A stretch of 64,000 nucleotides of DNA, taken from Bacteroidota bacterium. Its GTDB lineage: Bacteria > Bacteroidota > Bacteroidia > Chitinophagales > Chitinophagaceae. A program made the translations under genes and the position numbers. The DNA lies in contig JAPLEH010000022.1 in assembly GCA_026391455.1 (NCBI GenBank), positions 34,997 to 98,996 on the forward strand, read 5' to 3'. The notes beneath the pieces are model-generated. The model was not told where the DNA came from, ran no database searches, and saw only the letters and a list, made by a program, of their open reading frames with translations. This document shows, piece by piece, positions 1 to 64,000 of this stretch. The stretch's first letter is position 1, and the number at the start of each line of letters is the position of its first letter.

Positions 1-1289
1 TGACGGCCGCTTACCACGTTGGGTACGAACTTATGATAGGTAACGAGCCCGCCAAACTTTAATTTATGATCGGGCAAGGGGTAATAATCAAAATCAGATT
101 TGAGCGTAATATCGCGGATACCAGAAGATAATCCAATTTGAAAACTCTCCTGGGTGGCGTTGAATTTAAAATTATAATCGTTGTACACCGCTGTGGTATT
201 GGCAAACAGTCTGCGGTTGAATACGTGATTCCAGCGCAGCGTACCGGTGGCATTGCCCCATGGCACATTGGTTTTAAAAGAGCGTTTACTATTGGCAAAA
301 TCAAATACATCGCGGCCAAAATATCCACTGAGGTACAACCGGTCTTTTTCGGAAAAACGATAATTGATCTTGGCATTTACATCATAGAAATAATATCCGG
401 AACCATAAAAGCTGCTTGATTTCTTAATGGCCGGCTTCACCAATGCATCGATATAGGTGCGGCGTGCAGATAAAATGAAAGAGGCTTTATTCTTTTTCAA
501 CGGTCCCTGTATGGAAAAACGGGACGCGATCAATCCAATACCGCCATCCATCTGAAACTTATTCATGTTGCCCTCCTTCATGGTTACATCCACTACAGAA
601 GATAAGCGGCCCCCATACTGCGCAGGCATACCCCCTTTAATGAGGGATACGTTTTTAATGGCATCTGAATTAAAAATGGAAAAGAAACCGAACAGATGCC
701 CGGTATTATACACCACCGCATCATCAAGCATAATCAGGTTTTGATCCGGCCCTCCTCCCCTTACATAAAAACCGGCATTGCCCTCTCCGGCATTGCGCAC
801 ACCGGGCAGTAATTGTATGGCCTTAAGCAGGTCTACCTCGCCCATAAAGGCCGGAATATTGCGGATCTGCGTCATGGAAAGATCCACTTTACCCATTTGG
901 GCATTCTTTACATTCCCGTCGCGGCGCTTGCTGTACACCACCACTTCGCTGATGGCGGATGATTTTGAATAGAGGTCGAAATTAATGGACTGGTTACTGT
1001 CGAGGGCTACGCTCAGCGTTTTGCCAAAATAGGAAATATGCGAAACATTGATCGTGTAGCTGCCTTTGTCAAGGGTAAGGGAAAAGAAGCCATATTGGTT
1101 GCTCATCACACTGCGGGCCGCGCCTCCGGGCATATTTACCGATACGGTGGCCCCAATGATGGATTCACCGGAAAGGCTGTCTTTTACATATCCATTGATG
1201 GTGGCACGTCCGGCTTTATCAGCATTGGATTGTGCCATACCGGCCATGGTCAACAATAACGAAAAGGTAATGGCTATAAACTTTCCCAT
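1..1289 (-). CDS. TonB-dependent receptor, N-terminal part (runs off the left edge)
   Basis: An open frame runs without stop from an ATG at 1289 to the window edge (about 429 codons). It starts with a signal peptide ending near AGMAQS, followed by a carboxypeptidase-like regulatory beta-sandwich (about residues 30-105; start NGYVKDSLSGESIIGA). The plug domain follows, with GVRNAGEGNAGFYVRGGG, LIMLDDAVVYN and PAQYGGRLSSVVDV, and then the first barrel strands. Family knowledge: these outer-membrane receptors take up large substrates using TonB energy. No TonB-box substrate clue or SusD partner is visible, so the substrate is unknown. The gene lies 23 bp downstream of the DUF3347-like gene on the same strand, so the two are probably cotranscribed. 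The C-terminal barrel is outside the window. Confidence 0.93.
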   Translation of the reverse strand, partial: MGKFIAITFSLLLTMAGMAQSNADKAGRATINGYVKDSLSGESIIGATVSVNMPGGAARSVMSNQYGFFSLTLDKGSYTINVSHISYFGKTLSVALDSNQSINFDLYSKSSAISEVVVYSKRRDGNVKNAQMGKVDLSMTQIRNIPAFMGEVDLLKAIQLLPGVRNAGEGNAGFYVRGGGPDQNLIMLDDAVVYNTGHLFGFFSIFNSDAIKNVSLIKGGMPAQYGGRLSSVVDVTMKEGNMNKFQMDGGIGLIASRFSIQGPLKKNKASFILSARRTYIDALVKPAIKKSSSFYGSGYYFYDVNAKINYRFSEKDRLYLSGYFGRDVFDFANSKRSFKTNVPWGNATGTLRWNHVFNRRLFANTTAVYNDYNFKFNATQESFQIGLSSGIRDITLKSDFDYYPLPDHKLKFGGLVTYHKFVPNVVSGR

Positions 1290-1312
1290 ACGCTGCAATT
1301 ACAATCAACTGA

Positions 1313-2038
1313 TTAATTTGTTGGCGCTGCTGCCGGCTTCTGCGTGGTATCAGCAGGTATATGATCGATCTTATCTTTCATTTCAGTACAATCTTCCTGT
1401 CCGTAAGGATTGGTACCTTTTTCGGTTTTACTGATCCAGTTGCCCGGTTTGTCTTCACCAAATGCCCGGGTACATTCCAGCCAGAATAAACGGGCCTGGT
1501 CGTAGCGGGAAGCACTTAGCAGGGCGAATAATTCATTCGAGAAAATATTCAGCGAACTTCTCTTTTCAGCCAGGGATGGGTCACTAAGAATGGAGACCAG
1601 TTCCGATTTGGTATTGGAATAAGGCTGTAAAGCAGTTTCATAAATAAGCGTATCTGCTTTCAGTTCTTCAATTTTAAAGCTGTCGAGGGCGGTTTTCAGT
1701 TGATTGCCCTGCTGACCGATGGCAGCAGTATCCCCTTTGGCAAAGGCTTCCGTCATGCTGAAATAAGAGGTCAGCACTTTTTCAATCGATTCGTTGAAAA
1801 GGGCGCTGTGCTTGCTTACCGAAAGTGGCGGAGGCTTGGGGCCGCTATTGTTGGAGCCACCGCCCCCCCAGGGGACGTAAAAGCGCACCAGCCCGATCAG
1901 GAGCAACAGGATGGCAAAAAGCATGGTCAACCCGTTGACACCTTTTGTCTTTTTCACAAAAACACGGATAATGCCCAGAAGAATAATCAGCGCAGGCAGC
2001 AGAATGGCCAGTAGGTCGACTATTTTCTTAAAATTCAT
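1313..2038 (-). CDS. DUF3347-like membrane-anchored protein
   Basis: This 241-residue protein has two N-terminal hydrophobic segments (about residues 5-25 and 33-55), a Gly/Pro-rich linker, and a soluble helical domain. The domain's tail, with WISKTEKGTNPYG and a following Cys, resembles DUF3347, a family found near metal-handling and periplasmic proteins. The true start is taken as the ATG at 2038; a longer reading from TTG at 2053 would begin inside the -7 box at 2051-2058. It precedes the TonB-dependent receptor by 23 bp and probably shares its transcript. A role in periplasmic metal or substrate handling for that receptor is only inference, and the DUF3347 assignment is tentative. Confidence 0.8.
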   Translation of the reverse strand: MNFKKIVDLLAILLPALIILLGIIRVFVKKTKGVNGLTMLFAILLLLIGLVRFYVPWGGGGSNNSGPKPPPLSVSKHSALFNESIEKVLTSYFSMTEAFAKGDTAAIGQQGNQLKTALDSFKIEELKADTLIYETALQPYSNTKSELVSILSDPSLAEKRSSLNIFSNELFALLSASRYDQARLFWLECTRAFGEDKPGNWISKTEKGTNPYGQEDCTEMKDKIDHIPADTTQKPAAAPTN

Positions 2039-2050
2039 AAAAAGTTTTCG

Positions 2051-2058
2051 CAAAGATA
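2051..2058 (-). promoter_or_regulatory. -7 promoter box for the DUF3347/TonB receptor operon
   Basis: TATCTTTG on the minus strand matches the Bacteroidota -7 consensus TAnnTTTG exactly and ends 12 nt before the ATG at 2038. No TTG lies at the ideal spacing upstream, so only the -7 element is claimed. Confidence 0.6.
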
Positions 2059-2087
2059 ATCGCTGGCATCGGCAACTGGTAATACAT

Positions 2088-2095
2088 TATTTTTG
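2088..2095 (+). promoter_or_regulatory. Candidate -7 box upstream of the ABC-F gene
   Basis: TATTTTTG matches TAnnTTTG and points toward the ABC-F gene. It would give a leader of about 130 nt that includes the GTGAAT word array. No clear -33 element is seen. Confidence 0.4.
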
Positions 2096-2100
2096 CAAAA

Positions 2101-2225
2101 TGTGAATTGTGACAGGTGAATTGTGAATGGCGTGTTAATTTGAAGTATACAATGGCCTTGCAGTTACCCTGAAAACAGTTCATAGCATTACGGCATTATT
2201 GACTATTCACCATTCACTATTCACG
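2101..2225. repeat. Inverted array of GTGAAT-type words
   Basis: The left arm (2101-2130) is built from GTGAATTGTGA-type words and the right arm (2200-2225) from ATTCACCATTCACTATTCAC. The right arm's reverse complement aligns with the left arm over about 24 bp, so the 125-bp gap could fold into a long imperfect hairpin. The same vocabulary recurs at 18080-18174 and 39031-39048. Confidence 0.7.
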
Positions 2226-2229
2226 AATC

Positions 2230-4215
2230 ATGCTCGCGGGATTTCAAAACGTAACATTCGAATTTGGCGCAAGAGCCATTGTGGAAGATGCCACCTGGCA
2301 TATACAACCCGGGGAACGGATCGGCCTCATCGGCTATAACGGTACCGGTAAATCCACCCTCCTGAAACTATTAGTAGGCCAGTATGTGCCCTCCGCCGGC
2401 ACGGTGGAGCGCAGCCGCACCACCTCTATCGGGTACCTTCACCAGGACCTCCTCAGTTTCGATACCGAAGAATCCATTTTGCAGGTAGCCATGGGTGCTT
2501 TTGAGCGGGTATTACAACTCGAAAAAGAGATCGAAGAGATCGGCAAAGAACTGGAACGTACGGGCGATGAAAAGACCCTGATCGAATATACCGACCGCCT
2601 CCACGAACTGGAAACGCTGGGCGGGTACAATATCCATCACAAAACGGAGGAAGTATTACAGGGGCTTGGCTTTTCCAATGCCGACCTGCAGCGGCCTTAT
2701 AAAGAATTCAGCGGAGGCTGGCGTATGCGGGTATTGCTTGCTAAAATGATCCTGCAGCAACCCGACCTGCTCCTGCTCGATGAGCCGACCAACCACCTGG
2801 ATCTTCCCTCTATCGAATGGTTGGAGAAATACCTGCAGCACTACCAGGGCTCGGTGGTGATTGTGAGCCATGATAAATATTTCCTCAACCGGATGGTGAC
2901 CAAGATCGTGGAAGTATATCAGCAGCAATTGCACCAGTACAGTGGCAATTACGATTATTACGAAAAGGAAAAGGCCATTCGGGTGGAAATGCAGCAAAAG
3001 GCCTATGAGAACCAGCAGGATTATATCCGCCAGAATGAAAGGCTGGTAGAGCGGTTCAGGGCTAAGGCCAGCAAGGCCGCCATGGCCCAGAGTATTATGA
3101 AAAAGCTGGACAAACTGGAGCGGATCGAAGAAGCCGAAATAGAAAGACCCGATATACGGATCAATTTCCGGGTGGATAAAACGCCCGGTAAAGTGCTGGT
3201 GGAACTGAACAATGTGTCGAAGGCTTTCGGCGATAATGTGATCATTGAAAATTCCTCAATAGAAATCGACCGGGGAGATAAGATCGCGCTGATCGGGGCC
3301 AATGGTAAGGGAAAGACCACCCTGTTGCGGATCATTGCCGGTATTGAAAATTTTTCGCAGGGCGAACGTAAATGGGGACACAACGTAGAAGAGAGTTTTT
3401 ATGCCCAGCACCAACTCGAAGCACTGAACCTGAATAATACCATTCTCGATGAAATGCGGGAATGCGGCAGCCAGATGACCGATTTGGAACTGCGCGGCCT
3501 GCTCGGATGTTTTTTATTCAGCGGAGATGATGCTGATAAAAAGATCAAAATATTAAGCGGAGGTGAAAAAGCCCGAGTGGCATTGGCAAAAGTAATTGTG
3601 AGCAAAGCTAATTTCCTGATGCTGGACGAACCGACCAACCACCTGGATATGCACAGTTGCGACCTGCTGATTGATTCGTTGACGAAATACGAAGGCAGTA
3701 TTATCCTTGTAAGTCACGACCGTTATTTTGTAGCCAAAACGGCGAATAAGATCTGGGAGATTGTAGACAAACAGATCAAAGAATTCAAAGGCGGGTATGA
3801 AGAATGGGTGGCCTGGAAAGAACGCATGGCCAAACAGGAAGCCGACCGGCAAAAAGAAGCCGCCAGAGCGGAAAAGCAGGATGGTAAAGAAAAGAATAAT
3901 CCCCCGGTAAAAGCAGAGAAAAAAGAAACAGCACCTCCCCCGCCCAAAGCGGTAACCGGTACGCCGGTAAATAAAGAACAGAAAAAAGAATTGCAGAAAG
4001 TGCAACGCCAGTTTCAGCAGGTGGAAGAAAAGATTGCAGCGTTGAATAAGCGTATCGTAGAACTGGAAGCGGCATTGATCGATCCGGCGGTGTATTCAGA
4101 TAAAGGAAAATTCGTAGCCGCCGAACAGGACTTTAAGAAGGCAGATGCGGAACGGAAGCAATTGAATGCAGAATACGAAAAACTATTTGAAAAGATCATG
4201 GAGCTGGAGCAGTAG
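2230..4215 (+). CDS. ABC-F family ATP-binding protein
   Basis: A 661-residue soluble protein with two ABC ATPase domains and no membrane segments. The first domain has Walker A GYNGTGKS (35-42), signature FSGGW (160-164), Walker B LLLLDEPTNHLD (180-191) and SHD (213). The second has GANGKGKT (356-363), LSGGE (442-446) and LDEPTNHLD (465-473). A charged helical linker lies between them, and a Lys/Glu-rich then coiled-coil C-terminal extension covers about residues 545-661. ABC-F proteins bind the ribosomal E site and aid translation or, in some members, resist antibiotics. The ordinary-length linker and the Uup/YheS-like tail favour a housekeeping translation factor. It stands alone, and its 3' end overlaps the convergent gene by 20 bp. 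Confidence 0.95.
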   Translation: MLAGFQNVTFEFGARAIVEDATWHIQPGERIGLIGYNGTGKSTLLKLLVGQYVPSAGTVERSRTTSIGYLHQDLLSFDTEESILQVAMGAFERVLQLEKEIEEIGKELERTGDEKTLIEYTDRLHELETLGGYNIHHKTEEVLQGLGFSNADLQRPYKEFSGGWRMRVLLAKMILQQPDLLLLDEPTNHLDLPSIEWLEKYLQHYQGSVVIVSHDKYFLNRMVTKIVEVYQQQLHQYSGNYDYYEKEKAIRVEMQQKAYENQQDYIRQNERLVERFRAKASKAAMAQSIMKKLDKLERIEEAEIERPDIRINFRVDKTPGKVLVELNNVSKAFGDNVIIENSSIEIDRGDKIALIGANGKGKTTLLRIIAGIENFSQGERKWGHNVEESFYAQHQLEALNLNNTILDEMRECGSQMTDLELRGLLGCFLFSGDDADKKIKILSGGEKARVALAKVIVSKANFLMLDEPTNHLDMHSCDLLIDSLTKYEGSIILVSHDRYFVAKTANKIWEIVDKQIKEFKGGYEEWVAWKERMAKQEADRQKEAARAEKQDGKEKNNPPVKAEKKETAPPPPKAVTGTPVNKEQKKELQKVQRQFQQVEEKIAALNKRIVELEAALIDPAVYSDKGKFVAAEQDFKKADAERKQLNAEYEKLFEKIMELEQ

Positions 4216-4744
4216 CACCGGGTGTTTTGCCTCTTATTTCCAGTGTAAAATAGTATTTATTCCCCTGGGGAAATTCGGATATACGGAAGAGTGCGGTCTT
4301 CTTATCGGTATCCGTTTCTTTTTCAAAAAACCAGGTGTCGGTATATACATCATTCCCCACTACGCGTGTTTCCGTTTTGGTGAATAATATTTTCCCATAA
4401 GCGGTACCGATAGCCTCCCGCAACCCGAGGGCCCGCTGATCAGACTTTAACCGGGATTTGGCGGGTTCAAAATAATAAAGGGCATAAGGCAGATTATTAT
4501 TCTTTGGAAATACAACTCTGCCTGAATCAGCCTGCGGCAAATTCAGTTTTGCTTTGTATACATCTGTCAATTCCGGAAAATCAGACAACGTTTTGGCACC
4601 TTTATTCAGCATAAATCCCTTTTGTGCATCGGCATATATTTTTTTGAATTGATTATAAAATGCAGTGGCGGCAAATTCATTGTCGCCCTGGGCAAATAAT
4701 CTTGTACTGTAAAATAAGATGATCGCAATAAACCCTGCTTTCAT
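4196..4744 (-). CDS. Secreted protein of unknown function
   Basis: This 182-residue protein starts at ATG 4744 with a signal peptide (about residues 1-19, cleavage near RLFAQG). The mature part is mixed helix and strand, ends in a short Pro/Ala tail, and has no Cys and no catalytic motif I recognise. It may be periplasmic or extracellular. Its last 20 bases overlap the end of the convergent ABC-F gene in opposite sense, with no terminator hairpin between them. The upstream 240 bp before the BON gene carries no other gene. I do not recognise the family. Confidence 0.8.
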   Translation of the reverse strand: MKAGFIAIILFYSTRLFAQGDNEFAATAFYNQFKKIYADAQKGFMLNKGAKTLSDFPELTDVYKAKLNLPQADSGRVVFPKNNNLPYALYYFEPAKSRLKSDQRALGLREAIGTAYGKILFTKTETRVVGNDVYTDTWFFEKETDTDKKTALFRISEFPQGNKYYFTLEIRGKTPGATAPAP

Positions 4745-4983
4745 ACTGGAATAAGTTTATAGAATCCGCCGAATCCTGCTCAGGTTATGAATGCGGATAT
4801 GTATTCGATTGATTTCTTGTAGTTAAGATACACAAAAAGCCTGATTCGGGGTTATTAATCTGTAGAAACTGTTTACCAAAATTTAATTCGGAAAAATCGC
4901 AAACGGAGGCCCAAAAACGCTTTGGCATGGATATATCAATTACCTTTAACACATAACAGTTTTCATCACTTAAATAAAAACGT

Positions 4984-5478
4984 ATGAAGAAACATTTCAC
5001 ATTCCTCTTAATGATTGCTGCTATTACGATCGGCTTTACCGCTTGTAAAAGCAAACCCAAAGATGCTGATATTAAAGCAGCCGTAGAAAAAGCGCTGTCT
5101 GCTGATCCCATGTCGGCTGGCACTACAGTAGCCGTGGACAAAGGTGTTGTTACGCTGTCCGGCGAATGTAAAGATGAAATGTGCAAAAAACATTGTGAAG
5201 AAATGACCGCAGCAATTAAGGATGTAAAATCGGTAGTAAACAATTGTACCGTTGCGGCTCCTCCTCCCCCACCCTCACAGGAAGCTAATCCGGTAGTGGC
5301 CAATGAACAGGCTATTATGGATGCATTAAAAGATCAGCCCGGATTGAAAGGCATGATGAAAGATGGCAAAATTGTACTGAGTGGTGAAATCGCCAAAGCC
5401 AAATGGCAGATGCTGAAACAAACATTGGACAAACTGAAACCTGCCGGATACGATCTTACCGGATTAAAAATTAAATAA
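4984..5478 (+). CDS. BON-domain lipoprotein
   Basis: This 164-residue protein has a lipoprotein signal peptide (lipobox GFTAC, Cys at about 21). Residues about 25-87 form a BON-type domain (alternating helices and strands, with the VVTLSGEC turn). A Pro-rich linker follows, and a second, weaker BON-like unit (residues about 100-164) contains GKIVLSGEIAKAKW. BON domains are thought to bind phospholipid or membrane surfaces and occur in envelope-stress proteins. Four Cys between about 60 and 90 may form disulphides in the periplasm. The next gene starts 24 bp downstream, so the two form an operon. Upstream, TACCTTTA at about 4940 is a one-mismatch -7 box. Confidence 0.88.
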   Translation: MKKHFTFLLMIAAITIGFTACKSKPKDADIKAAVEKALSADPMSAGTTVAVDKGVVTLSGECKDEMCKKHCEEMTAAIKDVKSVVNNCTVAAPPPPPSQEANPVVANEQAIMDALKDQPGLKGMMKDGKIVLSGEIAKAKWQMLKQTLDKLKPAGYDLTGLKIK

Positions 5479-5502
5479 TAAACGCTTATCAACTGAATAA
5501 CT

Positions 5503-5934
5503 ATGCCAGTACAAGATAAATACCAGGAATTGTTAACTGCCGCCACTCAGGCCGGTGTAACAGATTTAAAAGTAAATGAAGAAAACGGCGTATTGCACAT
5601 TGAAGGTGTGGCACCAAGCGGCACGGTAAAAGATATGCTCTGGGCCACTTACGATAAAATAGATCCCAACTATCTCTCCGGTGATCTCGTAATGAATATC
5701 TATGTAGATGCCGCTGTACCTGTTACCTCAGCGCTGGTAACAACCGAAACATCTAACCTGAATATCCGCAAAGGACCGGGAACGGATCAGGCGATTGTTG
5801 GCAAAGCCGCCCATCACGAAATTGTGACCGTAATCAGCCAGACCAACGAACTCTGGTGGCTGATCAAAACAAAAGACGGTGAGGAAGGCTATGCGTATGC
5901 GCAATACCTTACGCCGCAAACAGAAGTGAATTAA
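5503..5934 (+). CDS. BON-like plus bacterial SH3 domain protein
   Basis: This 143-residue protein has no evident signal peptide. Residues 1-70 resemble a single BON or LysM-adjacent unit (NGVLHIEGVAPSG), as in the second half of the preceding lipoprotein. Residues about 78-140 form an SH3b domain with the classic start LNIRKGPGTDQAIVG and a WWLIKTKDGEEGYAYAQYL end. SH3b domains usually bind cell-wall peptides. The gene follows the BON lipoprotein by 24 bp, suggesting that they work together at the envelope. The missing signal peptide means the location is uncertain. A terminator hairpin follows at 5958-6047. Confidence 0.85.
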   Translation: MPVQDKYQELLTAATQAGVTDLKVNEENGVLHIEGVAPSGTVKDMLWATYDKIDPNYLSGDLVMNIYVDAAVPVTSALVTTETSNLNIRKGPGTDQAIVGKAAHHEIVTVISQTNELWWLIKTKDGEEGYAYAQYLTPQTEVN

Positions 5935-5957
5935 TTCGCTTTTTGTTCTTATACATT

Positions 5958-6047
5958 ACACGGATCAGACGGGTGAATAGCCGATTTTACCGGATGAAAA
6001 CATTCGGGAATCAAACCGGCAAACCTGTCTGATTCGTGTTCTTTTTT
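5958..6047 (+). terminator. Long-stem terminator after the BON/SH3 operon
   Basis: ACACGGATCAGAC (5958-5970) pairs with GTCTGATTCGTGT (6027-6039) with one mismatch, and TCTTTTTT follows. The 56-nt loop contains a second small CCGG-based pairing. Confidence 0.6.
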
Positions 6048-6175
6048 CCCGCTCATATAAGGACTGCGAAAAATACTTTACTACCAGATTAACTTTCGTT
6101 TTGCAAACAGCTACATGGTTTGCAAGCAATCTTACTTACAAAACGCTAATCGGAAAAACTGGCTCACGTTGTTTT

Positions 6176-7258
6176 CTATCCTTCCGTGTTTCTCGCTTTT
6201 ATAAAATCGGTAACCAGATAGCTGATCAGTTTACCACTGGTAGCATCCGTACGACCATCGCTGAGGCGGGTGGCACCTTCACAGATATGCAGGTAGGCGG
6301 GCTTGGTATCAGCAGCCGCAAAGCTTACATATTGGCGGGCATGTACGGGCGTTATGCCCACCGGGGTCATGGCGCTGCTGAGCGTATTTTGAATGGCGTC
6401 GAGGTCAAGGTCTATACCGGTGAGGGTATCTTCGGTAAAACCGGTGGCATGGGCTACGGATTGCAGGAAGGTCCTTTTTTCGTGTACGAAAATATCTTCA
6501 AACGTGATGCAGTCAATAAAGGGGTTGTTTACTATATCGATCCATACGTTTTGCGGCAGATAGTTTTCGTGCAGGCCCACCACACAATATTTCTGCAGGT
6601 AGCCATCCTCTTCGGCATAGCGAAAAGCATTACCACTGTGTCGTCCTTCCATGGGTCGGTAGTCTGCATGGGCATCCAGGTTGATGCAATTGATCTGAGC
6701 CAGTTGGGTAACGCCCGCCTTATGCCAGCCCTTGGCGGCCCCTTTTATCAGCGGATAGGAATTATTATGTCCGCCACCGATAGCAATAGGAATCTTTTTG
6801 GCCGACGTAATGATCTTCACCAGGTGCTCCACTTCATCGTCTACCGTATTTACGGCATGGCGATAGGCTTCGGTGCGTTCTTCATCGCTTTTGGCGGTGG
6901 TATCGATCAGGTATTGAATATCTCCAAAATCAAAATGGCCCAACAGGAGTACATTGGAGCCATCGAAAAAGTCGTTGCTCTGGATATTGAGAAAGCTTTG
7001 CAGGAAAGGGATCCAGAGGGTATCTGCCCCGCCGAGGCCGAAATTGCCCCGGGCTCCCAGGTCTTCCGGAATGCCAAACAACACGTATTGGGCATTGGAT
7101 TGGGTGATCATTTCTTCCAGGGCGGGTTCTTCTTTTATGTATTGTACCTGCTCCCCTGCCTTGGTTTCGAAGCGGCGGAGTTTGGTCAGGGAGAGGATAT
7201 CCTGTTTGGAATAAACTTTGAGGTGTTGCATGACGGTAGCAATCGCGGGTGATTCCAT
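6176..7258 (-). CDS. Ureohydrolase (arginase / formimidoylglutamase family)
   Basis: A 360-residue member of the binuclear manganese ureohydrolases. The metal ligands are visible in GGGHNNSYP, NLDAHADYR and GIDLDLDAI. The family hydrolyses guanidino or formimino groups, releasing urea or formamide. The sequence is closest in feel to the longer formimidoylglutamase (HutG-like) and PF00491 proteins common in Bacteroidota, but no hut genes are adjacent, so the substrate (formimidoylglutamate, arginine, agmatine or another) is not fixed. ATG 7258 is used; ATG 7231 (MQHLKV) is possible. TAGCTTTA upstream (about 7285) is a near-consensus -7 box. A 383-aa antisense frame covers the gene and is a shadow. 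Confidence 0.9.
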   Translation of the reverse strand: MESPAIATVMQHLKVYSKQDILSLTKLRRFETKAGEQVQYIKEEPALEEMITQSNAQYVLFGIPEDLGARGNFGLGGADTLWIPFLQSFLNIQSNDFFDGSNVLLLGHFDFGDIQYLIDTTAKSDEERTEAYRHAVNTVDDEVEHLVKIITSAKKIPIAIGGGHNNSYPLIKGAAKGWHKAGVTQLAQINCINLDAHADYRPMEGRHSGNAFRYAEEDGYLQKYCVVGLHENYLPQNVWIDIVNNPFIDCITFEDIFVHEKRTFLQSVAHATGFTEDTLTGIDLDLDAIQNTLSSAMTPVGITPVHARQYVSFAAADTKPAYLHICEGATRLSDGRTDATSGKLISYLVTDFIKARNTEG

Positions 7259-7400
7259 ATTGGTTTTTTTTTGGATGGTTGGTTTAAAGCTAGGGAAAAT
7301 ATGGGATTATCGGATAGGGGGAACTTAATATTTATTTCATAAAAACACAGGTTAAAACCGGAAGCAGGAAATCATGTCATAAACGAACAACATCGCCGGA

Positions 7401-7751
7401 TCAGATTTCCAGTGTATCAATAAGTACGGAATGGATTTTCAGGATTTCTGTATGATCTAACCGGTTGCGTTTACCTTTTATCCTGTCAAACGAAATTGTT
7501 CTGATCTGGTGACAGAGCGCATAGCTGTCTGCCGTAAGGCCAGCCGTGCCTTTCGGAATTTTTACAATCGTATAAAGGCTGTATTTGGGTTCTTTACTCG
7601 TAAGAGGAACAACAATAGCCAGTTCAAGATTATTGAATGATCTGATTACGATACATGGCCTTTCCATACCCTGTTCGTGGCCTTTTACTTCTTTAGGGGG
7701 ATTGCCAAGGTTGACATCAAGGATGTCTCCTTTGCTGAAATTTTGCACCAT
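7401..7751 (-). CDS. MazF/PemK-type mRNA interferase toxin
   Basis: This 116-residue protein has the compact CcdB/MazF fold signature: KGDILDVNLGNP at the start, ERPCIVIRS in the middle strand, VVPLTSKEP, and a closing helix with IRTISFDRI. Members cut mRNA at short sequence motifs and are held in check by a partner protein. The ATG follows the stop of the upstream gene directly (TAA then ATG, no gap), so translation is coupled. The partner is not a typical short AbrB/RHH antitoxin but a 257-residue helical protein. Toxin identity is strong; activity and specificity cannot be read from sequence. Confidence 0.88.
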   Translation of the reverse strand: MVQNFSKGDILDVNLGNPPKEVKGHEQGMERPCIVIRSFNNLELAIVVPLTSKEPKYSLYTIVKIPKGTAGLTADSYALCHQIRTISFDRIKGKRNRLDHTEILKIHSVLIDTLEI

Positions 7752-8525
7752 TTAATTAGAGAAATTTAAAGCAAAATCATCCAGGCCCAAATCCGCTATG
7801 TTTTTTTGTTCCCTGATAAAGCTATTGTCAAAAGAAAGATTAGTAGAAGAGGCATTCCCTGAGTTGGACTTTAGAAAACCCAATTCAGCAGCCAATGCTG
7901 AATACTCCTGTGCAGCATCGGCCACCATAAATGCAAGCTGGCGGATCGTATTGTCAGTTACTTTTAATTTTTCATCAAAGATGATATCTGCAGCTACCAA
8001 TACAAATTCAATATGCAGGGAAGCGTTGGTCCAGTCAACTAATTTGTGAACGGTTTCGTTTCCAAGATTGGCATAATTCAGTGCTGCAATGAACTGCGGG
8101 TAGGTAATATCCGGCAGTTGTGTGAAGTCAATATCCTTTGTGTTAAGCCCAAATTCTTTATTATTAATAACCGAATCTAATACCCTTTGGTTGCAACGAA
8201 GGGCAAAGAGGATATTTTCAGTTAACACTTCAAGCCTTATATCTGATTTTAATTCTTCTACACGCACGAGTATCTCCCTGAGCATAGCATTGATATCAAG
8301 ATGAGTATCTGCCGACAACCATTTCACGGCCTTAATGCGCAAATTAAATACCTGGCTAAGCAGTTCGTTCGAAGGAGTTTTTACTTTTTCGCCGGATAAG
8401 ATAAGCGCCCTGATATCTTCAGAAAGACGATTCAGTTCTTTTTTCATGGGGCTTTTCAGTTGAGTGTAAAGGTTCTTTCTCAACTGGAAGCAGATTGCAT
8501 CAAAATTTTTGGGGGCCGCTACCAT
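7752..8525 (-). CDS. Helical protein upstream of MazF, presumed partner/antitoxin
   Basis: This 257-residue, predominantly helical, soluble protein has no motif I recognise. The start is taken as ATG 8525 because a longer TTG reading (8534) would lie within the -7 box 8532-8539; a later in-frame Met (PMKKELNRL, about residue 27) is also possible. The protein is Leu/Asn/Ile-rich, and its C-terminal 30 residues look disordered and acidic, as toxin-neutralising tails often are. It abuts the MazF gene with zero spacing. By position it should be the antitoxin, but it is two to three times the usual size and shows no AbrB, ribbon-helix-helix or Xre DNA-binding motif. It could instead be an unrelated host gene. 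Confidence 0.75.
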   Translation of the reverse strand: MVAAPKNFDAICFQLRKNLYTQLKSPMKKELNRLSEDIRALILSGEKVKTPSNELLSQVFNLRIKAVKWLSADTHLDINAMLREILVRVEELKSDIRLEVLTENILFALRCNQRVLDSVINNKEFGLNTKDIDFTQLPDITYPQFIAALNYANLGNETVHKLVDWTNASLHIEFVLVAADIIFDEKLKVTDNTIRQLAFMVADAAQEYSALAAELGFLKSNSGNASSTNLSFDNSFIREQKNIADLGLDDFALNFSN

Positions 8526-8531
8526 TTGAAG

Positions 8532-8539
8532 CAAATTTA
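8532..8539 (-). promoter_or_regulatory. -7 box of the MazF module
   Basis: TAAATTTG on the minus strand lies 6 nt before ATG 8525, so the mRNA would have almost no leader. This decides against the longer TTG start at 8534. Confidence 0.55.
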
Positions 8540-8669
8540 GAACAAATTTTCAGCAATTTCGAACCGCAAATGGTTAATTTATTGTCAGTTAGCGCTGGCC
8601 GGGAGGCAACGGCGGGCTACACTATCTGGAATACGGGCAAAGACAAAAAAAGTATTATAAACCGAGTTT

Positions 8670-9482
8670 TTATCTTTCATAGTTAAAAGTGGTATCCACC
8701 CGCTTAAGTGTATGATAGTTGAAAAGCCTATTCAGAAACCCGGTTAATGGCCGGCTGATGATGGGCACACAGGGAGCATTCATCTTAAAATAGTAACACG
8801 TATCATGTTGGTAGAGTATCAGCGTCAGGTCTGGCGCGTCGAAACATTTACGATGATATGGCCATTCAAGCGTTTTTAATTGCGAGTACTTCAAAATGTT
8901 TTTGAGCCTCTCCAGATCGTTAAACGATACTTTTCCAAAGTAATTATTGTTGCGGGTGGTATCCTGACACCCTGGTGCCCAGCCGGGACCATTGTCTGTA
9001 ACTTTCAGATTGCCGGAATAGTCGAGTTCCAGATGCAGATCATGACAGCAACCATAACAATGGCCTGAGTGAAAAATAATTTTTGTAAAAATATTCGTCG
9101 GATCAGCAAATTGATATTTGTTTTTAAAAACAATACTGTCCCTCCCTTTAAAATAGCTTTTTGCTTCGCGGGATTTGGGCGAAACCATAAAACTGTCTTC
9201 CGTTTTATATAAAATCGTAAACGTGTATTTATTAATATTTCTTTTGAATAGTTGTCTGATTAACCCATGCGTTTTTCTACGAAACTTCAGCTTGTCCTTC
9301 TTCTGTTTCAGGATCAGATTTTCATCAATATAGCTTTGTTTGTTTTCAATACCGCCTTCCTTGTCATCTATCACCAAACAGTCTTGCTGAGCAGAAAAAT
9401 AAGTACCGTCCAATTTGGTATATGTTGAACAGGAAACGAGCAAAAGCAAAAAGAAGATAGTTAGCAATCGCATACGGGTCAT
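8670..9482 (-). CDS. Lipoprotein with a DUF6438-like C-terminal domain
   Basis: The protein is about 270 residues from ATG 9482 (alternative ATG 9473, MRLLTIFF). It begins with a lipoprotein signal (LLLLVSCS). The middle (about 20-130) is basic and strand-rich. The rest, about 140-240, has SGHCYGCCHDLHLELDYSG and spaced aromatic/Cys residues reminiscent of DUF6438, where a Gly/Cys-rich turn precedes a beta-meander. Function is unknown in that family. The upstream 88 bp separates it from another lipoprotein gene on the same strand. The region is AT-rich compared with the flanking housekeeping genes. The domain call is tentative. Confidence 0.72.
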   Translation of the reverse strand: MTRMRLLTIFFLLLLVSCSTYTKLDGTYFSAQQDCLVIDDKEGGIENKQSYIDENLILKQKKDKLKFRRKTHGLIRQLFKRNINKYTFTILYKTEDSFMVSPKSREAKSYFKGRDSIVFKNKYQFADPTNIFTKIIFHSGHCYGCCHDLHLELDYSGNLKVTDNGPGWAPGCQDTTRNNNYFGKVSFNDLERLKNILKYSQLKTLEWPYHRKCFDAPDLTLILYQHDTCYYFKMNAPCVPIISRPLTGFLNRLFNYHTLKRVDTTFNYER

Positions 9483-9570
9483 CTGCAATACAATGTAAGA
9501 ATCCTGAATAAATATTATAAAAGCAATGCTAAAATTAAAAAACAACACAGCATTGAAAAAAAATATCTGG

Positions 9571-10107
9571 TCAAGGGTAATAACTGGTTGTAATAACTGC
9601 ATTGGGAGCAATTCTTTTTCCTTCTGGAATTGTTTGCCATTCGCTTGAAAACATCATAATACCCCGGTATGTAACATCCCGCGCAAACATACCGTTGTTA
9701 TCCGGTTTATGAACAAAGAAGACCCCGCTGCTACGGGCAGATACATATTTATAGGCCGACCGTTCAAATTCTTTTAATAAACTGACCGGAACCTGAAAAG
9801 AATCTGTAATGGGATTGTTACTGGGCTGTCGCTGAAACAGCGAATCATAAAAGACCTGATAATAAGTAGCATCCTTTGCCACCAGCATATTGACATTTAA
9901 ACCCTGGTTTCGATGCACATCATCGGAGAACCTCGTTATATAGAAAACAGTTTGGTAACGTTTACAAAATTGTGTCATTTCGGTATAGATGCTGTCGTGT
10001 AAACCGGTGTTCTCTTCAAAATAATTTTCCAGAAAACTGTTTTTATCATGGCAGGATGAAAATAAAATGAGAAAAAAAGACAGGATGAAGAAATGATATT
10101 TTTTCAT
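9571..10107 (-). CDS. Lipoprotein of unknown function
   Basis: This 178-residue protein starts at ATG 10107 (MKKYHFFIL), which places a clean lipoprotein signal and lipobox LFSSC at the N-terminus; the longer reading from 10137 lacks support. The mature protein is mixed, with many aromatic residues, and no catalytic motif is visible. It sits in the AT-rich segment with the next lipoprotein gene 88 bp downstream. I do not recognise the family. Confidence 0.75.
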   Translation of the reverse strand: MKKYHFFILSFFLILFSSCHDKNSFLENYFEENTGLHDSIYTEMTQFCKRYQTVFYITRFSDDVHRNQGLNVNMLVAKDATYYQVFYDSLFQRQPSNNPITDSFQVPVSLLKEFERSAYKYVSARSSGVFFVHKPDNNGMFARDVTYRGIMMFSSEWQTIPEGKRIAPNAVITTSYYP

Positions 10108-10218
10108 GGCGTTACAAAATACAAAATTATTATACAACTATCTCTGATCGAAATGCGAAAATCATTTTATTGCTTATTTTGTGGCAATACGATTCCTGAA
10201 ATAAAAGAAAGACCAGGG

Positions 10219-10905
10219 TCATTGAGTCAGCATTTCTTTCTTCACCTCCCGTATCCGCTCCACCATCTGCATACACTGTTGAAAATGAGTTCTTGTACTT
10301 TCGAGACTCCAATTTTCCTTATCTGCTACAAATGCCTCCCATAGATCAAGTAAACCGGCCGCCCGTGCAGGACTGATGTATTCGAGCGCGCAAAAGGCAT
10401 CACCCTGATCGTACCAAAGGTCTTTTCGGGTGAGATAATACTGGAGGTACGAGTACAGGTAGTCTGCTGCTTTTTCCGTACCCATACTGGCCAAAGCCAG
10501 GCAATAACCAGAACCTGCATATACGACTTCGCTTTTCAATAAATGGTTGCCAATGATTTCCTCCAGGGATGCATATTGGTTGATGGCAGTAAAATATGCA
10601 CCCGTGATCCGGCATCGCCAGTCGAAATAGCCCAGCAGTTGCCTTACCACTTCGACATCTATCTCCATGGCAGCCGTTGCAAATGAATGGATAGCTGATT
10701 CTGACAAATTCCCCAAGCCTTCTAAATAAAACGGCGCCACCCATTTATCTGCAAATTCCTGCGTGATCTCTTCATCGTTTCTCGGCACCTCGATCTGTTC
10801 AAATGGATTCCGGTGGCGTGTTGTGGCCCCGGCTGTATGCATCGCTATTTCATCCTCTTCACTATTTCGTCTGAATAATTTTTTCCAAAGTTTCTTCATG
10901 GGCAT
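10219..10905 (-). CDS. DUF6000-like protein
   Basis: The protein is about 228 residues from ATG 10905 (MPMKKLWKKLF); an upstream ATG at 10950 is possible but adds an unlikely leader. After a basic N-terminus, residues about 60-215 form an all-helical domain. It has WVAPFYLEGL, a WRCRITGAYF element, and SEVVYAGSGYCLALASMGT followed by YLQYYL and a DQGDAFCALEYI helix. This pattern matches my memory of DUF6000, a family of HEAT-like helical proteins of unknown function found near polymorphic-toxin and immunity genes. No partner toxin is present here, so an immunity role is speculation. Confidence 0.72.
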   Translation of the reverse strand: MPMKKLWKKLFRRNSEEDEIAMHTAGATTRHRNPFEQIEVPRNDEEITQEFADKWVAPFYLEGLGNLSESAIHSFATAAMEIDVEVVRQLLGYFDWRCRITGAYFTAINQYASLEEIIGNHLLKSEVVYAGSGYCLALASMGTEKAADYLYSYLQYYLTRKDLWYDQGDAFCALEYISPARAAGLLDLWEAFVADKENWSLESTRTHFQQCMQMVERIREVKKEMLTQ

Positions 10906-10996
10906 ATTGCTATGACTATGCTTAAAGATACTATAAACAAACACAATCATAAATCTCCCACAGTTCTACGATGAACAAATTAACTTCCAACTTACC

Positions 10997-11024
10997 CAAA
11001 AGAAAAAGCCGCATCACTGCGGCC
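10997..11024 (-). terminator. Terminator of the gyrA-TPR operon
   Basis: On the minus strand GCCGC-AGTGAT-GCGGC is followed by TTTTTCTTTT. It lies 70 bp past the TPR gene stop at 11093. Confidence 0.75.
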
Positions 11025-11037
11025 CTTCTCTTATAAA

Positions 11038-11099
11038 CTTCCTGACGGCGGTCAGGCTTAAAACTTATAACCTATAACTTAAAACCTACAACTTACTTA
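11038..11099. repeat. Small palindrome plus AACTTATAACCT-type word array
   Basis: CCTGACGGCGGTCAGG, a short palindrome, is followed by four degenerate copies of an AACTTAtAACCTAtAACTT-like word, immediately before the end of the TPR gene. It resembles the arrays at 35244-35665 in style but uses different words. Confidence 0.6.
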
Positions 11100-12445
11100 A
11101 TTCCCTCATATATATCATTCCACTTCTTCGCTTCCGCAGCCCATTTTGTAAACTCAGGGCTGTTGGGCTTTGACTGTGAACGTTTGTATTCGAAAATATT
11201 GGCGAGGTAGCTGGTCGCTTTTTTGTATTGCTGTTTGTCGCGCATTTCCTGTCCCTTCGATTCACCGGCATGTGATTTTGTTGACAGAATGCCTGCAGCT
11301 TTTTCATAGGGTTCGCGGGCACCTTCCATCGCATCGCCGTATTGTTTTTCGAGCATATCGCGTTTAGCCACATCTTCAGCAGTGGGCTTTACGCCGGGTT
11401 TAGCTTTTGCCTTCATTTCTTTGGCATGTGCATCACGCAGTTCGCCCACTTTCGCGGCTTTGTTGATGAAGTGATCGCCCAGGTAGAGATAAGGCATTTC
11501 GAGGCCGGGGTTGGCTGCTGCTGCTTTATTGAAAGCTGTTACCATTTTGGCTTCCCATTCGGCAGCATTGGGAGGTAATACGGGTTTTTCTGCTGATGAA
11601 TTCAGGGTGTCATAATACAATTCACCCATGATCTCATTTGCTTTGAAATTATTGGGATCGGTGGCCAGTATTTCTTCCAGTGCTTTCAGTTTATCGGTAA
11701 ATGTTTCTACCAGACCTACGGCAAAATCCACTTTATCGAATTTGAAGAACTCGCTCTTGGGATACAATTCACCACCCGTGGCTTTGTATTTTTCAAACGC
11801 AGCCATATCTTTTTTGGCAAAATAATGTCCTACCAGAAAGCGGTATACGGATTCAAATCCATCTCCGCTCAGTTTATTGTCAGCCAGACGTCCGTAAAAT
11901 TTTGCGGCATCGTCTTTATTTCCACTGTTCTCTGCGGTAATACCGGCCAGAATCAGCACGTTAGTATCTAATGTAGCTGTGAGTAATTTTTTAGAGATCA
12001 GCAGGTCGGAGAACTCCACTGCTTTTTTCAATTTTTCAAAACCGGCCTGCCATTTTTTATCGGCATAGTCGTTGTAACCGGAGGAGTAAAAACTGGAATA
12101 AATATTAATGGGAGCACTCTGATATACCAGATCCGTTACCAACTCCATGGTGGGATCCATTTCCTTGTATTTGTTGAAAGCCACTACTGCATCATTGTTC
12201 AACTGATCACCGGTGGGGGTGCCTTTATTTACATCCGACATGGCGATGGTGGAATAGATGGCTGATTTGAGCAGGTGTGCTTCGGCTTTGCCGGTTATTT
12301 TACCATTGGCAAATGCTTTATCCACGTCTGCTTTCGCTTTATCGTATTGCTGCAGGGTGAATTCATTTTTGATGACATCAATAGACTGGGCCTTTGACAT
12401 CAGGGCTGACAAGCTGATCGTTAGTACCAAAAAGAGTCTTTTCAT
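11093..12445 (-). CDS. Tetratricopeptide-like secreted protein
   Basis: This 450-residue protein has a signal peptide (MKRLFLVLTISLSALMSKAQ) and then a mostly helical Ala/Lys-rich body with degenerate TPR units, for example around residues 55-100, 150-190 and 255-330. No enzyme motif is visible; TPR proteins of this type are scaffolds in the periplasm. It lies 30 bp downstream of gyrA on the same strand and ends before a terminator at about 11000, so it is the second gene of a gyrA operon. This arrangement is often seen in Bacteroidota, but a functional link to gyrase is not evident. Confidence 0.85.
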   Translation of the reverse strand: MKRLFLVLTISLSALMSKAQSIDVIKNEFTLQQYDKAKADVDKAFANGKITGKAEAHLLKSAIYSTIAMSDVNKGTPTGDQLNNDAVVAFNKYKEMDPTMELVTDLVYQSAPINIYSSFYSSGYNDYADKKWQAGFEKLKKAVEFSDLLISKKLLTATLDTNVLILAGITAENSGNKDDAAKFYGRLADNKLSGDGFESVYRFLVGHYFAKKDMAAFEKYKATGGELYPKSEFFKFDKVDFAVGLVETFTDKLKALEEILATDPNNFKANEIMGELYYDTLNSSAEKPVLPPNAAEWEAKMVTAFNKAAAANPGLEMPYLYLGDHFINKAAKVGELRDAHAKEMKAKAKPGVKPTAEDVAKRDMLEKQYGDAMEGAREPYEKAAGILSTKSHAGESKGQEMRDKQQYKKATSYLANIFEYKRSQSKPNSPEFTKWAAEAKKWNDIYEGIK

Positions 12446-12475
12446 CTGTGTTTATTTTAATTAATACTGGTTCTG

Positions 12476-15124
12476 TTATACTGTACCAGGCGTTTCGCCT
12501 TCGTTAGATGTATTTTCATCCGGAGGGGTTGCGTTGTCATTTTCCCCGGGTGTGGCCCCTTCTTCCGCTACCGGAAGGGAAGGGTCGTTGTCACCGATAC
12601 CATTTTCCCCGTTTCCATGCTGACCTGCCTGGTCGTCCAGTTGGGTAATGGCCGCAATTTCATCTCCTTCATCCAGTCTTATCAGTTTTACCCCCTGTGT
12701 GGCCCTGCCCTGTTCGCTGATTCCGCTTACCGGCATACGAATGGTAACACCACTCTTACAAGTGATCATGATATCTTCATTCTGTGCTACGTCCAAGATA
12801 CCTACCAGCGCTCCGGTCTTATCGGTTACACTGATTGTTTTCACGCCTTTTCCACCGCGATTGGTATAGCGGTATTCATCCACCGGTGTGCGTTTACCAA
12901 ATCCTTTTTCGCTCACTACCAATACCGTACGGGATGCATCGGTAGAAGGATTTACACAAATCATGCCTACTACTTCGTCCTGATAACTTCCATCGCTTTC
13001 TGCATCCACTTCTATACCGGCTACTCCAATGGCTCCGCGTCCGGTAGGCCGTACATTCTTTTCGGAGAAACGTATCGCCCGGCCGCTTTTTACCGCCATC
13101 ATGATCTCACAGTTACCGTCTGTCATGCGTGCCGATATCAGTTCATCCCCTTCCACGATATTGATCGCATTCACACCTGTCTGGCGGGGGCGGCTGAAGT
13201 CTTCCAGTGCCGTCTTCTTGATGATTCCTTTTTTGGTGCAGAGTACGATATTGTGATTATTAACAAATTCTTCGTCTTTCAGGTCTTTTACATCCAATAT
13301 CGCGCGCACTTTATCGTCTGGTGGCAATTGGATAAGGTTTTGAATGGCGCGTCCCTTTCCGGTTTTTTCTCCTTCCGGAATTTCGTACACATTCAGCCAG
13401 TATACCCTTCCCTTTTCGGTAAAGAAAAGCATGGTATGGTGGGTGGATGCCACAAACAGGTGTTCAATATAATCCTCGTCGCGTGTTTTACCGCCCAATA
13501 CGCCTCTTCCGCCCCTTTTCTGTGCGCGGTATTCATCGGCGGGTGTGCGTTTGATATAACCCAGGTGGGAGATTGTGATTACCACATCTTCTTCCTTGAT
13601 CAGATCTTTGATCTTTACTTCATCATCGAGGTAAGTGATTTCTGTTTTGCGGGCATCACCAAATTTCTCTTTGATCTCTGCCAGTTCCGTTTTGATGATA
13701 TCGAAACGCATGCCTTCGTTGGACAATATCTCATTGAGATGTGCGATCAGCTTCATCAGTTCCTCGTACTCTTCTTTGATCTTATCTCTTTCCATGCCGG
13801 TGAGGCGCTGGAGTCGGAGGTCGAGTATGGCTTTGGCCTGAATTTCATCCAATCCCCAGCCTGCATTGATCAGGTTGTCTTTGGCAATCTCCGGTGTGGA
13901 AGATGAACGAATCAGGGCAATCACTTCATCGAGGTGATCGAGCGCAATGAGATAGCCTCTGAGTATATGCGCTCTTTTCTCTGCTTCACGTAATTCAAAT
14001 TGTGTACGGCGCACTACCACCTCATGACGAAACTCCACAAACTCACTGATCAGTTCTTTCAGATTGAGTGTACGGGGGCGGCCCTTTACGATTGTCACAT
14101 TGTTGATACCGTAAGAGGTCTGCAGATCGGTGAGTTTATAGAGCTGATTAATGATGACATTTGCGATAGCATCTTTTTTCAGGTCTATCACCACACGGGT
14201 GCCTTCTTTATTGTTTGATTCGTTATTAACATGTGCAATGCCTTCTATGATCTTTTCATTCACCAGTTCACCAATGCGGTTGGTCAGTGCATCGCGGTTC
14301 ACCTGATAAGGCACTTCCGTAATGATGATCTGTTCACGGCCACTGGGTTTGGCTTCCACGGAGAGCTTGCCACGAACCACCACACGACCACGTCCGAGGT
14401 GCATGGCAGCCTTTACCCCTTCCATACCGTAGATAACGCCGCCTGTAGGAAAATCAGGTGCTTTTACATGCTGCATCAGTTCATCAACGGTGATCTCCCG
14501 GTTATCGATGAAGGCGGTACATCCGTCTATGACTTCCGTTAAATTGTGCGGCATCATATTCGTGGCCATACCTACCGCGATACCACTCGATCCATTGATC
14601 AGTAATTGTGGAATGCGGGCGGGTAATACGGTGGGTTCTTTTTCGGAGTCGTCGAAGTTGAGCTGGAAATCAACCGTATCTTTTTCGATATCATCCAGCA
14701 TATGCTCTGCCAAACGCTCAAGTCTTGCTTCCGTATAACGCATGGCCGCGGGACCATCACCATCCTGGTTTCCAAAGTTACCCTGTCCATCTACCAGTGT
14801 GTAGCGCATGCTCCACTCCTGTGCCATACGCACCATGGCATCGTACACCGATGAGTCTCCATGCGGGTGATATTTACCCAGCACTTCCCCTACGAGACGT
14901 GCGGATTTTTTATAGGGTTTGTTGTAATGAAGCCCCAGTTGATTCATGGCAAACAGGATACGGCGGTGTACGGGCTTTAATCCATCACGTACATCTGGAA
15001 GGGCGCGGCCCACGATTACAGACATCGAGTAATCAATGTAAGCCGTCTTCATCTGTTCTTCGATATTCACGGGAATGATCCGGTTATGATCATTGGTTTC
15101 TTGTGGCACTATGTTCTCTTCCAT
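12476..15124 (-). CDS. gyrA: DNA gyrase subunit A
   Basis: This 882-residue protein is the breakage-reunion subunit of DNA gyrase, which introduces negative supercoils. The catalytic tyrosine is Tyr130 (AAMRY). The quinolone region reads [13 protein letters not shown]; the residues equivalent to E. coli Ser83 and Asp87 are Ser91 and Asp95, so no classic resistance change is present. The C-terminal pinwheel carries the GyrA box QKRGGRG at about 533-539, which separates it from topoisomerase IV ParC. The last 40 residues are an acidic, low-complexity Glu/Asn/Pro tail. It is followed by the TPR gene and is preceded by a TAAATTTG promoter box about 77 bp upstream. Confidence 0.99.
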
Positions 15125-15201
15125 CGTTGTTGTTGAGCTGCTTTTTTAAAGGGTTTTCCCGGTAGCATAAACACCTGAAAATCGCGCTTTTCCGGGGTTG
15201 G

Positions 15202-15209
15202 CAAATTTA
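15202..15209 (-). promoter_or_regulatory. -7 box upstream of gyrA
   Basis: TAAATTTG on the minus strand matches the consensus and gives a leader of about 75 nt before ATG 15124. No ideally spaced -33 element is seen. Confidence 0.5.
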
Positions 15210-15399
15210 CTTTTTTCCAATCGGTAAACCTGATAAATATCCATGTTTTTCGGGTTGTTTTTTCCACGATTGTGGATTAAAAAAGATAATTAGGACAGAC
15301 TTTCGATAACTCGCAAAATAATCCTTCCCTCCACGGATTTTTACCTGTTGATTCTGGTTTTTTCGTCCTAATTTTCCGCTTTTACAACCCCGAAATTGT

Positions 15400-16929
15400 A
15401 TGAAGACCATCCTGCTGTTTGGAGCCGGCAAATCCGCTACCGTACTGATCAATTACCTGCTGGAAAATGCTATTACTGAAAACTGGAAAGTGATCGTAGC
15501 TGATGCGGATCTCAAACTGGCTCAATCTAAAATTGGTATCTCCAAACTCGGTACTGCTGTTTCATTCGATATCAATGATACATCTGAACGCGACCGCTAT
15601 ATTCAACAGGCCAATATCGTTATTTCCCTGCTACCCCCCGCCTTACATGCAAAAGTGGCTGCCTCCTGTCTCGAATGGGGCAAAAACCTGCTCACGGCTT
15701 CGTATGTGGATGAGGAAATGCGAAAGATGAAGCCCTTATTGGAACAGAAAAAACTGCTTTTCCTCTGCGAAATGGGGCTCGACCCCGGCATCGATCATAT
15801 GAGCGCCATGCAACTGGTGGATGATATCCGCAAAAAAGGTGGACATATTCATTCCTTTACTTCGCATTGCGGCGGCCTGGTAGCTCCGGAAAGCGATGAT
15901 AACCCCTGGCATTATAAGATCAGTTGGAATCCCCGCAATATCATCATGGCGGGAAAATCCGGTGCCCATTACCGCGAAAATGGGCAGGAAGTAACCTTAC
16001 CTTACGAAGAACTCTTTACGCCTGAAAGAATCGTCGAGATCCCCGGCATCGGGCCACTCAGTTGGTACCCCAACCGGGATTCACTGAGCTATACGCATCT
16101 GTACGGGTTGGAAGATACTGCTACCTTTATCCGCACCACCCTCCGCCACCCCGACTTCATGTATGGCTGGAAAAACATTATCGAACTGAAACTGGTGGAT
16201 GAACAGCTTCAATACGAAACGGATGGTAAATCCCTGCAGGTCGCCTTTAAAGAGCATATGGATAAACACGGGTTCAGCGAATGGCTCAATGAAAAACTCA
16301 CCCAGCGTTTTTCTGAAACCCGCCAGATGATGGAAAACCTGATGAAACTGATGGAAGCTGAAGATGAAGCCATTAAAGACGGATCGCCCATGCCCGAATC
16401 CTTTATGACCGCCGATGAATCCGGTAATCTCGAAGAAGTGGCACTGGATGATGTAAAAGATAAAGCAGCTTCCTATCTCGCACATAAAATGCATGAAGCC
16501 AATCTGACCCTCAAACAATTATTCTTCCTCGGCCTCGATGATAATGATACACTGGTAAACCGTGGTCTTTGCAGTGCCGCAGATATTTTACAATTTGCCG
16601 TAGAACGTAAACTGGCCTTACGCCCTTACGATAAGGACATGATCGTAATGCTGCATGAAATAGGCTATTCTGAAGAAAATAAAAATGAAACCGGAGCCGC
16701 CACTAAACTGATCCGTAGCTCCCTGGTGGTAAAAGGAGAAAATAACCTGCATACCGCTATGGCTAAAACGGTGGGCTTGCCCCTGGGCATTGCGGCCAAA
16801 CTCATATTAAACGGCAAACTGAAACTAACCGGATTACATATACCCACTTCCAAAGAAATCTATACACCCGTATTGAAAGAACTCGAAACCTACGGAGTGA
16901 AATTCGAAGAAGAACATATCAACTTGTAA
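15400..16929 (+). CDS. Saccharopine dehydrogenase family protein
   Basis: A 509-residue Rossmann-fold oxidoreductase. The N-terminal nucleotide-binding turn is LLFGAGKSAT, followed by VIVADADL. The saccharopine-dehydrogenase core contains EMGLDPGIDHMSAM and HCGGLVAPESDDNPWHYKISW. The family interconverts saccharopine with lysine or glutamate semialdehyde, and Bacteroidota members are often called lysine-ketoglutarate reductase-like. The length fits the LYS9-like class. A C-terminal insert (about 300-360) is acidic and helical. No lysine-degradation genes are next to it, so the substrate assignment is by family only. The 275-bp gap to divergent gyrA holds both promoters. Confidence 0.88.
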   Translation: MKTILLFGAGKSATVLINYLLENAITENWKVIVADADLKLAQSKIGISKLGTAVSFDINDTSERDRYIQQANIVISLLPPALHAKVAASCLEWGKNLLTASYVDEEMRKMKPLLEQKKLLFLCEMGLDPGIDHMSAMQLVDDIRKKGGHIHSFTSHCGGLVAPESDDNPWHYKISWNPRNIIMAGKSGAHYRENGQEVTLPYEELFTPERIVEIPGIGPLSWYPNRDSLSYTHLYGLEDTATFIRTTLRHPDFMYGWKNIIELKLVDEQLQYETDGKSLQVAFKEHMDKHGFSEWLNEKLTQRFSETRQMMENLMKLMEAEDEAIKDGSPMPESFMTADESGNLEEVALDDVKDKAASYLAHKMHEANLTLKQLFFLGLDDNDTLVNRGLCSAADILQFAVERKLALRPYDKDMIVMLHEIGYSEENKNETGAATKLIRSSLVVKGENNLHTAMAKTVGLPLGIAAKLILNGKLKLTGLHIPTSKEIYTPVLKELETYGVKFEEEHINL

Positions 16930-16949
16930 CCCGTTATTGCCAATTAAAT

Positions 16950-17636
16950 TTATTTGTATTCCTGTAAAAGCGTTTGCAATTCCGCCACCCCTTCGGTGGC
17001 CGGCTTTTCAATGAGCTGCAGGAAAGGCATTGGCGATGTGTACGGTATCTTTTTATCCACGATGAATTTGGGTACCGTAACCTCCACATAATTCAGCAAG
17101 CCGGCAGCAGGATACACCACCAGCGAAGTACCCACCACCACAAAAATATCGGCATTCATTACCAGCCTCATGGCTTTTTCGATCATGGGTACCGGCTCTT
17201 CAAACCATACAATGAAAGGACGAAGCTGGGCCCCGTCTTCGGCTTTATCACCCAATTCAATATCGCCGCGGATATCATAGATGAGCGACTTATTTTTCTC
17301 ACTGCACATTTTAAAAATTTCTCCATGCAGGTGCAGTACATTGGAACTGCCTCCCCGCTCGTGCAGGTCATCTATATTCTGTGTAATGATCGTCACATCA
17401 AAATCCTTTTCCAGTTGTGCAAGTCCGGTATGTGCAGCATTTGGCTGCGCATCCAATACATTTTTCCTGCGCTCATTGTAAAATCGCAGTACCATTTGCG
17501 GGTCTTTTTTCCAGGCACGGGGTGTAGCCACATCGGTTACCTTATACCCTTCCCAAAGACCATCGCTATCGCGAAACGTGCGGAGTCCGCTTTCGGCACT
17601 GATGCCTGCACCAGTTAATACCACTAATTTTTTCAT
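16950..17636 (-). CDS. cobB: SIR2-family NAD-dependent protein deacylase
   Basis: A 228-residue sirtuin. The NAD motif GAGISAESGLRTFRD covers residues 9-23, TQNIDDLHERGG lies at about 85-96, and the catalytic His is in LHLHGE (His104). Tyr53 and Arg56 (FYNERR) are the pair that recognises succinyl/malonyl groups in class III sirtuins, so desuccinylation is likely alongside deacetylation. Only one Cys (Cys111) remains where the canonical CXXC...CXXC zinc module would be, so this is a zinc-less type. VVGTSLVVYPAAGL is the conserved ribose-binding loop. It converges with the saccharopine dehydrogenase gene with a 20-bp gap. Confidence 0.93.
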   Translation of the reverse strand: MKKLVVLTGAGISAESGLRTFRDSDGLWEGYKVTDVATPRAWKKDPQMVLRFYNERRKNVLDAQPNAAHTGLAQLEKDFDVTIITQNIDDLHERGGSSNVLHLHGEIFKMCSEKNKSLIYDIRGDIELGDKAEDGAQLRPFIVWFEEPVPMIEKAMRLVMNADIFVVVGTSLVVYPAAGLLNYVEVTVPKFIVDKKIPYTSPMPFLQLIEKPATEGVAELQTLLQEYK

Positions 17637-17788
17637 AGCCCCATTTTTTCACAAATTAATGGAAGCAAATAAATAAACAATTGGAATCTTTCCCGATCAT
17701 TCATGGTGATAACTGTTTATGGGAATCGCGAAACAAGCAGGGAATTATCTGAATGAATATACAGGCACAATACCATTTTCCTTTTGGT

Positions 17789-17796
17789 TATCTTTG
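17789..17796 (+). promoter_or_regulatory. -7 box abutting the DUF721 start
   Basis: TATCTTTG ends 4 nt before ATG 17801, so transcription would begin at or near the start codon. It argues for that start over the upstream in-frame ATG at 17753. Confidence 0.6.
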
Positions 17797-17800
17797 CCCC

Positions 17801-18082
17801 ATGGGCGAATATTCTATCGGCGATGCAATGAAAAAATTTCTCGAAAGCAGCCGCCTTCGGGGAGATATTCAGGCATTGCAGATAGGAGATGCCTGGGAAG
17901 CCATTATGGGTAAAACTGTGGCCCGCTACACCGACAAGATCCAGATCATCGGCGACAAACTCCTCATCACCACCCAGGTGGCCCCGTTGAAAAACGAATT
18001 AAAATTTCAAAAAGAAAAAATCAAACAACGGGTAAATGAAGCACTGGGGCAAAAAATCGTTAACGAAGTAATTATACAGTGA
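17801..18082 (+). CDS. dciA: DUF721/DciA-like protein
   Basis: A 93-residue protein from ATG 17801 (MGEYSIGDAMKKFL); the longer reading from 17753 would begin upstream of the promoter box. The conserved features are the early helix with KKFL, then WEAIMGKTVARYT and the strand-helix LLITTQVAPLKNELKF. DUF721 includes DciA, which recruits and loads the replicative helicase DnaB; Bacteroidota members are short versions of the KH-like domain. It sits alone between the sirtuin and a convergent permease gene, beside the second GTGAAT word array. The DciA equivalence is by family membership. Confidence 0.85.
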   Translation: MGEYSIGDAMKKFLESSRLRGDIQALQIGDAWEAIMGKTVARYTDKIQIIGDKLLITTQVAPLKNELKFQKEKIKQRVNEALGQKIVNEVIIQ

Positions 18083-18174
18083 ATGGTGAATAGTGAATGA
18101 AGCCGAAATCCGTCGGATTATCATTGACAATTCACAATTGACAATGTCACTTTTCACTATTCACTCTTCACCCT
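18080..18174. repeat. Inverted GTGAAT/ATTCAC word array between convergent genes
   Basis: The left arm starting at 18080 reads GTGAATGGTGAATAGTGAATG; the right arm 18150-18174 reads as its approximate complement. The centre holds a TTGACAATTCACAATTGACA palindrome. The array fills the convergent gap and shares words with 2101-2225. Confidence 0.7.
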
Positions 18175-19221
18175 CGGATCTACCACCCCATATAAAATAT
18201 CTGCCAGAATATTGATGAGAATAAAAAATGCCGCAGCTACCAATACCGCTCCCATTACCACCGGATAATCCAGTTTTTCCAAAGCATCCACCGTTACTTT
18301 TCCGATACCCTGCCAGCCAAAAATATATTCTACAAAGAATGCCCCTGCCAATAATTCGGCAAACCATCCGGTAATGGCCGTAATAACAGGGTTGAGCGCA
18401 TTGCGCAATCCATGTTTCCAGATGACTTGTCGCCGGCTAAGCCCCTTGGCATAAGCTGTACGGATATAATCCTGATCCAATACATCAAGCATGGAACTGC
18501 GGGTGAGTTGGGTAATGATGGCCAACGGGCGAATACCCAAAGTAATAGCAGGTAAAATGAGATTTTGCAAGGTCAGCCGGCGATGCCCTTCGCTGTCGAT
18601 GGCAAACCAACTGCCTGCGATATGCAGACCCGTCCAACTGCTGAGTACAAACCCAAACAGGTATACCATGATAATCCCCATAAAAAAAGAGGGTGCCGAT
18701 ATACCCACGATGCTCGAGAATACCGCTGAAGTATCCATCCAGGTATTTTGTTTCACTGCGGCCATTACACCCAGTGGTACACCGATCAATACGGCAATGA
18801 ACATAGCGGCCAGTGCCAGCATGAGCGTACCTGGTAAGGCCTGCATGAGTATACTCCAGACTTCACGTTTACTTTGATAGGATTTGCGGAGATACGGCAC
18901 TTTCAACCCCAGCTTAGTATGGCCACCCACAAAAAAGCCTTTGAGTTTTTTCTTACTTATTTCCTCCGCTGTATGAAAACCAACCGGTGACACATCGTTG
19001 AGATAATGGAGAAATTGTTTGAATTTGGAAACCGGCGCTCCTTTGTCATCAATCAGGTATAATTCCTTTTTGATATTGGCCTGTGTGGCCGAGTCGCTGG
19101 TTTGGCCCATTACCAGTCTTGACGGATCTCCAAAACCCTGGAATAAAAAGAATACCAGTATGATCACTCCCAGCAACACCAGGATGCCATAAAGACTTTT
19201 TCGGAGTATATAGCGCAGCAA
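18157..19221 (-). CDS. ABC transporter permease, peptide/nickel (DppB/OppB) type
   Basis: A 354-residue inner-membrane permease with about six hydrophobic segments. It has an N-terminal segment near 10-30, a periplasmic insert about 35-120, and the BPD-type core from about 130. The core contains the EAA-like loop TAYAKGLSRRQVIWKHGLRN, typical of the DppB/OppB subfamily. These import peptides or nickel with a substrate-binding protein, an OppC-like partner and ATPases, none of which lies in the window. The start is TTG at 19221 (protein MLRYILRK); no ATG is in frame nearby. The 63-bp gap to the DoxX gene allows cotranscription with the preceding operon. Confidence 0.88.
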   Translation of the reverse strand: MLRYILRKSLYGILVLLGVIILVFFLFQGFGDPSRLVMGQTSDSATQANIKKELYLIDDKGAPVSKFKQFLHYLNDVSPVGFHTAEEISKKKLKGFFVGGHTKLGLKVPYLRKSYQSKREVWSILMQALPGTLMLALAAMFIAVLIGVPLGVMAAVKQNTWMDTSAVFSSIVGISAPSFFMGIIMVYLFGFVLSSWTGLHIAGSWFAIDSEGHRRLTLQNLILPAITLGIRPLAIITQLTRSSMLDVLDQDYIRTAYAKGLSRRQVIWKHGLRNALNPVITAITGWFAELLAGAFFVEYIFGWQGIGKVTVDALEKLDYPVVMGAVLVAAAFFILINILADILYGVVDPRVKSE

Positions 19222-19284
19222 AGTGCTTGGTTTGGTGAATGAATAGGTTTTGTATTCAATTTACAGGCATACTCCACCGCAACA

Positions 19285-20475
19285 TCAATTACCGACACGG
19301 ATCGAAGGGGTATCAACAGCCGGCATAGTCGGTGGAAAAATTTCCTCCTGCTCCGGAAGGCCTTCAATAATTTTCTTCAACTGTTGCATATCAGCTCCGC
19401 TGTATTTGGCTTCCACCACCCCTGCTTTGAGTAAATAAATGCAGGGGTTGGTACGAGCTGCTGTTTCAATGACTTTATAATCGGTTTTATATACCGTAAT
19501 GTCGTTGAATTTTGTACCCGCGATCTCTTTAGCGGCCAGTGAAGGTTCAGCAGTAACCAGATAAGCCGGTATGTTTTTAGCATTCAGGGCAGCATAAATC
19601 TCTTCCATTTTGGACTTCCATTTACTGCCTGCATCGCTGAATTTTTCGATAAATAATACTACCGCATACGGACTTTGCAACACAAATTGTGTGGAGTCTA
19701 CCCCAGTTTCACCAGATAATACAAACCCTTTAATGGGAGGTTCATTGTTCTTTCCGGGTCGGATGAGTTTGTCGTACCGTTTTACAAACTGGTAGGTGGT
19801 GGAACTGAAATCCGCCGGGAATTTATCAGCGGTGAATTCAATTTCCTTTCCGTCTTTTTTATACACGAATGTTATAACCGTACTGTCCGGAATAGCATTG
19901 GCCGGCATTTTCATTTTCTCCGACAGATTGTTTCCTTTTTTAAAGGGCAAACAATCCACCAACGGCAGGTAGGTAAGCGTGTACCATTGAAATACAAAAC
20001 TGAACGTAGTAATGGCCAGCATCGCCCACCAGTTGAGCTTTTCGGGCAACAGAGGTTTGATCCATTTTCTATTGGCAAAGATGAAAGCGATCAGGATGGT
20101 CAGCACCACATCTTTCAGGAACGATGTTTTGGAAGTGATCGGGAGACAATCGCCAAAGCAGCCGCAGTTTTTGGGCATGCCGGTAATGTAGGTATAGCCC
20201 GTAAGGAAAGTAAAGAACACGATCAGCAATAGTAATAACCAACTGAATAATTTGATGCGCCATCCCAGCAACAGTGCAAAACCCGCAATGATCTCAAACG
20301 CATTCATGAGTACTGATACCAGCAAGGTCCAGTTGTTGAATCCATGCAGGCCCCAAATTTCAAAAAACTCCTGCATTTTATAACTCAGCCCGAGCGGGTC
20401 ATTGGCTTTCACCAGGCCGGAAAAAATGAACAGGAGTCCAACAATGATACGTGCAATTGAAACGGTGATCTTCAT
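19285..20475 (-). CDS. DoxX/MauE-like membrane protein with thioredoxin-like tail
   Basis: A 396-residue protein. Residues about 1-170 hold five hydrophobic segments typical of DoxX/MauE (methylamine-utilisation-like) proteins, and the CGCFGDC motif (104-110) lies after the third. After about residue 185 the protein becomes soluble, with a domain that looks thioredoxin-like (YAVVLFIEKFSDAG, then IPAYLVTAEP), but I see no CXXC. Family knowledge: BT_3928-type proteins of this layout are conserved in Bacteroidota and presumed to act in redox or disulphide chemistry. The start codon is 1 bp after the stop of the DUF1599 gene, so the two are tightly coupled. Confidence 0.88.
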   Translation of the reverse strand: MKITVSIARIIVGLLFIFSGLVKANDPLGLSYKMQEFFEIWGLHGFNNWTLLVSVLMNAFEIIAGFALLLGWRIKLFSWLLLLLIVFFTFLTGYTYITGMPKNCGCFGDCLPITSKTSFLKDVVLTILIAFIFANRKWIKPLLPEKLNWWAMLAITTFSFVFQWYTLTYLPLVDCLPFKKGNNLSEKMKMPANAIPDSTVITFVYKKDGKEIEFTADKFPADFSSTTYQFVKRYDKLIRPGKNNEPPIKGFVLSGETGVDSTQFVLQSPYAVVLFIEKFSDAGSKWKSKMEEIYAALNAKNIPAYLVTAEPSLAAKEIAGTKFNDITVYKTDYKVIETAARTNPCIYLLKAGVVEAKYSGADMQQLKKIIEGLPEQEEIFPPTMPAVDTPSIRVGN

Positions 20476-20476
20476 A

Positions 20477-21004
20477 TTAAATAAGGATTAAGGCGAAAAC
20501 AGCATAATTGATTATATCGAAATAATTGGCATCTATACCTTCACTGATCAGGGTCTTCCCTTCATTGTTCAATATCTGGCGGATGCGCTGCAGTTTCATC
20601 AGGATGAGGTCGGTGAAACTTTCCTGACTCATACTTCGCCAGGCTTCTCCATAGTCGTGGTTCTTATCTTCCATCAGCCGTTTGGCCATGGCGATGTATT
20701 TATCGTACAACGGTGATATACCGGCAATATCCATTTCTTCCGGTGCATCGGCAGGTAACTCAAGTTGTATAAGACCGATCACCCCATAATTGATGATGCC
20801 TTTAAATTCGGACGCAATACCCTCCGATACTTTTTGTTCTTTCTTTTCCTGAATGGTGCGTATGCGCTGGGCTTTGATAAAAATCTGGTCCACGATGGAA
20901 ATGGTGCGTAACACCCTCCAGGCTGTACCATAGTCACGGGCCTTCTTTAAAAAGATATCCTTGCAACCTGTAATTACCTGGTCGTATTGTTGATTCGTAT
21001 TCAT
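20477..21004 (-). CDS. DUF1599 protein (two tandem domains)
   Basis: A 175-residue soluble helical protein made of two copies of DUF1599. The copies are recognised by KARDYGTAWRVLR (about 21-33) and KNHDYGEAWRSMS (about 114-126), each followed by a KAQRIR or KLQRIR motif and a closing INYGV/INYAV. Function is unknown; the fold resembles helical nucleotide-pyrophosphatase-like domains in my reading, but that is inference. The gene is divergent from folP and immediately precedes the DoxX gene (1 bp), an association I recall as common in Bacteroidota. Near-consensus AACCTTTG lies just upstream. Confidence 0.9.
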   Translation of the reverse strand: MNTNQQYDQVITGCKDIFLKKARDYGTAWRVLRTISIVDQIFIKAQRIRTIQEKKEQKVSEGIASEFKGIINYGVIGLIQLELPADAPEEMDIAGISPLYDKYIAMAKRLMEDKNHDYGEAWRSMSQESFTDLILMKLQRIRQILNNEGKTLISEGIDANYFDIINYAVFALILI

Positions 21005-21143
21005 TGTTTACTTTTTCGGAATCGGAAGCAAAGGTTACTGTGGCCTGTGAAGCAACGTACTTTTTGCAATCCAGTATCGGGTCACTGCGCCACCACTGAA
21101 CCATCCTGCCTACCTTCGCTTCAAAATTAACGAACTACCGCTA

Positions 21144-21977
21144 ATGTACACGCTTAATTGTAAGGGCAGGTTGCTGGCAATTGAAAAACCGGTGGTGATG
21201 GGCATCCTCAATATTACCCCGGATTCTTTCTATAAAGGAAGTCGTGTGGTTACGCTGGATGCCATCGCAGAGCAGGCAGGCAATATGCTTGAAGCGGGAG
21301 CCACCATTTTGGATATAGGCGGACAGAGTACCCGCCCCGGGAGTGAGCGGATAACAGCAAAAGAAGAAGCAGCCCGTGTACTGCCGGCCATGGAAGCAGT
21401 ACGCCGTCAATTTCCGGATGCCTTTCTCTCCATTGATACTTTTTATGCAGATGTGGCGCGGGATGCTGTATCGGCCGGTGCTGATATCGTGAATGATATC
21501 AGTGCAGGCTCCATTGATCCCGGCATGATCAGTACAGTTGCGCAGTTGAATGTGCCGTATGTATTGATGCATATGAAAGGTACACCCCAAACGATGCAGC
21601 AGGAAGCAGGATATACCAATGTTACAACGGAAGTGCTGGATTTTCTTTTGCAACAGCAGGTAAATTTGCAGCAACAGGGGATCCGTGATATCGTGATTGA
21701 TCCGGGATTTGGTTTTGGCAAAACGATCACGCATAATTTCTCTTTATTGAAAAATCTGGAAGTGTTTCAACTGTTGAAGGCCCCGCTCCTGCTGGGCATC
21801 TCCCGTAAATCCTTTATCTGGAAAACACTGAACTGCACGCCCGCCGATGCGTTGAATGGCACCACGGCATTGCATAGTATCGGTCTGGAGAAAGGCGCTG
21901 CTATTTTACGTGTACACGATGTAAAGGAAGCGGTAGAAACCATTTCCTTATACGAGGCTTTGCAGTTGGCCCCATAA
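21144..21977 (+). CDS. folP: Dihydropteroate synthase
   Basis: A 277-residue TIM-barrel enzyme that condenses p-aminobenzoate with 6-hydroxymethyl-dihydropterin pyrophosphate in folate synthesis and is the sulfonamide target. Motifs: MGILNITPDSF (19-29), GGQSTRPGSE (58-67), then SIDTF, VNDISAG, MHMKGTP, DPGFGFGK and LLGISRKSF. These cover both substrate sites, including the pABA-contact loop residues. No insertion typical of Sul resistance variants is evident. It stands alone on the plus strand, divergent from DUF1599. The hairpin 21981-22001 follows, but its U-tract faces the other direction. Confidence 0.97.
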   Translation: MYTLNCKGRLLAIEKPVVMGILNITPDSFYKGSRVVTLDAIAEQAGNMLEAGATILDIGGQSTRPGSERITAKEEAARVLPAMEAVRRQFPDAFLSIDTFYADVARDAVSAGADIVNDISAGSIDPGMISTVAQLNVPYVLMHMKGTPQTMQQEAGYTNVTTEVLDFLLQQQVNLQQQGIRDIVIDPGFGFGKTITHNFSLLKNLEVFQLLKAPLLLGISRKSFIWKTLNCTPADALNGTTALHSIGLEKGAAILRVHDVKEAVETISLYEALQLAP

Positions 21978-22001
21978 AAAAACAGCCCGCGGGGGGCTGT
22001 T
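21974..22001 (-). terminator. Hairpin next to the folP stop, U-tract on the minus strand
   Basis: AACAGCCC (21981-21988) pairs with GGGCTGTT (21994-22001); the seven A before it form the U-tract for leftward transcription. It may insulate folP from leftward read-through. For rightward transcription it is a hairpin without a U-run. Confidence 0.55.
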
Positions 22002-22150
22002 CAGGCATACGAATATGTTAATTGTACTTCACACGGGCTATACTTTCCTCTCATAATCAATCTGGAAAAGTACTTGGATTTTAGTACGGTATGTATTTCA
22101 GGAGTACGAACGGGCCTTAAATCAGATGCTGGACTAAAAACGGAGCCATT

Positions 22151-22185
22151 CAAAAAAATACCCGTCACATGGATAGTGACGGGTA
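22151..22185 (-). terminator. Terminator of the nrnA-FKBP operon
   Basis: TACCCGTCAC (22159-22168) pairs perfectly with GTGACGGGTA (22176-22185); on the minus strand it is followed by ATTTTTTTG. Confidence 0.8.
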
Positions 22186-22217
22186 CAAAGTTGCGACATT
22201 ATTCGCAATATGCGGAA

Positions 22218-23165
22218 TTATTTTTTCGGTTTTTCTTCCTGAGGCATTTCCTGCACGTTCATATTTGGGGGCATTCGCATAGTTGGATTTGCCGGTGCCT
22301 TTTCCATAACATCGTGGATTTTGATATCAAAAACCAGATGTTCATAGGGTTTGATCAGTGGTGAAGTGGGCTGTCCGGCGTATGCGAGCATGGACGGAAT
22401 ATATACTTTAGCATTGCCTCCTTTTTTCAGGAATTGAACGCCTTCATCAAAACCTTTGATCATGGAACCGGTACCCACTACGAAGGGGTAAGGATCGGTA
22501 TGGTGGAAACTGGTATCGGTATTGCTGTCAAATTTTTTGCCGGAGAAAGAAGTACCGGTGTAAAAGACAGAAACATATTTACCTGAATCGGCCTGCATGC
22601 CTTCTCCGGGGTTGATTACCTCTACAAAGGAACCTGAAGGTGTTTTTTGCGCCTTGATATTTTTCGAAGCGAGGTAGGCTTCCAGTTCTTTTACTTCCCC
22701 GGCGAGCAATTCTTTTCTTGATTTTTCATCATCCAGACGAGCCAGTGAATCGTTGGCAAAAATACCTACCACTTTAGCATACGTGATGATCTTATCCCCT
22801 CTTTTAAATTGCGGGGGTACCGAGTTGGGTGAACGGGTGATAAAGGTATCCATCATTTGCGTGGCAATGATACTGTCGCCCACTTTCAGGGATGACCAGA
22901 TCTCACCAATGTCATACGGATTGGGCGTGGGAGCCACATGTAAGTAGATGGCCAGTTTTCCACCAGTAGAGAAATACACACTGTCCTGTATTTTTTGAGT
23001 GAGCTGTACTTTGATATAGTCACCTAACTTCACTTTCTCCTTACCATTTCCGGAGATCACCTGATAAGGCATTCCCCCCGGGGTTTTACGGTAGGATTTT
23101 TTGGTGCAGGATGCAAGCGCTGCGATTCCTGCCATGACCAGCAACAGATTTTTGATTGTTTTCAT
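22218..23165 (-). CDS. FKBP-type peptidyl-prolyl isomerase lipoprotein
   Basis: A 315-residue lipoprotein (lipobox ALASC, Cys at about 20). Residues about 30-150 form a divergent FKBP-like N-terminal domain. Residues about 185-290 form a clear FKBP domain with VSVFYTGTSFSGKKFDSN, GTGSMIKGFDEGVQFLKKGG, PSMLAYAG and LVFDIKIHDV. Such proteins speed proline isomerisation during folding of exported proteins on the periplasmic face. A Met/Pro/Glu-rich tail ends the protein. It follows nrnA by 10 bp and has its own terminator at 22159-22185. The N-terminal unit lacks an obvious active-site signature, so only the second domain is likely catalytic. Confidence 0.92.
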   Translation of the reverse strand: MKTIKNLLLVMAGIAALASCTKKSYRKTPGGMPYQVISGNGKEKVKLGDYIKVQLTQKIQDSVYFSTGGKLAIYLHVAPTPNPYDIGEIWSSLKVGDSIIATQMMDTFITRSPNSVPPQFKRGDKIITYAKVVGIFANDSLARLDDEKSRKELLAGEVKELEAYLASKNIKAQKTPSGSFVEVINPGEGMQADSGKYVSVFYTGTSFSGKKFDSNTDTSFHHTDPYPFVVGTGSMIKGFDEGVQFLKKGGNAKVYIPSMLAYAGQPTSPLIKPYEHLVFDIKIHDVMEKAPANPTMRMPPNMNVQEMPQEEKPKK

Positions 23166-23175
23166 TTTACTTTAT

Positions 23176-24183
23176 TTATGATAAAAGATTTGCGTTTTCC
23201 TTGATTACTTCTTTGAAGCGTTCCACTGTTTTTTCAATGGAGTCGCTGCTCCGGCCGCCGGCGGCGTTGAAATGACCGCCCCCTTCAAAATATTTTCGGG
23301 CAAAGGTATTGCAGTCAAAGTCTCCTTTACTTCTGAAACTCCATTTTCTTTCCTCATCCCGGTCGATTACCAGCGCCACCAGTTTTATTCCCTGAATGGA
23401 TTGCGGGTAATTCACCAACCCTTCTGTATCCCCTGTTTTGATATGATAACGGAGCAAGTCCGATTTGGGAATCGAAATCAGAGCTGTATTGTATTCATAA
23501 AACACTTCCATCCGGTTCAATAAAACATGCCCTAAAAACCGAAGGCGGTTCTCTAAAAAGTTATCGTAAAGCAGGTCATGTACTTTTCCATGATTAAGCC
23601 CCCGGCCTTTAAGGTCGGCCACCAATGTATGTACACCGGCATGGGTGGATGAGAAACGGAAAGATCCCGTATCTCCGATCACGCCTGCATAGATACATTC
23701 TCCGATTTCAAAGCTGATCAGGTCTGCATGTCCCGAACCGGTGATCAGATCATAGATCATTTCACAGGTGGAGCTTTTAGAAGTATCACTGATGCCATAA
23801 TCGAATGAAGGAATATCTGGTTCCTGGTGATGATCGATCAGGATCTTCACACAGTTCATATTAGCCAGAGGTTGGGCCAGGTTTTTGGTACGGTGAAATA
23901 TGTTGAAATCGAGACAGAATAGCCATTCTGCTTTGTCAAGGACGGCCTGAGCGCGGCCCCTGTCCGATTCATAATCGAGCACATCCCGGCTGCCCGGCAT
24001 CCAGTTTACCCAGCCTGCCCAATTGGTAGGTGAGATCACGGTAACGCGGTGACCAAGAGCCGTTAAAAACTGCTTCAACGCCAGCGAAGAACCCATCGCA
24101 TCCGCATCGGGTTTTTGATGTGTGGTAATTACCACCTCCCGTGGTGAACTCAGTAATGGGTATATATCCTGTATCGGTTTCAT
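23176..24183 (-). CDS. nrnA: Oligoribonuclease/pAp phosphatase (DHH-DHHA1)
   Basis: A 335-residue DHH-family phosphoesterase. The metal motifs are THQKPDADAMGS (about 21-32), CLDFN (about 89-93) and IDHHQ (about 117-121), and the DHHA1 substrate motif is GGGHFNAAGG near residue 305. NrnA-like enzymes degrade 2- to 5-nt RNA fragments and dephosphorylate pAp. The gene leads a two-gene operon with the FKBP lipoprotein and is divergent from ndk, with which it shares a 150-bp promoter region. TTG-N20-TACCTTCG lies just upstream. Confidence 0.92.
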   Translation of the reverse strand: MKPIQDIYPLLSSPREVVITTHQKPDADAMGSSLALKQFLTALGHRVTVISPTNWAGWVNWMPGSRDVLDYESDRGRAQAVLDKAEWLFCLDFNIFHRTKNLAQPLANMNCVKILIDHHQEPDIPSFDYGISDTSKSSTCEMIYDLITGSGHADLISFEIGECIYAGVIGDTGSFRFSSTHAGVHTLVADLKGRGLNHGKVHDLLYDNFLENRLRFLGHVLLNRMEVFYEYNTALISIPKSDLLRYHIKTGDTEGLVNYPQSIQGIKLVALVIDRDEERKWSFRSKGDFDCNTFARKYFEGGGHFNAAGGRSSDSIEKTVERFKEVIKENANLLS

Positions 24184-24193
24184 AAAACGGTGG

Positions 24194-24224
24194 CGAAGGT
24201 AATGTAATTGGGCTGATGTGCCAA
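24194..24224 (-). promoter_or_regulatory. Promoter of nrnA-FKBP
   Basis: On the minus strand TTG (24222-24224), a 20-nt spacer and TACCTTCG (24194-24201) match the -33/-7 layout with one mismatch in the -7 box. Confidence 0.55.
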
Positions 24225-24278
24225 TTGTAACATAGGCCGACCGTGAAGTTTTTGTCTGATTATCAGATGTTTATCAAA

Positions 24279-24309
24279 TTGGATGGTTGAGAATTTGGGT
24301 GTACCTTTG
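24279..24309 (+). promoter_or_regulatory. Promoter of ndk
   Basis: TTG (24279-24281), a 20-nt spacer and TACCTTTG (24302-24309) match the Bacteroidota consensus; the leader to ATG 24336 is about 22 nt. Confidence 0.7.
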
Positions 24310-24335
24310 CGGCCGAAAAAACAAATATACGTACT

Positions 24336-24752
24336 ATGAGTAATCGCACATTTACCATGATCAAACCGGATGCATTCAAAAATGGACATGCCGGCGCGAT
24401 CCTGGATCGGATCATTAAGGAAGGTTTTTCTGTGAAAGCCATGAAAATGCTGAAATTATCCCCTGAAAAAGCGGGTGAGTTTTATGCTGTTCACAAAGAA
24501 AGGCCCTTTTATGGTGAGCTGGTAGAGTTCATGAGCAGCGGCCCTATTGTTGCGGCCATCCTGGAAAAAGAAAATGCGGTGGAAGATTTCCGCAAACTGA
24601 TCGGTGCCACCAATCCTGCCAATGCGGAAGATGGTACCATCCGTAAATTATATGCTGCTTCTGTAGGTGAAAACGCTATCCATGGAAGCGACAGCGATGC
24701 AAATGCAAAGATCGAAGGTGACTTTATGTTCTCCGGTCTGGAAACATTCTGA
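24336..24752 (+). CDS. ndk: Nucleoside-diphosphate kinase
   Basis: A 138-residue cytoplasmic enzyme that transfers the gamma-phosphate between nucleoside triphosphates and diphosphates by a phosphohistidine intermediate. [14 protein letters not shown] opens the fold, and the active-site motif is NAIHGSDSD near the C-terminus, with His the phosphorylated residue. Length is normal for the bacterial enzyme. It has a good promoter and a bidirectional terminator on either side, so it is a single-gene unit. Confidence 0.98.
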
Positions 24753-24774
24753 TCAATTGCAATACTAACATATT

Positions 24775-24810
24775 AAAAAAGGTTGTCTCCATCCAGAGAC
24801 AACCTTTTTT
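24775..24810. terminator. Bidirectional terminator between ndk and DUF2141
   Basis: GGTTGTCTC pairs with GAGACAACC around a 6-nt loop, with six A before and six T after, so it works for both directions. Confidence 0.85.
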
Positions 24811-24891
24811 ATTGTTGACAATTGGCTGTATCTATAAGGTTTTCTGCCTTGGGTTTAAAACGGACAATTGTATTAGCCAAACCAGAAATGA

Positions 24892-25332
24892 TCAATACCT
24901 TGTTTTGATATCCACCACCGTGATATTTTTGGCGGCATAGGCAAAGCTTGCCCGGCTGAAAGCAGGCGGACCGAATGTGCCCATAACATTGTTGGAAAAA
25001 CCGTAGCCTTCATTGGGAAGCCCCAGCATGGTCTTATTCATTTTCTGGTCATCGTTCTCATCATGCAGGATCGCTATTGCATATTCGCCGGCCGGCAAAC
25101 CAGTAAACACTACCCAGGCGGTATTATTTTTAATAGAGATCCGCGCTTTTCGGATGGCTTTTTCCGGATCATCAGGATACCCGTTTCCATCTCGGTACAG
25201 GCTGATCAGTACATGACCGTTACTGTTGCGGAGCTTGCTGATCTCCACCCGGATACCTTCCGTTTGTGCCCTGGTATGTACGGAAAAAAATAGTAAGGCT
25301 GTTAATGTGCTGAATATTTTGAATACGCCCAT
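24892..25332 (-). CDS. DUF2141 secreted protein
   Basis: A 146-residue protein with a signal peptide (cleavage near TRAQTEG). The mature beta-sandwich has the DUF2141 pattern: an ISKLRNSNGHVLISLY start, GLPAGEYAIAILHDEN, and GYGFSNNVMGTFGPPAF. Family function is unknown; members are small exported proteins. It starts 6 bp after the stop of the LprI-like gene, so the two are cotranscribed. No catalytic residues are evident. Confidence 0.88.
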   Translation of the reverse strand: MGVFKIFSTLTALLFFSVHTRAQTEGIRVEISKLRNSNGHVLISLYRDGNGYPDDPEKAIRKARISIKNNTAWVVFTGLPAGEYAIAILHDENDDQKMNKTMLGLPNEGYGFSNNVMGTFGPPAFSRASFAYAAKNITVVDIKTRY

Positions 25333-25338
25333 TCCTTT

Positions 25339-25878
25339 TTATTCTTTTATAATTTCATCGTAATAATTGAATATCGCTATCGCCCGCTCTTCGACCATAC
25401 TTGCATATAAGCCGGTAAAAATATTACTTTGAATGGTTCCTCCGCCGGAATATTCCTCTTTTCTCGTAACACCAATCAGTTTTTTTTCAGCATCACGGAA
25501 TACCAGCCAGGCCCGCTGTGCCGCCACTAATACTTTTTTATCTTCCGGTTGCAACAGGCCCATCAGCTTGTTATAATACTTATTCATCAACAGGTCGTAA
25601 GCATCTGTTGTAGCCATCACCGTTTGGTTCATCCCCTGCGTGGAAAAATCAACATCCATTCGTTTATCATTTATGCGGTTGATCCGGAAGGTGTCGGCTG
25701 AAAACTCAATCCAGGCCGCACTATGTCCATCATCTTCTTTTAATGTCTTCTTATAAGCGGCTGCTTCTGAATCGGCCTCTGCAATGATCTTTTTCAGTTT
25801 TGCTGGGGTCAGTATCTCCTGGCTTTGCGCCAAAAGACCCATACATAATATGGAAGTGAGAAAAAGAAAGGTGCGCAT
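25339..25878 (-). CDS. LprI/DUF1311-like secreted protein
   Basis: A 179-residue protein with a signal peptide (cleavage near LLAQSQ). The C-terminal half has the helical lysozyme-inhibitor LprI-like motif: LVAAQRAWLVFRDAEKKLIG and then EERAIAIFNYYDE. The canonical Cys pairs of LprI are absent, so lysozyme inhibition is uncertain. It is the first gene of a two-gene unit with DUF2141. The 130 bp upstream holds a short GCTCCT-loop-AGGAGC hairpin (about 25911-25933) without a U-run. Confidence 0.75.
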   Translation of the reverse strand: MRTFLFLTSILCMGLLAQSQEILTPAKLKKIIAEADSEAAAYKKTLKEDDGHSAAWIEFSADTFRINRINDKRMDVDFSTQGMNQTVMATTDAYDLLMNKYYNKLMGLLQPEDKKVLVAAQRAWLVFRDAEKKLIGVTRKEEYSGGGTIQSNIFTGLYASMVEERAIAIFNYYDEIIKE

Positions 25879-26008
25879 GGTTATGATGTTTTTATAAGCG
25901 TAATATCCAGCTCCTTCAAAAAAGCAGGAGCAATCATTGCAGATATACCACTTTTCATTAACTGCGATACTTGTGTTAGTTGCATTCCCAATTTTTACTG
26001 CTGCTTAA

Positions 26009-26920
26009 TCATATCTCTTTCACTGGCTTACTCATTTTATTCTCCACGGGTGTTACCGTATACCCTGCTTTTCTCAACAGGTTGATTACGCCTTTTTCTC
26101 CGGGCAAATGTCCGGCACCCACTGCCACCACTACTGCTTGTTGCGGCATAATGGTCTTGAGTTTTTCCACCCAATTCAGATTGCGGTTATTGAGTAATAT
26201 ATCCTGGTATTGCATCATCCCTTCCTCTTCGGATGTAATGAGTGCTCCCAGTTTATCGAGGTTTTGTTCCCGGTACGCATCCATCATTTCTTTAAATTCC
26301 TTATCTCCGTCGGTATCTTTATTACCCGCATTAATGGATTTCAACAGATCCTGCGCCTGTATTTTGTAAGGGATACTATCGAAAATACTCATCTGGTAGG
26401 CCATTGTCTCAAGGCCCAATACCGTTTTCCCTTTTTTCTTCGCCTCATCCATAATGAGTTGTTCCATGGCCACCTGCTCCTCACAGGCAGAGAAATTGGC
26501 TTCCATCAGCAGCGAGGATGCGATCATGGGTTTATACGTTTCTACCATAGAAAAAGGAAGCATGGAGTTCTTTTCAGCAAAATAGGCTTTGATCTGCTGG
26601 TATTCTTCCTTGGATACCAGATCCGCCAGCGTGGTATCACCCCGCATCTTCATTTTGCTCATCGCCCCCAGCATTTCAAAGAGGTTGTCCATGTCCAGTT
26701 CCAGGTATACCTTATCGGATTTTTCAATGGCTTCCACCAGTTTTGCACCGAGAAAAGCATCTTCTTTACAAAGCATATGGATAGTACCAAAGAGATAGGA
26801 TGGCTTTTCCAACCCGTTACCGGTCACTTTCCACAAGAGGGTATTCATGGGTTTGCCATTCTGGGCAAAGCTGGTCATAGCTAGAAGGCTCATGATAAGC
26901 CCGGCACTGAGTCGTTTCAT
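26009..26920 (-). CDS. TraB/GumN family protein
   Basis: The protein is about 303 residues from ATG 26920 (MKRLSAGLI); a reading from TTG 26938 is longer but unneeded. It has a signal peptide and then a TraB/GumN domain. The N-terminal YLFGTIHML, the central GLET, and the C-terminal VVVAVGAGHLPGEKGV are the diagnostic motifs, with conserved His and Glu residues. The family is distantly related to Tiki-type metalloproteases, so proteolysis is possible but unproven here. It is a stand-alone gene. Confidence 0.9.
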   Translation of the reverse strand: MKRLSAGLIMSLLAMTSFAQNGKPMNTLLWKVTGNGLEKPSYLFGTIHMLCKEDAFLGAKLVEAIEKSDKVYLELDMDNLFEMLGAMSKMKMRGDTTLADLVSKEEYQQIKAYFAEKNSMLPFSMVETYKPMIASSLLMEANFSACEEQVAMEQLIMDEAKKKGKTVLGLETMAYQMSIFDSIPYKIQAQDLLKSINAGNKDTDGDKEFKEMMDAYREQNLDKLGALITSEEEGMMQYQDILLNNRNLNWVEKLKTIMPQQAVVVAVGAGHLPGEKGVINLLRKAGYTVTPVENKMSKPVKEI

Positions 26921-27051
26921 TCCGTGTTTTTTTAGCAAATTAGGTAAAAGACGTAATTATCCAGCCTGCGGCTGCATGGTATCCTGTCCATCAAAAATCT
27001 TTCCGGATAAAATTAATGACGATGTGACATAAATAAAGAAGATGGCGGTCG

Positions 27052-28107
27052 CTATTCAGGGTCCCGGTAAAATACTTCTTGCCAATACCGCTCAAATTTA
27101 GTTCCCCATTTTACCTGCAAGGTTGCCGGATCGACCGGTTTCCCCATTGCCTGCTGTATGGCCAGGAACGGCAGATTAACTCCAGCACCCAAGGCAGCAG
27201 AAATAGTACCCTGCACCCGTGGATTGATCTCGAGTAGCAGGCATTGGCCATTTGCAGCACGTTTTACCTGTATGCCTATATTACCATGCAATTGCAACGA
27301 TGCGATGATCCCCCTGCAATAATCGATTATGGAATCATCATTTACAAATTCCCCTTTTACACTGATACCCTGCAACATCTTCGTTCGAATACGGGGTAAA
27401 GCAATTACCAATTCTCCATTATTAGCCAGGCAATCGACCGAGTATTCTTCGCCCGGCAAATATTCGCTGACCAATAATTCGGGGAAAGGTGTTGCACCCA
27501 GTATGCGAATGGCTGCTTCACTGCGGATATAACAATGCCCGGGTTTTTCGTTAAACAATAACCGGGACTCATTAATCCGGTCATCAATGATCCGAAAACC
27601 CCTGCTTCCATTCGATACCGAAGGTTTAAAACATACCGGTTTTTCCGGAAAGCCCAACGCCTGGAGGGCTTCTTCGAATTGAGTGATGGTTTCCACCACC
27701 CGAAAATCGGGCACTGCAATATCTCTCCACTGGAGAAACTGGTACAACTGACTTTTGTTATTAGCGATTTCCAATGCAGAAGCCGGTGAGACCATAACAA
27801 TTACACCCGCTGTGCGAAATGCATCCGCCAAGCGGGCCAGTGGCAACAATTCTTTTGTTACCAGCGGTAGTACCACCCGAATATTCTTTTGCTTGCACAA
27901 GGACAGTATCGAAGGAATAAATGCCGGTTCATCACCTCCAGGTATGGTTGCAAAATCGGAAGCCAGGTATTTTCCAATGGCATCGGGCCTTGCATCTGCC
28001 ACCGTAATACGAATAGATGGTTCCTGTTGCAGGCAATGTAAGATACCCGCAGCACCGGGAGCTCCCCCGCCAGTCATCAACACATGTATCGGCTCATTCG
28101 TTTGCAT
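27052..28107 (-). CDS. ATP-grasp enzyme (carbamoyl-phosphate-synthase-like)
   Basis: A 351-residue cytoplasmic protein with a preATP-grasp Rossmann part (about 1-110, VLMTGGGAPGAAG) and an ATP-grasp fold. VCFKPSVSNGSRGFR is the ATP-binding loop, ELLVSEYLPGEEYSVD follows, and the metal-binding LLEINPRVQGT is near residue 290. Such enzymes ligate a carboxylate to an amine or thiol through an acyl phosphate. The substrate cannot be inferred. It lies 68 bp downstream of the UbiD gene on the same strand and may share its message. Confidence 0.9.
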   Translation of the reverse strand: MQTNEPIHVLMTGGGAPGAAGILHCLQQEPSIRITVADARPDAIGKYLASDFATIPGGDEPAFIPSILSLCKQKNIRVVLPLVTKELLPLARLADAFRTAGVIVMVSPASALEIANNKSQLYQFLQWRDIAVPDFRVVETITQFEEALQALGFPEKPVCFKPSVSNGSRGFRIIDDRINESRLLFNEKPGHCYIRSEAAIRILGATPFPELLVSEYLPGEEYSVDCLANNGELVIALPRIRTKMLQGISVKGEFVNDDSIIDYCRGIIASLQLHGNIGIQVKRAANGQCLLLEINPRVQGTISAALGAGVNLPFLAIQQAMGKPVDPATLQVKWGTKFERYWQEVFYRDPE

Positions 28108-28175
28108 GATCGCTAAGATATGGGAAGCCGGTCTGATTCAGTAATCTATCCTTATCGATTTCCAATTGGGGATAA

Positions 28176-30122
28176 TTAGTTCACCACAGCTTCCTCCCCA
28201 TACATTTGCCCTTTGAACTTTAAGGAGGGCGATGGTATGAAGGGACCAATGCCGAGTGCATTCCATTTCTCATCCACCGAACGGATGGTTTCCTCATTGG
28301 CAACAATGATATTGGGCCAGTCCCGTTGAAAATTATCCAGCTCTTTGGTCTTGCGGGTTCCGTCGAGCCCCATACAGGCCTGGTATTGATGCGGCGATGC
28401 GGAATTCGGCCATTTAGCGAGATAATGATCCCGTTTGGGATCGAGATTATTACAAAAGCGCCAGAGCGCTGTGGCCAGATCATTGGCATCTACTGTATGC
28501 TCCACATACAAAACCAGTTTTATCGATGCCATTTCCGGCAGTTTGCAAAGAGCAGTATGTAATTCACCGATATGTCCGGGCCTGTTTTTTTGCACTGCAA
28601 TGATCAGCACCGGTATGTTTAATGCAGGCAATGAACTATTTACAGCAGCGATTTCAGGAAAAGAACGACGGATGTTTTCTGATGAAAGAGCGGACTGACT
28701 GATGGGTGCATCCCATACATAACTATCATCCATTTCTTCCGGCATTTTGGCTGTACCATCGATGCACATTTTACCGCCAAAGCCCAGTTTGCTGCAACTG
28801 TGATCGAGTACATCCATAGGGCCCGTGGAAAAATAGATATCCGTGGCCGGATTGAGGTTGCGGAATACCTGCTGTGATAATGGGAGATAATCACTGATCT
28901 TCCAGCCGGAAGTAGCTGTTGTTTCTTTACTGGTAAGTACCAGAATTTTATTGAACATCATTTGGCCCGCCCCCCACATCGCATTCATTACTTTTTGGCC
29001 CTGGCCGGCATAATCCTTTTTAATTTCCGTAATCACCAGGTTATGAAACACCCCTTCCACCGGCATATCCATATCCGTGATCTCGGGCACCATGGTCATT
29101 TTAATCGGGGCGAGGAATATGCGTTCAGTAGCTTTACCCAACCATGCATCTTCCTGCGGCGGTATCCCAACGATGGTAGCCGGGTAAACCGCATTCTTTT
29201 TATGGGTAATGGCCGTAATATGAAAACGCGGGTACCAGTCCGGCAGGGAATAATATCCGGTGTGATCGCCAAATGGCCCTTCCCATATCAGTTCATCCGA
29301 AGGATCCACATACCCTTCAATGATAAAATCTGCATCTGCCGGTACTTCCACATCGGGTTGCGTGATACATTTTACAAGCTCCACTTTTCTCTTCCGCAAA
29401 AAACCAGCGAGCATGTATTCATCCACATTTTCCGGTAAGGGTGCTGTGGCGGAATAAGCATAAACGGGATCACCTCCCAATGCCACGGCAACGGGCATGC
29501 GTTTATTCAGCTTTTTATATTCTGCAAAATGCTTGGCCGATACTTTATGTTTATGCCAGTGCATACCGGTGAGTGTGGGTCCAAATACCTGCATGCGGTA
29601 CATACCCACATTGCGGGCTTTTGTAAGCGGGTCTTTGGTATGAATAACGGGTAATGTAACAAAAGGACCACCATCTTTGGGCCAGCAGGTTATGACCGGT
29701 ACTTTGGTAATATCGGGAGTACTCATCACCACTTCCTGGCACTCGCCCCTGCCCTTTTTTACTTTGGGCATCCAACTGGCAAACTGCCCTAATTTTGGAA
29801 GCACTTTCAATTTGTCCATGATACTTTCTTTGGGAGAAGAGAGTAAATGAAACAGGGATTCTATCTCGCGGGCCACATCATCCAGTTCGGACACCCCCAA
29901 TGCCATGCACATTCTTTTCTCACTTCCATAAGCGTTCATGAGTACCGGAAAATCGTACCCGGTATTTTCGAATAAAATGGCTTTGCCACCATTACCGGAT
30001 TTGCTGATACGATCGGTGATTTCGGCTATTTCAAGGTGTGGATTTACATAGGTGCTGATACGGATCAGTTCACCTGCTTTTTCGAGCGCGTCGATGAATG
30101 CCTGTTGATTTTTGTATGCCAT
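28176..30122 (-). CDS. ubiD: UbiD-family prenylated-FMN decarboxylase
   Basis: A 648-residue protein of the UbiD family, which decarboxylates aromatic or alpha,beta-unsaturated acids with prenyl-FMN. Motifs: RNVGMYRMQV and GMHWHKHK (residues about 168-192), then ELIWEGPFGDHTGYYS (about 276-291) with the conserved Glu of the E-R-E triad. No UbiX flavin prenyltransferase is in the window. The length fits the long Bacteroidota members annotated as menaquinone-biosynthesis or UbiD decarboxylases, but the substrate is not certain; quinone synthesis is the family default. A consensus -7 box lies 16 nt upstream. Confidence 0.92.
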   Translation of the reverse strand: MAYKNQQAFIDALEKAGELIRISTYVNPHLEIAEITDRISKSGNGGKAILFENTGYDFPVLMNAYGSEKRMCMALGVSELDDVAREIESLFHLLSSPKESIMDKLKVLPKLGQFASWMPKVKKGRGECQEVVMSTPDITKVPVITCWPKDGGPFVTLPVIHTKDPLTKARNVGMYRMQVFGPTLTGMHWHKHKVSAKHFAEYKKLNKRMPVAVALGGDPVYAYSATAPLPENVDEYMLAGFLRKRKVELVKCITQPDVEVPADADFIIEGYVDPSDELIWEGPFGDHTGYYSLPDWYPRFHITAITHKKNAVYPATIVGIPPQEDAWLGKATERIFLAPIKMTMVPEITDMDMPVEGVFHNLVITEIKKDYAGQGQKVMNAMWGAGQMMFNKILVLTSKETTATSGWKISDYLPLSQQVFRNLNPATDIYFSTGPMDVLDHSCSKLGFGGKMCIDGTAKMPEEMDDSYVWDAPISQSALSSENIRRSFPEIAAVNSSLPALNIPVLIIAVQKNRPGHIGELHTALCKLPEMASIKLVLYVEHTVDANDLATALWRFCNNLDPKRDHYLAKWPNSASPHQYQACMGLDGTRKTKELDNFQRDWPNIIVANEETIRSVDEKWNALGIGPFIPSPSLKFKGQMYGEEAVVN

Positions 30123-30138
30123 AGTGATTTAAACTCCG

Positions 30139-30146
30139 CAAAGGTA
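30139..30146 (-). promoter_or_regulatory. -7 box of ubiD
   Basis: TACCTTTG on the minus strand, 16 nt before ATG 30122. No TTG at consensus distance was found. Confidence 0.55.
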
Positions 30147-30207
30147 CAACAAGCAGCGGGAGTAATTGTTTGTTTAACCTTTGTAAACAGGCATAGTAAA
30201 GCAGCGA

Positions 30208-31083
30208 TCAGAAATGCGGGCAACGCATATTCGCTACCGACCTTCCTTTTTTAAACAAACCACTGAGGGCATTCAATTTTATATCGGTAGTCAGGCCAAA
30301 AAAGTAGTACCAGTCCATTTCCGAGGCCGTGCCCCGTTGTTCGCCATGCGCAGGATATTGAGGTGATCCAACCGGCGTTTGTCCACCGCGGTAAGCCATT
30401 TCCACCGCTTTCGGGCCCTTGGCCTGCAACAATACATCTCGATCCACATAGATCGTACTCACATCATCTATATAATCCGTAAAGGATTTCCGCTGGCTGA
30501 ATTCAAACCCAATACTGAATGCATCGGAAATGGCGTAGCGTGCCCCGCCACCAAAACATAAGGCCAGTTGCGTAAGCTGATACACTTTTTGTTCCGGATA
30601 TTGAGGCAGCCCCTGCCCTTCGGTGCCCAACGGCTGGAGATATGTCTTGGTACCGCTATTATCACGTGCCCAGGGATTGAAATGGAATACGGCAACACCG
30701 CCATAGAAATAGGGATTAAAGCGATTGGCAGACATATCCAAAATGGATAATTCCAGCCCCGCATAGGCTTCCTTGATCGTGGTGGTAAAACTGAGATTGC
30801 GTGGTTTGAGATAATCCCTGTTCCAGGCATCTGCCGCCGTGATGGTGCCATAATTGAACCCTGCCCGGGCCGTAAGTCGGCGGGTAAGTGGTTTGCGGAT
30901 ACTGATACCGGCCGCCATATTGGAATGGGCGAAGGTGAAACTACTGGGTTGCAGGTCGCCCTGATAATTAATAAGTCCGGTAAATAGGGAAAGGGAAATT
31001 GATTTATCCAATTCCTGTGCTTGCAGGCTGGATGAGCAGTAAAAGGAAAATAAGACCCCAAGGGCCAGTTTGATGATTTTCAC
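30208..31083 (-). CDS. PorG/DUF6089-like outer-membrane beta-barrel protein
   Basis: A 291-residue protein with a GTG start, a signal peptide (cleavage near SLQAQE), and an eight-strand-like barrel rich in alternating hydrophobics. Early LFTGLINYQGDL and the terminal segment ending NMRCPHF match the layout of DUF6089 proteins, including PorG of the type IX secretion system, whose C-terminus likewise ends CPxF. PorG is an outer-membrane partner of the PorK/PorN ring; no other T9SS genes are here, so it may be an uncharacterised paralogue. It is the last gene before the M13 peptidase gene, which diverges from it. Confidence 0.78.
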   Translation of the reverse strand: MKIIKLALGVLFSFYCSSSLQAQELDKSISLSLFTGLINYQGDLQPSSFTFAHSNMAAGISIRKPLTRRLTARAGFNYGTITAADAWNRDYLKPRNLSFTTTIKEAYAGLELSILDMSANRFNPYFYGGVAVFHFNPWARDNSGTKTYLQPLGTEGQGLPQYPEQKVYQLTQLALCFGGGARYAISDAFSIGFEFSQRKSFTDYIDDVSTIYVDRDVLLQAKGPKAVEMAYRGGQTPVGSPQYPAHGEQRGTASEMDWYYFFGLTTDIKLNALSGLFKKGRSVANMRCPHF

Positions 31084-31214
31084 GGGTATCGGAATTTAGG
31101 ATAATAATCGGATTACCCCATTAACGAAAAAAACGCTTTTCTGGTATCCACCCATCACTATTTTTTCGGTGGCATATCTGATTTGGCTATTTTTAAAAAT
31201 TAAATCAATTATTT

Positions 31215-33260
31215 ATGCGTTCACTATTTACCGGTCTGGCATTTTGTACCATCAGTGCCCTGGCCGTTTCCTGTAAATCTTCATCTTCGGGCTCCGGCAG
31301 CAACAAACCTGATGCGCTGGCGGTAAACATCGACACTACGGTAAAACCCAGTGATGATTTCTTTGATTATGCCAATGGTGGTTGGATCAAAAAAAATCCG
31401 ATTCCAGAAGAACAATCCTCCTGGGGCATAGGTAACCTGGTAATAGAAGAAAACCTGAAACGTATCCGCGAAATAGCAGAGAAAGCCGCCAAATCCGGCG
31501 CTTCCAAAGGAACACCCGATCAGCAGATTGGCGATTTCTGGACGATGGCCATGGATAGTACAAAAATCGAATCAGAAGGTTTGAAACCCCTTCAGCCCCT
31601 GCTGGATAAGGTAAATGCGGTCACCGATATCAAAACGCTGGTTGCTACCGTAGCCGAATTGAAAAAGTCAGGCTCTTCTACCCTCTTTGGTGATGGTGTG
31701 TGGCAGGATGCAAAGAATAGCGAAGTAATGGCCTATAACCTGATGCAGGGTGGTATTGGTTTACCCGAACGTGAATACTATTTCAAAAATGACAGCGCGA
31801 CCATTGCAATCCGGAAGGAATATGTAAAATATATCGCCAACCTGCTCAGCATGTCTGGTGATGAAACGGCCGCAGCAGCAAAATCTGCCAATAATATTCT
31901 CGCACTTGAAACAGAACTGGCGAAAGCAAGCCGTAAACTGGAAGACCTGCGCGACCCCTATAAGAACTACAATAAAATGGCAGTGGCTGATCTGGGCAAA
32001 ATGAACAATTCCTTTATTTGGTCTGAATATTTAACAGCGGTGGGTGTAAAGAGTATTGACTCGGTAATTGTGGGTCAGCCCGAATTTTTTAAAGCGCTTG
32101 ATGCGGCATTTAAAAAAGTACCGATTGCTGACTGGAAAAGCTATGTTAAGTTCAACCTGCTGAGTGATTTTTCGGGCGCGCTTCCTGATAAATATGGTGA
32201 AGCCTCCTTCAATTTCTCAAAACTGCTCAGCGGGGCCAAAGTGAGAAAACCGCGTTGGAAAAGAGCGATACAGAGCCAGGAAAATGTAATGGGTGAAATG
32301 CTGGGGCAATTATATGTAAAGGAATTTTTCAACGATCAGGCAAAGAAAAGATACCAGGATATGGTGGAAGCCATCCGGGAAGCTCTGAAGGACAGGATCG
32401 GTAAACTCACCTGGATGAGCGACAGCACCAAACAAAAAGCATACGCAAAACTGGCTTCCATAAAAAGCAAAGTGGGTTACCCCGATAAATGGAAAGATTT
32501 CAGCACCATGACAATCGGAAAAGAAAGTTATGTACAAAACCAGGTGAACGCCAATCAATGGTGGCATGCATACAACATGAATAAACTGGGCAAACCGGTT
32601 GACCGGGATGAATGGGATATGTTTCCTCAAACGTACAATGCTTATTACAACCCTTCCAACAATGAGATCGTATTACCGGCAGGTATCTTCACCGTACCCG
32701 GTTACCTCGACAGCGAACTCGATGATGCGACTGTATACGGTTATGCCGGTGCATCCACTATCGGTCACGAGATCACACACGGATTTGATGATGAAGGCCG
32801 CCAGTTTGATGCAAAAGGAAATCTGGTAAGCTGGTGGACTCAAAAAGATGAAGAAGAATTTAAAAAACGTGCCGAGGTGATGGTGAAACAATTCAACGAA
32901 TACGAGCCCCTGAAAGGCTATTTCATCAATGGAAAAGCTACATTAGGAGAGAATATTGCAGACCTTGGCGGTATATTATTAGGCATTGAAGCCTATAAAA
33001 AAACGGCAGAATACAAAGCGAATAAACCAGTGGCCGGATTGACCCCTATGCAACGGTATTTTCTTGGATATGCCCTCGGATGGCTGGGTCATACACAGGA
33101 AGCCCAATTGCGTAGCAGGCTCCTCACAGATGTACACTCCCCTGCCAAATACAGGGTGAATGGCCCCTTCGTAGATGTGGATGAGTTTTACACCACATTC
33201 AACATTAAGCCCGGTGATAAAATGTACCGGCCCGATAGCATGCGTGTAAGGATTTGGTAA
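31215..33260 (+). CDS. pepO: M13-family zinc metallopeptidase lipoprotein
   Basis: A 681-residue neprilysin-like peptidase. The lipobox AVSC gives a lipid-anchored envelope protein. The M13 N-terminal domain runs from about residue 40 (DDFFDYANGGWIKKNPIP). The zinc site is HEITH at about 517 with the third ligand in ENIADLGG (about 579). NAYYNPSNNEIVLPAGI and the C-terminal LAQLR-type AQLRSR/VNGPFVD motifs are family hallmarks. It cleaves peptides up to small proteins in the periplasm or at the surface. It is a single-gene unit whose terminator hairpin overlaps the end of the convergent epimerase gene. Confidence 0.95.
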   Translation: MRSLFTGLAFCTISALAVSCKSSSSGSGSNKPDALAVNIDTTVKPSDDFFDYANGGWIKKNPIPEEQSSWGIGNLVIEENLKRIREIAEKAAKSGASKGTPDQQIGDFWTMAMDSTKIESEGLKPLQPLLDKVNAVTDIKTLVATVAELKKSGSSTLFGDGVWQDAKNSEVMAYNLMQGGIGLPEREYYFKNDSATIAIRKEYVKYIANLLSMSGDETAAAAKSANNILALETELAKASRKLEDLRDPYKNYNKMAVADLGKMNNSFIWSEYLTAVGVKSIDSVIVGQPEFFKALDAAFKKVPIADWKSYVKFNLLSDFSGALPDKYGEASFNFSKLLSGAKVRKPRWKRAIQSQENVMGEMLGQLYVKEFFNDQAKKRYQDMVEAIREALKDRIGKLTWMSDSTKQKAYAKLASIKSKVGYPDKWKDFSTMTIGKESYVQNQVNANQWWHAYNMNKLGKPVDRDEWDMFPQTYNAYYNPSNNEIVLPAGIFTVPGYLDSELDDATVYGYAGASTIGHEITHGFDDEGRQFDAKGNLVSWWTQKDEEEFKKRAEVMVKQFNEYEPLKGYFINGKATLGENIADLGGILLGIEAYKKTAEYKANKPVAGLTPMQRYFLGYALGWLGHTQEAQLRSRLLTDVHSPAKYRVNGPFVDVDEFYTTFNIKPGDKMYRPDSMRVRIW

Positions 33261-33281
33261 TGTAAAAAAGAAATAGCACAG

Positions 33282-33332
33282 CACTGCCGCAATGAACCGA
33301 AAAGAATACGGATTATTGTGGCAGTGTTTTTT
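33282..33332 (+). terminator. Terminator of the M13 peptidase gene, overlapping the epimerase stop
   Basis: CACTGCCGCAAT (33282-33293) pairs with ATTGTGGCAGTG (33315-33326), followed by TTTTTTG. The right arm includes the stop codon and last codons of the convergent gene. Confidence 0.75.
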
Positions 33333-34350
33333 GATACAGACCAGTATATATGATGCCCAATCCCGGGCCATCCCCATAACTGATCTTTCCAAAATCATAG
33401 CCAATACCGGTGGCGAGATCTTCTTCAAGTAACAATGGGCCATCCATGTCCACATGGTCGATAAAGGGCAGCAAGTGTGCGATGGCTGCAGAGCCGATCG
33501 TGGATTCATTCATACATCCCACCATTACTTTAATATCCAGCTCTTTGGCCCTTCGTATCATACGGCGGGCAGGTGTAATGCCACTGCATTTGGTCAGTTT
33601 GATGTTGATGCCATGAAAATGCTGATGACATTTTTCCACGTCCTGTTCGGATACACAGGATTCATCGGCATACAAGGGTAATGAAGATTCCTGATACAAA
33701 ACTTTCATGCCTTCCCAATTGTCTTTGGCCAGGGGTTGTTCCACCAGTTCCACTCCCAGTTCTTTCAATTGAGGAATCAGTTTCAAAGCGGTGTCGAGAT
33801 CCCATGCAGCATTGGCATCCACGCGCAGCACGGCATCGGTATTATCACGCAAAGCTTGTACAATCGCCATATCATCGGCGGTACCTACTTTTATTTTATA
33901 TATGGGCCATGGCAATTCCTTCATTTTACTGACCATTTTTTCTACGGGATCAATGCCGATGGTATAATCGCATATGGGATTGCGGGAAATATCACCGCCC
34001 CAAAGTTCATAGAGTTTTTTGTTTTTAATTTTTCCATAAATATCCCAGGCTGCAATATCCAGCGCACAAACCAGAAATGGGTTATTTGGCAATAAGTGGT
34101 GCAGGTAATGCCAGTATCTTTCGGGATCGGTGAAAGCGAATTTTTCGATGAACTGTTTTTTCGCTTCTATGTCTTCGATCATTTTTTCCATCGGAATATT
34201 GTAATACGCAATGGCCGGCGCTTCTCCGTATCCTTTGATACCAAAATGCTCGAGTTCCACCACCAGGGTAGGCTGATGTGTTTTAGTGCCTTTGGAGATG
34301 GTAAACGGGTGCCTGAATTTGAGCTGGTGCGGCCAATAGTTGATTTTCAT
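33313..34350 (-). CDS. Dipeptide (L-Ala-D/L-Glu) epimerase, enolase superfamily
   Basis: The protein is about 345 residues from ATG 34350 (MKINYWPHQLKF); readings from 34404 add codons before the promoter box. The muconate-lactonising subgroup motifs are the KIKVG lysine pair (about 160), RVDANAAWD, VEQPLAKDNWEGM, YADESC and NIKLTKCSG. The D-x-D-G loop HVDMDGPLLLEED (about 307-319) marks the dipeptide-epimerase branch, where Asp binds the dipeptide amino group. It converts L-Ala-D-Glu from peptidoglycan recycling to the L,L form. It stands alone, with a -7 box 4 nt before its start. Confidence 0.92.
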   Translation of the reverse strand: MKINYWPHQLKFRHPFTISKGTKTHQPTLVVELEHFGIKGYGEAPAIAYYNIPMEKMIEDIEAKKQFIEKFAFTDPERYWHYLHHLLPNNPFLVCALDIAAWDIYGKIKNKKLYELWGGDISRNPICDYTIGIDPVEKMVSKMKELPWPIYKIKVGTADDMAIVQALRDNTDAVLRVDANAAWDLDTALKLIPQLKELGVELVEQPLAKDNWEGMKVLYQESSLPLYADESCVSEQDVEKCHQHFHGINIKLTKCSGITPARRMIRRAKELDIKVMVGCMNESTIGSAAIAHLLPFIDHVDMDGPLLLEEDLATGIGYDFGKISYGDGPGLGIIYTGLYQKTLPQ

Positions 34351-34354
34351 ACAG

Positions 34355-34362
34355 CAAATATA
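34355..34362 (-). promoter_or_regulatory. -7 box abutting the epimerase start
   Basis: TATATTTG on the minus strand ends 4 nt before ATG 34350, the same spacing as at dciA, and supports that start. Confidence 0.55.
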
Positions 34363-34508
34363 AAAACTCATGGGGGAAGTAATCCTGTGATTCCGGCTAT
34401 TCACCTATTGGTCAGATTCATTCACCCATTACAACCAAACTTCCACCCGCCTGTTTGGGAATGGGCTCCTGATTTTCGGTATATTACAGTACAACAAAAT
34501 GCCCTGTT

Positions 34509-35243
34509 ATGATTAAAAAAATCCTTCTCGGAATTTGCCTGGCTATTGCAACCTTTACAGCTACTGCCCAACAAACTGCGGCGAATCCCTTTCCCAAAAC
34601 GATATCCGTAAGCGGATCGGCTGAAATGGAAGTGATACCTGACCAGATCTATGTGAATATCGTATTGCGCGAGTATCAGAAAAAGAACGAACCCAAGAAA
34701 GACCTGGAAACCCTCAAAACAAACTTTATGGAATCCTGCCGTTCGATCGGTCTTCCGGATTCCATCATCAGTATTGCATCTTACACCGGATTTAATAATT
34801 ATTACTGGCTGCGCAAAGACCGGAAAAAAACACCGGATCTTTTTGCCAGTATTACTTATCAGGTAAAGTTTTCTAACAGCAAACAAATGGACGACCTGAT
34901 CGAAAAACTCGATGATGAAGCCACCCAGAGTTTTGAAATTGTGAATACCAGTCACAGTAAAATGTCGGAATACCGTAAACAATTGAAAATACTCGCTGTA
35001 AAAGCAGCCAAAGACAAAGGCATTTACCTCACCGAAGCGATTGGTGAAAAACTCGGCCCTGCCATTACCGTAAATGAACCGGATGAATCAAATTTGCAAA
35101 TAGCCCGTATTTCCAATAATGTCTATTCTCAGACCCGCTTGGAAAACAATGTGCGCTATGATGCAGGTGATAAAACCGTAGAAATCGATTTCAAACGGAT
35201 CAAACTAAGATATGAAGTGAGCGTGGTGTTTGCGTTGCAGTAA
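34509..35243 (+). CDS. SIMPL-domain (DUF541) exported protein
   Basis: A 244-residue protein with a signal peptide (cleavage near TATAQQ). The SIMPL/DUF541 fold begins with ISVSGSAEMEVIPDQIYVNI, followed by long charged helices and DLIEKLDDEATQSFEI. The close ends with IDFKRIKLRYEVSVVFAL. Family members are small periplasmic oligomer-forming proteins; function is unclear. It is a single gene ahead of the 420-bp repeat-rich gap. Confidence 0.88.
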   Translation: MIKKILLGICLAIATFTATAQQTAANPFPKTISVSGSAEMEVIPDQIYVNIVLREYQKKNEPKKDLETLKTNFMESCRSIGLPDSIISIASYTGFNNYYWLRKDRKKTPDLFASITYQVKFSNSKQMDDLIEKLDDEATQSFEIVNTSHSKMSEYRKQLKILAVKAAKDKGIYLTEAIGEKLGPAITVNEPDESNLQIARISNNVYSQTRLENNVRYDAGDKTVEIDFKRIKLRYEVSVVFALQ

Positions 35244-35665
35244 ACGGTTCCGAAGGTTGCATAGGTTGCAAAAGTTCCATAAGTTTAAAAGGTTCAAAAG
35301 GTTCAATAGGTTTCATAGGTTGAAGAGGTTCCATAGGTTCAATAGGTTTCATAGGCTTGCCTGCCGAAGCTTTAGCCTAGGTAGGTTGAATACAGTTCGC
35401 GGTTGGCGGTTGGTGGTTGTTGGTTGCCCACCCAAATAAGGCTTGCCTTTTTTTGGGCTGGTTGTTCAGTTCAAGGCTCGCAGCCTCTCTGGCTGTTTGC
35501 TTGCCCCAAAGGGGCAGGTAGCTTGTAGCTTGTAGCTTGATGCTTGCAGCTTTTATCTGGCTGCTCAAAGCTCATAGCTGATAGCTCGCAGCTCATAGCT
35601 GGCTGTTTATTGGCTGTTCTGTATTCCATTAGCACATCAGCACATTAGCAAATTATCACATTATA
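35244..35665. repeat. Mosaic of short repeated-word arrays with no gene
   Basis: The gap holds at least five blocks. 35246-35345 has about ten copies of a 9-11-nt GGTTCAATA-type word. About 35347-35375 holds a CCTGCC...GGTAGG imperfect palindrome. 35400-35428 is GGTTGGCGGTTGGTGG-like. 35519-35602 has AGCTTGTAGCTTG words followed by reverse-complement-like AGCTCATAGCTGATAGCTCG words. 35628-35665 is CATTAGCACATCAGCACATT-like. The only ORF (69 aa, Arg/Phe/His repeats) is a read-through of the first block. No promoter was identified. Confidence 0.8.
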
Positions 35666-38368
35666 CTAATTATCTCTCCCACTATTCTCCACATACCCCC
35701 TCAGCTCTTCATTGAAATCGCTTTCGTTGATCAGGTCTTCGAGTGGTATATGCATCCGGTATTGCCAGTAATGTTTGGGATTGGCAGGATCATTGATCCG
35801 TTCTTCCTGGGGTTTTTCCCGGCGAAGGGTATCGCTCATGCCGAGCAGGTCCTGCAACTGGAAGATGCTCCACATAGCGGGTGAATACAAGTGTTGCATA
35901 ATGATGGCCCGGTTGATCCAGGATTCACAATACACCGGCGGCTCTCCCCACTGTCCCATTACATGATTATAAAATTGCCGGGTTCTTGTCCGGTTCTCTT
36001 CCCACCAGCCACGTACGGTACTCATATCATGCGTGGAAGGAGTAATCACAGAAAGATAGGGTGCATCATTGGGATGAAAGAATTCCTTTTGGGGATCTTT
36101 GGGCATCCGTTGTATTTCCAGACTTAAAATGCCCAGTTGCTGCATCACTTCAGGTACACAGTGGGGAACCATGCCCAGGTCTTCACCACATACCAGCATA
36201 TTGGTAGATGCTTTCAGTTTGGGCAACTTCTGCATGGCTTCCCGGAACCAGAAATCATCCTGACGGCGGAAGAAATAATTGATACAAAGCGCTTTTAATT
36301 TCTCCTGTAAACCACCATCCAGATAACGGAACGAACTGGTTCGCTCCATGGATATGCGGAAATGAAACTCCTGTCCCTGGGTGCCTTCTTCTTCAAACAA
36401 CAATACATTCGACACCAGATCGTATAAACCCAACCTGCGTTTATCATTTTGTTCATCGGATTCCAGGCCTTCAAAATGTTTTTCGATCTGCTTTTGTGTT
36501 TCAAAATTTTCCTGCAGATCATATCCGCCAAAATTGTTTTCAACCAGAAATTGTTCTTTGATCGCAGATGCGTCGTCGCCGAATATTTCTGTCAATACCG
36601 CATCGGAGATAAAGGGCCGGCAATAACGCTGGTAATCGAACCAGATTCCATTTTCGCCAAACTCGTTGATATGAACAGGCAGGCAAGGAACAAATCGTCC
36701 CATGATGCCCTGAACTGCATGAAGCGGAATACTCCATATTCTGAAAAAGCCGAGTATATGGTCAATACGAAATGCATCAAAGTATTCGCTCATTTGCGAG
36801 AATCGTTGTTTCCACCAGGAGAATCCATCTTCCTGCATTTTGGCCCAGTTGTAGGTCGGGAATCCCCAGTTTTGACCTGCTACTGCAAAATCATCCGGTG
36901 GGGCGCCAGCCTGCCACTGCATATTATACATTTCGGGGGCCTGCCAGGCATCACAACTGTTTCTTGAAATGCCAATGGGGATATCACCTTTTAGCACAAT
37001 GCCTTTTTTATGTGCATAATCCACCGCATCTTTCAATTGCAGATGAAGCTGGTATTGTACAAAGAAATAATATCCGGTCTGTTTATACGATGGCGATTTG
37101 GGTGAACAGAGTTTACTTACATCGCTTTTTTTATAAGTGCTGTGGGTAGCCCAGGTTTCAAATGCAGAGGTCTTATACCGGTCGCGCAGGTAAGAAAATG
37201 CTGCATAAGGTTCGAGCCAGTGTTTATTGTTGGCAAAAAAATCAGCAAAGCCTTCTGATGCAAGACAATCTGCCCCCATTACTTCATATAGTTTTTGAAG
37301 CGCTTCGGTCTTATTGTTCATCACCTGTTCATAATCCACAGCCGGTAATGCATTCAGTTCTTTTTGTACTGTTTTATATCTGTTCACCAATGCCGCCTGA
37401 TCTTTGCCCGCCACTTTAGCCAGGTTGATATATATCGGGTGCAATGCAAAAGCAGAAATAGCCGAATAAGGATAAGAATCCATCCAGGTAAAATTCGAAC
37501 TGGTATCATTTACCGGCAGCAGTTGAATCAGTTTGAGGCCAGTGATCACGGACCAATCCACCAATAATTTAATATCGGCAAATTCGCCAACGCCAAAACT
37601 ATTCTTGCTCCGCAAACTGAATACGGGTATGGCTACTCCACTACCTTTCCAGGTATCATTGGGCAAATGCACAAATCCGTCGTGCAAGAGGGTTACTTTT
37701 TTGTCGGCCGCTTCGCTGTTGAGCAGGCGGTTATTGCCATTTTCGTATTGAACGAACGTTTTCTCACGGGTATTATACAGGCCGTATTTATAGGCCAGCG
37801 GAAAATTTTCACCGGAAAGGTCCAGTTTTGCACACCACCAATCCTCTTCACGCCCCATCAACACAGTATGCTCTTCTGACCATTGTCCTAGTCTTTCGGC
37901 ACTACCAGTGAGACAAATGATCTCATGTTTTCGCAACAGGGGCGCTTTTACCCGGAAAACATGTGTGTAATCCTTATCCTTTGGTACAGCCTGTTTGGTC
38001 TGCTCACCTTTCAGTAATACTTGTTTAAAGGGACTGCTGAAAAAAACATTTTCATACTCACCTGCATGATTCCAGGTATCGATGAGCACCAGTTCTCCGG
38101 TATGTTTATGGGGCACGGTGACCGTACGATCATTACTCCATTCCTGTACCAATTGACCCTCTTCATTTTTCAAAATATAATTATAGCGGATGGGTTCACG
38201 CAGTTCTTTTTTCTTAATATCAAGCGTCACGAACCAGAATTCGTTATTGAGATAGGTCATGGGGAGAGACATGGCCGGGTCATCATTACCCAACTCTTCT
38301 GTATTTCCCGACACAGAAAGACTTTGTCCAAACTGCGTGTGGAAACGCAAATAAAACTGTATTTTCAT
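35666..38368 (-). CDS. malQ: 4-alpha-glucanotransferase with two N-terminal CBM20 modules
   Basis: The protein is about 900 residues from ATG 38368 (MKIQFYLRFHTQFG); an earlier in-frame Met is not needed. Two starch-binding CBM20-type sandwiches come first (about 1-105 and 120-230, each with a GNTEELG/GSAERLGQW-type signature). The GH77 domain follows from about 265 (GVAIPVFSLRSKNSFGVGEF). Catalytic pieces include YFDAFRIDHILGFFRIW (nucleophile Asp region), LVCGEDLGMV (acid Glu) and TPSTHDMSTVRGWW (transition-state Asp). The DPE2-like layout transfers glucans to larger acceptors such as glycogen. It is monocistronic, with word arrays beyond its 3' end. Confidence 0.95.
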   Translation of the reverse strand: MKIQFYLRFHTQFGQSLSVSGNTEELGNDDPAMSLPMTYLNNEFWFVTLDIKKKELREPIRYNYILKNEEGQLVQEWSNDRTVTVPHKHTGELVLIDTWNHAGEYENVFFSSPFKQVLLKGEQTKQAVPKDKDYTHVFRVKAPLLRKHEIICLTGSAERLGQWSEEHTVLMGREEDWWCAKLDLSGENFPLAYKYGLYNTREKTFVQYENGNNRLLNSEAADKKVTLLHDGFVHLPNDTWKGSGVAIPVFSLRSKNSFGVGEFADIKLLVDWSVITGLKLIQLLPVNDTSSNFTWMDSYPYSAISAFALHPIYINLAKVAGKDQAALVNRYKTVQKELNALPAVDYEQVMNNKTEALQKLYEVMGADCLASEGFADFFANNKHWLEPYAAFSYLRDRYKTSAFETWATHSTYKKSDVSKLCSPKSPSYKQTGYYFFVQYQLHLQLKDAVDYAHKKGIVLKGDIPIGISRNSCDAWQAPEMYNMQWQAGAPPDDFAVAGQNWGFPTYNWAKMQEDGFSWWKQRFSQMSEYFDAFRIDHILGFFRIWSIPLHAVQGIMGRFVPCLPVHINEFGENGIWFDYQRYCRPFISDAVLTEIFGDDASAIKEQFLVENNFGGYDLQENFETQKQIEKHFEGLESDEQNDKRRLGLYDLVSNVLLFEEEGTQGQEFHFRISMERTSSFRYLDGGLQEKLKALCINYFFRRQDDFWFREAMQKLPKLKASTNMLVCGEDLGMVPHCVPEVMQQLGILSLEIQRMPKDPQKEFFHPNDAPYLSVITPSTHDMSTVRGWWEENRTRTRQFYNHVMGQWGEPPVYCESWINRAIIMQHLYSPAMWSIFQLQDLLGMSDTLRREKPQEERINDPANPKHYWQYRMHIPLEDLINESDFNEELRGYVENSGRDN

Positions 38369-38482
38369 CGCAATCGTTATTTTGGGATCTGGCAGTATGT
38401 GTGCAAAAGACACAATTCTACGAAAGTAAAAAAAAAGATCAAGGTTACTAATTATTCCCCTGACATTTTAATTCAACATCAT

Positions 38483-39019
38483 ATGTCGCTGCAAACGTTT
38501 CCCTGGAAGAAAATCTTCCTTTTTTGCTCGGGATTATTCCTGGCAAGCGCTTTTTGTATGAAATGGATGGAAGGTGACCTGGTTCAGGATGGTTCCCTTT
38601 TCACCATCGTGGGCCTGGAAGTGAGCTATCCGGCTGAAAAAATTTCGGCTTTGCTGGCATCTCTGGACCCGCCTGTGCGCAGTATTCTTCGATATCACCT
38701 GAGTTTTGACTTTGTTTTTATGGCCGGCGTGTACCCTGGCATTGCCAGTCTTTGTATGTTGGCCCGTCAAAAATGGGCGGGTCGAAGGGTGAGCAGCCTG
38801 CTGGGTGGGCTGGCGCTGCTGCAATTGGTGGCCTGGGGCTGTGATATAGCTGAAAACGTATTGCTGCTCAAATGGACCGCCGAACCAGGGTCGGTTTCTT
38901 CCTTTGGACTCTATCATACACTTGTTTATGTAAAATGGTTAATCGCACTCATTGGGGTATTAACGGCCATTACCTTCCTCCTGATCCGGCGTGTACGAAG
39001 CTCCCCAACCATTCAATGA
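38483..39019 (+). CDS. Membrane protein of unknown function
   Basis: A 178-residue protein from ATG 38483 (MSLQTFPWKK). A longer frame upstream overlaps malQ in antisense and is rejected. About four membrane segments fall near 10-25, 72-92, 103-122 and 150-170, with a soluble loop (about 26-70) that is probably periplasmic. There is no recognised domain or conserved charged motif. The gene faces away from malQ and is followed by a very small membrane-protein gene. Whether it has a partner is not clear. Confidence 0.75.
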   Translation: MSLQTFPWKKIFLFCSGLFLASAFCMKWMEGDLVQDGSLFTIVGLEVSYPAEKISALLASLDPPVRSILRYHLSFDFVFMAGVYPGIASLCMLARQKWAGRRVSSLLGGLALLQLVAWGCDIAENVLLLKWTAEPGSVSSFGLYHTLVYVKWLIALIGVLTAITFLLIRRVRSSPTIQ

Positions 39020-39030
39020 CAGGCATTTAG

Positions 39031-39048
39031 CCCTGTGAATAGTGAATA
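39031..39048. repeat. Short GTGAATAGTGAATAA word copy
   Basis: Two copies of the GTGAATA word seen at 2101-2225 and 18080-18174 lie between the membrane protein stop and the next promoter, here without an inverted arm. Confidence 0.5.
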
Positions 39049-39054
39049 ATTACT

Positions 39055-39085
39055 TTTGCAATGTGATGGGTGTGTACTATTTTTG
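39055..39085 (+). promoter_or_regulatory. Perfect -33/-7 promoter of a 51-aa gene
   Basis: TTTG (39055-39058), a 19-nt spacer and TATTTTTG (39078-39085) match the Bacteroidota consensus; ATG 39101 follows 15 nt later. Confidence 0.75.
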
Positions 39086-39100
39086 CGTCAAATTTTGGAA

Positions 39101-39256
39101 ATGGAACAGACTAAAAAATTCAAAGGCGTATATTGGCTGATCTTTCTTGGCAGTTCTGCTTTATTGGGTTATATGATCTACACGCATAATCCCTGGCTCA
39201 CGCTGGTGCTTCCTTTTCAAACCACTTCTTTCGTAAAGGCATTGGATATTATGTAA
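39101..39256 (+). CDS. Small membrane protein, 51 residues
   Basis: From ATG 39101 (MEQTKKFKGVYW) the gene encodes a 51-residue protein with one clear membrane helix (about 13-28, IFLGSSALLGYMI) and a second hydrophobic stretch (about 33-45, TLVLPFQTTSF). A longer reading from 39056 would begin inside the promoter. Codon use is normal for the region. The consensus promoter at 39055-39085 supports it as a real gene. No function is known to me; I have a vague memory of similar short proteins in related genomes but cannot check. Confidence 0.7.
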   Translation: MEQTKKFKGVYWLIFLGSSALLGYMIYTHNPWLTLVLPFQTTSFVKALDIM

Positions 39257-39356
39257 TCTCTCCACTGTTGTTTCCCTCTTTTTAAATTGCCTATCACAGG
39301 GCAGGCGGTATTTTTATTGCTATTATTTGTGCATTCATATTTAAACCCTGTAGTTT

Positions 39357-39755
39357 ATGAAAAAAATCAAGACCCTGCTGCTTTCATTTGTTGTGGCCAC
39401 GTTGTGTTCACAAGCTACGGTAATCGTACCCGCTCCCGCCAGCGGCACACCCGATTCCGTAACGGTCAACAAAGCTGTTCATGAATTCAAAAGCCTTTCG
39501 AAATCTGAACGAAAATTCAGAATCCGTCAGGTGAAAGATGAAATGAGGGCTTTTAAAGTGGCAAAAAAGGCCGGTAAAGAAACGGATACCAACACCTTGT
39601 TGCTGGTTATCCTTGCCATTCTTTTACCACCGTTGGCCGTTTATCTTCACCAGGGTGAGATCAACAACAAATTCTGGATCAGCCTCCTGCTCACACTGAT
39701 CTTCTGGCTGCCAGGAATTGTGTATGCGCTGATCGTGATCCTGGGTGACAAATAA
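39357..39755 (+). CDS. YqaE/Pmp3-family membrane protein with signal sequence
   Basis: A 132-residue protein with an N-terminal signal sequence (MKKIKTLLLSFVVATLCSQA), a charged helical region (about 40-75) and a C-terminal two-helix YqaE/Pmp3 unit. The unit has LLLVILAILLPPLAVYLHQG, then LLLTLIFWLPGIVYALIVI. Pmp3 proteins are small hydrophobic proteins linked to membrane potential and stress. The signal and linker before the unit make this the longer Bacteroidota form. It is followed by a strong terminator. Confidence 0.88.
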   Translation: MKKIKTLLLSFVVATLCSQATVIVPAPASGTPDSVTVNKAVHEFKSLSKSERKFRIRQVKDEMRAFKVAKKAGKETDTNTLLLVILAILLPPLAVYLHQGEINNKFWISLLLTLIFWLPGIVYALIVILGDK

Positions 39756-39779
39756 TCTAACTTCACTTCCTGCAATAAG

Positions 39780-39808
39780 ACCCGCTTCTTTCCGAAGCGG
39801 GTTTTTTA
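39780..39808 (+). terminator. Terminator of the YqaE/Pmp3 gene
   Basis: ACCCGCTTC (39780-39788) pairs with GAAGCGGGT (39794-39802), followed by TTTTTTATT. Confidence 0.85.
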
Positions 39809-39854
39809 TTGGCGAAAATAGGAGTAGATTAGTCTTCACATTAAAACTGCTGTT

Positions 39855-40136
39855 ATGAAAAAAATCATTGTTACCATCAGCTTCAGCCTGATCCTCCTCG
39901 CCTGCGGCACCTCCAAATCGGGTACTGATCTCGGTAAAGAAGTATGTGACTGTACCAAAAAAGCCAACCTGATGGATCCGTCCGATCCGAATCGTTCCAA
40001 AGCACAAGCCGACTGTGGTAAAATGCAGGTGGAAGCCTGGGATAAAGTGAAGGATGATCAGAAAAAGGCAGATGAATTCAATAAGGTATTGAGTGTATGT
40101 GCGACAGAGCAGATCAAAGAAAGTTTTGGTAAGTAA
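39855..40136 (+). CDS. Small Cys-containing lipoprotein
   Basis: A 93-residue lipoprotein (lipobox LLAC, Cys at about 17). The mature part is helical, with CDCTKKANLMD, a Cys at about 54 and a Cys at about 82, so four Cys may form disulphides. No known domain is recognised. It is convergent with rplT, and a shared hairpin lies between them. Confidence 0.8.
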   Translation: MKKIIVTISFSLILLACGTSKSGTDLGKEVCDCTKKANLMDPSDPNRSKAQADCGKMQVEAWDKVKDDQKKADEFNKVLSVCATEQIKESFGK

Positions 40137-40140
40137 TGCA

Positions 40141-40179
40141 TAAAAAAATCCCCCGGAATGTATCACATCACCGGGGGAT
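40141..40179 (-). terminator. Terminator of rpmI-rplT
   Basis: ATCCCCCGG (40148-40156) pairs with CCGGGGGAT (40171-40179), and on the minus strand a TTTTTTTA tract follows. It can also serve the convergent lipoprotein gene, with a weak U-run. Confidence 0.8.
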
Positions 40180-40200
40180 CATTATTTTGAGCTGGTTTAA

Positions 40201-40545
40201 TTACTTAACAGAATCAACCAGTGTCTTGAATGTTTCAGGATTGTTCATCGCCAGGTCAGCCAGTACTTTACGATCGAGATCGATCCCTTTTGTCTGCAGT
40301 TTGTTGATGAACTGAGAGTAAGTCATACCTTCTGCACGAACGGCCGCGTTGATACGGGCGATCCACAGTGAGCGGTATTCTCTTTTCTTCAGTTTACGAC
40401 CTACGAACATATAGGTCATACCTTTTTCCACTACGTTTTTGGCTACGGTAAGTACATTCTTACGTTTGCCATAGAAGCCTTTGGCTTGCTTTAATATTTT
40501 TTTGCGGCGGGCTTTAGAGGCCACTGCATTTTTTGAACGAGGCAT
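40201..40545 (-). CDS. rplT: Ribosomal protein bL20
   Basis: A 114-residue protein from ATG 40545 ([20 protein letters not shown]); the reading from 40590 adds a non-conserved leader. Typical bL20 features are [33 protein letters not shown] and the C-terminal [20 protein letters not shown]. It binds 23S rRNA early in large-subunit assembly and in some bacteria represses its own operon. It is second in the rpmI-rplT unit, with an 88-bp gap after rpmI and a strong terminator after it. Confidence 0.97.
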
Positions 40546-40633
40546 ATTTTTAAAAATTGGTACCGGTGAAAAGACCGGCAGAGTTATCAAAAAGTTTTAC
40601 AAATCCGGGTTTAACGTTTCGTTCTGTCGCTGA

Positions 40634-40831
40634 TTATTTCAGACGCAGGAGACGCTTTACGAAATGCAGGTGCGAATCGGCAACTGTTCCGTCCATGCGC
40701 ATGTTACGTTTACGTTTTTTGGATTTCTTCGTCAGGATGTGACGTTTGAAGCTTTTCTGATGCATGATCTTTCCGGTGCCGGTCACTTTGAAGCGTTTTT
40801 TGGCACTGGAGTTTGTCTTTACTTTAGGCAT
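40634..40831 (-). CDS. rpmI: Ribosomal protein bL35
   Basis: A 65-residue protein from ATG 40831 ([20 protein letters not shown]), with the conserved [18 protein letters not shown] 24-residue N-terminal extension in the longer reading lies in the leader and is rejected. It opens the rpmI-rplT unit. In most bacteria it directly follows infC, but here a metalloprotease pseudogene lies between. A separate promoter and a leader of about 119 nt precede it. Confidence 0.97.
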
Positions 40832-40950
40832 TGTACCCAGTATTAAATATGATACCCTTGAGGCATTCTCCACAGGGAGACCTTTTTCGAACCTCTTCGG
40901 CAATAGTTGTCTGCAGGGCAGACGATAAAAGAACTTCCGCTTTTATAACG
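40832..40950 (-). promoter_or_regulatory. Structured 5' leader of rpmI-rplT
   Basis: Between the promoter and ATG 40831 the transcript (about 119 nt) contains GTCTGC-CCT-GCAGAC and GGTCTCC-CTGT-GGAGA-type hairpins, and GGGTA repeats near the start. bL20 autoregulatory leaders are known in other phyla; here a regulatory role is inferred from length and structure only. Confidence 0.45.
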
Positions 40951-40955
40951 GGGTG

Positions 40956-40986
40956 CAAAGATACGCCTGAAAAAGATTCCTGCAAA
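40956..40986 (-). promoter_or_regulatory. Promoter of rpmI-rplT
   Basis: On the minus strand TTTG (40983-40986), a 19-nt spacer and TATCTTTG (40956-40963) form a perfect consensus, just after a terminator at 41003-41034. Confidence 0.8.
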
Positions 40987-41002
40987 GGGATTGCGAAAAT
41001 AA

Positions 41003-41034
41003 AAAACAGGCTTCCGATACCGGAAGCCTGTTTT
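41003..41034 (-). terminator. Terminator after the metalloprotease pseudogene
   Basis: AAAACAGGCTTCCG (41003-41016) pairs perfectly with CGGAAGCCTGTTTT (41021-41034); a T-rich tract follows on the minus strand. It separates the pseudogene from rpmI. Confidence 0.85.
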
Positions 41035-41056
41035 CAATATTTAAAACCATTTACTC

Positions 41057-43497
41057 TTACTTATTGGGATCCAACGCCTTAGCTAATCTATCGGCGAGAT
41101 CCTGGAAATGGAACTTGGAAATAGGGTCGGTAGCTCTTGTGCCGGCCCCTGCCAATTCGGTACGTAAACCGGCGATATGCGCACGTATAATACTACGGGC
41201 ATCCGTACGATCGCTCAATCCAGACACGGTGATAGTGAATCCGGGTACCACAGCTATAGAAGATTGCTGGTTAAGCATGTTGCTCATAGTAGACACATAA
41301 GCTTTCTGCAGATTACGCCTGTACACATCTGATACTTTGGCCGTTGCCAACTCAGACCAGATGCCTTTTTTCAGGTCTGCCAGCAATTCCATAATGGAAT
41401 AAGCGCTATTGCCTAGATTACTTTCTGCATCTACCAATTTGTCGAATGTACGTATGTTCATCAACCTGTTCAATGCACTGCTCTGAATGTTACCGATTGA
41501 TTGGGTACCAACGATACCTGTTTTGCTGAAGATATCATTATTGATCAGCCAGGTGGGCGTAGCGAATACATTTTTATTCAGGAAGTCAACGGCTTCTTTT
41601 TGTTTAGCCTTTGGTACGATCTCATATACCGGACCTGCTTCTTCCACCATTTTAGGTGTGAGCATGATGCCACCTACATTGCGGGCCACATGTGCGGAGT
41701 AACGCTGAAACTGACCACTTACCTGCTCATATAATTGTTGGAGGCCGGCATAGTCTTTATTATCCTCTTTGGTCCATTGTACCAGATTCGGCACTATGCG
41801 TTGCAGGTTTTTAATACCATACATGCTGGCTTTCATGGCATCTTCGCCCAGGTCTTCAGTCTGGTTGCGAGAATCATCACCATTCATTTCACCATCACCC
41901 CACCAGAGGCGGCGGTTTTTCAGTTTATCTATGATCCAGGTATTCAGGTGCGATTTCTCTGCATCGGGGCTGCCATGCTCCATAAAACGGCGGTAGCCCC
42001 ATTCAATAGCCCAGTTGTCGTAATCACCTATACGGGGAAACAATCCTTTTCTGCCGATATTATCTTCGGGTTGTGCCACATAGTTAAAACGGGCATAGTC
42101 CATAATGGAAGGTGTATGTCCATTGGCTTCCACCCAGGCTTTGTTGCGCAGGTTTTCTACGGGTACCGTAGAGCTGGAACCGAAATTATGACGAAGTCCC
42201 AGTGTATGCCCCACTTCGTGTGAGGATACAAAGCGGATCAGTTCACCCATCAGTTCATCATCAAATACCATTTTGCGGGCCGCCGGATCATTGGGCGAAC
42301 ATTGTACAAAGTACCAGTCGCGGAGCAGTTCCATTATGTTATGGTACCAGTTGATATGGCTTTCCATGATCTCGCCGCTGCGGGGATCGGAAATGCTGGG
42401 GCCACTGGCGTTGGCAATATCTGAGGGTTTGTACACAATAGCAGAGTTGCGGGCATCATCCAGGCTCCAGGTACTGTCTTCCTGTTTGGTGGGAGCCATT
42501 TTGGCCATGATGGCATTTTTGAATCCGGCTTTTTCAAATGCAGCCTGCCAGTCGTTCACACCCTTGATCAGGTAGGGCACCCATTTTTGTGGAGTAGCGG
42601 GATCAATATAGAAAATGATGGGTTTTTGCGGCTCCACCAGTTCTCCCCTTTTGTATTTGTCCACATCAAATAACCAACCCGCTTATCGAAATAACGGGCT
42701 TGCATGGGCACTTTGGGAAGCAGTACCATTGAACTGTTTATTTCAACTGTGATATTACCAGTGGGTGCGGACGGCCCTCCAAAACCTCCGACAGAAGGAA
42801 GTGCTGGGGTACGACCATAGGTTTTAACCGTTTTTATTTCTATGTTGATGGGGAATGAACGGACACCATCCACATAGGATTTATCATTCTGAATAGAACT
42901 GATACGGTACAATGATTTGGAACTGCTGCTGAAATGCAGGATATCATTATCGCCGCTGATGAAATCGGTCACATCGATTACGGCACCGGTAGAATCTTTA
43001 CCCAGTGATTTGATCTCAAACGATGCTGCAATGGGTTGTACATTGGAACGGTTCACCGCCGTGTACATCGAAGAAGTGGAGTCTTTGGTATATTCAGCAA
43101 AAGAGATATTGCGTAAGAATATTTTATTGTTGGGGCCTTTCTGAAACTGTATCACATTGCGGCTGATATCATCACCGGCATATCCGGCAAATCCGCCTAC
43201 ACGCATGCCGGCAGCAGCTTTCGACAATCTGCTTACAACCAGGATGTCACGGTTAAACAATGAGTCGGGGATTTCAAAGAAATATTTGTCCTCTACTTTA
43301 TGTACCCAAAAAAGACCACCGTCGGAAACGGCTTTGGAAGTGATCACTTCTTTGTAAGGCTTTGGGCCCTGTGCCAATGCACTACCCGGCCTGCGCGTAG
43401 TATCGGGTCTGGCTGGTAGTCCCGGTTGGGCAAAAGCAGAAGCCGAGAGGGTCACAAATACAGATAAAAAGAGTAACCTGGAGAATGGTAATTGCAT
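41057..43497 (-). pseudogene. Zinc metalloprotease (DUF5117/DUF4953-type), broken by an internal deletion/frameshift
   Basis: Two frames together make one protein of about 810 residues. The first (from ATG 43497) has a signal peptide (cleavage near SAFAQP), a Pro-rich start and the beta-rich DUF5117-like domain to RYFDKRVGY. The second begins near VDKYKRGELVEP and holds HEVGHTLGLRHNF, the zinc motif. At about 42665-42671 the frame changes by one base. The usual linker of about 30 residues between RVGYF and the KYKRGELVEP segment, which normally has an RWRLEPK motif, is missing, so a deletion of roughly 90 bases not divisible by three is likely. The first frame stops at 42568. It lies between infC and rpmI with its own terminator. 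The catalytic half has no signal or start, so it is probably dead. Confidence 0.82.
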
Positions 43498-43660
43498 AGA
43501 TTGCTATTTAAAGTGGCTCAATATAGTAAAAGACTGAGTTATGCCGGATACTTTGTCTAAAAAATACATAAAAGGAAATTATACATGGCCGAATCTGCTT
43601 TCAGCCAGCTTAACGGCATGCTCAACCCTGTATTTTCGTTATTGCTGATGTTCAACAACG

Positions 43661-43687
43661 AAAAATGGCCCGGGAAAGGGCCATTTT
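43661..43687 (-). terminator. Terminator of thrS-infC
   Basis: AAAATGGCCC (43662-43671) pairs with GGGCCATTTT (43678-43687); the minus strand continues TTTTTCG. It ends the thrS-infC unit 17 bp after infC. Confidence 0.8.
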
Positions 43688-43703
43688 ATTATGCGTTTTG
43701 ATC

Positions 43704-44333
43704 TTATGCTTTCTTCTTTCCTTTGGGAGCAAACATCGCCAGCATTCTTCGTCCTTCCATCTTCGGCATATTTTCCAATATACCTACTTCGGCCAGTCGC
43801 TCTGCAAATTTCAGCAGCAACAACTGCCCCCTGTCCTGAAACTGGATAGCACGTCCTTTGAACTGCACATAGGCTTTTACCTTATTGCCGTCTTTCAGGA
43901 ATTCAAGTGCGTGTTTGGCTTTGAAATCAAAATCGTGATCGTCTGTATTGGGGGTAAAACGAATTTCCTTTACTTCGGAGACCTTGCTTTTCGCTTTCAT
44001 CTCCTTTTCCTTTTTCTTTTTATCGTAGAGGAACTTGTTGTAGTCAATAATCTTGCATACCGGAGGATCAACGGTGGGAGAAATTTCAACCAGGTCCAGC
44101 GCCTGCTCCTGTGCCATCTTTAATGCTACCTGTGTATCGTAAATACCCACTTCTACATTATCGCCCACCAGCCTTACCTGGGGTACGCGTATGAAATGGT
44201 TGATACGATGTTCTGCTTCTCTGCGGGGAGCAAATTTGCCCCTGTTGAATCCGCCTTTGTTAAATCCACCACCGGAGCCGTATCCTCCTGATGGTCTGTT
44301 GAACCCTCCTCCGGGTTTTTGTGGTACTGCCAT
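43704..44333 (-). CDS. infC: Translation initiation factor IF-3
   Basis: A 209-residue protein with an ordinary ATG start. The first 35 residues are a Gly/Asn/Phe/Arg-rich extension (GGGFNKGGFNRG) not present in the E. coli protein. The IF-3 N-domain follows (EHRINHFIRVPQVRLVG, then MAQEQALDLVEISPTVDPP). A Lys-rich linker (KKKKEKEMKAKS) leads to the C-domain (KEIRFTPNTDDHDF, LKDGNKVKAYVQFKGRAI). It binds 30S and proofreads initiation. It follows thrS (95-bp gap) and ends at a terminator, and rpmI-rplT is not directly downstream. Confidence 0.97.
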   Translation of the reverse strand: MAVPQKPGGGFNRPSGGYGSGGGFNKGGFNRGKFAPRREAEHRINHFIRVPQVRLVGDNVEVGIYDTQVALKMAQEQALDLVEISPTVDPPVCKIIDYNKFLYDKKKKEKEMKAKSKVSEVKEIRFTPNTDDHDFDFKAKHALEFLKDGNKVKAYVQFKGRAIQFQDRGQLLLLKFAERLAEVGILENMPKMEGRRMLAMFAPKGKKKA

Positions 44334-44428
44334 TTAAAATGTTTGGTTACACCTCTCTCCCTGTTGAAAGGTATTTTTTTTCTTGTCGTGAAACCTCAGT
44401 CAGGGAATGAGGTTATTCGCTAAAGCGG

Positions 44429-46384
44429 TCAGGCATTTGCTGTTTCCGCCAGGCCTTTTGTTTTGATCTCTTCTATCGCACGTGCCAGGAATGTATCCAC
44501 ATCCAGCATACCCTCATCTCCTTTGCCCTGTACACGTACCGATACTTTATTCTCATTCATTTCCTTCTCTCCCACGATCAGCATATAGGGTACTTTCAAT
44601 AGTTCAGTATCCCTTATCTTTTTGCCGATCTTCTCGTTCCGGTCGTCTACTTCACTACGAATATCTGCTTTTTTCAGTTTATCTGAAACAGATTTTGCAT
44701 AATCCATGAACTTATCACTGATCGGCAGCACTTTTACCTGTACCGGCGCCAGCCAAAGTGGGAATTTTCCCGCATAATGCTCCAGCAGGAACCCGATGAA
44801 GCGCTCATGCGTTCCAAGAGGGGCCCGGTGGATAATAAGCGGTATTTCCGGCTGGTTTTGCTGATTAGTGAATGACAATTTAAAACTGCGTGGCTGTGCA
44901 AAATCCACCTGATTGGTGGCCAGTGTGAATTCCCGGCCAATGGCACTCCATATCTGCACATCAATTTTGGGTCCGTAAAAGGCACCCTCCCCTTTTACTT
45001 CCACAAAGGGCACGCCGGTTTCAATCAGCACATTGCGTACCAGTTCCTCTGTTTCTTTCCACAATTCCGGTTCATTCACATATTTCTGTCCCAGTTTTTC
45101 GGGATCATGCAAACTCAGGCGCATCACGTATTTCTCAATCCCGAAAATTTTAAAATATTTCAGGTACAGATCGTTCACTGCTTTGAATTCCTGTGCAAAT
45201 TGCTCTTTGGTGCAATAGATATGCGCATCGTTCATATGCAGGCAGCGTACCCGCATAAGGCCAAACAATTCACCACTCTGCTCATAGCGGTAGCAGGTAC
45301 CGTATTCTGCAATACGATATGGCATATCGCGATAGCTCTTCGGTTCAGCATCGAAGATTTTATGGTGATGGGGACAATTCATGGCCCTGAGATAGTATTT
45401 CTCACCGTCCATTTCCATGGCAGGAAACATACTGTCGGCATAGTAAGGCAGGTGTCCGCTGGTCAGGTAAAGGTTTTCTTTAGCAATATGCGGTGTTACC
45501 ACCCGCTTATACCCGGCAGCCAGTTCTGACTCTTTAGCCAGCTTTTCCAATTCTTCAATGATGATGGTACCATTAGGCATCCAAAGGATAAGCCCTGCAC
45601 CGATATCATCATTGGTGGTATAGATACTGAGTTCTTTACCCAGTTTGCGGTGGTCTCTTTTTTTCGCTTCCTCCAGCATGGCCAGGTGTTCATCCAGCTC
45701 TTTTTGAGAAGGGAACGTTACCCCATATACACGGGTAAGTTGTTTATTCTTTTCATCACCTTTCCAATAGGCACCAGCCACATTGGTCAGTTTGATGGCC
45801 TTGATATGACCCGTGTGCGGGATATGGGGTCCGCGGCAGAGATCAGTAAAGTCACCTTGTGTATAAAAGGTGATATTACCATCCTGGAGACCGCCGAGCA
45901 GGTCCAGTTTATATTCATCATTCTTCTGCGAAAAATAATTAATGGCTTCCTGTTTGGAAATTTCCTTACGCTGGTATTCGCTATTCCTCTTCGCCAGTTC
46001 ATTCATTTTTTTCTCCAGTTGCGCCAGGTCTTCTTCGGTAATTTTCTTATCACCCAGATCCATATCGTAATAGAACCCCTGCGGATTTTCCAATGCAGGG
46101 CCAACCCAGAATTTTACACCGGGGTACAATGCTTCCACGGCTTCTGCCATGAGGTGCGCAGAAGAGTGCCATAAGGTATTCTTGCCTTCCGGATCCGTCC
46201 ACGTGAGCAATTTCAAGGTCGTATCATCCAGTATCGGTCTTGATGCATCCCACACTTCGCCGCCCACACTGGCAGCCAGTACTTTTTTTGCCAAACCTTC
46301 AGAAATGGATTTCGCCACCGCCATAGCAGTAGTGCCTTTTTCATACTGGCGAACGGATCCATCTGGTAATGTAATGTTGATCAT
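44429..46384 (-). CDS. thrS: Threonyl-tRNA synthetase
   Basis: A 651-residue enzyme from ATG 46384 (MINITLPDGSVRQY); the TTG at 46414 falls in the promoter box and is rejected. The TGS domain is at about 1-62, and the N2 editing domain has HSSAHLMAEAV and the SAD segment CRGPHIPHTG. The class II core has LRAMNCPHHHKIF, where Cys and His bind zinc. VEVKGEGAFYGPKID and HRAPLGTHERFIG follow, and the anticodon-binding C-domain comes last. It charges tRNA-Thr in the cytoplasm. It leads thrS-infC. Confidence 0.98.
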   Translation of the reverse strand: MINITLPDGSVRQYEKGTTAMAVAKSISEGLAKKVLAASVGGEVWDASRPILDDTTLKLLTWTDPEGKNTLWHSSAHLMAEAVEALYPGVKFWVGPALENPQGFYYDMDLGDKKITEEDLAQLEKKMNELAKRNSEYQRKEISKQEAINYFSQKNDEYKLDLLGGLQDGNITFYTQGDFTDLCRGPHIPHTGHIKAIKLTNVAGAYWKGDEKNKQLTRVYGVTFPSQKELDEHLAMLEEAKKRDHRKLGKELSIYTTNDDIGAGLILWMPNGTIIIEELEKLAKESELAAGYKRVVTPHIAKENLYLTSGHLPYYADSMFPAMEMDGEKYYLRAMNCPHHHKIFDAEPKSYRDMPYRIAEYGTCYRYEQSGELFGLMRVRCLHMNDAHIYCTKEQFAQEFKAVNDLYLKYFKIFGIEKYVMRLSLHDPEKLGQKYVNEPELWKETEELVRNVLIETGVPFVEVKGEGAFYGPKIDVQIWSAIGREFTLATNQVDFAQPRSFKLSFTNQQNQPEIPLIIHRAPLGTHERFIGFLLEHYAGKFPLWLAPVQVKVLPISDKFMDYAKSVSDKLKKADIRSEVDDRNEKIGKKIRDTELLKVPYMLIVGEKEMNENKVSVRVQGKGDEGMLDVDTFLARAIEEIKTKGLAETANA

Positions 46385-46411
46385 GCAGTAATACTCTGTT
46401 TTTTGAGTCTG

Positions 46412-46419
46412 CAAATTTA
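46412..46419 (-). promoter_or_regulatory. -7 box of thrS
   Basis: TAAATTTG on the minus strand, 27 nt before ATG 46384; it excludes the TTG start at 46414 lying in the box. Confidence 0.6.
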
Positions 46420-46430
46420 GCGAAAACAGG

Positions 46431-47183
46431 CTAAAGACGACGAAGAATAAGCTGGTTTATACGTTTCATTTTTTGTGCTGCTGCTTTCCTGCGTATCTCA
46501 AAAAGGGAAGGATTATTGTAATACAAACCCGCCATCCGGAATTGACGTGTGCGCCAGTTGACCAGGCGTTGCTGACCATACCATTTTGATAGCCCCAGCG
46601 TAATGCTATGCAAAAACTTCGTGAGGGGATGCGTGGGCCTAACCTGCTCATACAACCGGCGGTATTGCTGGTTCAACGATCGCTGAAAACGGCGGTAATC
46701 GGGCCGGTAAGCTTTTAGTTCGGCAGGAGTAAAACCGGTTATCAATGCCTGCCAGATATCACCATTGATATGCGCATTGATGCCCATAAGCTGATAATGC
46801 AGGGGGGATAAGGAAGTGTCTGCAAAATAGTCCTTCCACCCGTCTGCAGGTGACTGATTGGTTTGGTATGCTTGTACGGCCCGCAAAAAATAGCCGGCAA
46901 AGTTCAGTTCAAACCGTTCGGTGCGGGCCCGTACGGAGTCGGTGCTGCCTGAAAAAAAATGTATGGCCCTGTCGGTGGTTTCTACATAAATGGCTGCGAA
47001 ATGCCGGGCTACAGAGGTGGAATGCCGTATGGAATCCAACTGCATCAGCAACTCCCGGGCGGATGATGGCCCCTGCGCGGATGCCGACCGGAACAGGGAG
47101 GTACAGCTAAATATACCTGCAAGGATTACCCCTTTCAGCAGGGCGTTGCGATATGGATAGAGGATCAAATTTTTCAAAAACAA
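46431..47183 (-). CDS. DUF5995-like exported protein (no ATG start)
   Basis: A protein of about 250 residues with a signal peptide-like N-terminus (GVILAGIFSCTSLF, then SASAQG). The helical body includes FAAIYVETTDRAI, RFELNFAGYFLRAV and HYQLMGINAHINGDIWQAL; the last motif is the one I associate with DUF5995. No ATG lies in frame near the signal sequence; TTG 47183 or ATT 47192 must be used. An ATG at about 47196 is in another frame and would reach this frame only with one extra C in its GGCCCC run, so an indel or sequencing error is possible. Function unknown. Confidence 0.7.
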   Translation of the reverse strand: MFLKNLILYPYRNALLKGVILAGIFSCTSLFRSASAQGPSSARELLMQLDSIRHSTSVARHFAAIYVETTDRAIHFFSGSTDSVRARTERFELNFAGYFLRAVQAYQTNQSPADGWKDYFADTSLSPLHYQLMGINAHINGDIWQALITGFTPAELKAYRPDYRRFQRSLNQQYRRLYEQVRPTHPLTKFLHSITLGLSKWYGQQRLVNWRTRQFRMAGLYYNNPSLFEIRRKAAAQKMKRINQLILRRL

Positions 47184-47202
47184 TCTTTTAATGGGGCCAT
47201 TT

Positions 47203-47210
47203 CAAAATTA
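47203..47210 (-). promoter_or_regulatory. -7 box of the DUF5995-like gene
   Basis: TAATTTTG on the minus strand matches the consensus and lies about 10-20 nt before the candidate start codons. Confidence 0.45.
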
Positions 47211-47256
47211 ACAAACTCTTGCTGAACTCGTCTTTCTTCAATACGAATGCATTCGT

Positions 47257-47264
47257 TATTTTTG
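47257..47264 (+). promoter_or_regulatory. -7 box abutting the 387-aa secreted protein start
   Basis: TATTTTTG ends 5 nt before ATG 47270, supporting that start over 47219. Confidence 0.5.
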
Positions 47265-47269
47265 ACCCG

Positions 47270-48433
47270 ATGAAAAAAGTATTGACGCTAAGCTGGATCG
47301 TTTTTTCATTGATAGCAAACCTGATTCCTGCTACTTCCAACGCACAGGACCTTACCGGTATCTGGAAAGGTTATTTCATTTCCGATGGTGGTGATTACTA
47401 TAAACTGGAATTCCAGGTCGCACAGTCGAATACCTACGGCGTTACCGGCGTTTCCTATTCCTATCTCGATGTAAGGTTTTATGGTAAAGCCACCATGACC
47501 GGCAATTTCATTAAGAATTCCTCCACCTTCAGGATACGCGAGATTCGGACAGTAGAAGTAAAAAGTTCATTGGGCGGGGCTACCTGTATCATGAACTATG
47601 ACTTTAAATACACCCGTTCCGGCAGAGAAGAATTTCTCGAAGGGACTTATCTTGGCAAATACGAAGGCAAGTATGCACAACCCGATGGTAAATGGGGCGA
47701 CTGCGGTGCGGGAAAAGTTTACCTGCGTAGGGTAAAGCAATCCGATTTTTATGTAGAACCCTTTCTGCGTAATAAAATCAATGCCACCAACCGGCCCGTG
47801 ATCGTGAATGAAGCACCCCGCCGGGATTCCGTGAAAAAAAAGCCCAATACCCCTCCGGTGGTGACCAAAAAACCTGTGGTGAATACCAAACCTCCGGTTA
47901 CTAACCCTAAACCCAAAATAACGACCAAGCCTCCCGTAGTGCAAACCAAACCACCGGTAGTGCCCAAGCCGGTCACTAAAACCAACACACTTCCGGTAGT
48001 CAAAACAAAAACAGATTCTGTACTTACCAAACCACAGGTACCAGTGGTGATCAATAAACCCGTTATACCCAAACCGGCTGTACTAAAGAACCGCTCCAAC
48101 GAAGTGGTGAAAGCCCTTACGGTAAGCAGTCAGGATGTGACCGTAAAAATCTATGATAACGGAGAAATTGATGATGACACGATCTCCGTGTATTTCGACA
48201 ATAAACAAGTGTTGTCTTCCAAACGCCTCACCACTTCTCCCCTTACGGTTAAATTGCGGCTGGATGATGATCATACTGATCATGAACTGGTGATGGTAGC
48301 TGAGAACCTGGGCCGCATCCCCCCCAATACCTCTTTGATGATTGTGGAAGCAGGCGGGCAACGTTTTGAAGTGCGGATTACGTCTACTGAACAGAAAAAC
48401 GCGGTGGTCCGCTTCCGGTATCAGCAACCCTGA
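47270..48433 (+). CDS. Secreted protein with Thr/Pro/Lys repeat linker and conserved C-terminal domain (paralogue 1)
   Basis: The protein is about 387 residues from ATG 47270. It has a signal peptide (cleavage near SNAQDL), a lipocalin-like beta domain (about 27-170, starting LTGIWKGYF), and a low-complexity linker (about 185-275) made of KPPVV, TKPPV and NPKPK words. The C-terminal domain (about 285-387) has VKIYDNGEIDDDTISVYF, LVMVAENLGRIPPNTSLMIV and EQKNAVVRFRY. The next gene encodes a paralogue with the same two end domains. The C-terminal domain looks like a small beta-sandwich; its function is not known to me. A close promoter box lies 5 nt before the start. Confidence 0.8.
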   Translation: MKKVLTLSWIVFSLIANLIPATSNAQDLTGIWKGYFISDGGDYYKLEFQVAQSNTYGVTGVSYSYLDVRFYGKATMTGNFIKNSSTFRIREIRTVEVKSSLGGATCIMNYDFKYTRSGREEFLEGTYLGKYEGKYAQPDGKWGDCGAGKVYLRRVKQSDFYVEPFLRNKINATNRPVIVNEAPRRDSVKKKPNTPPVVTKKPVVNTKPPVTNPKPKITTKPPVVQTKPPVVPKPVTKTNTLPVVKTKTDSVLTKPQVPVVINKPVIPKPAVLKNRSNEVVKALTVSSQDVTVKIYDNGEIDDDTISVYFDNKQVLSSKRLTTSPLTVKLRLDDDHTDHELVMVAENLGRIPPNTSLMIVEAGGQRFEVRITSTEQKNAVVRFRYQQP

Positions 48434-48520
48434 TACCCGGCACAATGAAAATACAAGACCGGTTACCGTTTCTGTAATTTTATTTTGCGCTCCTCCAATT
48501 ATTATTATTTTTCCATTATT

Positions 48521-49381
48521 ATGCTGCGCAAAATTTTCATATCGCTACTATTAATCACCGGTTTGTTTGCCTCCGCACAGGATATCAATGGTATCTGGAA
48601 AGGGAAAATCGTAATGGCCCCCGGTGGTTGTTTTCCGGTTTACAATATCGAATTACAATTGCAGGTGGCGGGCAGCCGCATCACCGGCACAGCCTATCAT
48701 TTCTCTGACTCCCTCAACTATGTGCGCGAAAATTTTGAAGGCATTTATAAAAAAGACAGCAACCTGCTGCTGATTCAGGAAACAGGTATCATCACATTCA
48801 AAATACGGGAGGATTGTGTACCCTGTATCAAAACCTATCGCCTTACTTTTCATCGCGGTGGCGGTAATGTGGTTACGGATGAACAATTACGCGGCGGATG
48901 GTATACCCCTTCGGGAAAAGCCCTCGATGGCAAAACACCCTGCGAACCCGGCACCATTGTACTCAACCGCTTTGACAAAGCCACTTTCAAACCTGAATTG
49001 AAATTGCCCCCCACCCTTACCAAACGAAAGGCCGAACTGGTAAAAGAGATCAAAGTGGATACCGGCAATATCAAGATCGATTTCTATGATAATGGCCAGA
49101 TCGATGGGGATACTATTTCGGTATATGCCAATGGTATGCCCGTAGTATCCCGGAAAATGCTCACCACCAAACCTGTATCGGTCAGCATCCGGGTAGATAT
49201 GAAACACCTGGAACAGGAACTTATTATGGTAGGTGAAAACCTTGGTTCCATTCCGCCCAATACCGCTTTGATGATCGTAACTGCAGGTGATAAACGGTAT
49301 CAATTGTACCTTACTTCTGATGAACAGAAAAATGCAATGGTGCGGTTTATTTATGAGAAGCCATTAGCAAAAACGCAGTGA
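48521..49381 (+). CDS. Secreted protein (paralogue 2)
   Basis: The protein is about 286 residues from ATG 48521 (MLRKIFISLLLITG). A signal peptide (cleavage near ASAQDI) is followed by the same domain start as paralogue 1 (INGIWKGKIV), a Cys-containing middle (CVPCIKTYRLTF), and a short linker instead of the Pro/Lys repeat. The C-terminal domain is clearly homologous: IDFYDNGQIDGDTISVYA, LIMVGENLGSIPPNTALMIV and EQKNAMVRFIY. It follows paralogue 1 with an 87-bp gap and appears to be a tandem duplicate that has lost or never gained the long linker. No enzyme motif is visible. Confidence 0.8.
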   Translation: MLRKIFISLLLITGLFASAQDINGIWKGKIVMAPGGCFPVYNIELQLQVAGSRITGTAYHFSDSLNYVRENFEGIYKKDSNLLLIQETGIITFKIREDCVPCIKTYRLTFHRGGGNVVTDEQLRGGWYTPSGKALDGKTPCEPGTIVLNRFDKATFKPELKLPPTLTKRKAELVKEIKVDTGNIKIDFYDNGQIDGDTISVYANGMPVVSRKMLTTKPVSVSIRVDMKHLEQELIMVGENLGSIPPNTALMIVTAGDKRYQLYLTSDEQKNAMVRFIYEKPLAKTQ

Positions 49382-49430
49382 TTCTTTGTAAAATTGTTTT
49401 ACGACATGAAACGATAAAGGGTTGCTGATT

Positions 49431-49775
49431 CTATAACCTGTCACCCATCAATACCCTTTTCAAATTCCCTTTTTCAGCTACCAGCAACCAAAGCAAATAT
49501 GGCGCAAATACGATGATGCCTGCAATAGCTGCCACGATACCAAACAGGATGTAAGGTGCAGCAAATTTATTTCGCCACATAATCCATATACCAGATAATA
49601 GTAAATAGCAACTAAAGTCCAGGTTGAATTGGCCATTCCAGCTAAGTTCCTGAATGTTAGAAAGAAATACATAAAACAGACTGGCTCCTTCCTGTTTCAA
49701 AGCGATAAACGTATAGGTGAGCATAGCGAGGGTTTGCAAAATAAGCAGCACTTTTAAAAATAATAGTCGTTTCAT
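49431..49775 (-). CDS. Small membrane protein of unknown function
   Basis: A 114-residue protein from ATG 49775 (MKRLLFLKVLL); the longer 49841 reading has no support. Four hydrophobic segments fall at about 3-22, 46-62, 70-85 and 90-108. There are no charged motifs or known domain. It lies downstream of a TetR regulator on the same strand (177-bp gap), so it could be a regulator target, but that is inference. Confidence 0.68.
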   Translation of the reverse strand: MKRLLFLKVLLILQTLAMLTYTFIALKQEGASLFYVFLSNIQELSWNGQFNLDFSCYLLLSGIWIMWRNKFAAPYILFGIVAAIAGIIVFAPYLLWLLVAEKGNLKRVLMGDRL

Positions 49776-49952
49776 TTTACTTGTTGAAAAGTGGGTTTTC
49801 AGATTACTAATTGGGCAAAGAAGATCCGCTAGAGCAGGCATTGATTTATGTGCTTCCGGGATAACATCAAACGCCGAGTCTTACTGGCCCGGGGTAAAAC
49901 TAAGGTAGCAATAGCTCTGCGGTTAGACGGTACCGTACAATATCGATGATGA

Positions 49953-50495
49953 TCAATTAAATTTTCGCAGCATCTCTTTAAGACTAGAGAAGTATGCGGA
50001 GAGCCATGGGTAGTTGAGATTGGCAGGATTGATCTGTAAATAAAAATTTTCCAGAGCCAGAGCAAAAATAGCTTCTAATTGTTGCTGCGGCATCTCCATC
50101 CCGGTATCCCTGAGCCAGAGATGAACGAAAGAGTTGCCCACCATTTTATCCGATTGGTAAACCGCTGCTGCAAAAGCGGGGATATTTTTATGAATGCGTA
50201 ATTGCCGGTTGAAAAGCAGGTCTGTTTTATGTTCAATGAAAACATGAATGATATCCGGATCTATTCGGGTGGCTTGTATCTCTTTGTGTGCAATTACGGT
50301 TGATTGTTCCAAATGATAAGCCAGCAATACCTCCATAAACAATTCGAGATCGGCAAAATGATGATAGAAAGAGGATTTACTTTTGCCCACTTTCCGGGCG
50401 AGCGGTTCTATTTTAAGTGCCTCCTCCCCCGCATAAGCAAACAGTTCATAGCCGGTTTTGATCCATACAGCTTTATTATCGGGTGCATTGTTCAT
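49953..50495 (-). CDS. TetR-family transcriptional regulator
   Basis: A 180-residue protein. The N-terminal helix-turn-helix is TGYELFAYAGEEALKIEPLARKVGKSKSSFYHHFADLELF (about 14-53), the usual TetR three-helix arrangement with the SSFYHHF recognition helix. The rest is a helical ligand-binding domain with no specific ligand signature. It is 13 bp after a small unknown gene on the same strand. The regulated genes are not clear; autoregulation and control of the neighbouring small proteins are common in this family. Confidence 0.9.
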   Translation of the reverse strand: MNNAPDNKAVWIKTGYELFAYAGEEALKIEPLARKVGKSKSSFYHHFADLELFMEVLLAYHLEQSTVIAHKEIQATRIDPDIIHVFIEHKTDLLFNRQLRIHKNIPAFAAAVYQSDKMVGNSFVHLWLRDTGMEMPQQQLEAIFALALENFYLQINPANLNYPWLSAYFSSLKEMLRKFN

Positions 50496-50508
50496 TGTAT
50501 TTGTAGAT

Positions 50509-50949
50509 CTAATTCTTTATTCTTTTTTGCAGCTCCACACCCTCCGGCATTTTTTTGTTCCCGATCGGGGTTCTAGTTTCCCATATGGCTTCTAACTGAT
50601 CGGTCGCGATTTCTGTAAAAGCCCAGTTTTGGTCACCATATAATTGAAGTTGCCGGAGTGCATCTGCATTCTTTATACCAATGAAAACCTTTCCCGGATC
50701 AGGAGGATGATCAAAGACCTGAAAAGTGAAATTTTTGTACGTACCAAATGTTTTCACTTCATATAAATAGGCTATTGTATCAGCCGGCACTATCCGTACA
50801 TACAAATCAGGTTGATGTATACTTTTTTCAAAGCCGGGTAATGGACATGTTTTGCCAAGCCAATTTAAGATACAGTCAATGTCATTATCCCTAACCGTAG
50901 TAACGGGCAAATGTTGTCCCTGATATATGGTGAACATGCCGTTTCGCAT
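50509..50949 (-). CDS. Conserved-looking protein of unknown function (TetR operon)
   Basis: A 146-residue soluble protein from ATG 50949 with no signal peptide. The fold seems mixed; one feature is YVRIVPADTIAYLYEVK, followed by TFQVFDHPPDPGKVFIGIKN. I do not recognise a family. It precedes the TetR regulator by 13 bp, so it is probably cotranscribed and may be connected to the regulator's signal or target. Confidence 0.68.
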   Translation of the reverse strand: MRNGMFTIYQGQHLPVTTVRDNDIDCILNWLGKTCPLPGFEKSIHQPDLYVRIVPADTIAYLYEVKTFGTYKNFTFQVFDHPPDPGKVFIGIKNADALRQLQLYGDQNWAFTEIATDQLEAIWETRTPIGNKKMPEGVELQKRIKN

Positions 50950-51052
50950 AAAAGAAAAATCGCAAATAAAATTTTAATTAAATGATACGAATAAGTTATA
51001 TAAAGCAACTAACCTAAACAATGGTCAGCAAAAATAAAACAGGATCCGCCGA

Positions 51053-51583
51053 TTATTCATTGATCTGAATATTCCAGTCCGTTTCAACATCCTTTTTAAG
51101 TAATAGATTCAGGTCAATATACTTTTTGGAACCCTTCACTACAAAATGCAGATCAGCACTTCCGGAAGTGCCCTGGGAACTTTCTGACATTTGGATGCTG
51201 CCATAGGGCTCCAAAAAAATACCGTTTATTGTTCCTACATAAGCCTGAATAGACCCGTTTGTTTTAATGTATTCAACTGCTTTTTTATAAGCCGTTGTCT
51301 CTCGTATCACAAAAAACAAAACGGCTTTTACGAGAATGACAAATATGAACAGCCCGGTTAATATTTTCAGGAGCAATGTTTTTTGATTCCGTATTTTCTT
51401 TTGTTTAATAACCTCCCGGCAAATAAAAATACCTGATAGCCAAAAGAGTACCCAACCTATCGATTTGCTCTCCCAAAAAAAGTAAAGACCAAACAGCCGG
51501 CAAAGATATCCATAAACCAAAAAAAACAATGTCGCTATTATTACAAATTGTGCAACCCGACTAAAGGGAAAATAATGCCTCAA
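51053..51583 (-). CDS. Coa1-like membrane protein (TTG start)
   Basis: A 176-residue protein with three hydrophobic segments (about 10-35, 42-55 and 70-95). A C-terminal soluble domain contains TSGSADLHFVVKG and ends DWNIQINE. This half resembles the Coa1 / cytochrome-oxidase-assembly fold, which follows a membrane helix in many bacteria. No ATG lies in frame near the first segment, and an in-frame TAA closes the frame upstream, so TTG 51583 (or ATT) must start it. It is flanked by gene-free AT-rich DNA. A role in cytochrome oxidase is not indicated by neighbours. Confidence 0.65.
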   Translation of the reverse strand: MRHYFPFSRVAQFVIIATLFFLVYGYLCRLFGLYFFWESKSIGWVLFWLSGIFICREVIKQKKIRNQKTLLLKILTGLFIFVILVKAVLFFVIRETTAYKKAVEYIKTNGSIQAYVGTINGIFLEPYGSIQMSESSQGTSGSADLHFVVKGSKKYIDLNLLLKKDVETDWNIQINE

Positions 51584-51949
51584 AATATGCCTGATTTAAG
51601 GTGTAAATAAATATGAACCAGATACACAAACCAATGATCCTGAACAAATCAATCTTTAGTTCCGTATTTTAATAAAATAAAAATAGTACAAAATTTAAGA
51701 TCAGCAATCGGCATATTCAACGGTGGTGGCATTATATAAGTTCTCCCAGATAGCCAAACAATGCCAGGGTACTGTATTCAGGAATAACACTCTTGATACA
51801 GATTCCATCTTTAAAATGTGAATTACATTGATAAACGAAAATGTTACAGTAATCAGCTTTCATAAAGCCCTTCACTTAAAAAAACAAAACCCGAAATCAA
51901 TCGGGTCTTATTTTTACTTTTTAATTTTGACTTTTTATTTTTCATTTTC
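51584..51949. other. Gene-free AT-rich gap
   Basis: This 366-bp stretch between the Coa1-like and EF-G-like genes has no supported ORF (one 68-aa frame is low-complexity) and no repeats beyond short poly-T/ACTTTTT words near 51908-51955. It contains the EF-G terminator at 51875-51906. Confidence 0.6.
51875..51906 (-). terminator. Terminator of the EF-G-like gene
   Basis: ACCCGA (51889-51894) pairs with TCGGGT (51901-51906); on the minus strand GTTTTGTTTTTTT follows. Confidence 0.65.
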
Positions 51950-54085
51950 TCACACCAGTTCCTCCTTCATCGTCTTACTATACTCATCAATGAGTTTGCG
52001 TTGCAATTCAAAGGGCAGTGCTTCATACGCATGAAAATGCATCTTGAACTTGGCACGTCCCTGTGTAATAGAACGAAGTGAGGAACAGTAACCATCCATT
52101 TCCGCCAGCGGTACTTTGGCGATCACTTTCTGGAAATGGCCTTCGGTATCGATGCCTTCCACAATGGCGCGGCGGCTTTGCAGGTCGCCCATTACGGCAC
52201 CGGTCAGGTCATCGGGGCACAATACTTCCACCTGATAGATGGGCTCCAGTATCTGCGGGTCAGCCTGCTGAAAGGCCTGGCGAAATGCCTGCAGTCCGGC
52301 TATTTTAAAGGAAATATCATTACTGTCTACCGGGTGCATTTTACCATCATAAACCGATACCCGTATATCCCTTGCATATGATCCGGTAAGTGGGCCGTTA
52401 TGCATTTTTTCCATTACTCCTTTTAAGATGGAGGGCAGGAAGCGTGCATCGATGGCTCCGCCCACAATACAATTGTAGAACACAAGCTTGCCACCCCATT
52501 CCAGTTCGTGTACATCACGTCCCCGCACGTTCAGGTCTGCAGGCTCGGGTATACCCTCGTACCATGGCTCGATGCGCAAATACACTTCCCCAAATTGACC
52601 AGCACCTCCACTTTGTTTTTTATGCCGGTAGTTGGCATCGGCCATCTTCCGGATGGTTTCGCGGTAAGCAATGCGGGGCTTCACAAATTTCACTTCCAGT
52701 TTATGCTGATGCTCGATCTTCCATTTGGCCACTGCCAGGTGCATATCACCCTGACAATGGATGAGGGTTTGCTTCAGCTCGGGCGATACCTCGACGGTAA
52801 GGGTGGGATCTTCTTCGCGCAATTGGTGCAGGGCTATTGATAATTTTTCCTCCTCCCCTTTTTTCAGGGTTTCAATAGCTACGGTCATATTATGAGAAGG
52901 GAATTCGATGGGAGGCAGTTCATAATTCTTACCCTTTGTATGCAGGGTATTGTTCACATGTGTATTCTTCAGTTTGAGCGTTGCTCCGATATCGCCGGCC
53001 ACCAGTTCATTCACGGCCGTGCGCTTATTGCCTTCTACGAGGTAAACCTGGTTGATCTTTTCTGTTACACCAGTACTCTCATTCTCCAGTTCCATACCGG
53101 TCTTTATAGTGCCGGAATATACTTTAAAGAATGAAAGTTCACCCACATGTGGTTCGGAAATGGTTTTGTAGATGAAGATACAGGCAGGGCCACTGGCATC
53201 GCAGATCACCTTCTCTCCATTAATGGCAACCTGTGGCTGCATTTCATTGGCGCTGGGGCATACATTATCAATGAAACCCATCAGGCGACCGCTGCCCATA
53301 TTTCTTTCCGCAGACAGACAGAATAAAGGAAACAAGTCGTGATGAATCATTGCATTCTTTAATCCCATTTTCATTTCATCTTCATCCAGTTCACCTTTGT
53401 CGAAATATTTTTCCATGAGGGTTTCATCGTTGCTGGCCACGGCTTCGATCAGTTCTTTGTGCAAAATATCGGCGCGTTCTTTTTCTTCCTCTGGTATGGG
53501 GAGTTTTTCGGGTTTGCCTCCGTTATCCTTGAATTTATAAAGGGTCATGCGCAGTACATCCACTATTTCGTGAAATCCGGAGCCGGTCTGACGGGGATAT
53601 TGCACCACCACCACTTTATTTCCAAAATGGGATTTGGCTTCGCGTACTGTTTTGTCAAAATCAGCGTTATCGTCATCAAGTTTGTTTACAGCAAAAATCA
53701 TGGGCGTTTTGAATCGTTCGGTATAATCCCAGATGATATCAGTGCCCACTTCCACGCCCATTACTGCATTGATAAGCATTACGCCGGTATCGGCCACACG
53801 GAGGGCAGAGATCACTTCACCCACAAAGTCGTCATAACCGGGGGTATCAATGATATTGATCTTATACCCTTTCCATTTGGTATGGAGCAGTTTGCTGAAG
53901 ATGGAGTTTCCACGGGCCTGTTCGAGTTCATGGTAATCTCCGGTGGTGTTTTTTTCGGCAATGGAGCCGCGACGGTTAATGATGCCGGCTTCAAAAAGCA
54001 TACATTCCGCTAAGGTGGTCTTACCGGAACCGGCATGGCCCAGCAAGACAATATTTTTTACATGTGAGGTATCAAATTCAGGCAT
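51950..54085 (-). CDS. EF-G-like GTPase (EF-G2 type) with Tyr at the catalytic His position
   Basis: A 711-residue paralogue of elongation factor G. The G-domain has GHAGSGKT (16-23), switch I with ARGNSI (57-62; canonical RGITI, so Thr is Ser), DTPGYDDF (80-87) and NKLD (134-137). The DxPGH histidine that positions water for GTP hydrolysis is Tyr84 here. Domains II-V are complete to the C-terminus, with SGGAGQFGEVYLRIEP in domain IV. Such proteins catalyse or aid translocation; a Bacteroides EF-G2 paralogue reported to lack GTPase activity is the closest known parallel. It is a single gene with a terminator. The normal EF-G is not in the window. Confidence 0.93.
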   Translation of the reverse strand: MPEFDTSHVKNIVLLGHAGSGKTTLAECMLFEAGIINRRGSIAEKNTTGDYHELEQARGNSIFSKLLHTKWKGYKINIIDTPGYDDFVGEVISALRVADTGVMLINAVMGVEVGTDIIWDYTERFKTPMIFAVNKLDDDNADFDKTVREAKSHFGNKVVVVQYPRQTGSGFHEIVDVLRMTLYKFKDNGGKPEKLPIPEEEKERADILHKELIEAVASNDETLMEKYFDKGELDEDEMKMGLKNAMIHHDLFPLFCLSAERNMGSGRLMGFIDNVCPSANEMQPQVAINGEKVICDASGPACIFIYKTISEPHVGELSFFKVYSGTIKTGMELENESTGVTEKINQVYLVEGNKRTAVNELVAGDIGATLKLKNTHVNNTLHTKGKNYELPPIEFPSHNMTVAIETLKKGEEEKLSIALHQLREEDPTLTVEVSPELKQTLIHCQGDMHLAVAKWKIEHQHKLEVKFVKPRIAYRETIRKMADANYRHKKQSGGAGQFGEVYLRIEPWYEGIPEPADLNVRGRDVHELEWGGKLVFYNCIVGGAIDARFLPSILKGVMEKMHNGPLTGSYARDIRVSVYDGKMHPVDSNDISFKIAGLQAFRQAFQQADPQILEPIYQVEVLCPDDLTGAVMGDLQSRRAIVEGIDTEGHFQKVIAKVPLAEMDGYCSSLRSITQGRAKFKMHFHAYEALPFELQRKLIDEYSKTMKEELV

Positions 54086-54213
54086 GGCAATAAGATTTAA
54101 AGGGTGAATGAATCGTTGAATTGCACCTGCAAAATTTCATGGGAATACGATGCCATCTTATGAACCTGATTAGGTCATAAGCTGATACATATCAGTAATA
54201 ATAATTTTCCTCC

Positions 54214-54594
54214 TTAACCCGTGGCCTGTAAGAAGCCGTTGAATTCAGACCGGAGTGTGGAAAGTGTTTCCTGCAGGTTTTGCAGTTCATCGTGCAATTG
54301 TTCATGCCGGCTCAGGGTATCTTCATTCGCTGTTCCATTGAACGCGGCCATTTCAAAGTTCATTTTACGGTCATGCGCTTTGATGGACTGTTTGAGATCG
54401 TGAATGTTGATAAGCTGAATGTGAAATTGGTTGTGAAGATGTTCAACCTGCTGGAGCTGTTCTTTGGTGAGGGGTTGGCCGGCGGCCTGGCGGAGTTTGG
54501 TTTCATCTTGAGTGAATTCATCGCGATAAGAGCGGAGTTGCTCCCTCCAGCCGTTACACTCCTGTGTAAGCTGTGAGATGTCTACCTGTACCAT
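54214..54594 (-). CDS. Coiled-coil protein of unknown function
   Basis: A 126-residue cytoplasmic protein, nearly all long helices with heptad-like Gln/Leu/His spacing (for example QLQQVEHLHNQFHIQLINIH). No signal and no domain I recognise. It stands alone between the EF-G-like gene (128-bp gap) and a secreted protein on the same strand. The function could be structural; nothing more can be said. Confidence 0.7.
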   Translation of the reverse strand: MVQVDISQLTQECNGWREQLRSYRDEFTQDETKLRQAAGQPLTKEQLQQVEHLHNQFHIQLINIHDLKQSIKAHDRKMNFEMAAFNGTANEDTLSRHEQLHDELQNLQETLSTLRSEFNGFLQATG

Positions 54595-54819
54595 GGGATT
54601 TAAAGTTTATTGCCTGATGTTTGCCTTTCTTAAACAGCAGACAGGGTGAAAAAATAAAGAACTGGTACTTTCCCTGGGGTGTTGGATTGATGGAGACGTG
54701 TCGGAAGGCTGTTAGTAAGGTAAACCGTTTTTTCTGAAATTCAAATAGCACCGCGGGATTTTTTTAAAAAGAAATGCACAGCAGGAGCTGTGCATTTAAC
54801 TATGAATAAGGGTTATTGA

Positions 54820-55734
54820 TTAATGGCGTCTCACTCTTACTTTGGTAGCTTTGTTGCCACGGGGTCCGGTAACAGTTGTTTTACGAATAGTAGTCTTGCG
54901 TCCGGCCGGGCCGGTAATGGTGGTACGTGAGCGGGATACCCGGTATCTGTTTACATTGGCTCCGTGACGGTTATAAACTACTACCGACCGGCTGCGGAAG
55001 GGTGTGTATATTGCATGGGCACGTATTACCCGGTGTGTACCCACCACGGCAAAACTACGGTGAAAACCAGCGTGAAAGGGATGCCATACATGCCAGCGGT
55101 AAGGCTTCCAGGGTTTCCACCAGCCTGGATAATGATTCCAGTACCAGGGTGATACCCAGGGACGGTAAGCCGGACTATAAACAAAACGAACTGAGGGCCA
55201 GAGCCAAACATTCACGATAATGGGAGCTGCTTCATAGGCAGGTGAAGGATTGGGACCACTGAGATTACTGTTGCCGTTTTCAATAATAAAAGCACCATTG
55301 CCGCCCCCATCTGGTTCTGCGATTACTTCTTCTCCGTAAATATCTTCATCTCCCACAATCTGAATCATTGCCGACTCCTTGCCATTTTTTTCCAGTTCAA
55401 TAACAGCGATATCTTGTGTTTCATGGTCTGAAACAGCCACTTGCAGGATGAATGCATGCGCATCATTGGTGGCTTTGCTTACCACCTTTACATAATCGGT
55501 TTCACCATTGTCATCAAGATCCAGGTTATTTACATGATTGTTTTCTGTATTCAGCGATTTTTCAAAATCTTCTATAGAAGCCGCATTTTTAAATAATTCA
55601 AGCGCACCCTGCAGGCTGAAATGATCGCCGGGAAGGCCGGTGGAATCGGTGCCGGACTGGCCCTGGGCTTTTGCGCCAAAGCCGGTGACCAGCGTAAGGG
55701 TAACTAATACAAGGAAGTGCCGGATTGTTTTCAT
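54820..55734 (-). CDS. Secreted protein with Trp/Pro and Arg-rich tail
   Basis: The protein is about 304 residues from ATG 55734 (MKTIRHFLVLVTLT); the longer 55917 frame is not needed. A signal peptide (cleavage near GAKAQG) is followed by an acidic globular part with LDLDDNGETDYVKVV and repeated beta strands. The tail is a compositionally odd region rich in Trp, Tyr, Pro and Arg (WPSVRFVYSPAYRPW, then WWKPWKPYRWHVWHPF) that ends in an Arg/Lys/Thr tail. The start of the mature part resembles proteins with Ca-binding DxDxDG turns. No known function. A consensus promoter box lies 29 nt before the start. Confidence 0.78.
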   Translation of the reverse strand: MKTIRHFLVLVTLTLVTGFGAKAQGQSGTDSTGLPGDHFSLQGALELFKNAASIEDFEKSLNTENNHVNNLDLDDNGETDYVKVVSKATNDAHAFILQVAVSDHETQDIAVIELEKNGKESAMIQIVGDEDIYGEEVIAEPDGGGNGAFIIENGNSNLSGPNPSPAYEAAPIIVNVWLWPSVRFVYSPAYRPWVSPWYWNHYPGWWKPWKPYRWHVWHPFHAGFHRSFAVVGTHRVIRAHAIYTPFRSRSVVVYNRHGANVNRYRVSRSRTTITGPAGRKTTIRKTTVTGPRGNKATKVRVRRH

Positions 55735-55763
55735 AAAAATTTTTGTTTTTACTGAGACAGCAG

Positions 55764-55771
55764 CAAAGGTA
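55764..55771 (-). promoter_or_regulatory. -7 box of the Trp/Arg-rich secreted protein gene
   Basis: TACCTTTG on the minus strand, 29 nt before ATG 55734, shows that this gene has its own promoter downstream of the esterase gene. Confidence 0.6.
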
Positions 55772-55825
55772 AAAAGTTTAGCCGCAGATCCGGATTTATT
55801 AACTTTTGAAAAAGAATAAACGGCA

Positions 55826-57016
55826 TCATGGCCTCCTCCGGAAATTCCGCATCCAGGCCCAGTGTGTGCGTGGCGCATCGAACCAGTGGTTATCACCATT
55901 GGGGTATTTGTGGCCAAGTTCTTTCACAAATACATATCGGAGTATGTTGAGCGTATCACCCGGGGTTTGCGAATGATACAAAGCGATCATGGCAGCATTG
56001 GTGTCGCCGATCAGCGTATAATTGGAATCGAGCCCGAAATGGCGGATATAGCGATGCGCAATGTTGTAATACCTGTTGAAATTCGGCAAACCGGGAGTGC
56101 GCAGCAAAAAATCAAATGTGTCCAAAGGAATATATGGTCCGGTATTACCGGGCCCATAGTCAATATTACCGATTTGGTACAACAGCGGAATTTTTCTCAA
56201 GGGTGTATAGGTGGTATCATCCAGGTAAAAGGTGCCGGCATTGGAAACCACCGCGGCCAGCACATCACTCATCATGATGGAGGTTTTTGCAGCCATCTGT
56301 CCGCCATTGGAAAATCCATTCATGTATATCCGGTTGGTGTCGATATTGAATTTCTGTCGTACTTCGTCAATCACCTTGCGAAGAAACTTGATGTCATCGC
56401 GGGGCGACTGTCCGGGAAGTATGGTAAACTCTGCATCTGGTGTCGTATTCCACTTAGTGATACGTTTAACTGTACTGTCTGTATATATGAAATACCGGAG
56501 CGAAGAAGGAAACACACTGATAAACCCTTCCTCCTCTCCCAGCTCCTTCCAACCTGAACCATCATAAAACCGTTCGCCGTTACCTCCAGTGCCATGAAGC
56601 ATGAATACCAACGGTGTGGGTTGCGTACTGTCATAAATCGCCGGCACATGCACCCAGAATTCCCTTTCGGTACTGTCTACAATGATCGTGTAGCGGTTCT
56701 TCCCTTTTACAAATACATTGCCACTGCTAAGCACCACATCCCAATTGCTGCCGTTCCAACTGTAATACCCAGCTCCTTTGGGCAATTGCTTGTTGGTATT
56801 AAAGACCAGTAATGAAAGGGCGGGCTTTCGGATCGTAACGGTATCAGTCAAGGAAAGCAACTGAACCCTTGGTAATAACACACCCTTATTCGGACTGCTG
56901 ATGTCAAGGATCGCGCTGCTGTCGGCGGGACTTCCAGTTGCATTAATGGCCACAGACTGCGCATTCGTCATTAAAGACATCAGAAAAAAACTAAAAAGCA
57001 GATGAATTGATTTCAT
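55826..57016 (-). CDS. Secreted esterase/PHB-depolymerase-like hydrolase with N-terminal SAILD module
   Basis: A 396-residue protein with a signal peptide (cleavage near TNAQSV). Residues about 20-100 form a module with SSAILDISSPNKGVLLPRV and later LSLLVFNTNK. The same module starts the S74-type protein at 61230-62588 and resembles the phage-tail or fibre-like leader common in Bacteroidota surface proteins. The hydrolase domain follows with VFMLHGTGGNGERF (oxyanion region), MNGFSNGGQMAA (nucleophile Ser) and a C-terminal His near NGDNHWF. It resembles feruloyl-esterase or polyhydroxyalkanoate-depolymerase-type (LpqC) hydrolases; substrate not fixed. A TAGAAC-N4-GGGTGA site is 67 bp upstream. 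Confidence 0.85.
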   Translation of the reverse strand: MKSIHLLFSFFLMSLMTNAQSVAINATGSPADSSAILDISSPNKGVLLPRVQLLSLTDTVTIRKPALSLLVFNTNKQLPKGAGYYSWNGSNWDVVLSSGNVFVKGKNRYTIIVDSTEREFWVHVPAIYDSTQPTPLVFMLHGTGGNGERFYDGSGWKELGEEEGFISVFPSSLRYFIYTDSTVKRITKWNTTPDAEFTILPGQSPRDDIKFLRKVIDEVRQKFNIDTNRIYMNGFSNGGQMAAKTSIMMSDVLAAVVSNAGTFYLDDTTYTPLRKIPLLYQIGNIDYGPGNTGPYIPLDTFDFLLRTPGLPNFNRYYNIAHRYIRHFGLDSNYTLIGDTNAAMIALYHSQTPGDTLNILRYVFVKELGHKYPNGDNHWFDAPRTHWAWMRNFRRRP

Positions 57017-57082
57017 GTGATGAAGTGTTTAATTTATACTGGTAACAGGAAATAAAGATCACATGAATAAAATCTTCCCGCA

Positions 57083-57098
57083 TAGAACTAGGGGGTGA
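57083..57098 (-). promoter_or_regulatory. GGGTGA operator-like site upstream of the esterase gene
   Basis: TAGAAC-TAGG-GGGTGA (plus-strand order), 67-82 bp before ATG 57016. It has the same spacing as the TCACCC-N4-GGGTGA sites and the same left arm as the site at 63129. Confidence 0.55.
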
Positions 57099-57121
57099 AT
57101 TTTCTTCAAAAGCCTATAACT

Positions 57122-57154
57122 AAAAAGCCGGCATCAAAAAAATGCCGGCTTTTT
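57122..57154 (-). terminator. Terminator of the Ig-like/secreted protein operon
   Basis: AAAAAGCCGGCAT (57122-57134) pairs with ATGCCGGCTTTTT (57142-57154); it ends transcription just before the esterase control region. Confidence 0.85.
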
Positions 57155-57173
57155 GCTTAACAAATCCTTTGTA

Positions 57174-57719
57174 TCAGGATTTAAGTTTGACCATCAGTTT
57201 ATATGTACCTCCCGGCATATCTTTCGGAGAAGTAACTCCGATCACTATATTATACGTATTCTGGGTAGGGTTTTGAAATTCGATCTTCCGCTCACTGGTT
57301 TGTACTTTTCCTTTCCAGGGCATATCCCATTTATGATCCGCCTCGCAGGTAATGCAGGAAGGCAGGTTGGGCACGATCATAAATTCTTTATTCCCCATCA
57401 TATACCCGTATATGCTGAGATTACCCGCATCATCTGTTGGCTTTACGGTAATGGTGATAATCGAACGGGGAGGCAATGAAGTGGAATACAACACGTGATT
57501 GCCATTGAACTTTGCATTTTGGGTAGCCGGAAAGCAGGCATTGGAACTATTGGCGGCCCAGCTCAGGTCATCCATGGGCTGTCCCTTGGTGAGATCGCCG
57601 GATACAGTTACCGAATCATTGGCTTTGGCAGCCACCGGTGTTACATTGGCGGGCCATTGGGCATTCACCGATTGGGCCGTTATCAGGAGTAGAATAAAAA
57701 ATTGAATATACTTTTTCAT
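57174..57719 (-). CDS. Secreted protein of unknown function
   Basis: A 181-residue protein with a signal peptide (cleavage near SVNAQW), then a beta-rich domain with two Cys in LPSCITCEADHKWDMPW and the closing MPGGTYKLMVKL. Another strand region is LSWAANSSNACFPATQN. I do not recognise a family. It follows the Ig-like gene by 40 bp on the same strand and ends at a strong terminator, so it is the last gene of a two-gene unit whose first gene carries the GGGTGA site. Confidence 0.75.
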   Translation of the reverse strand: MKKYIQFFILLLITAQSVNAQWPANVTPVAAKANDSVTVSGDLTKGQPMDDLSWAANSSNACFPATQNAKFNGNHVLYSTSLPPRSIITITVKPTDDAGNLSIYGYMMGNKEFMIVPNLPSCITCEADHKWDMPWKGKVQTSERKIEFQNPTQNTYNIVIGVTSPKDMPGGTYKLMVKLKS

Positions 57720-57759
57720 AATTCTTTTATGTTAATGGTGAAACGGAGTTTGATTTCAT

Positions 57760-58218
57760 TTATTTGGGTGGAGATATTTCAATGGTAGTGATAATTGGAT
57801 CGCCGATGGGCTTATTATCATAATACATCTGGTACTGAATATTGAATTTTCCTGTGTATGACGGTGCTTCCCAATCATAGATATATTCTGTTGATTCACG
57901 GGGATCCACGAAACCCTCATTCACATCCCATTTTTTAGGAATGAATTCATCGCGCTGGCAGGCAGAGCCACTGGGGCAACGAACCACTTTTACGCGAAGT
58001 TCCACCTCACGGGATCCCCATATACAAGAGCCTTCGTTGTATACCCGCACATACGCCTTATACGCTTTTCCCGGAACAAATGTGTTGGAAGAAAACCGGA
58101 CAGAGGAAGAAATATTCGCGTCCATGGTGCATTCGCAGATCTTTTTTACTGTTACCTGTGCGGATGATGGCAGGTATGCCAACAGCAACAAAATAAAAAA
58201 AGAGAAACTCTTTCTCAT
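57760..58218 (-). CDS. Secreted NBR1-Ig-like protein
   Basis: A 152-residue protein with a signal peptide (cleavage near SSAQVT), then an Ig-like beta-sandwich. FVPGKAYKAYVRVYNEGSCIWGS is the typical NBR1/Ig-like start (a strand then a Trp), and YIYDWEAPSYTGKFNIQYQMY is the closing half. The Cys at CPSGSACQRDEF suggest disulphides. Such domains are binding modules; the ligand is unknown. It leads a two-gene unit, with a TCACCC-N4-GGGTGA site 83-98 bp upstream. Confidence 0.8.
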   Translation of the reverse strand: MRKSFSFFILLLLAYLPSSAQVTVKKICECTMDANISSSVRFSSNTFVPGKAYKAYVRVYNEGSCIWGSREVELRVKVVRCPSGSACQRDEFIPKKWDVNEGFVDPRESTEYIYDWEAPSYTGKFNIQYQMYYDNKPIGDPIITTIEISPPK

Positions 58219-58300
58219 ACTGATAAGTTTTTGGTGAGTTGATTGAGTTATAATAAATGGATTGTTTACGTAAAGCTATTACTGCTAAACGTACCTGCAT

Positions 58301-58316
58301 TCACCCCAACGGGTGA
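58301..58316 (-). promoter_or_regulatory. TCACCC-CAAC-GGGTGA palindrome upstream of the Ig-like gene
   Basis: Perfect 6-bp arms with an N4 spacer, 83-98 bp before ATG 58218, within a 154-bp gap that follows the response-regulator stop. Confidence 0.7.
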
Positions 58317-58372
58317 TTTTTATCCATTTCAGCTTTCCATCTTTTCGAAATGGAATTTATTACTATCGGAAT

Positions 58373-58996
58373 TTATTTGAGCATCAGGTTGCGCAAATTA
58401 TTGATCACTTCCAGCCTTGTATTGGCGTCCATTTTAAGATGTATATTCTTGAGGTGTGTCTTTACAGTGTTTTGTGAAATGAATACCATTTCTGCAATCT
58501 GTGAATTGGTCATTCCCTGATAAACCAGGCAAACGATCTCAAATTCCCTGTCGCTGAATGGAGTATGCAGGTAACGGTTCAGTTTATCCATACTAAGCCC
58601 CGGCAATCCATGGTTCTTTCGTTCAGCGTAATTGCTGATGGCAATCTCCAGCGAAGCGAGTAATGTTCGTTCATTGAAGGGCTTCACAATATAGCCATCC
58701 GGCTTTACCTGCTTGGCCCTTTCCAATGTGTTTTTGTCAGCATACGAGGTAAGAAATATAAAAGGCAACTGGTAACGCTGGTTGATATGCTGTGCAATAT
58801 CAATGCCGGAATGATCGCTCTCCAGGTTGATATCCAGAATGACCGCATCCGGTGTATTGGTTTTTAATTGATCAAATGCCTCCGCTGCATCATACGCTAT
58901 GCCGCTTACTTCAAAGTCATTATTATCCAGGTACAGCGAAATATTCTCTGCAATCACCGGTTCGTCCTCAACGATCAGTATCTTATGCCTGCTCAT
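58373..58996 (-). CDS. LuxR/NarL-type response regulator (module 1)
   Basis: A 207-residue protein. The receiver domain has IVEDEP (8-13), the phospho-acceptor in VILDINLES (Asp55), the Thr/Ser in FIFLTSYAD and the Lys in GYIVKPFNE. A LuxR-type helix-turn-helix output follows (about 142-207) with LSDREFEIVCLVYQGMTNSQ and SQNTVKTHLKNIHLKM. The start overlaps the stop of the kinase gene by 4 bp (ATGA), giving a tight pair. It probably binds an inverted repeat; the TCACCC-N4-GGGTGA sites nearby are candidates. A close paralogue sits at 63148-63771. Confidence 0.95.
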   Translation of the reverse strand: MSRHKILIVEDEPVIAENISLYLDNNDFEVSGIAYDAAEAFDQLKTNTPDAVILDINLESDHSGIDIAQHINQRYQLPFIFLTSYADKNTLERAKQVKPDGYIVKPFNERTLLASLEIAISNYAERKNHGLPGLSMDKLNRYLHTPFSDREFEIVCLVYQGMTNSQIAEMVFISQNTVKTHLKNIHLKMDANTRLEVINNLRNLMLK

Positions 58997-61101
58997 GCTG
59001 TTTTGAATTTAGTGATACTCATTTTCACCACGGCACCATTGTGGTTATATATATCCAGTTTCGCCTTCAGCTTCTGCGAAAAAGCCCTGATCATTTTCAA
59101 TCCGAATGACTTCCCCCCTTTCAGGTCAAGCCCCTCCGGATAACCGCGACCATTGTCGCTTACCAGCAATTGCAATTGTTCGGATACTTCATGCAAGGAA
59201 ACAGACAACTCTCCGTCCTGCTTATCTTTAAATGCATATTTAAATGAATTGCTAACCAATTCATTCAGCACCAGCCCCAGGGGTATCATGGTATCTACGT
59301 CCAGCTTAAGGTCATCAATATCCATATTGATCTTAACCTTATCATTGGTGATATTGTATGAATCGCATAACGTTTGAATCAGGTTACTCACGTATTCCTT
59401 TACCCGGATTCCTTTAATATTGCCCTCACTGTACAGGTTCTGATGGATCAGGGCCATACTTTGTACTCTGTTCCTGCCTTCTTTCACAGCTTCATGTGCT
59501 TGCAAATCCGTAATGGAATGGCTTTGCAGATCCAGCAGGCTGCTTACAATCTGCAGGTTATTTTTTACCCGGTGATGAATCTCTTTCATCAGCACCTCCA
59601 GATCAGCTGATTGTTTTTCAATAATATCATTTTTTCGTTTCTGCTTCCGGTATAGTGCCAGTATAGTGATGCCCGACAGCAATACCAGTCCGGCACCGGC
59701 GACCAGTATCCATTTTGTATTTCTTTCCTTTATAAGTTGTTGTTCCTTCAATGTATTTTCTCTCCCCAGGGCTTCATTCAACCGGGTTTGTTGCTCTTTC
59801 TCTTTTTTCACTGCCTGACTGTAGGCCTGCTCTTTTCGAACGATCGAATCCATCAGCATGTTTTCCCGGGCCAGCGCGCTTTTTTGGGTAAAAGTCTGCA
59901 TCAGCAAGAGGGAAGCCATTTTTTTATCCGAAATCAACAGGGCGATTTCCTTTTCGCGAAGGGCATTCCGGGAAGTAAGTAAGGCAATTTCCTGTTGCTT
60001 TTTCTCCGTTTCAAATTTCGTTTCCAATTCATACACCTGTTCTCTTTTTTGTAATGTCAGCATACTATCCTTCAGATCAAACAACTGATCCGCCATGCGG
60101 GAGGCTTCTTCATAGCGACCTGTCTTTTGCAACAGTGCATAGCGGGTCTTTTTCATAAAATAGATATTCTGCAAACTTCCGGTATTAATGGCCATTTCCA
60201 CGCCATCATTGGCAAAGCGTAAGGCTTCTTCGTATTCCTTTTTCTTTTCGTAATGGTTGATCAGGTAACTGTTGGCGATCAATGCCTGCTGCAATAATCC
60301 GGACTTCACCCCTTTTTCCTTTACCGATTTCATAAAGACCACATTACCCGAAAGTTTACTGTTGGTTACTCCCATCATAATATCACGCAGGGGATCTGTA
60401 ATGTTTTTGCGTTTGCGATCCTCCTGCAGTTCGTTGAATTCCTGAAGCAATGGTCCGGCATTATCAGGTTTATTGGAAGCAATATAGAAGTTCAGAAAAA
60501 TGGTGAGGAGGTAGATATGGTCAGGTTTTCCCTCTTTTTTAACCGTTACATTATAGGCCTTCAGGAAATACTTCTCTGCCGTTTGAAAATCTTCGGCCTG
60601 GTTATACATCTCACCAATGGCTGTATATACCAGCCAATTGCGATACGGATTTTTATCAGCGTTGTACAATTCCGCCTGCCGGTAATAAAAAAGGGCCGAA
60701 TCCTTTTTATCAAGCGAATTGTACAGATTGGCCCAACTCATCAGCCCGGCAATCTTCACTTCATAGATATCCGCTTTTTCCAGGTAGGGGCCTGCCAGCC
60801 GCATATACTTTTCAGCTTCCCGGAACCGGGTCAGTAAAAAAAACATCAGCGCATAATCCACATAACAGCGCGCTATGATATTATGGTTCCCGCTTTTCAG
60901 CGCGAGATCAGTGGCTATGTTCAGGCAGATCGTGGCACTATCATACTTCAGTTTTAACATGTACTTTTTAGCCATCAGGTCAATGGAATCGGCTTTGTAC
61001 ATATCCGCAATATCACTGTTCAGCAACCTGTTGAGTTCCTGCGTCGAACCACGGGCTGATAACAGCACCATAAAAACCAGTATGAATAGCCCGGAACGCA
61101 T
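58993..61101 (-). CDS. TPR-containing HisKA_2 sensor histidine kinase (module 1)
   Basis: A 702-residue protein with an N-terminal signal-like segment (1-20) and a helical TPR-type sensor (about 30-350). A coiled coil (about 350-460) follows, then one membrane helix (about 470-492, WILVAGAGLVLLSGI). The HisKA_2 phospho-acceptor region MKEIHHRVKNNLQIVSSL (about 505-522) comes next, and the HATPase is LVLNELVSNSFKYAF, SDNGRGYPEG and SFGLKMIRAFSQ. The sensor is likely periplasmic. It shares a 4-bp overlap with its response regulator and has a TCACCC-N4-GGGTGA site upstream, suggesting autoregulation. A TATATTTA -7-like box lies 6 nt before the start. Confidence 0.95.
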   Translation of the reverse strand: MRSGLFILVFMVLLSARGSTQELNRLLNSDIADMYKADSIDLMAKKYMLKLKYDSATICLNIATDLALKSGNHNIIARCYVDYALMFFLLTRFREAEKYMRLAGPYLEKADIYEVKIAGLMSWANLYNSLDKKDSALFYYRQAELYNADKNPYRNWLVYTAIGEMYNQAEDFQTAEKYFLKAYNVTVKKEGKPDHIYLLTIFLNFYIASNKPDNAGPLLQEFNELQEDRKRKNITDPLRDIMMGVTNSKLSGNVVFMKSVKEKGVKSGLLQQALIANSYLINHYEKKKEYEEALRFANDGVEMAINTGSLQNIYFMKKTRYALLQKTGRYEEASRMADQLFDLKDSMLTLQKREQVYELETKFETEKKQQEIALLTSRNALREKEIALLISDKKMASLLLMQTFTQKSALARENMLMDSIVRKEQAYSQAVKKEKEQQTRLNEALGRENTLKEQQLIKERNTKWILVAGAGLVLLSGITILALYRKQKRKNDIIEKQSADLEVLMKEIHHRVKNNLQIVSSLLDLQSHSITDLQAHEAVKEGRNRVQSMALIHQNLYSEGNIKGIRVKEYVSNLIQTLCDSYNITNDKVKINMDIDDLKLDVDTMIPLGLVLNELVSNSFKYAFKDKQDGELSVSLHEVSEQLQLLVSDNGRGYPEGLDLKGGKSFGLKMIRAFSQKLKAKLDIYNHNGAVVKMSITKFKTA

Positions 61102-61158
61102 AGGGTCTAAATATAAATATTAGTATGCATAAAATTAACAACCCTGGGCGGGTACTAC

Positions 61159-61174
61159 TCACCCAAGCGGGTGA
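61159..61174 (-). promoter_or_regulatory. TCACCC-AAGC-GGGTGA palindrome upstream of the kinase gene
   Basis: Perfect arms with an N4 spacer, 58-73 bp before ATG 61101, upstream of the near-consensus -7 box TATATTTA (61108-61115). Confidence 0.7.
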
Positions 61175-61229
61175 TTTACCCCAATAAAAAACCGGGCACC
61201 AATGGTGCCCGGCAAAAATGAAGATGCAA

Positions 61230-62588
61230 TTATTTCTTTTCCAATTTTTCAATACGCTGCAACAATTGCTCAATGAGTAACTGCTGTTTTTTTACCTGAT
61301 CTGCCAGTTCAGTGGACTTGCTGGCCGCCAATTGAGATTTAAGATCATTGATCATCACCTGCTGCTCCTGAATGGCTTTAATAGCAAGTACCCCAAACCC
61401 GCTGTAATCCATCGTTAGGACGGGTTTGCTGATGTCCCGGTCATATCGCTGATACACCAGCTCCGGAAAATAAGATTGCACATCCTGGGCCATCAATCCG
61501 ATCATCCGCCGGTCATCGTCTTTGCTGTCTGTATAATGATAACTATACACCGGCAATTGCCGGATCATTTCCAATACGGGCAGCATAGGCCGTATATTCT
61601 TTTTCTTATTTCGGTCAGACAATGCAGTATAAACACCCGTTACCCGGTCAATATTCGCTCGAAGAGATCCGTTTGAATAAAAGTTCAGCGAACTGTCAAT
61701 AGAAGACACATACATCCCCCATTTCAGGTTGATACTGGATGGATGACGCAATGAAAGCTGGTCGCCATTACTGAATCCTGTGATCTGCAGTCTGCCTTCC
61801 GTTACGTTCTTAATATCGGTAGCATAGGCCCCTATACCCACATTGTGATAAAACATTGAAACCGTTGGCGTGTCTAATGTTGCCGTACTCGTGGGAACTG
61901 CAAATGTATAAAAAGCCAGTCCATTGAAACGGTTATCCGAAGGTTGGGTTGGACCCGGGTTTTCGGTATAGGCTGAAATGGCAGCAACCTGCGCATTTGC
62001 CGATGAAGCGGCACCCGTAGAAGTGTACCCATTTTCAAACGTGATGGTGTTTTTCTGCCTGAATTCCCAACCCGTTGCAATTTTACGATTGACACCGGTA
62101 AGCACCAGTGTATTGATATTGTTTTTTGAATTGAGCAAGGCAGAATCCCGTAAACGCAGGATTTTCACTTTGGGGCTGAAATTAAGTACCGACCCCGTGT
62201 AATTGTCGAGTATCTCCACTCCATCAGTTGTATCCTCTAGTTGAATGCCCAATAAACCACCCTTTTTCCAAACCTTATCATTCAGATTATCGGAGAGGCG
62301 TACCCAGGTTAATGCCGTGGTATTGTAATAGTAAAAACCTCTGGCCATATCATTCCGCACACCGGGTTCCGTTGTATTGTACACAAGTAAACCCGTGGAA
62401 GGAAGAGGGATACTGGTCACATCTCGCAGGCTGTCAAGGGACACTTGCGGAATCATCACTCCTTTATTAGTGGATACCATGTGTAATATCGCATTGGCAT
62501 TAGGGCTTGTAGTACCAATGCCCACGTTTTGTGTACGAACAAAAGTTACACTGAGCAGAATTATTGAGAGAAATAGTAGTTTTCGCAT
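61230..62588 (-). CDS. S74-type intramolecular-chaperone (tail-fibre-like) surface protein
   Basis: A 452-residue protein with a signal peptide (cleavage near VRTQNV). The fibre-like leader contains NVGIGTTSPNANAILHM and NKGVMIPQVSLDSL, partly matching the SAILD module of the esterase. A beta-rich middle (about 100-330) is followed by the S74 chaperone domain. That domain has the self-cleavage signature SDRNKKKNIRPM (about 330-341), then VYSYHYTD, MIGLMAQDV and a C-terminal coiled coil. The S74 domain folds a trimeric fibre and cuts itself off at the Ser. It is often phage-like, but here it has a signal peptide and no phage neighbours. Two operator-like sites lie 49-86 bp upstream. Confidence 0.88.
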   Translation of the reverse strand: MRKLLFLSIILLSVTFVRTQNVGIGTTSPNANAILHMVSTNKGVMIPQVSLDSLRDVTSIPLPSTGLLVYNTTEPGVRNDMARGFYYYNTTALTWVRLSDNLNDKVWKKGGLLGIQLEDTTDGVEILDNYTGSVLNFSPKVKILRLRDSALLNSKNNINTLVLTGVNRKIATGWEFRQKNTITFENGYTSTGAASSANAQVAAISAYTENPGPTQPSDNRFNGLAFYTFAVPTSTATLDTPTVSMFYHNVGIGAYATDIKNVTEGRLQITGFSNGDQLSLRHPSSINLKWGMYVSSIDSSLNFYSNGSLRANIDRVTGVYTALSDRNKKKNIRPMLPVLEMIRQLPVYSYHYTDSKDDDRRMIGLMAQDVQSYFPELVYQRYDRDISKPVLTMDYSGFGVLAIKAIQEQQVMINDLKSQLAASKSTELADQVKKQQLLIEQLLQRIEKLEKK

Positions 62589-62636
62589 GTTAAATGGTTT
62601 GTTCCGGAAAGGTAGGTATAATCACTTATGCGAAAT

Positions 62637-62652
62637 TCACCCATTTGAGTGA
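62637..62652 (-). promoter_or_regulatory. TCACCC-ATTT-GAGTGA site upstream of the S74 gene
   Basis: Proximal of a tandem pair, 49-64 bp before ATG 62588; one mismatch in the right arm. It lies 22 nt upstream of a TACCTTTC -7-like box (62607-62614). Confidence 0.6.
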
Positions 62653-62658
62653 TATTAA

Positions 62659-62674
62659 TCACCCAAATGGGTGG
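62659..62674 (-). promoter_or_regulatory. TCACCC-AAAT-GGGTGG site upstream of the S74 gene
   Basis: Distal of the pair, 71-86 bp before ATG 62588; centre-to-centre distance 22 bp, about two helical turns, with the last base of the right arm changed. Confidence 0.6.
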
Positions 62675-62699
62675 CAATATGCCGAAACCTGACCTCTCA

Positions 62700-63002
62700 T
62701 CATTGTCTGTCCCGCCCATTGTGCTTTTTCCGGGCAATGCTGCGCGATGCCCGGTTTTGAGCTGCACTGATCCGGGCCTGCTCTCTGGCAGTTACCTCGC
62801 CATCTTTTTTGGCTTTGTTTTCCAGTCGCTGTATGTTTTCCTGCTGGTGTTCAATACGGCGTTGTTCCCGTTTGGTAAGCTCCCCGCTGTTTACGCCATT
62901 CTCTGTGCGTTGTTCCTGGTTTTCCTGACGCACATTGGTTTGTGCTTTCGACTGCATCATACAGGTTAATGCAAGTACAGTACATACGATTTTCCATTTC
63001 AT
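62700..63002 (-). CDS. Small exported helical repeat protein
   Basis: A protein of about 100 residues from ATG 63002 (MKWKIVCTVLALTC; ATG 63008 is also possible) with a signal peptide (cleavage near SKAQTN). The body is a basic helical repeat: GELTKREQRRIEHQQENIQR and, 30 residues later, GEVTAREQARISAAQNRAS. The unit (G-E-x-T-x-R-E-x-x-R-I) recurs twice and resembles the helical-repeat proteins of related bacteria. Function unknown; it may bind nucleic acid or cell-wall polymers because of the Lys/Arg excess. A TAGAAC-N4-GGGTGA site lies 127-142 bp upstream. Confidence 0.75.
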   Translation of the reverse strand: MKWKIVCTVLALTCMMQSKAQTNVRQENQEQRTENGVNSGELTKREQRRIEHQQENIQRLENKAKKDGEVTAREQARISAAQNRASRSIARKKHNGRDRQ

Positions 63003-63128
63003 AATCATCGTGTTTTTTGGGTTAATGAATAAATTTTTCGGCGAAATCATTAAACATTCAATGGCAAATCCGGATCATACCGGTGCATGTTCACGACATA
63101 AAGATGAATGGAAATAACTCCCCGTATG

Positions 63129-63144
63129 TAGAACCCGGGGGTGA
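63129..63144 (-). promoter_or_regulatory. TAGAAC-CCGG-GGGTGA site upstream of the helical repeat gene
   Basis: Same left arm, spacing and right arm as the site at 57083-57098. It lies 127-142 bp before ATG 63002, just after the response-regulator stop at 63148. Confidence 0.55.
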
Positions 63145-63147
63145 AAT

Positions 63148-63771
63148 TTATTTAAGCATATGATCACGTAAGCGGGCGATGGCTGTGGTTCGGCTCGTTA
63201 CATCCAGTTTGAAATAAGCATTATTGATATGCTTCTTCAATGTATTGATAGCAATGAATAATGCTTCAGCGATCTGTTGATTGGTTTTACCCTCGTACAT
63301 CAGCCGGATCACATCAAACTCCCGGTCGCTCAGCGGCGCCACCAGTTGCTTATTGATCTTGTCAGATGACAATGCCGGCACATGCCGGTTCGAAGCTGAT
63401 GCATGATTGGACAGCGCAATCTCAATGGTGGCATAGAGCGTTTTCTCATTGAAAGGCTTTACAATAAATCCGGCCGGGTTGGTTTTCTTTGCCCGTTCGA
63501 TCGTTTCCTTATCGGAGTAAGAAGTGAGATATACAAAAGGAATAAAATGATGCTGGTTGATGTACTCAGCGATCTCAATACCATCCTTCTCACTTTCGAG
63601 GTTAATATCCAGAATGGCAAAATCCGGTTGCTGCCTTTTCAACTGATAAAAAGCTTCTTCCGAATCATACGCAATACCGGATACTTCAAAATCATTATTA
63701 TTCAGGTACATCCCGATATTTTTTGCAATCAGGGGTTCATCTTCCACGATCAGTACTTTTATTCCGCTCAT
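63148..63771 (-). CDS. LuxR/NarL-type response regulator (module 2)
   Basis: A 207-residue paralogue of module 1. The receiver has IVEDEP (8-13), the phospho-acceptor Asp55 in AILDINLES, FVYLTSYSD and GFIVKPFNE. The LuxR-type output is LSDREFDVIRLMYEGKTNQQ and AINTLKKHINNAYFKL. It starts 1 bp after the kinase stop. The recognition helix is similar but not identical to that of module 1 (NTLKKHINNAY versus NTVKTHLKNIH), so both may read related sites. It is the last gene of module 2. Confidence 0.95.
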   Translation of the reverse strand: MSGIKVLIVEDEPLIAKNIGMYLNNNDFEVSGIAYDSEEAFYQLKRQQPDFAILDINLESEKDGIEIAEYINQHHFIPFVYLTSYSDKETIERAKKTNPAGFIVKPFNEKTLYATIEIALSNHASASNRHVPALSSDKINKQLVAPLSDREFDVIRLMYEGKTNQQIAEALFIAINTLKKHINNAYFKLDVTSRTTAIARLRDHMLK

Positions 63772-63772
63772 G

Positions 63773-64000
63773 TCAGGCAGTGGTTTTAAATTTTGTAATG
63801 ATCAGTTGAACGGCAGTCCCGTTCTCCCTGTTAATATGCATCCGGGCTTTCATCTTTTGTGTAAAAGCCTTGATGATCTCAAAACCGAATGTACTGGTGG
63901 TATCAGGATCAAATCCGGCCGGAAGGCCTACCCCATTATCTTTCACTTCCAGATATAACGCCTGTTCCATTTTCTTCATGGTGATCCAGATATCACCTTT
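63773..64000 (-). CDS. Sensor histidine kinase (module 2), C-terminal end only
   Basis: This is the last 75 residues of a kinase that begins beyond the right edge. The HATPase motifs are visible: LEVKDNGVGLPAG (G1 box), then STFGFEIIKAFTQ (G2-like), ending ITKFKTT, nearly identical to the C-terminus of the module 1 kinase (ITKFKT). It is therefore the likely partner of the adjacent regulator at 63148-63771. The sensor part cannot be seen. Confidence 0.85.
   Translation of the reverse strand, partial: KGDIWITMKKMEQALYLEVKDNGVGLPAGFDPDTTSTFGFEIIKAFTQKMKARMHINRENGTAVQLIITKFKTTA

Follow-up and report, generated by a model that had tools for sequence, protein, structure and literature searches.

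Predicted palindromic and hybrid operators at near-constant promoter spacing between two sensor-kinase/LuxR-type regulator modules of a Chitinophagaceae bacterium

Six 16-bp sites lie in front of genes between two sensor kinase/response regulator (HK/RR) modules of a Chitinophagaceae bacterium, and the locus raises the question of which regulator each of them serves and to what effect. The window, which here means the whole stretch of 64,000 nucleotides that was analysed, carries these elements.

55826-57016, minus strand: esterase, predicted secreted; Esterase_PHB (Pfam), N-terminal head of VAIN type
57053-57060, minus strand: esterase promoter -7-like box, GATCTTTA
57083-57098, minus strand: esterase operator, hybrid (RR2-type) TCACCC-N4-GTTCTA, centre implied at -42.5
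57174-57719, minus strand: 181-aa protein, predicted secreted, probably sharing a unit with the Ig-like gene
57760-58218, minus strand: Ig-like protein, predicted secreted; N_BRCA1_IG below the Pfam cut-off; first gene behind RR1
58271-58278, minus strand: Ig-like gene promoter -7 box, TAGCTTTA
58301-58316, minus strand: Ig-like gene operator, palindromic (RR1-type), exact
58373-58996, minus strand: RR1, LuxR-type response regulator, recognition helix NTVKTHLK
58993-61101, minus strand: HK1, TPR sensor and HisKA_2-HATPase kinase
61129-61136, minus strand: HK1 promoter -7 box region, AATTTTAT; exact TAnnTTT starts one base upstream
61159-61174, minus strand: HK1-RR1 operon operator, palindromic (RR1-type), exact
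61230-62588, minus strand: Peptidase_S74 protein, predicted secreted, N-terminal head of VGIGT type
62607-62614, minus strand: S74 promoter -7 box, TACCTTTC
62637-62652, minus strand: S74 tandem pair, proximal palindromic operator, one mismatch
62659-62674, minus strand: S74 tandem pair, distal palindromic operator, one mismatch
62700-63050, minus strand: small helical-repeat protein, predicted secreted; the ATG at 63002 is the likelier start
63099-63106, minus strand: helical-repeat gene promoter -7-like box, CATCTTTA
63129-63144, minus strand: helical-repeat gene operator, hybrid (RR2-type), three bases behind the RR2 stop codon
63148-63771, minus strand: RR2, LuxR-type response regulator, recognition helix NTLKKHINN
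63773-64000, minus strand: HK2, 3' part only, the gene being cut by the contig end

The preliminary description had reported six sites with a common N4 spacer, and all were found with the positions and mismatches it gave. It had placed them 49-142 bp before the starts; remeasured, the gaps to the start codons are 48-82 bp, or 126 bp for the helical-repeat gene from its later ATG. Its proposal of surface or secreted targets agrees with the predicted secretion of the esterase, Ig-like, S74 and helical-repeat proteins. It had missed that the sites keep an almost fixed distance from a -7 box and that their two types behave as two operators.

RR1 and RR2 are 58% identical, and each has a receiver domain and a GerE helix-turn-helix over the Pfam cut-off. 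RR1 has an adjoining partner kinase, HK1, with HisKA_2 and HATPase domains and a single strong hydrophobic stretch near residue 465; the 3' end of HK1 overlaps the start of RR1 by 4 bases. The DNA-binding domain of RR1 matches 4wt0, which we take to be LiaR (E 1e-10), VraR (5hev, 3e-8) and NarL (1je8, 8e-6). The GerE domain is common to RR1, VraR, LiaR and NarL.

With up to two mismatches, the palindrome TCACCC-N4-GGGTGA has 8 matches in the window where 2.1 are expected, and none of 100 shuffles reached 8. The hybrid, TCACCC-N4-GTTCTA in the direction of transcription, has 7 against 3.7 expected, with three shuffles as high, so that enrichment is not clear and only its two exact copies stand out. 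Whole-genome scans covered 5,515,762 bases (G000), with the reversed pattern as control. At up to one mismatch the palindrome was found at 22 places versus 5 in the control, and two of its three exact copies are at the locus; the hybrid was found at 18 versus 10, and both of its exact copies are at the locus. Eighteen palindrome places are off the locus. Among the 13 examined, 11 are inside ORFs, and a promoter box at the proper spacing accompanies one, itself inside an ORF. At C45:6478 an exact palindrome lies between genes, yet no promoter box accompanies it at the spacing. A palindrome profile reaches E 0.05 or better at 2 places, both in the locus, and E 10 or better at 9 places, on C70, C45 and C53; the genome holds 37 GerE domain matches. 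Both regulons look local on this sequence evidence. A wide genome regulon was ruled out, since the profile at E 0.05 reaches the locus only.

The sites are tied to promoters by their position. Five of the six window sites lie at one distance, within about a base, upstream of a Bacteroidetes -7-like box; the operator is about 22 bases upstream of this 8-base element. The sixth is the distal member of the S74 tandem pair, 22 bp upstream of the proximal one and without a -7 box of its own. The same spacing was seen in a set of 40 sites, hand-picked as intergenic and adjoining HK/RR units, from which in-gene sites at two or fewer mismatches were left out. Kinase promoters of RR2 or RR3 modules contribute 3 of its 34 "palindromic-type" sites (G009 K2, G009 K3, G004 K2). 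Without gaps, these 40 have an A at -11 in 38 cases, the A being out of register in G001 K1 and G019 K1, and TT at -8/-7 in all 40. An exact TAnnTTT begins 20 bases behind the site in 2 cases, 21 bases in 7 and 22 bases in 9, altogether 18 of 40, compared with a mean of 1.6 and a maximum of 6 in 500 shuffles; the remaining 22 sites have no exact TAnnTTT at the spacing, and the boxes of both hybrid promoters in the window are without the leading T. Palindromes with up to one mismatch from 18 loci, unselected by position, have A..TT at the spacing in 29 of 33, a figure that counts one site twice at overlapping contig ends and is corrected to 28 of 32. Off register, the 33 palindromes gave counts of 0-4 at shifts of two or more, 11 at -1 and 6 at +1. 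Around the sites only an A-tract, the 16 operator bases and the -7 box are conserved.

Chance or the clustering of a repeat element is another account of such sites, and the promoter box at one of the 13 off-locus places examined speaks for it. The genome rarity, spacing, co-occurrence and shuffle tests oppose it, as does the restriction of conservation to the A-tract, the operator's own 16 bases and the -7 box; this account is the most improbable of those considered. The near-constant distance to a start-proximal box would also fit the upstream box of an alternative sigma factor. The downstream box however is of sigma-A type. The element itself is dyadic, and its sequence follows the clade of the adjacent response regulator and matches the operator of BldM, so that a sigma box is very improbable.

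In Flavobacterium psychrophilum the sigma-A box TAnnTTTG occupies -12 to -5 (PMC9723704). Since this box sets the numbering, the operator centre falls at -42.5; the numbering is an analogy with that species. The dyad of the lux box is likewise usually centred at -42.5 (PMC4471428, PMC7585371); LuxR homologues differ from the present regulators in being autoinducer receptors with a 20-bp box and no kinase. TTTG was found in the -33 region of none of the 40 sites. By analogy, the centre near -42, the near-constant spacing and the missing upstream sigma box are those of a class II promoter.

Quite probably, judging from sequence, the six sites are operators, the palindrome for RR1 and the asymmetric TCACCC-N4-GTTCTA for RR2, each activating from about -42.5. 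At this locus we infer binding, phosphotransfer, activation and transcription starts as follows. HK1 would phosphorylate RR1, and HK2 would phosphorylate RR2. The phosphorylated dimer would bind across -50 to -35, replace the -33 contact and recruit sigma-A RNA polymerase in class II activation. RR1 would raise its own HK1-RR1 operon in a positive feedback, together with the Ig-like gene and the gene next to it; it would also raise the S74 protein through the tandem pair, whose upper site is near -64.5. The helical-repeat and esterase genes would be turned up by RR2, most likely as a homodimer on the asymmetric site; the promoter of HK2 itself lies off the contig. The exact palindrome and -7 box at the HK1 promoter are in keeping with the original suggestion that the regulon includes its own kinase.

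A palindrome and its position do not prove activation over repression. Palindromes at the -33 region can repress, and the operator abuts this region, so the sites might belong to repressors or dual regulators that block polymerase at -33 until a signal arrives. This is unlikely: all 40 sites are without TTTG in the -33 region, and such promoters should therefore be weak without help, and the spacing shifts by no more than about a base, a constancy that contact with sigma would lead one to expect. A quite different possibility is an RNA hairpin, such as a terminator or attenuator behind the response regulator stop codon. The palindrome can fold into a 6-bp stem closed by a 4-base loop; at several loci it begins 0-3 bases after a stop codon. 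Against this, the hybrid does not pair, and the element stands before the implied start and in front of kinase genes too. Across 34 sequences there was no compensatory change and pairing was no better than in shuffles. A hairpin is thus highly improbable, and was rejected for the lack of compensatory change.

The two operator types differ in distribution. Hybrid promoters are present in 5 of 5 RR2 genomes of the genus, on whose inspection the hybrid pattern was defined, versus 0 of 37 others, four of these with RR1 alone. The window esterase is 6 kb from RR2, yet has a hybrid operator; in all five relatives its homologue is the gene immediately after RR2. The symmetrical TAGAAC-N4-GTTCTA at the spacing was found in none of 42 genomes. 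The strict palindrome mostly tracks RR1, and the TAGAAC hybrid the RR2 clade, which points to two interleaved regulons. Of the shared operator first proposed, the operator-like sites therefore stand, with support for LuxR-type response regulators from rarity, spacing and clade tracking, and they divide into two types. A single regulon for both was ruled out by the clade-specific distribution. The RR2 module is not purely hybrid, with near-palindromes at the kinase promoters of G004 and G009 (TAACCCTCAGGGGTGA, TAACCCCCTGGGGTCA); in G004, where no RR1 was found, the RR2-module kinase promoter matches the palindrome profile. Palindromes also accompany regulators outside the RR1 clade, e.g. in G094.

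BldM has a LuxR-type DNA-binding domain. This Streptomyces response regulator footprints on TCACcCgnncGgGTGA, a 16-bp palindrome (PMC4125116). Compared as operator sequences, the BldM palindrome TCACcC-N4-GgGTGA is the same as that of the window, an identity that would allow residue-by-residue comparison across two phyla. As in the window, there is a second operator class in which one half is replaced; unlike in the window, BldM and WhiI are orphan atypical regulators with a genome-wide developmental regulon. Their second class, a BldM palindrome half plus a different half, is bound by a BldM-WhiI heterodimer (PMC4125116). By this precedent, the hybrid could be the site of an RR1-RR2 heterodimer in which RR1 contacts TCACCC and RR2 contacts TAGAAC, and hybrid genes would integrate both signals. 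The hybrid does combine one RR1-type half with a different half, in the same orientation in all six sites of the loci examined. Two genomes speak against it: G082, of another genus and 96% complete, and G004, 83% complete, have hybrid operators, and no RR1 was found in either. The single response regulator relative in G082 is of RR2 type (E 1e-45; 12 of 32 candidates scored). RR1 could hide in the incomplete assemblies, or another partner could serve, and the heterodimer is rather unlikely, though less so than repression.

Related HK/RR units show the layout again in 26 of 30 genomes, in line with the comparison of orthologous regions that had been suggested. Profile matches occur in 9 of 12 genus genomes with a relative of the response regulator versus 1 of 30 without, this one a partial match, the profile having been built partly from the genomes on which it was tested. 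In other genera, 6 of 14 loci reach 10 of 12 bases and have the box behind the response regulator, compared with 0 in 100 shuffles; there are also 3 scoring loci at a shift of +1 and 2 at +2, and the test used the two window consensuses only, leaving out an exploratory TCACAC form. The composite pattern gave 42 matches in 35 of 394 family genomes. Within the genus there were 9 in 8 genomes, with 0 in the control; in the 386 other genomes there were 33, versus 26 for the reversed pattern, so that beyond the genus it hardly differs from background. G262 was dropped because its contig stops behind the response regulator, G271 and L091, which agree in coordinates and identity, were treated as one contig, and the close copies G123/G263 and G445/G448 were counted separately. 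At 37 response regulator loci, 49 of 72 regions reach 7 of 10 operator bases and have the box (mean 1.9 and maximum 4 in 40 shuffles), and 39 reach 8 (shuffle mean 0.2); at score 7 the layout was not found in 5 of the 37. A layout this strict should allow local regulons to be predicted from sequence.

In the same phylum, FimS/FimR of Porphyromonas gingivalis also pairs a TPR sensor kinase with a response regulator. FimR binds the promoter of surface appendage genes and so switches them on; the targets are fimbriae, and the passages available on this system name no 16-bp operator (PMC1974823, PMC11053733). HK1 scored 34.4 bits against the NCBIfam FimS model, below its cut-off of 600. A literature search, with most subscription papers outside its scope, found no operator in print for these two-component systems in Bacteroidota, and the sites described here offer a testable prediction of one.

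The regulators and operators appear to have changed together. In 47 of 49 cases (25/26 and 22/23) among related sequences, base 15 of the operator goes with the identity of a single residue in the recognition helix, with operators picked blind to bases 2 and 15 and the shuffle background taken from the 37 loci. The association is not phylogenetically independent: on the tree, T requires two changes and K requires three. The exceptions are G004 K2 (G15 with helix K) and G000 K3 (helix T without G15). It is possible, if somewhat short of probable, that these modules form a Chitinophagaceae TPR-kinase/LuxR-type family with a common chassis (A-tract, 16-bp operator near -42.5, and -7 box with no -33 box). 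The helix residue would then set base 15, and paired changes in helix and half-site would have insulated duplicated modules from each other. As part of this equally tentative picture, the window would be two such modules interleaved in one locus. Paralogues whose operators and recognition helices have changed in step form a natural series, with which the insulation of response regulators after duplication could be tested directly.

The genes of the locus all lie on the minus strand, in the order HK2 (its 3' part)-RR2, small helical protein, S74 protein, HK1-RR1, Ig-like protein, 181-aa protein and esterase. RR1 and RR2, the LuxR-type response regulators paired with the histidine kinases HK1 and HK2, are 58% identical. 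HK1 carries TPR repeats, a HisKA_2 kinase and a single strong hydrophobic stretch around residue 465. Because the window stops at the contig end, the HK2 promoter lies outside the visible sequence. All the non-regulatory proteins have signal-peptide-like starts, and the S74 protein (61230-62588) and esterase (55826-57016) have a common secreted N-terminal head, Q-[NS]-V-[GA]-I-[GN]-...-KGV..P. A simple expression for the VGIGT/VAIN-type head, which overlooks at least two further targets, finds it in 14 of the 30 non-kinase targets examined, window included. In relatives, too, the targets look secreted.

The six operator-like sites of the preliminary description were all confirmed in the window. 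On the minus strand there are four copies of the palindrome TCACCC-N4-GGGTGA, of which two are exact and the others have a single mismatch each, together with two copies of the hybrid TCACCC-N4-GTTCTA. The exact palindrome occurs three times in the 5.5-Mb genome, twice within the locus; the exact hybrid occurs twice, both times at the locus. Across the genome the palindrome is in excess, found with up to one mismatch at 22 places versus 5 for a reversed control. The hybrid showed a mild excess only, 18 versus 10. Eighteen palindromes are off-locus, and 11 of the 13 fetched fall within ORFs. The sole exact off-locus copy (L001 1501-1516, contig C45:6478) is intergenic and has no -7 box at the spacing described below; another LuxR-type regulator is encoded 8 kb from it.

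The preliminary description had overlooked a shared promoter layout. A Bacteroidetes-type -7 box lies downstream of five of the six sites at nearly the same spacing. For the Ig-like and S74 genes the box is an exact TAnnTTT at a distance of 22 bases from the site, for HK1 this distance is 21 bases, and the boxes of both hybrid promoters lack the leading T. The sixth site is the distal member of a tandem pair ahead of the S74 gene (62637-62674), 22 bp upstream of the proximal site and near -64.5, a class I-like position.

In an ungapped alignment of 40 sites chosen by the authors from the window and its relatives, the box A is in register in 38 and the TT in all 40. Exact TAnnTTT starts at 20, 21 and 22 bases in 2, 7 and 9 of these sites, compared with a mean of 1.6 and a maximum of 6 in 500 shuffles. 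An A-tract lies immediately upstream of 35, and TTTG was found in the -33 region of none of the 40. A position-blind test took all palindromes with at most one mismatch across 18 loci; 29 of 33 had the box core (A..TT) at the spacing, or 28 of 32 after dropping one duplicated on two overlapping contig ends. One base to either side the count fell to 11 and 6, and at shifts of two or more to 0-4. One and the same operator stands on two contig ends of genome G010 (L103 85-100 and L177 42-57), suggesting overlapping contigs in that assembly.

The sigma-A box of F. psychrophilum is mapped at -12 to -5 (PMC9723704). Numbered by that position, the operator centre would fall at -42.5, the usual centre of lux boxes (PMC4471428, PMC7585371). 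With the near-constant spacing and the lack of a -33 TTTG, the promoters therefore look dependent on an activator that substitutes for the -33 contact. Each kinase would phosphorylate its own regulator, whose dimer would bind its operator near -42.5 and recruit sigma-A polymerase. The predicted targets of RR1 are its own operon, the S74 protein and the Ig-like unit; those of RR2 are the helical protein and the esterase.

RR1 relatives, the window's genome counted, occur in 10 of 58 genomes, in 12 of 42 genus genomes at a looser cut-off and in 16 of 244 family genomes. The close named loci belong to Chitinophagaceae, Chitinophagales, and Ferruginibacter or Bacteroidota metagenome assemblies. 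Among the 12 genus genomes that have an RR relative, a profile built from 34 palindromic-type promoters matched 9; among the 30 lacking one it matched 1, and that partially. The hybrid with its box matched all five of the 42 genomes with an RR2-clade regulator, twice in the window's own and once each in G004, G009, G010 and G022. The pattern also matched G019 and G448, but with other left halves; the control gave 4 matches in the 42 genomes. The recognition helices are NT[VIL]K[TS]HLK in the RR1 clade and NTLKKHINN in the RR2 clade. G082, from another genus, combines an RR2-type helix with a hybrid operator downstream of the regulator gene, and G010 has a near-hybrid (TCACCCCCTGGTATTA) behind RR2 and an exact hybrid ahead of HK2. 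In both G004 and G009 the HK2 promoter contains a near-palindrome, which counts against a clean split. The two operators appear to serve two regulators, the hybrid going with RR2 and the palindrome with RR1, with some exceptions.

Among single tests, the esterase is the strongest. Its homologue lies immediately behind RR2 in G004, G009, G010, G022 and G082 (57, 62, 66, 52 and 45% identity). The window esterase is 6 kb from RR2, behind the RR1 block, and yet has the RR2-type operator.

In Streptomyces, the footprint of the response regulator BldM falls on TCACcCgnncGgGTGA, the same palindrome as the RR1-type site (PMC4125116), which supports the assignment of the palindrome to RR1. The same paper describes BldM-WhiI heterodimers whose site has one half altered. 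The hybrid resembles such a site, and a heterodimer acting there is worth testing; the hybrid is retained, however, in G082 and G004, in neither of which was an RR1 found. By architecture, the nearest characterised system met in the phylum is FimS/FimR of Porphyromonas gingivalis (PMC1974823 and PMC11053733), but HK1 scores far under the FimS cut-off.

Other half-sites occupy the same layout: TCACAC-N4-GTGTTA in G445, G448 and G018, and TCATAC and CTACCC forms in other genera. Of 72 regions at 37 regulator loci in 30 genomes, 49 match at least 7 of 10 operator bases and have the box (mean 1.9, maximum 4 in 40 shuffles), with at least one such region at 32 of the loci and in 26 of the genomes. 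In other genera, 6 of 14 loci reach 10 of 12 consensus bases plus the box behind the regulator versus 0 in 100 shuffles; with the spacing shifted by +1 and +2 the count is 3 and 2.

Operators were picked blind to base 15 of the 16. Where T or S follows NT[VIL]K in the helix, base 15 is G in 25 of 26; with another residue there it is not G in 22 of 23 (Fisher 1e-11, among related regulators). The equivalent position in NarL is Val189, which contacts DNA. The regulators are related, and on the tree T requires two changes and K three, so the association counts as a strong lead short of proof.

Two palindromes 9 kb apart in G022 (contig C3, L178 8865-8880 and 18088-18103), outside its HK/RR locus and with a nearly fitting box, are perhaps distant regulon members. 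A third HK/RR module lies outside the window, 77 kb off on the same contig as the window (C70:15947-18511, L102). Its regulator is 42% identical to RR1, and a weak form of the layout, TCATCCAAAAGGACTA, stands ahead of its kinase.
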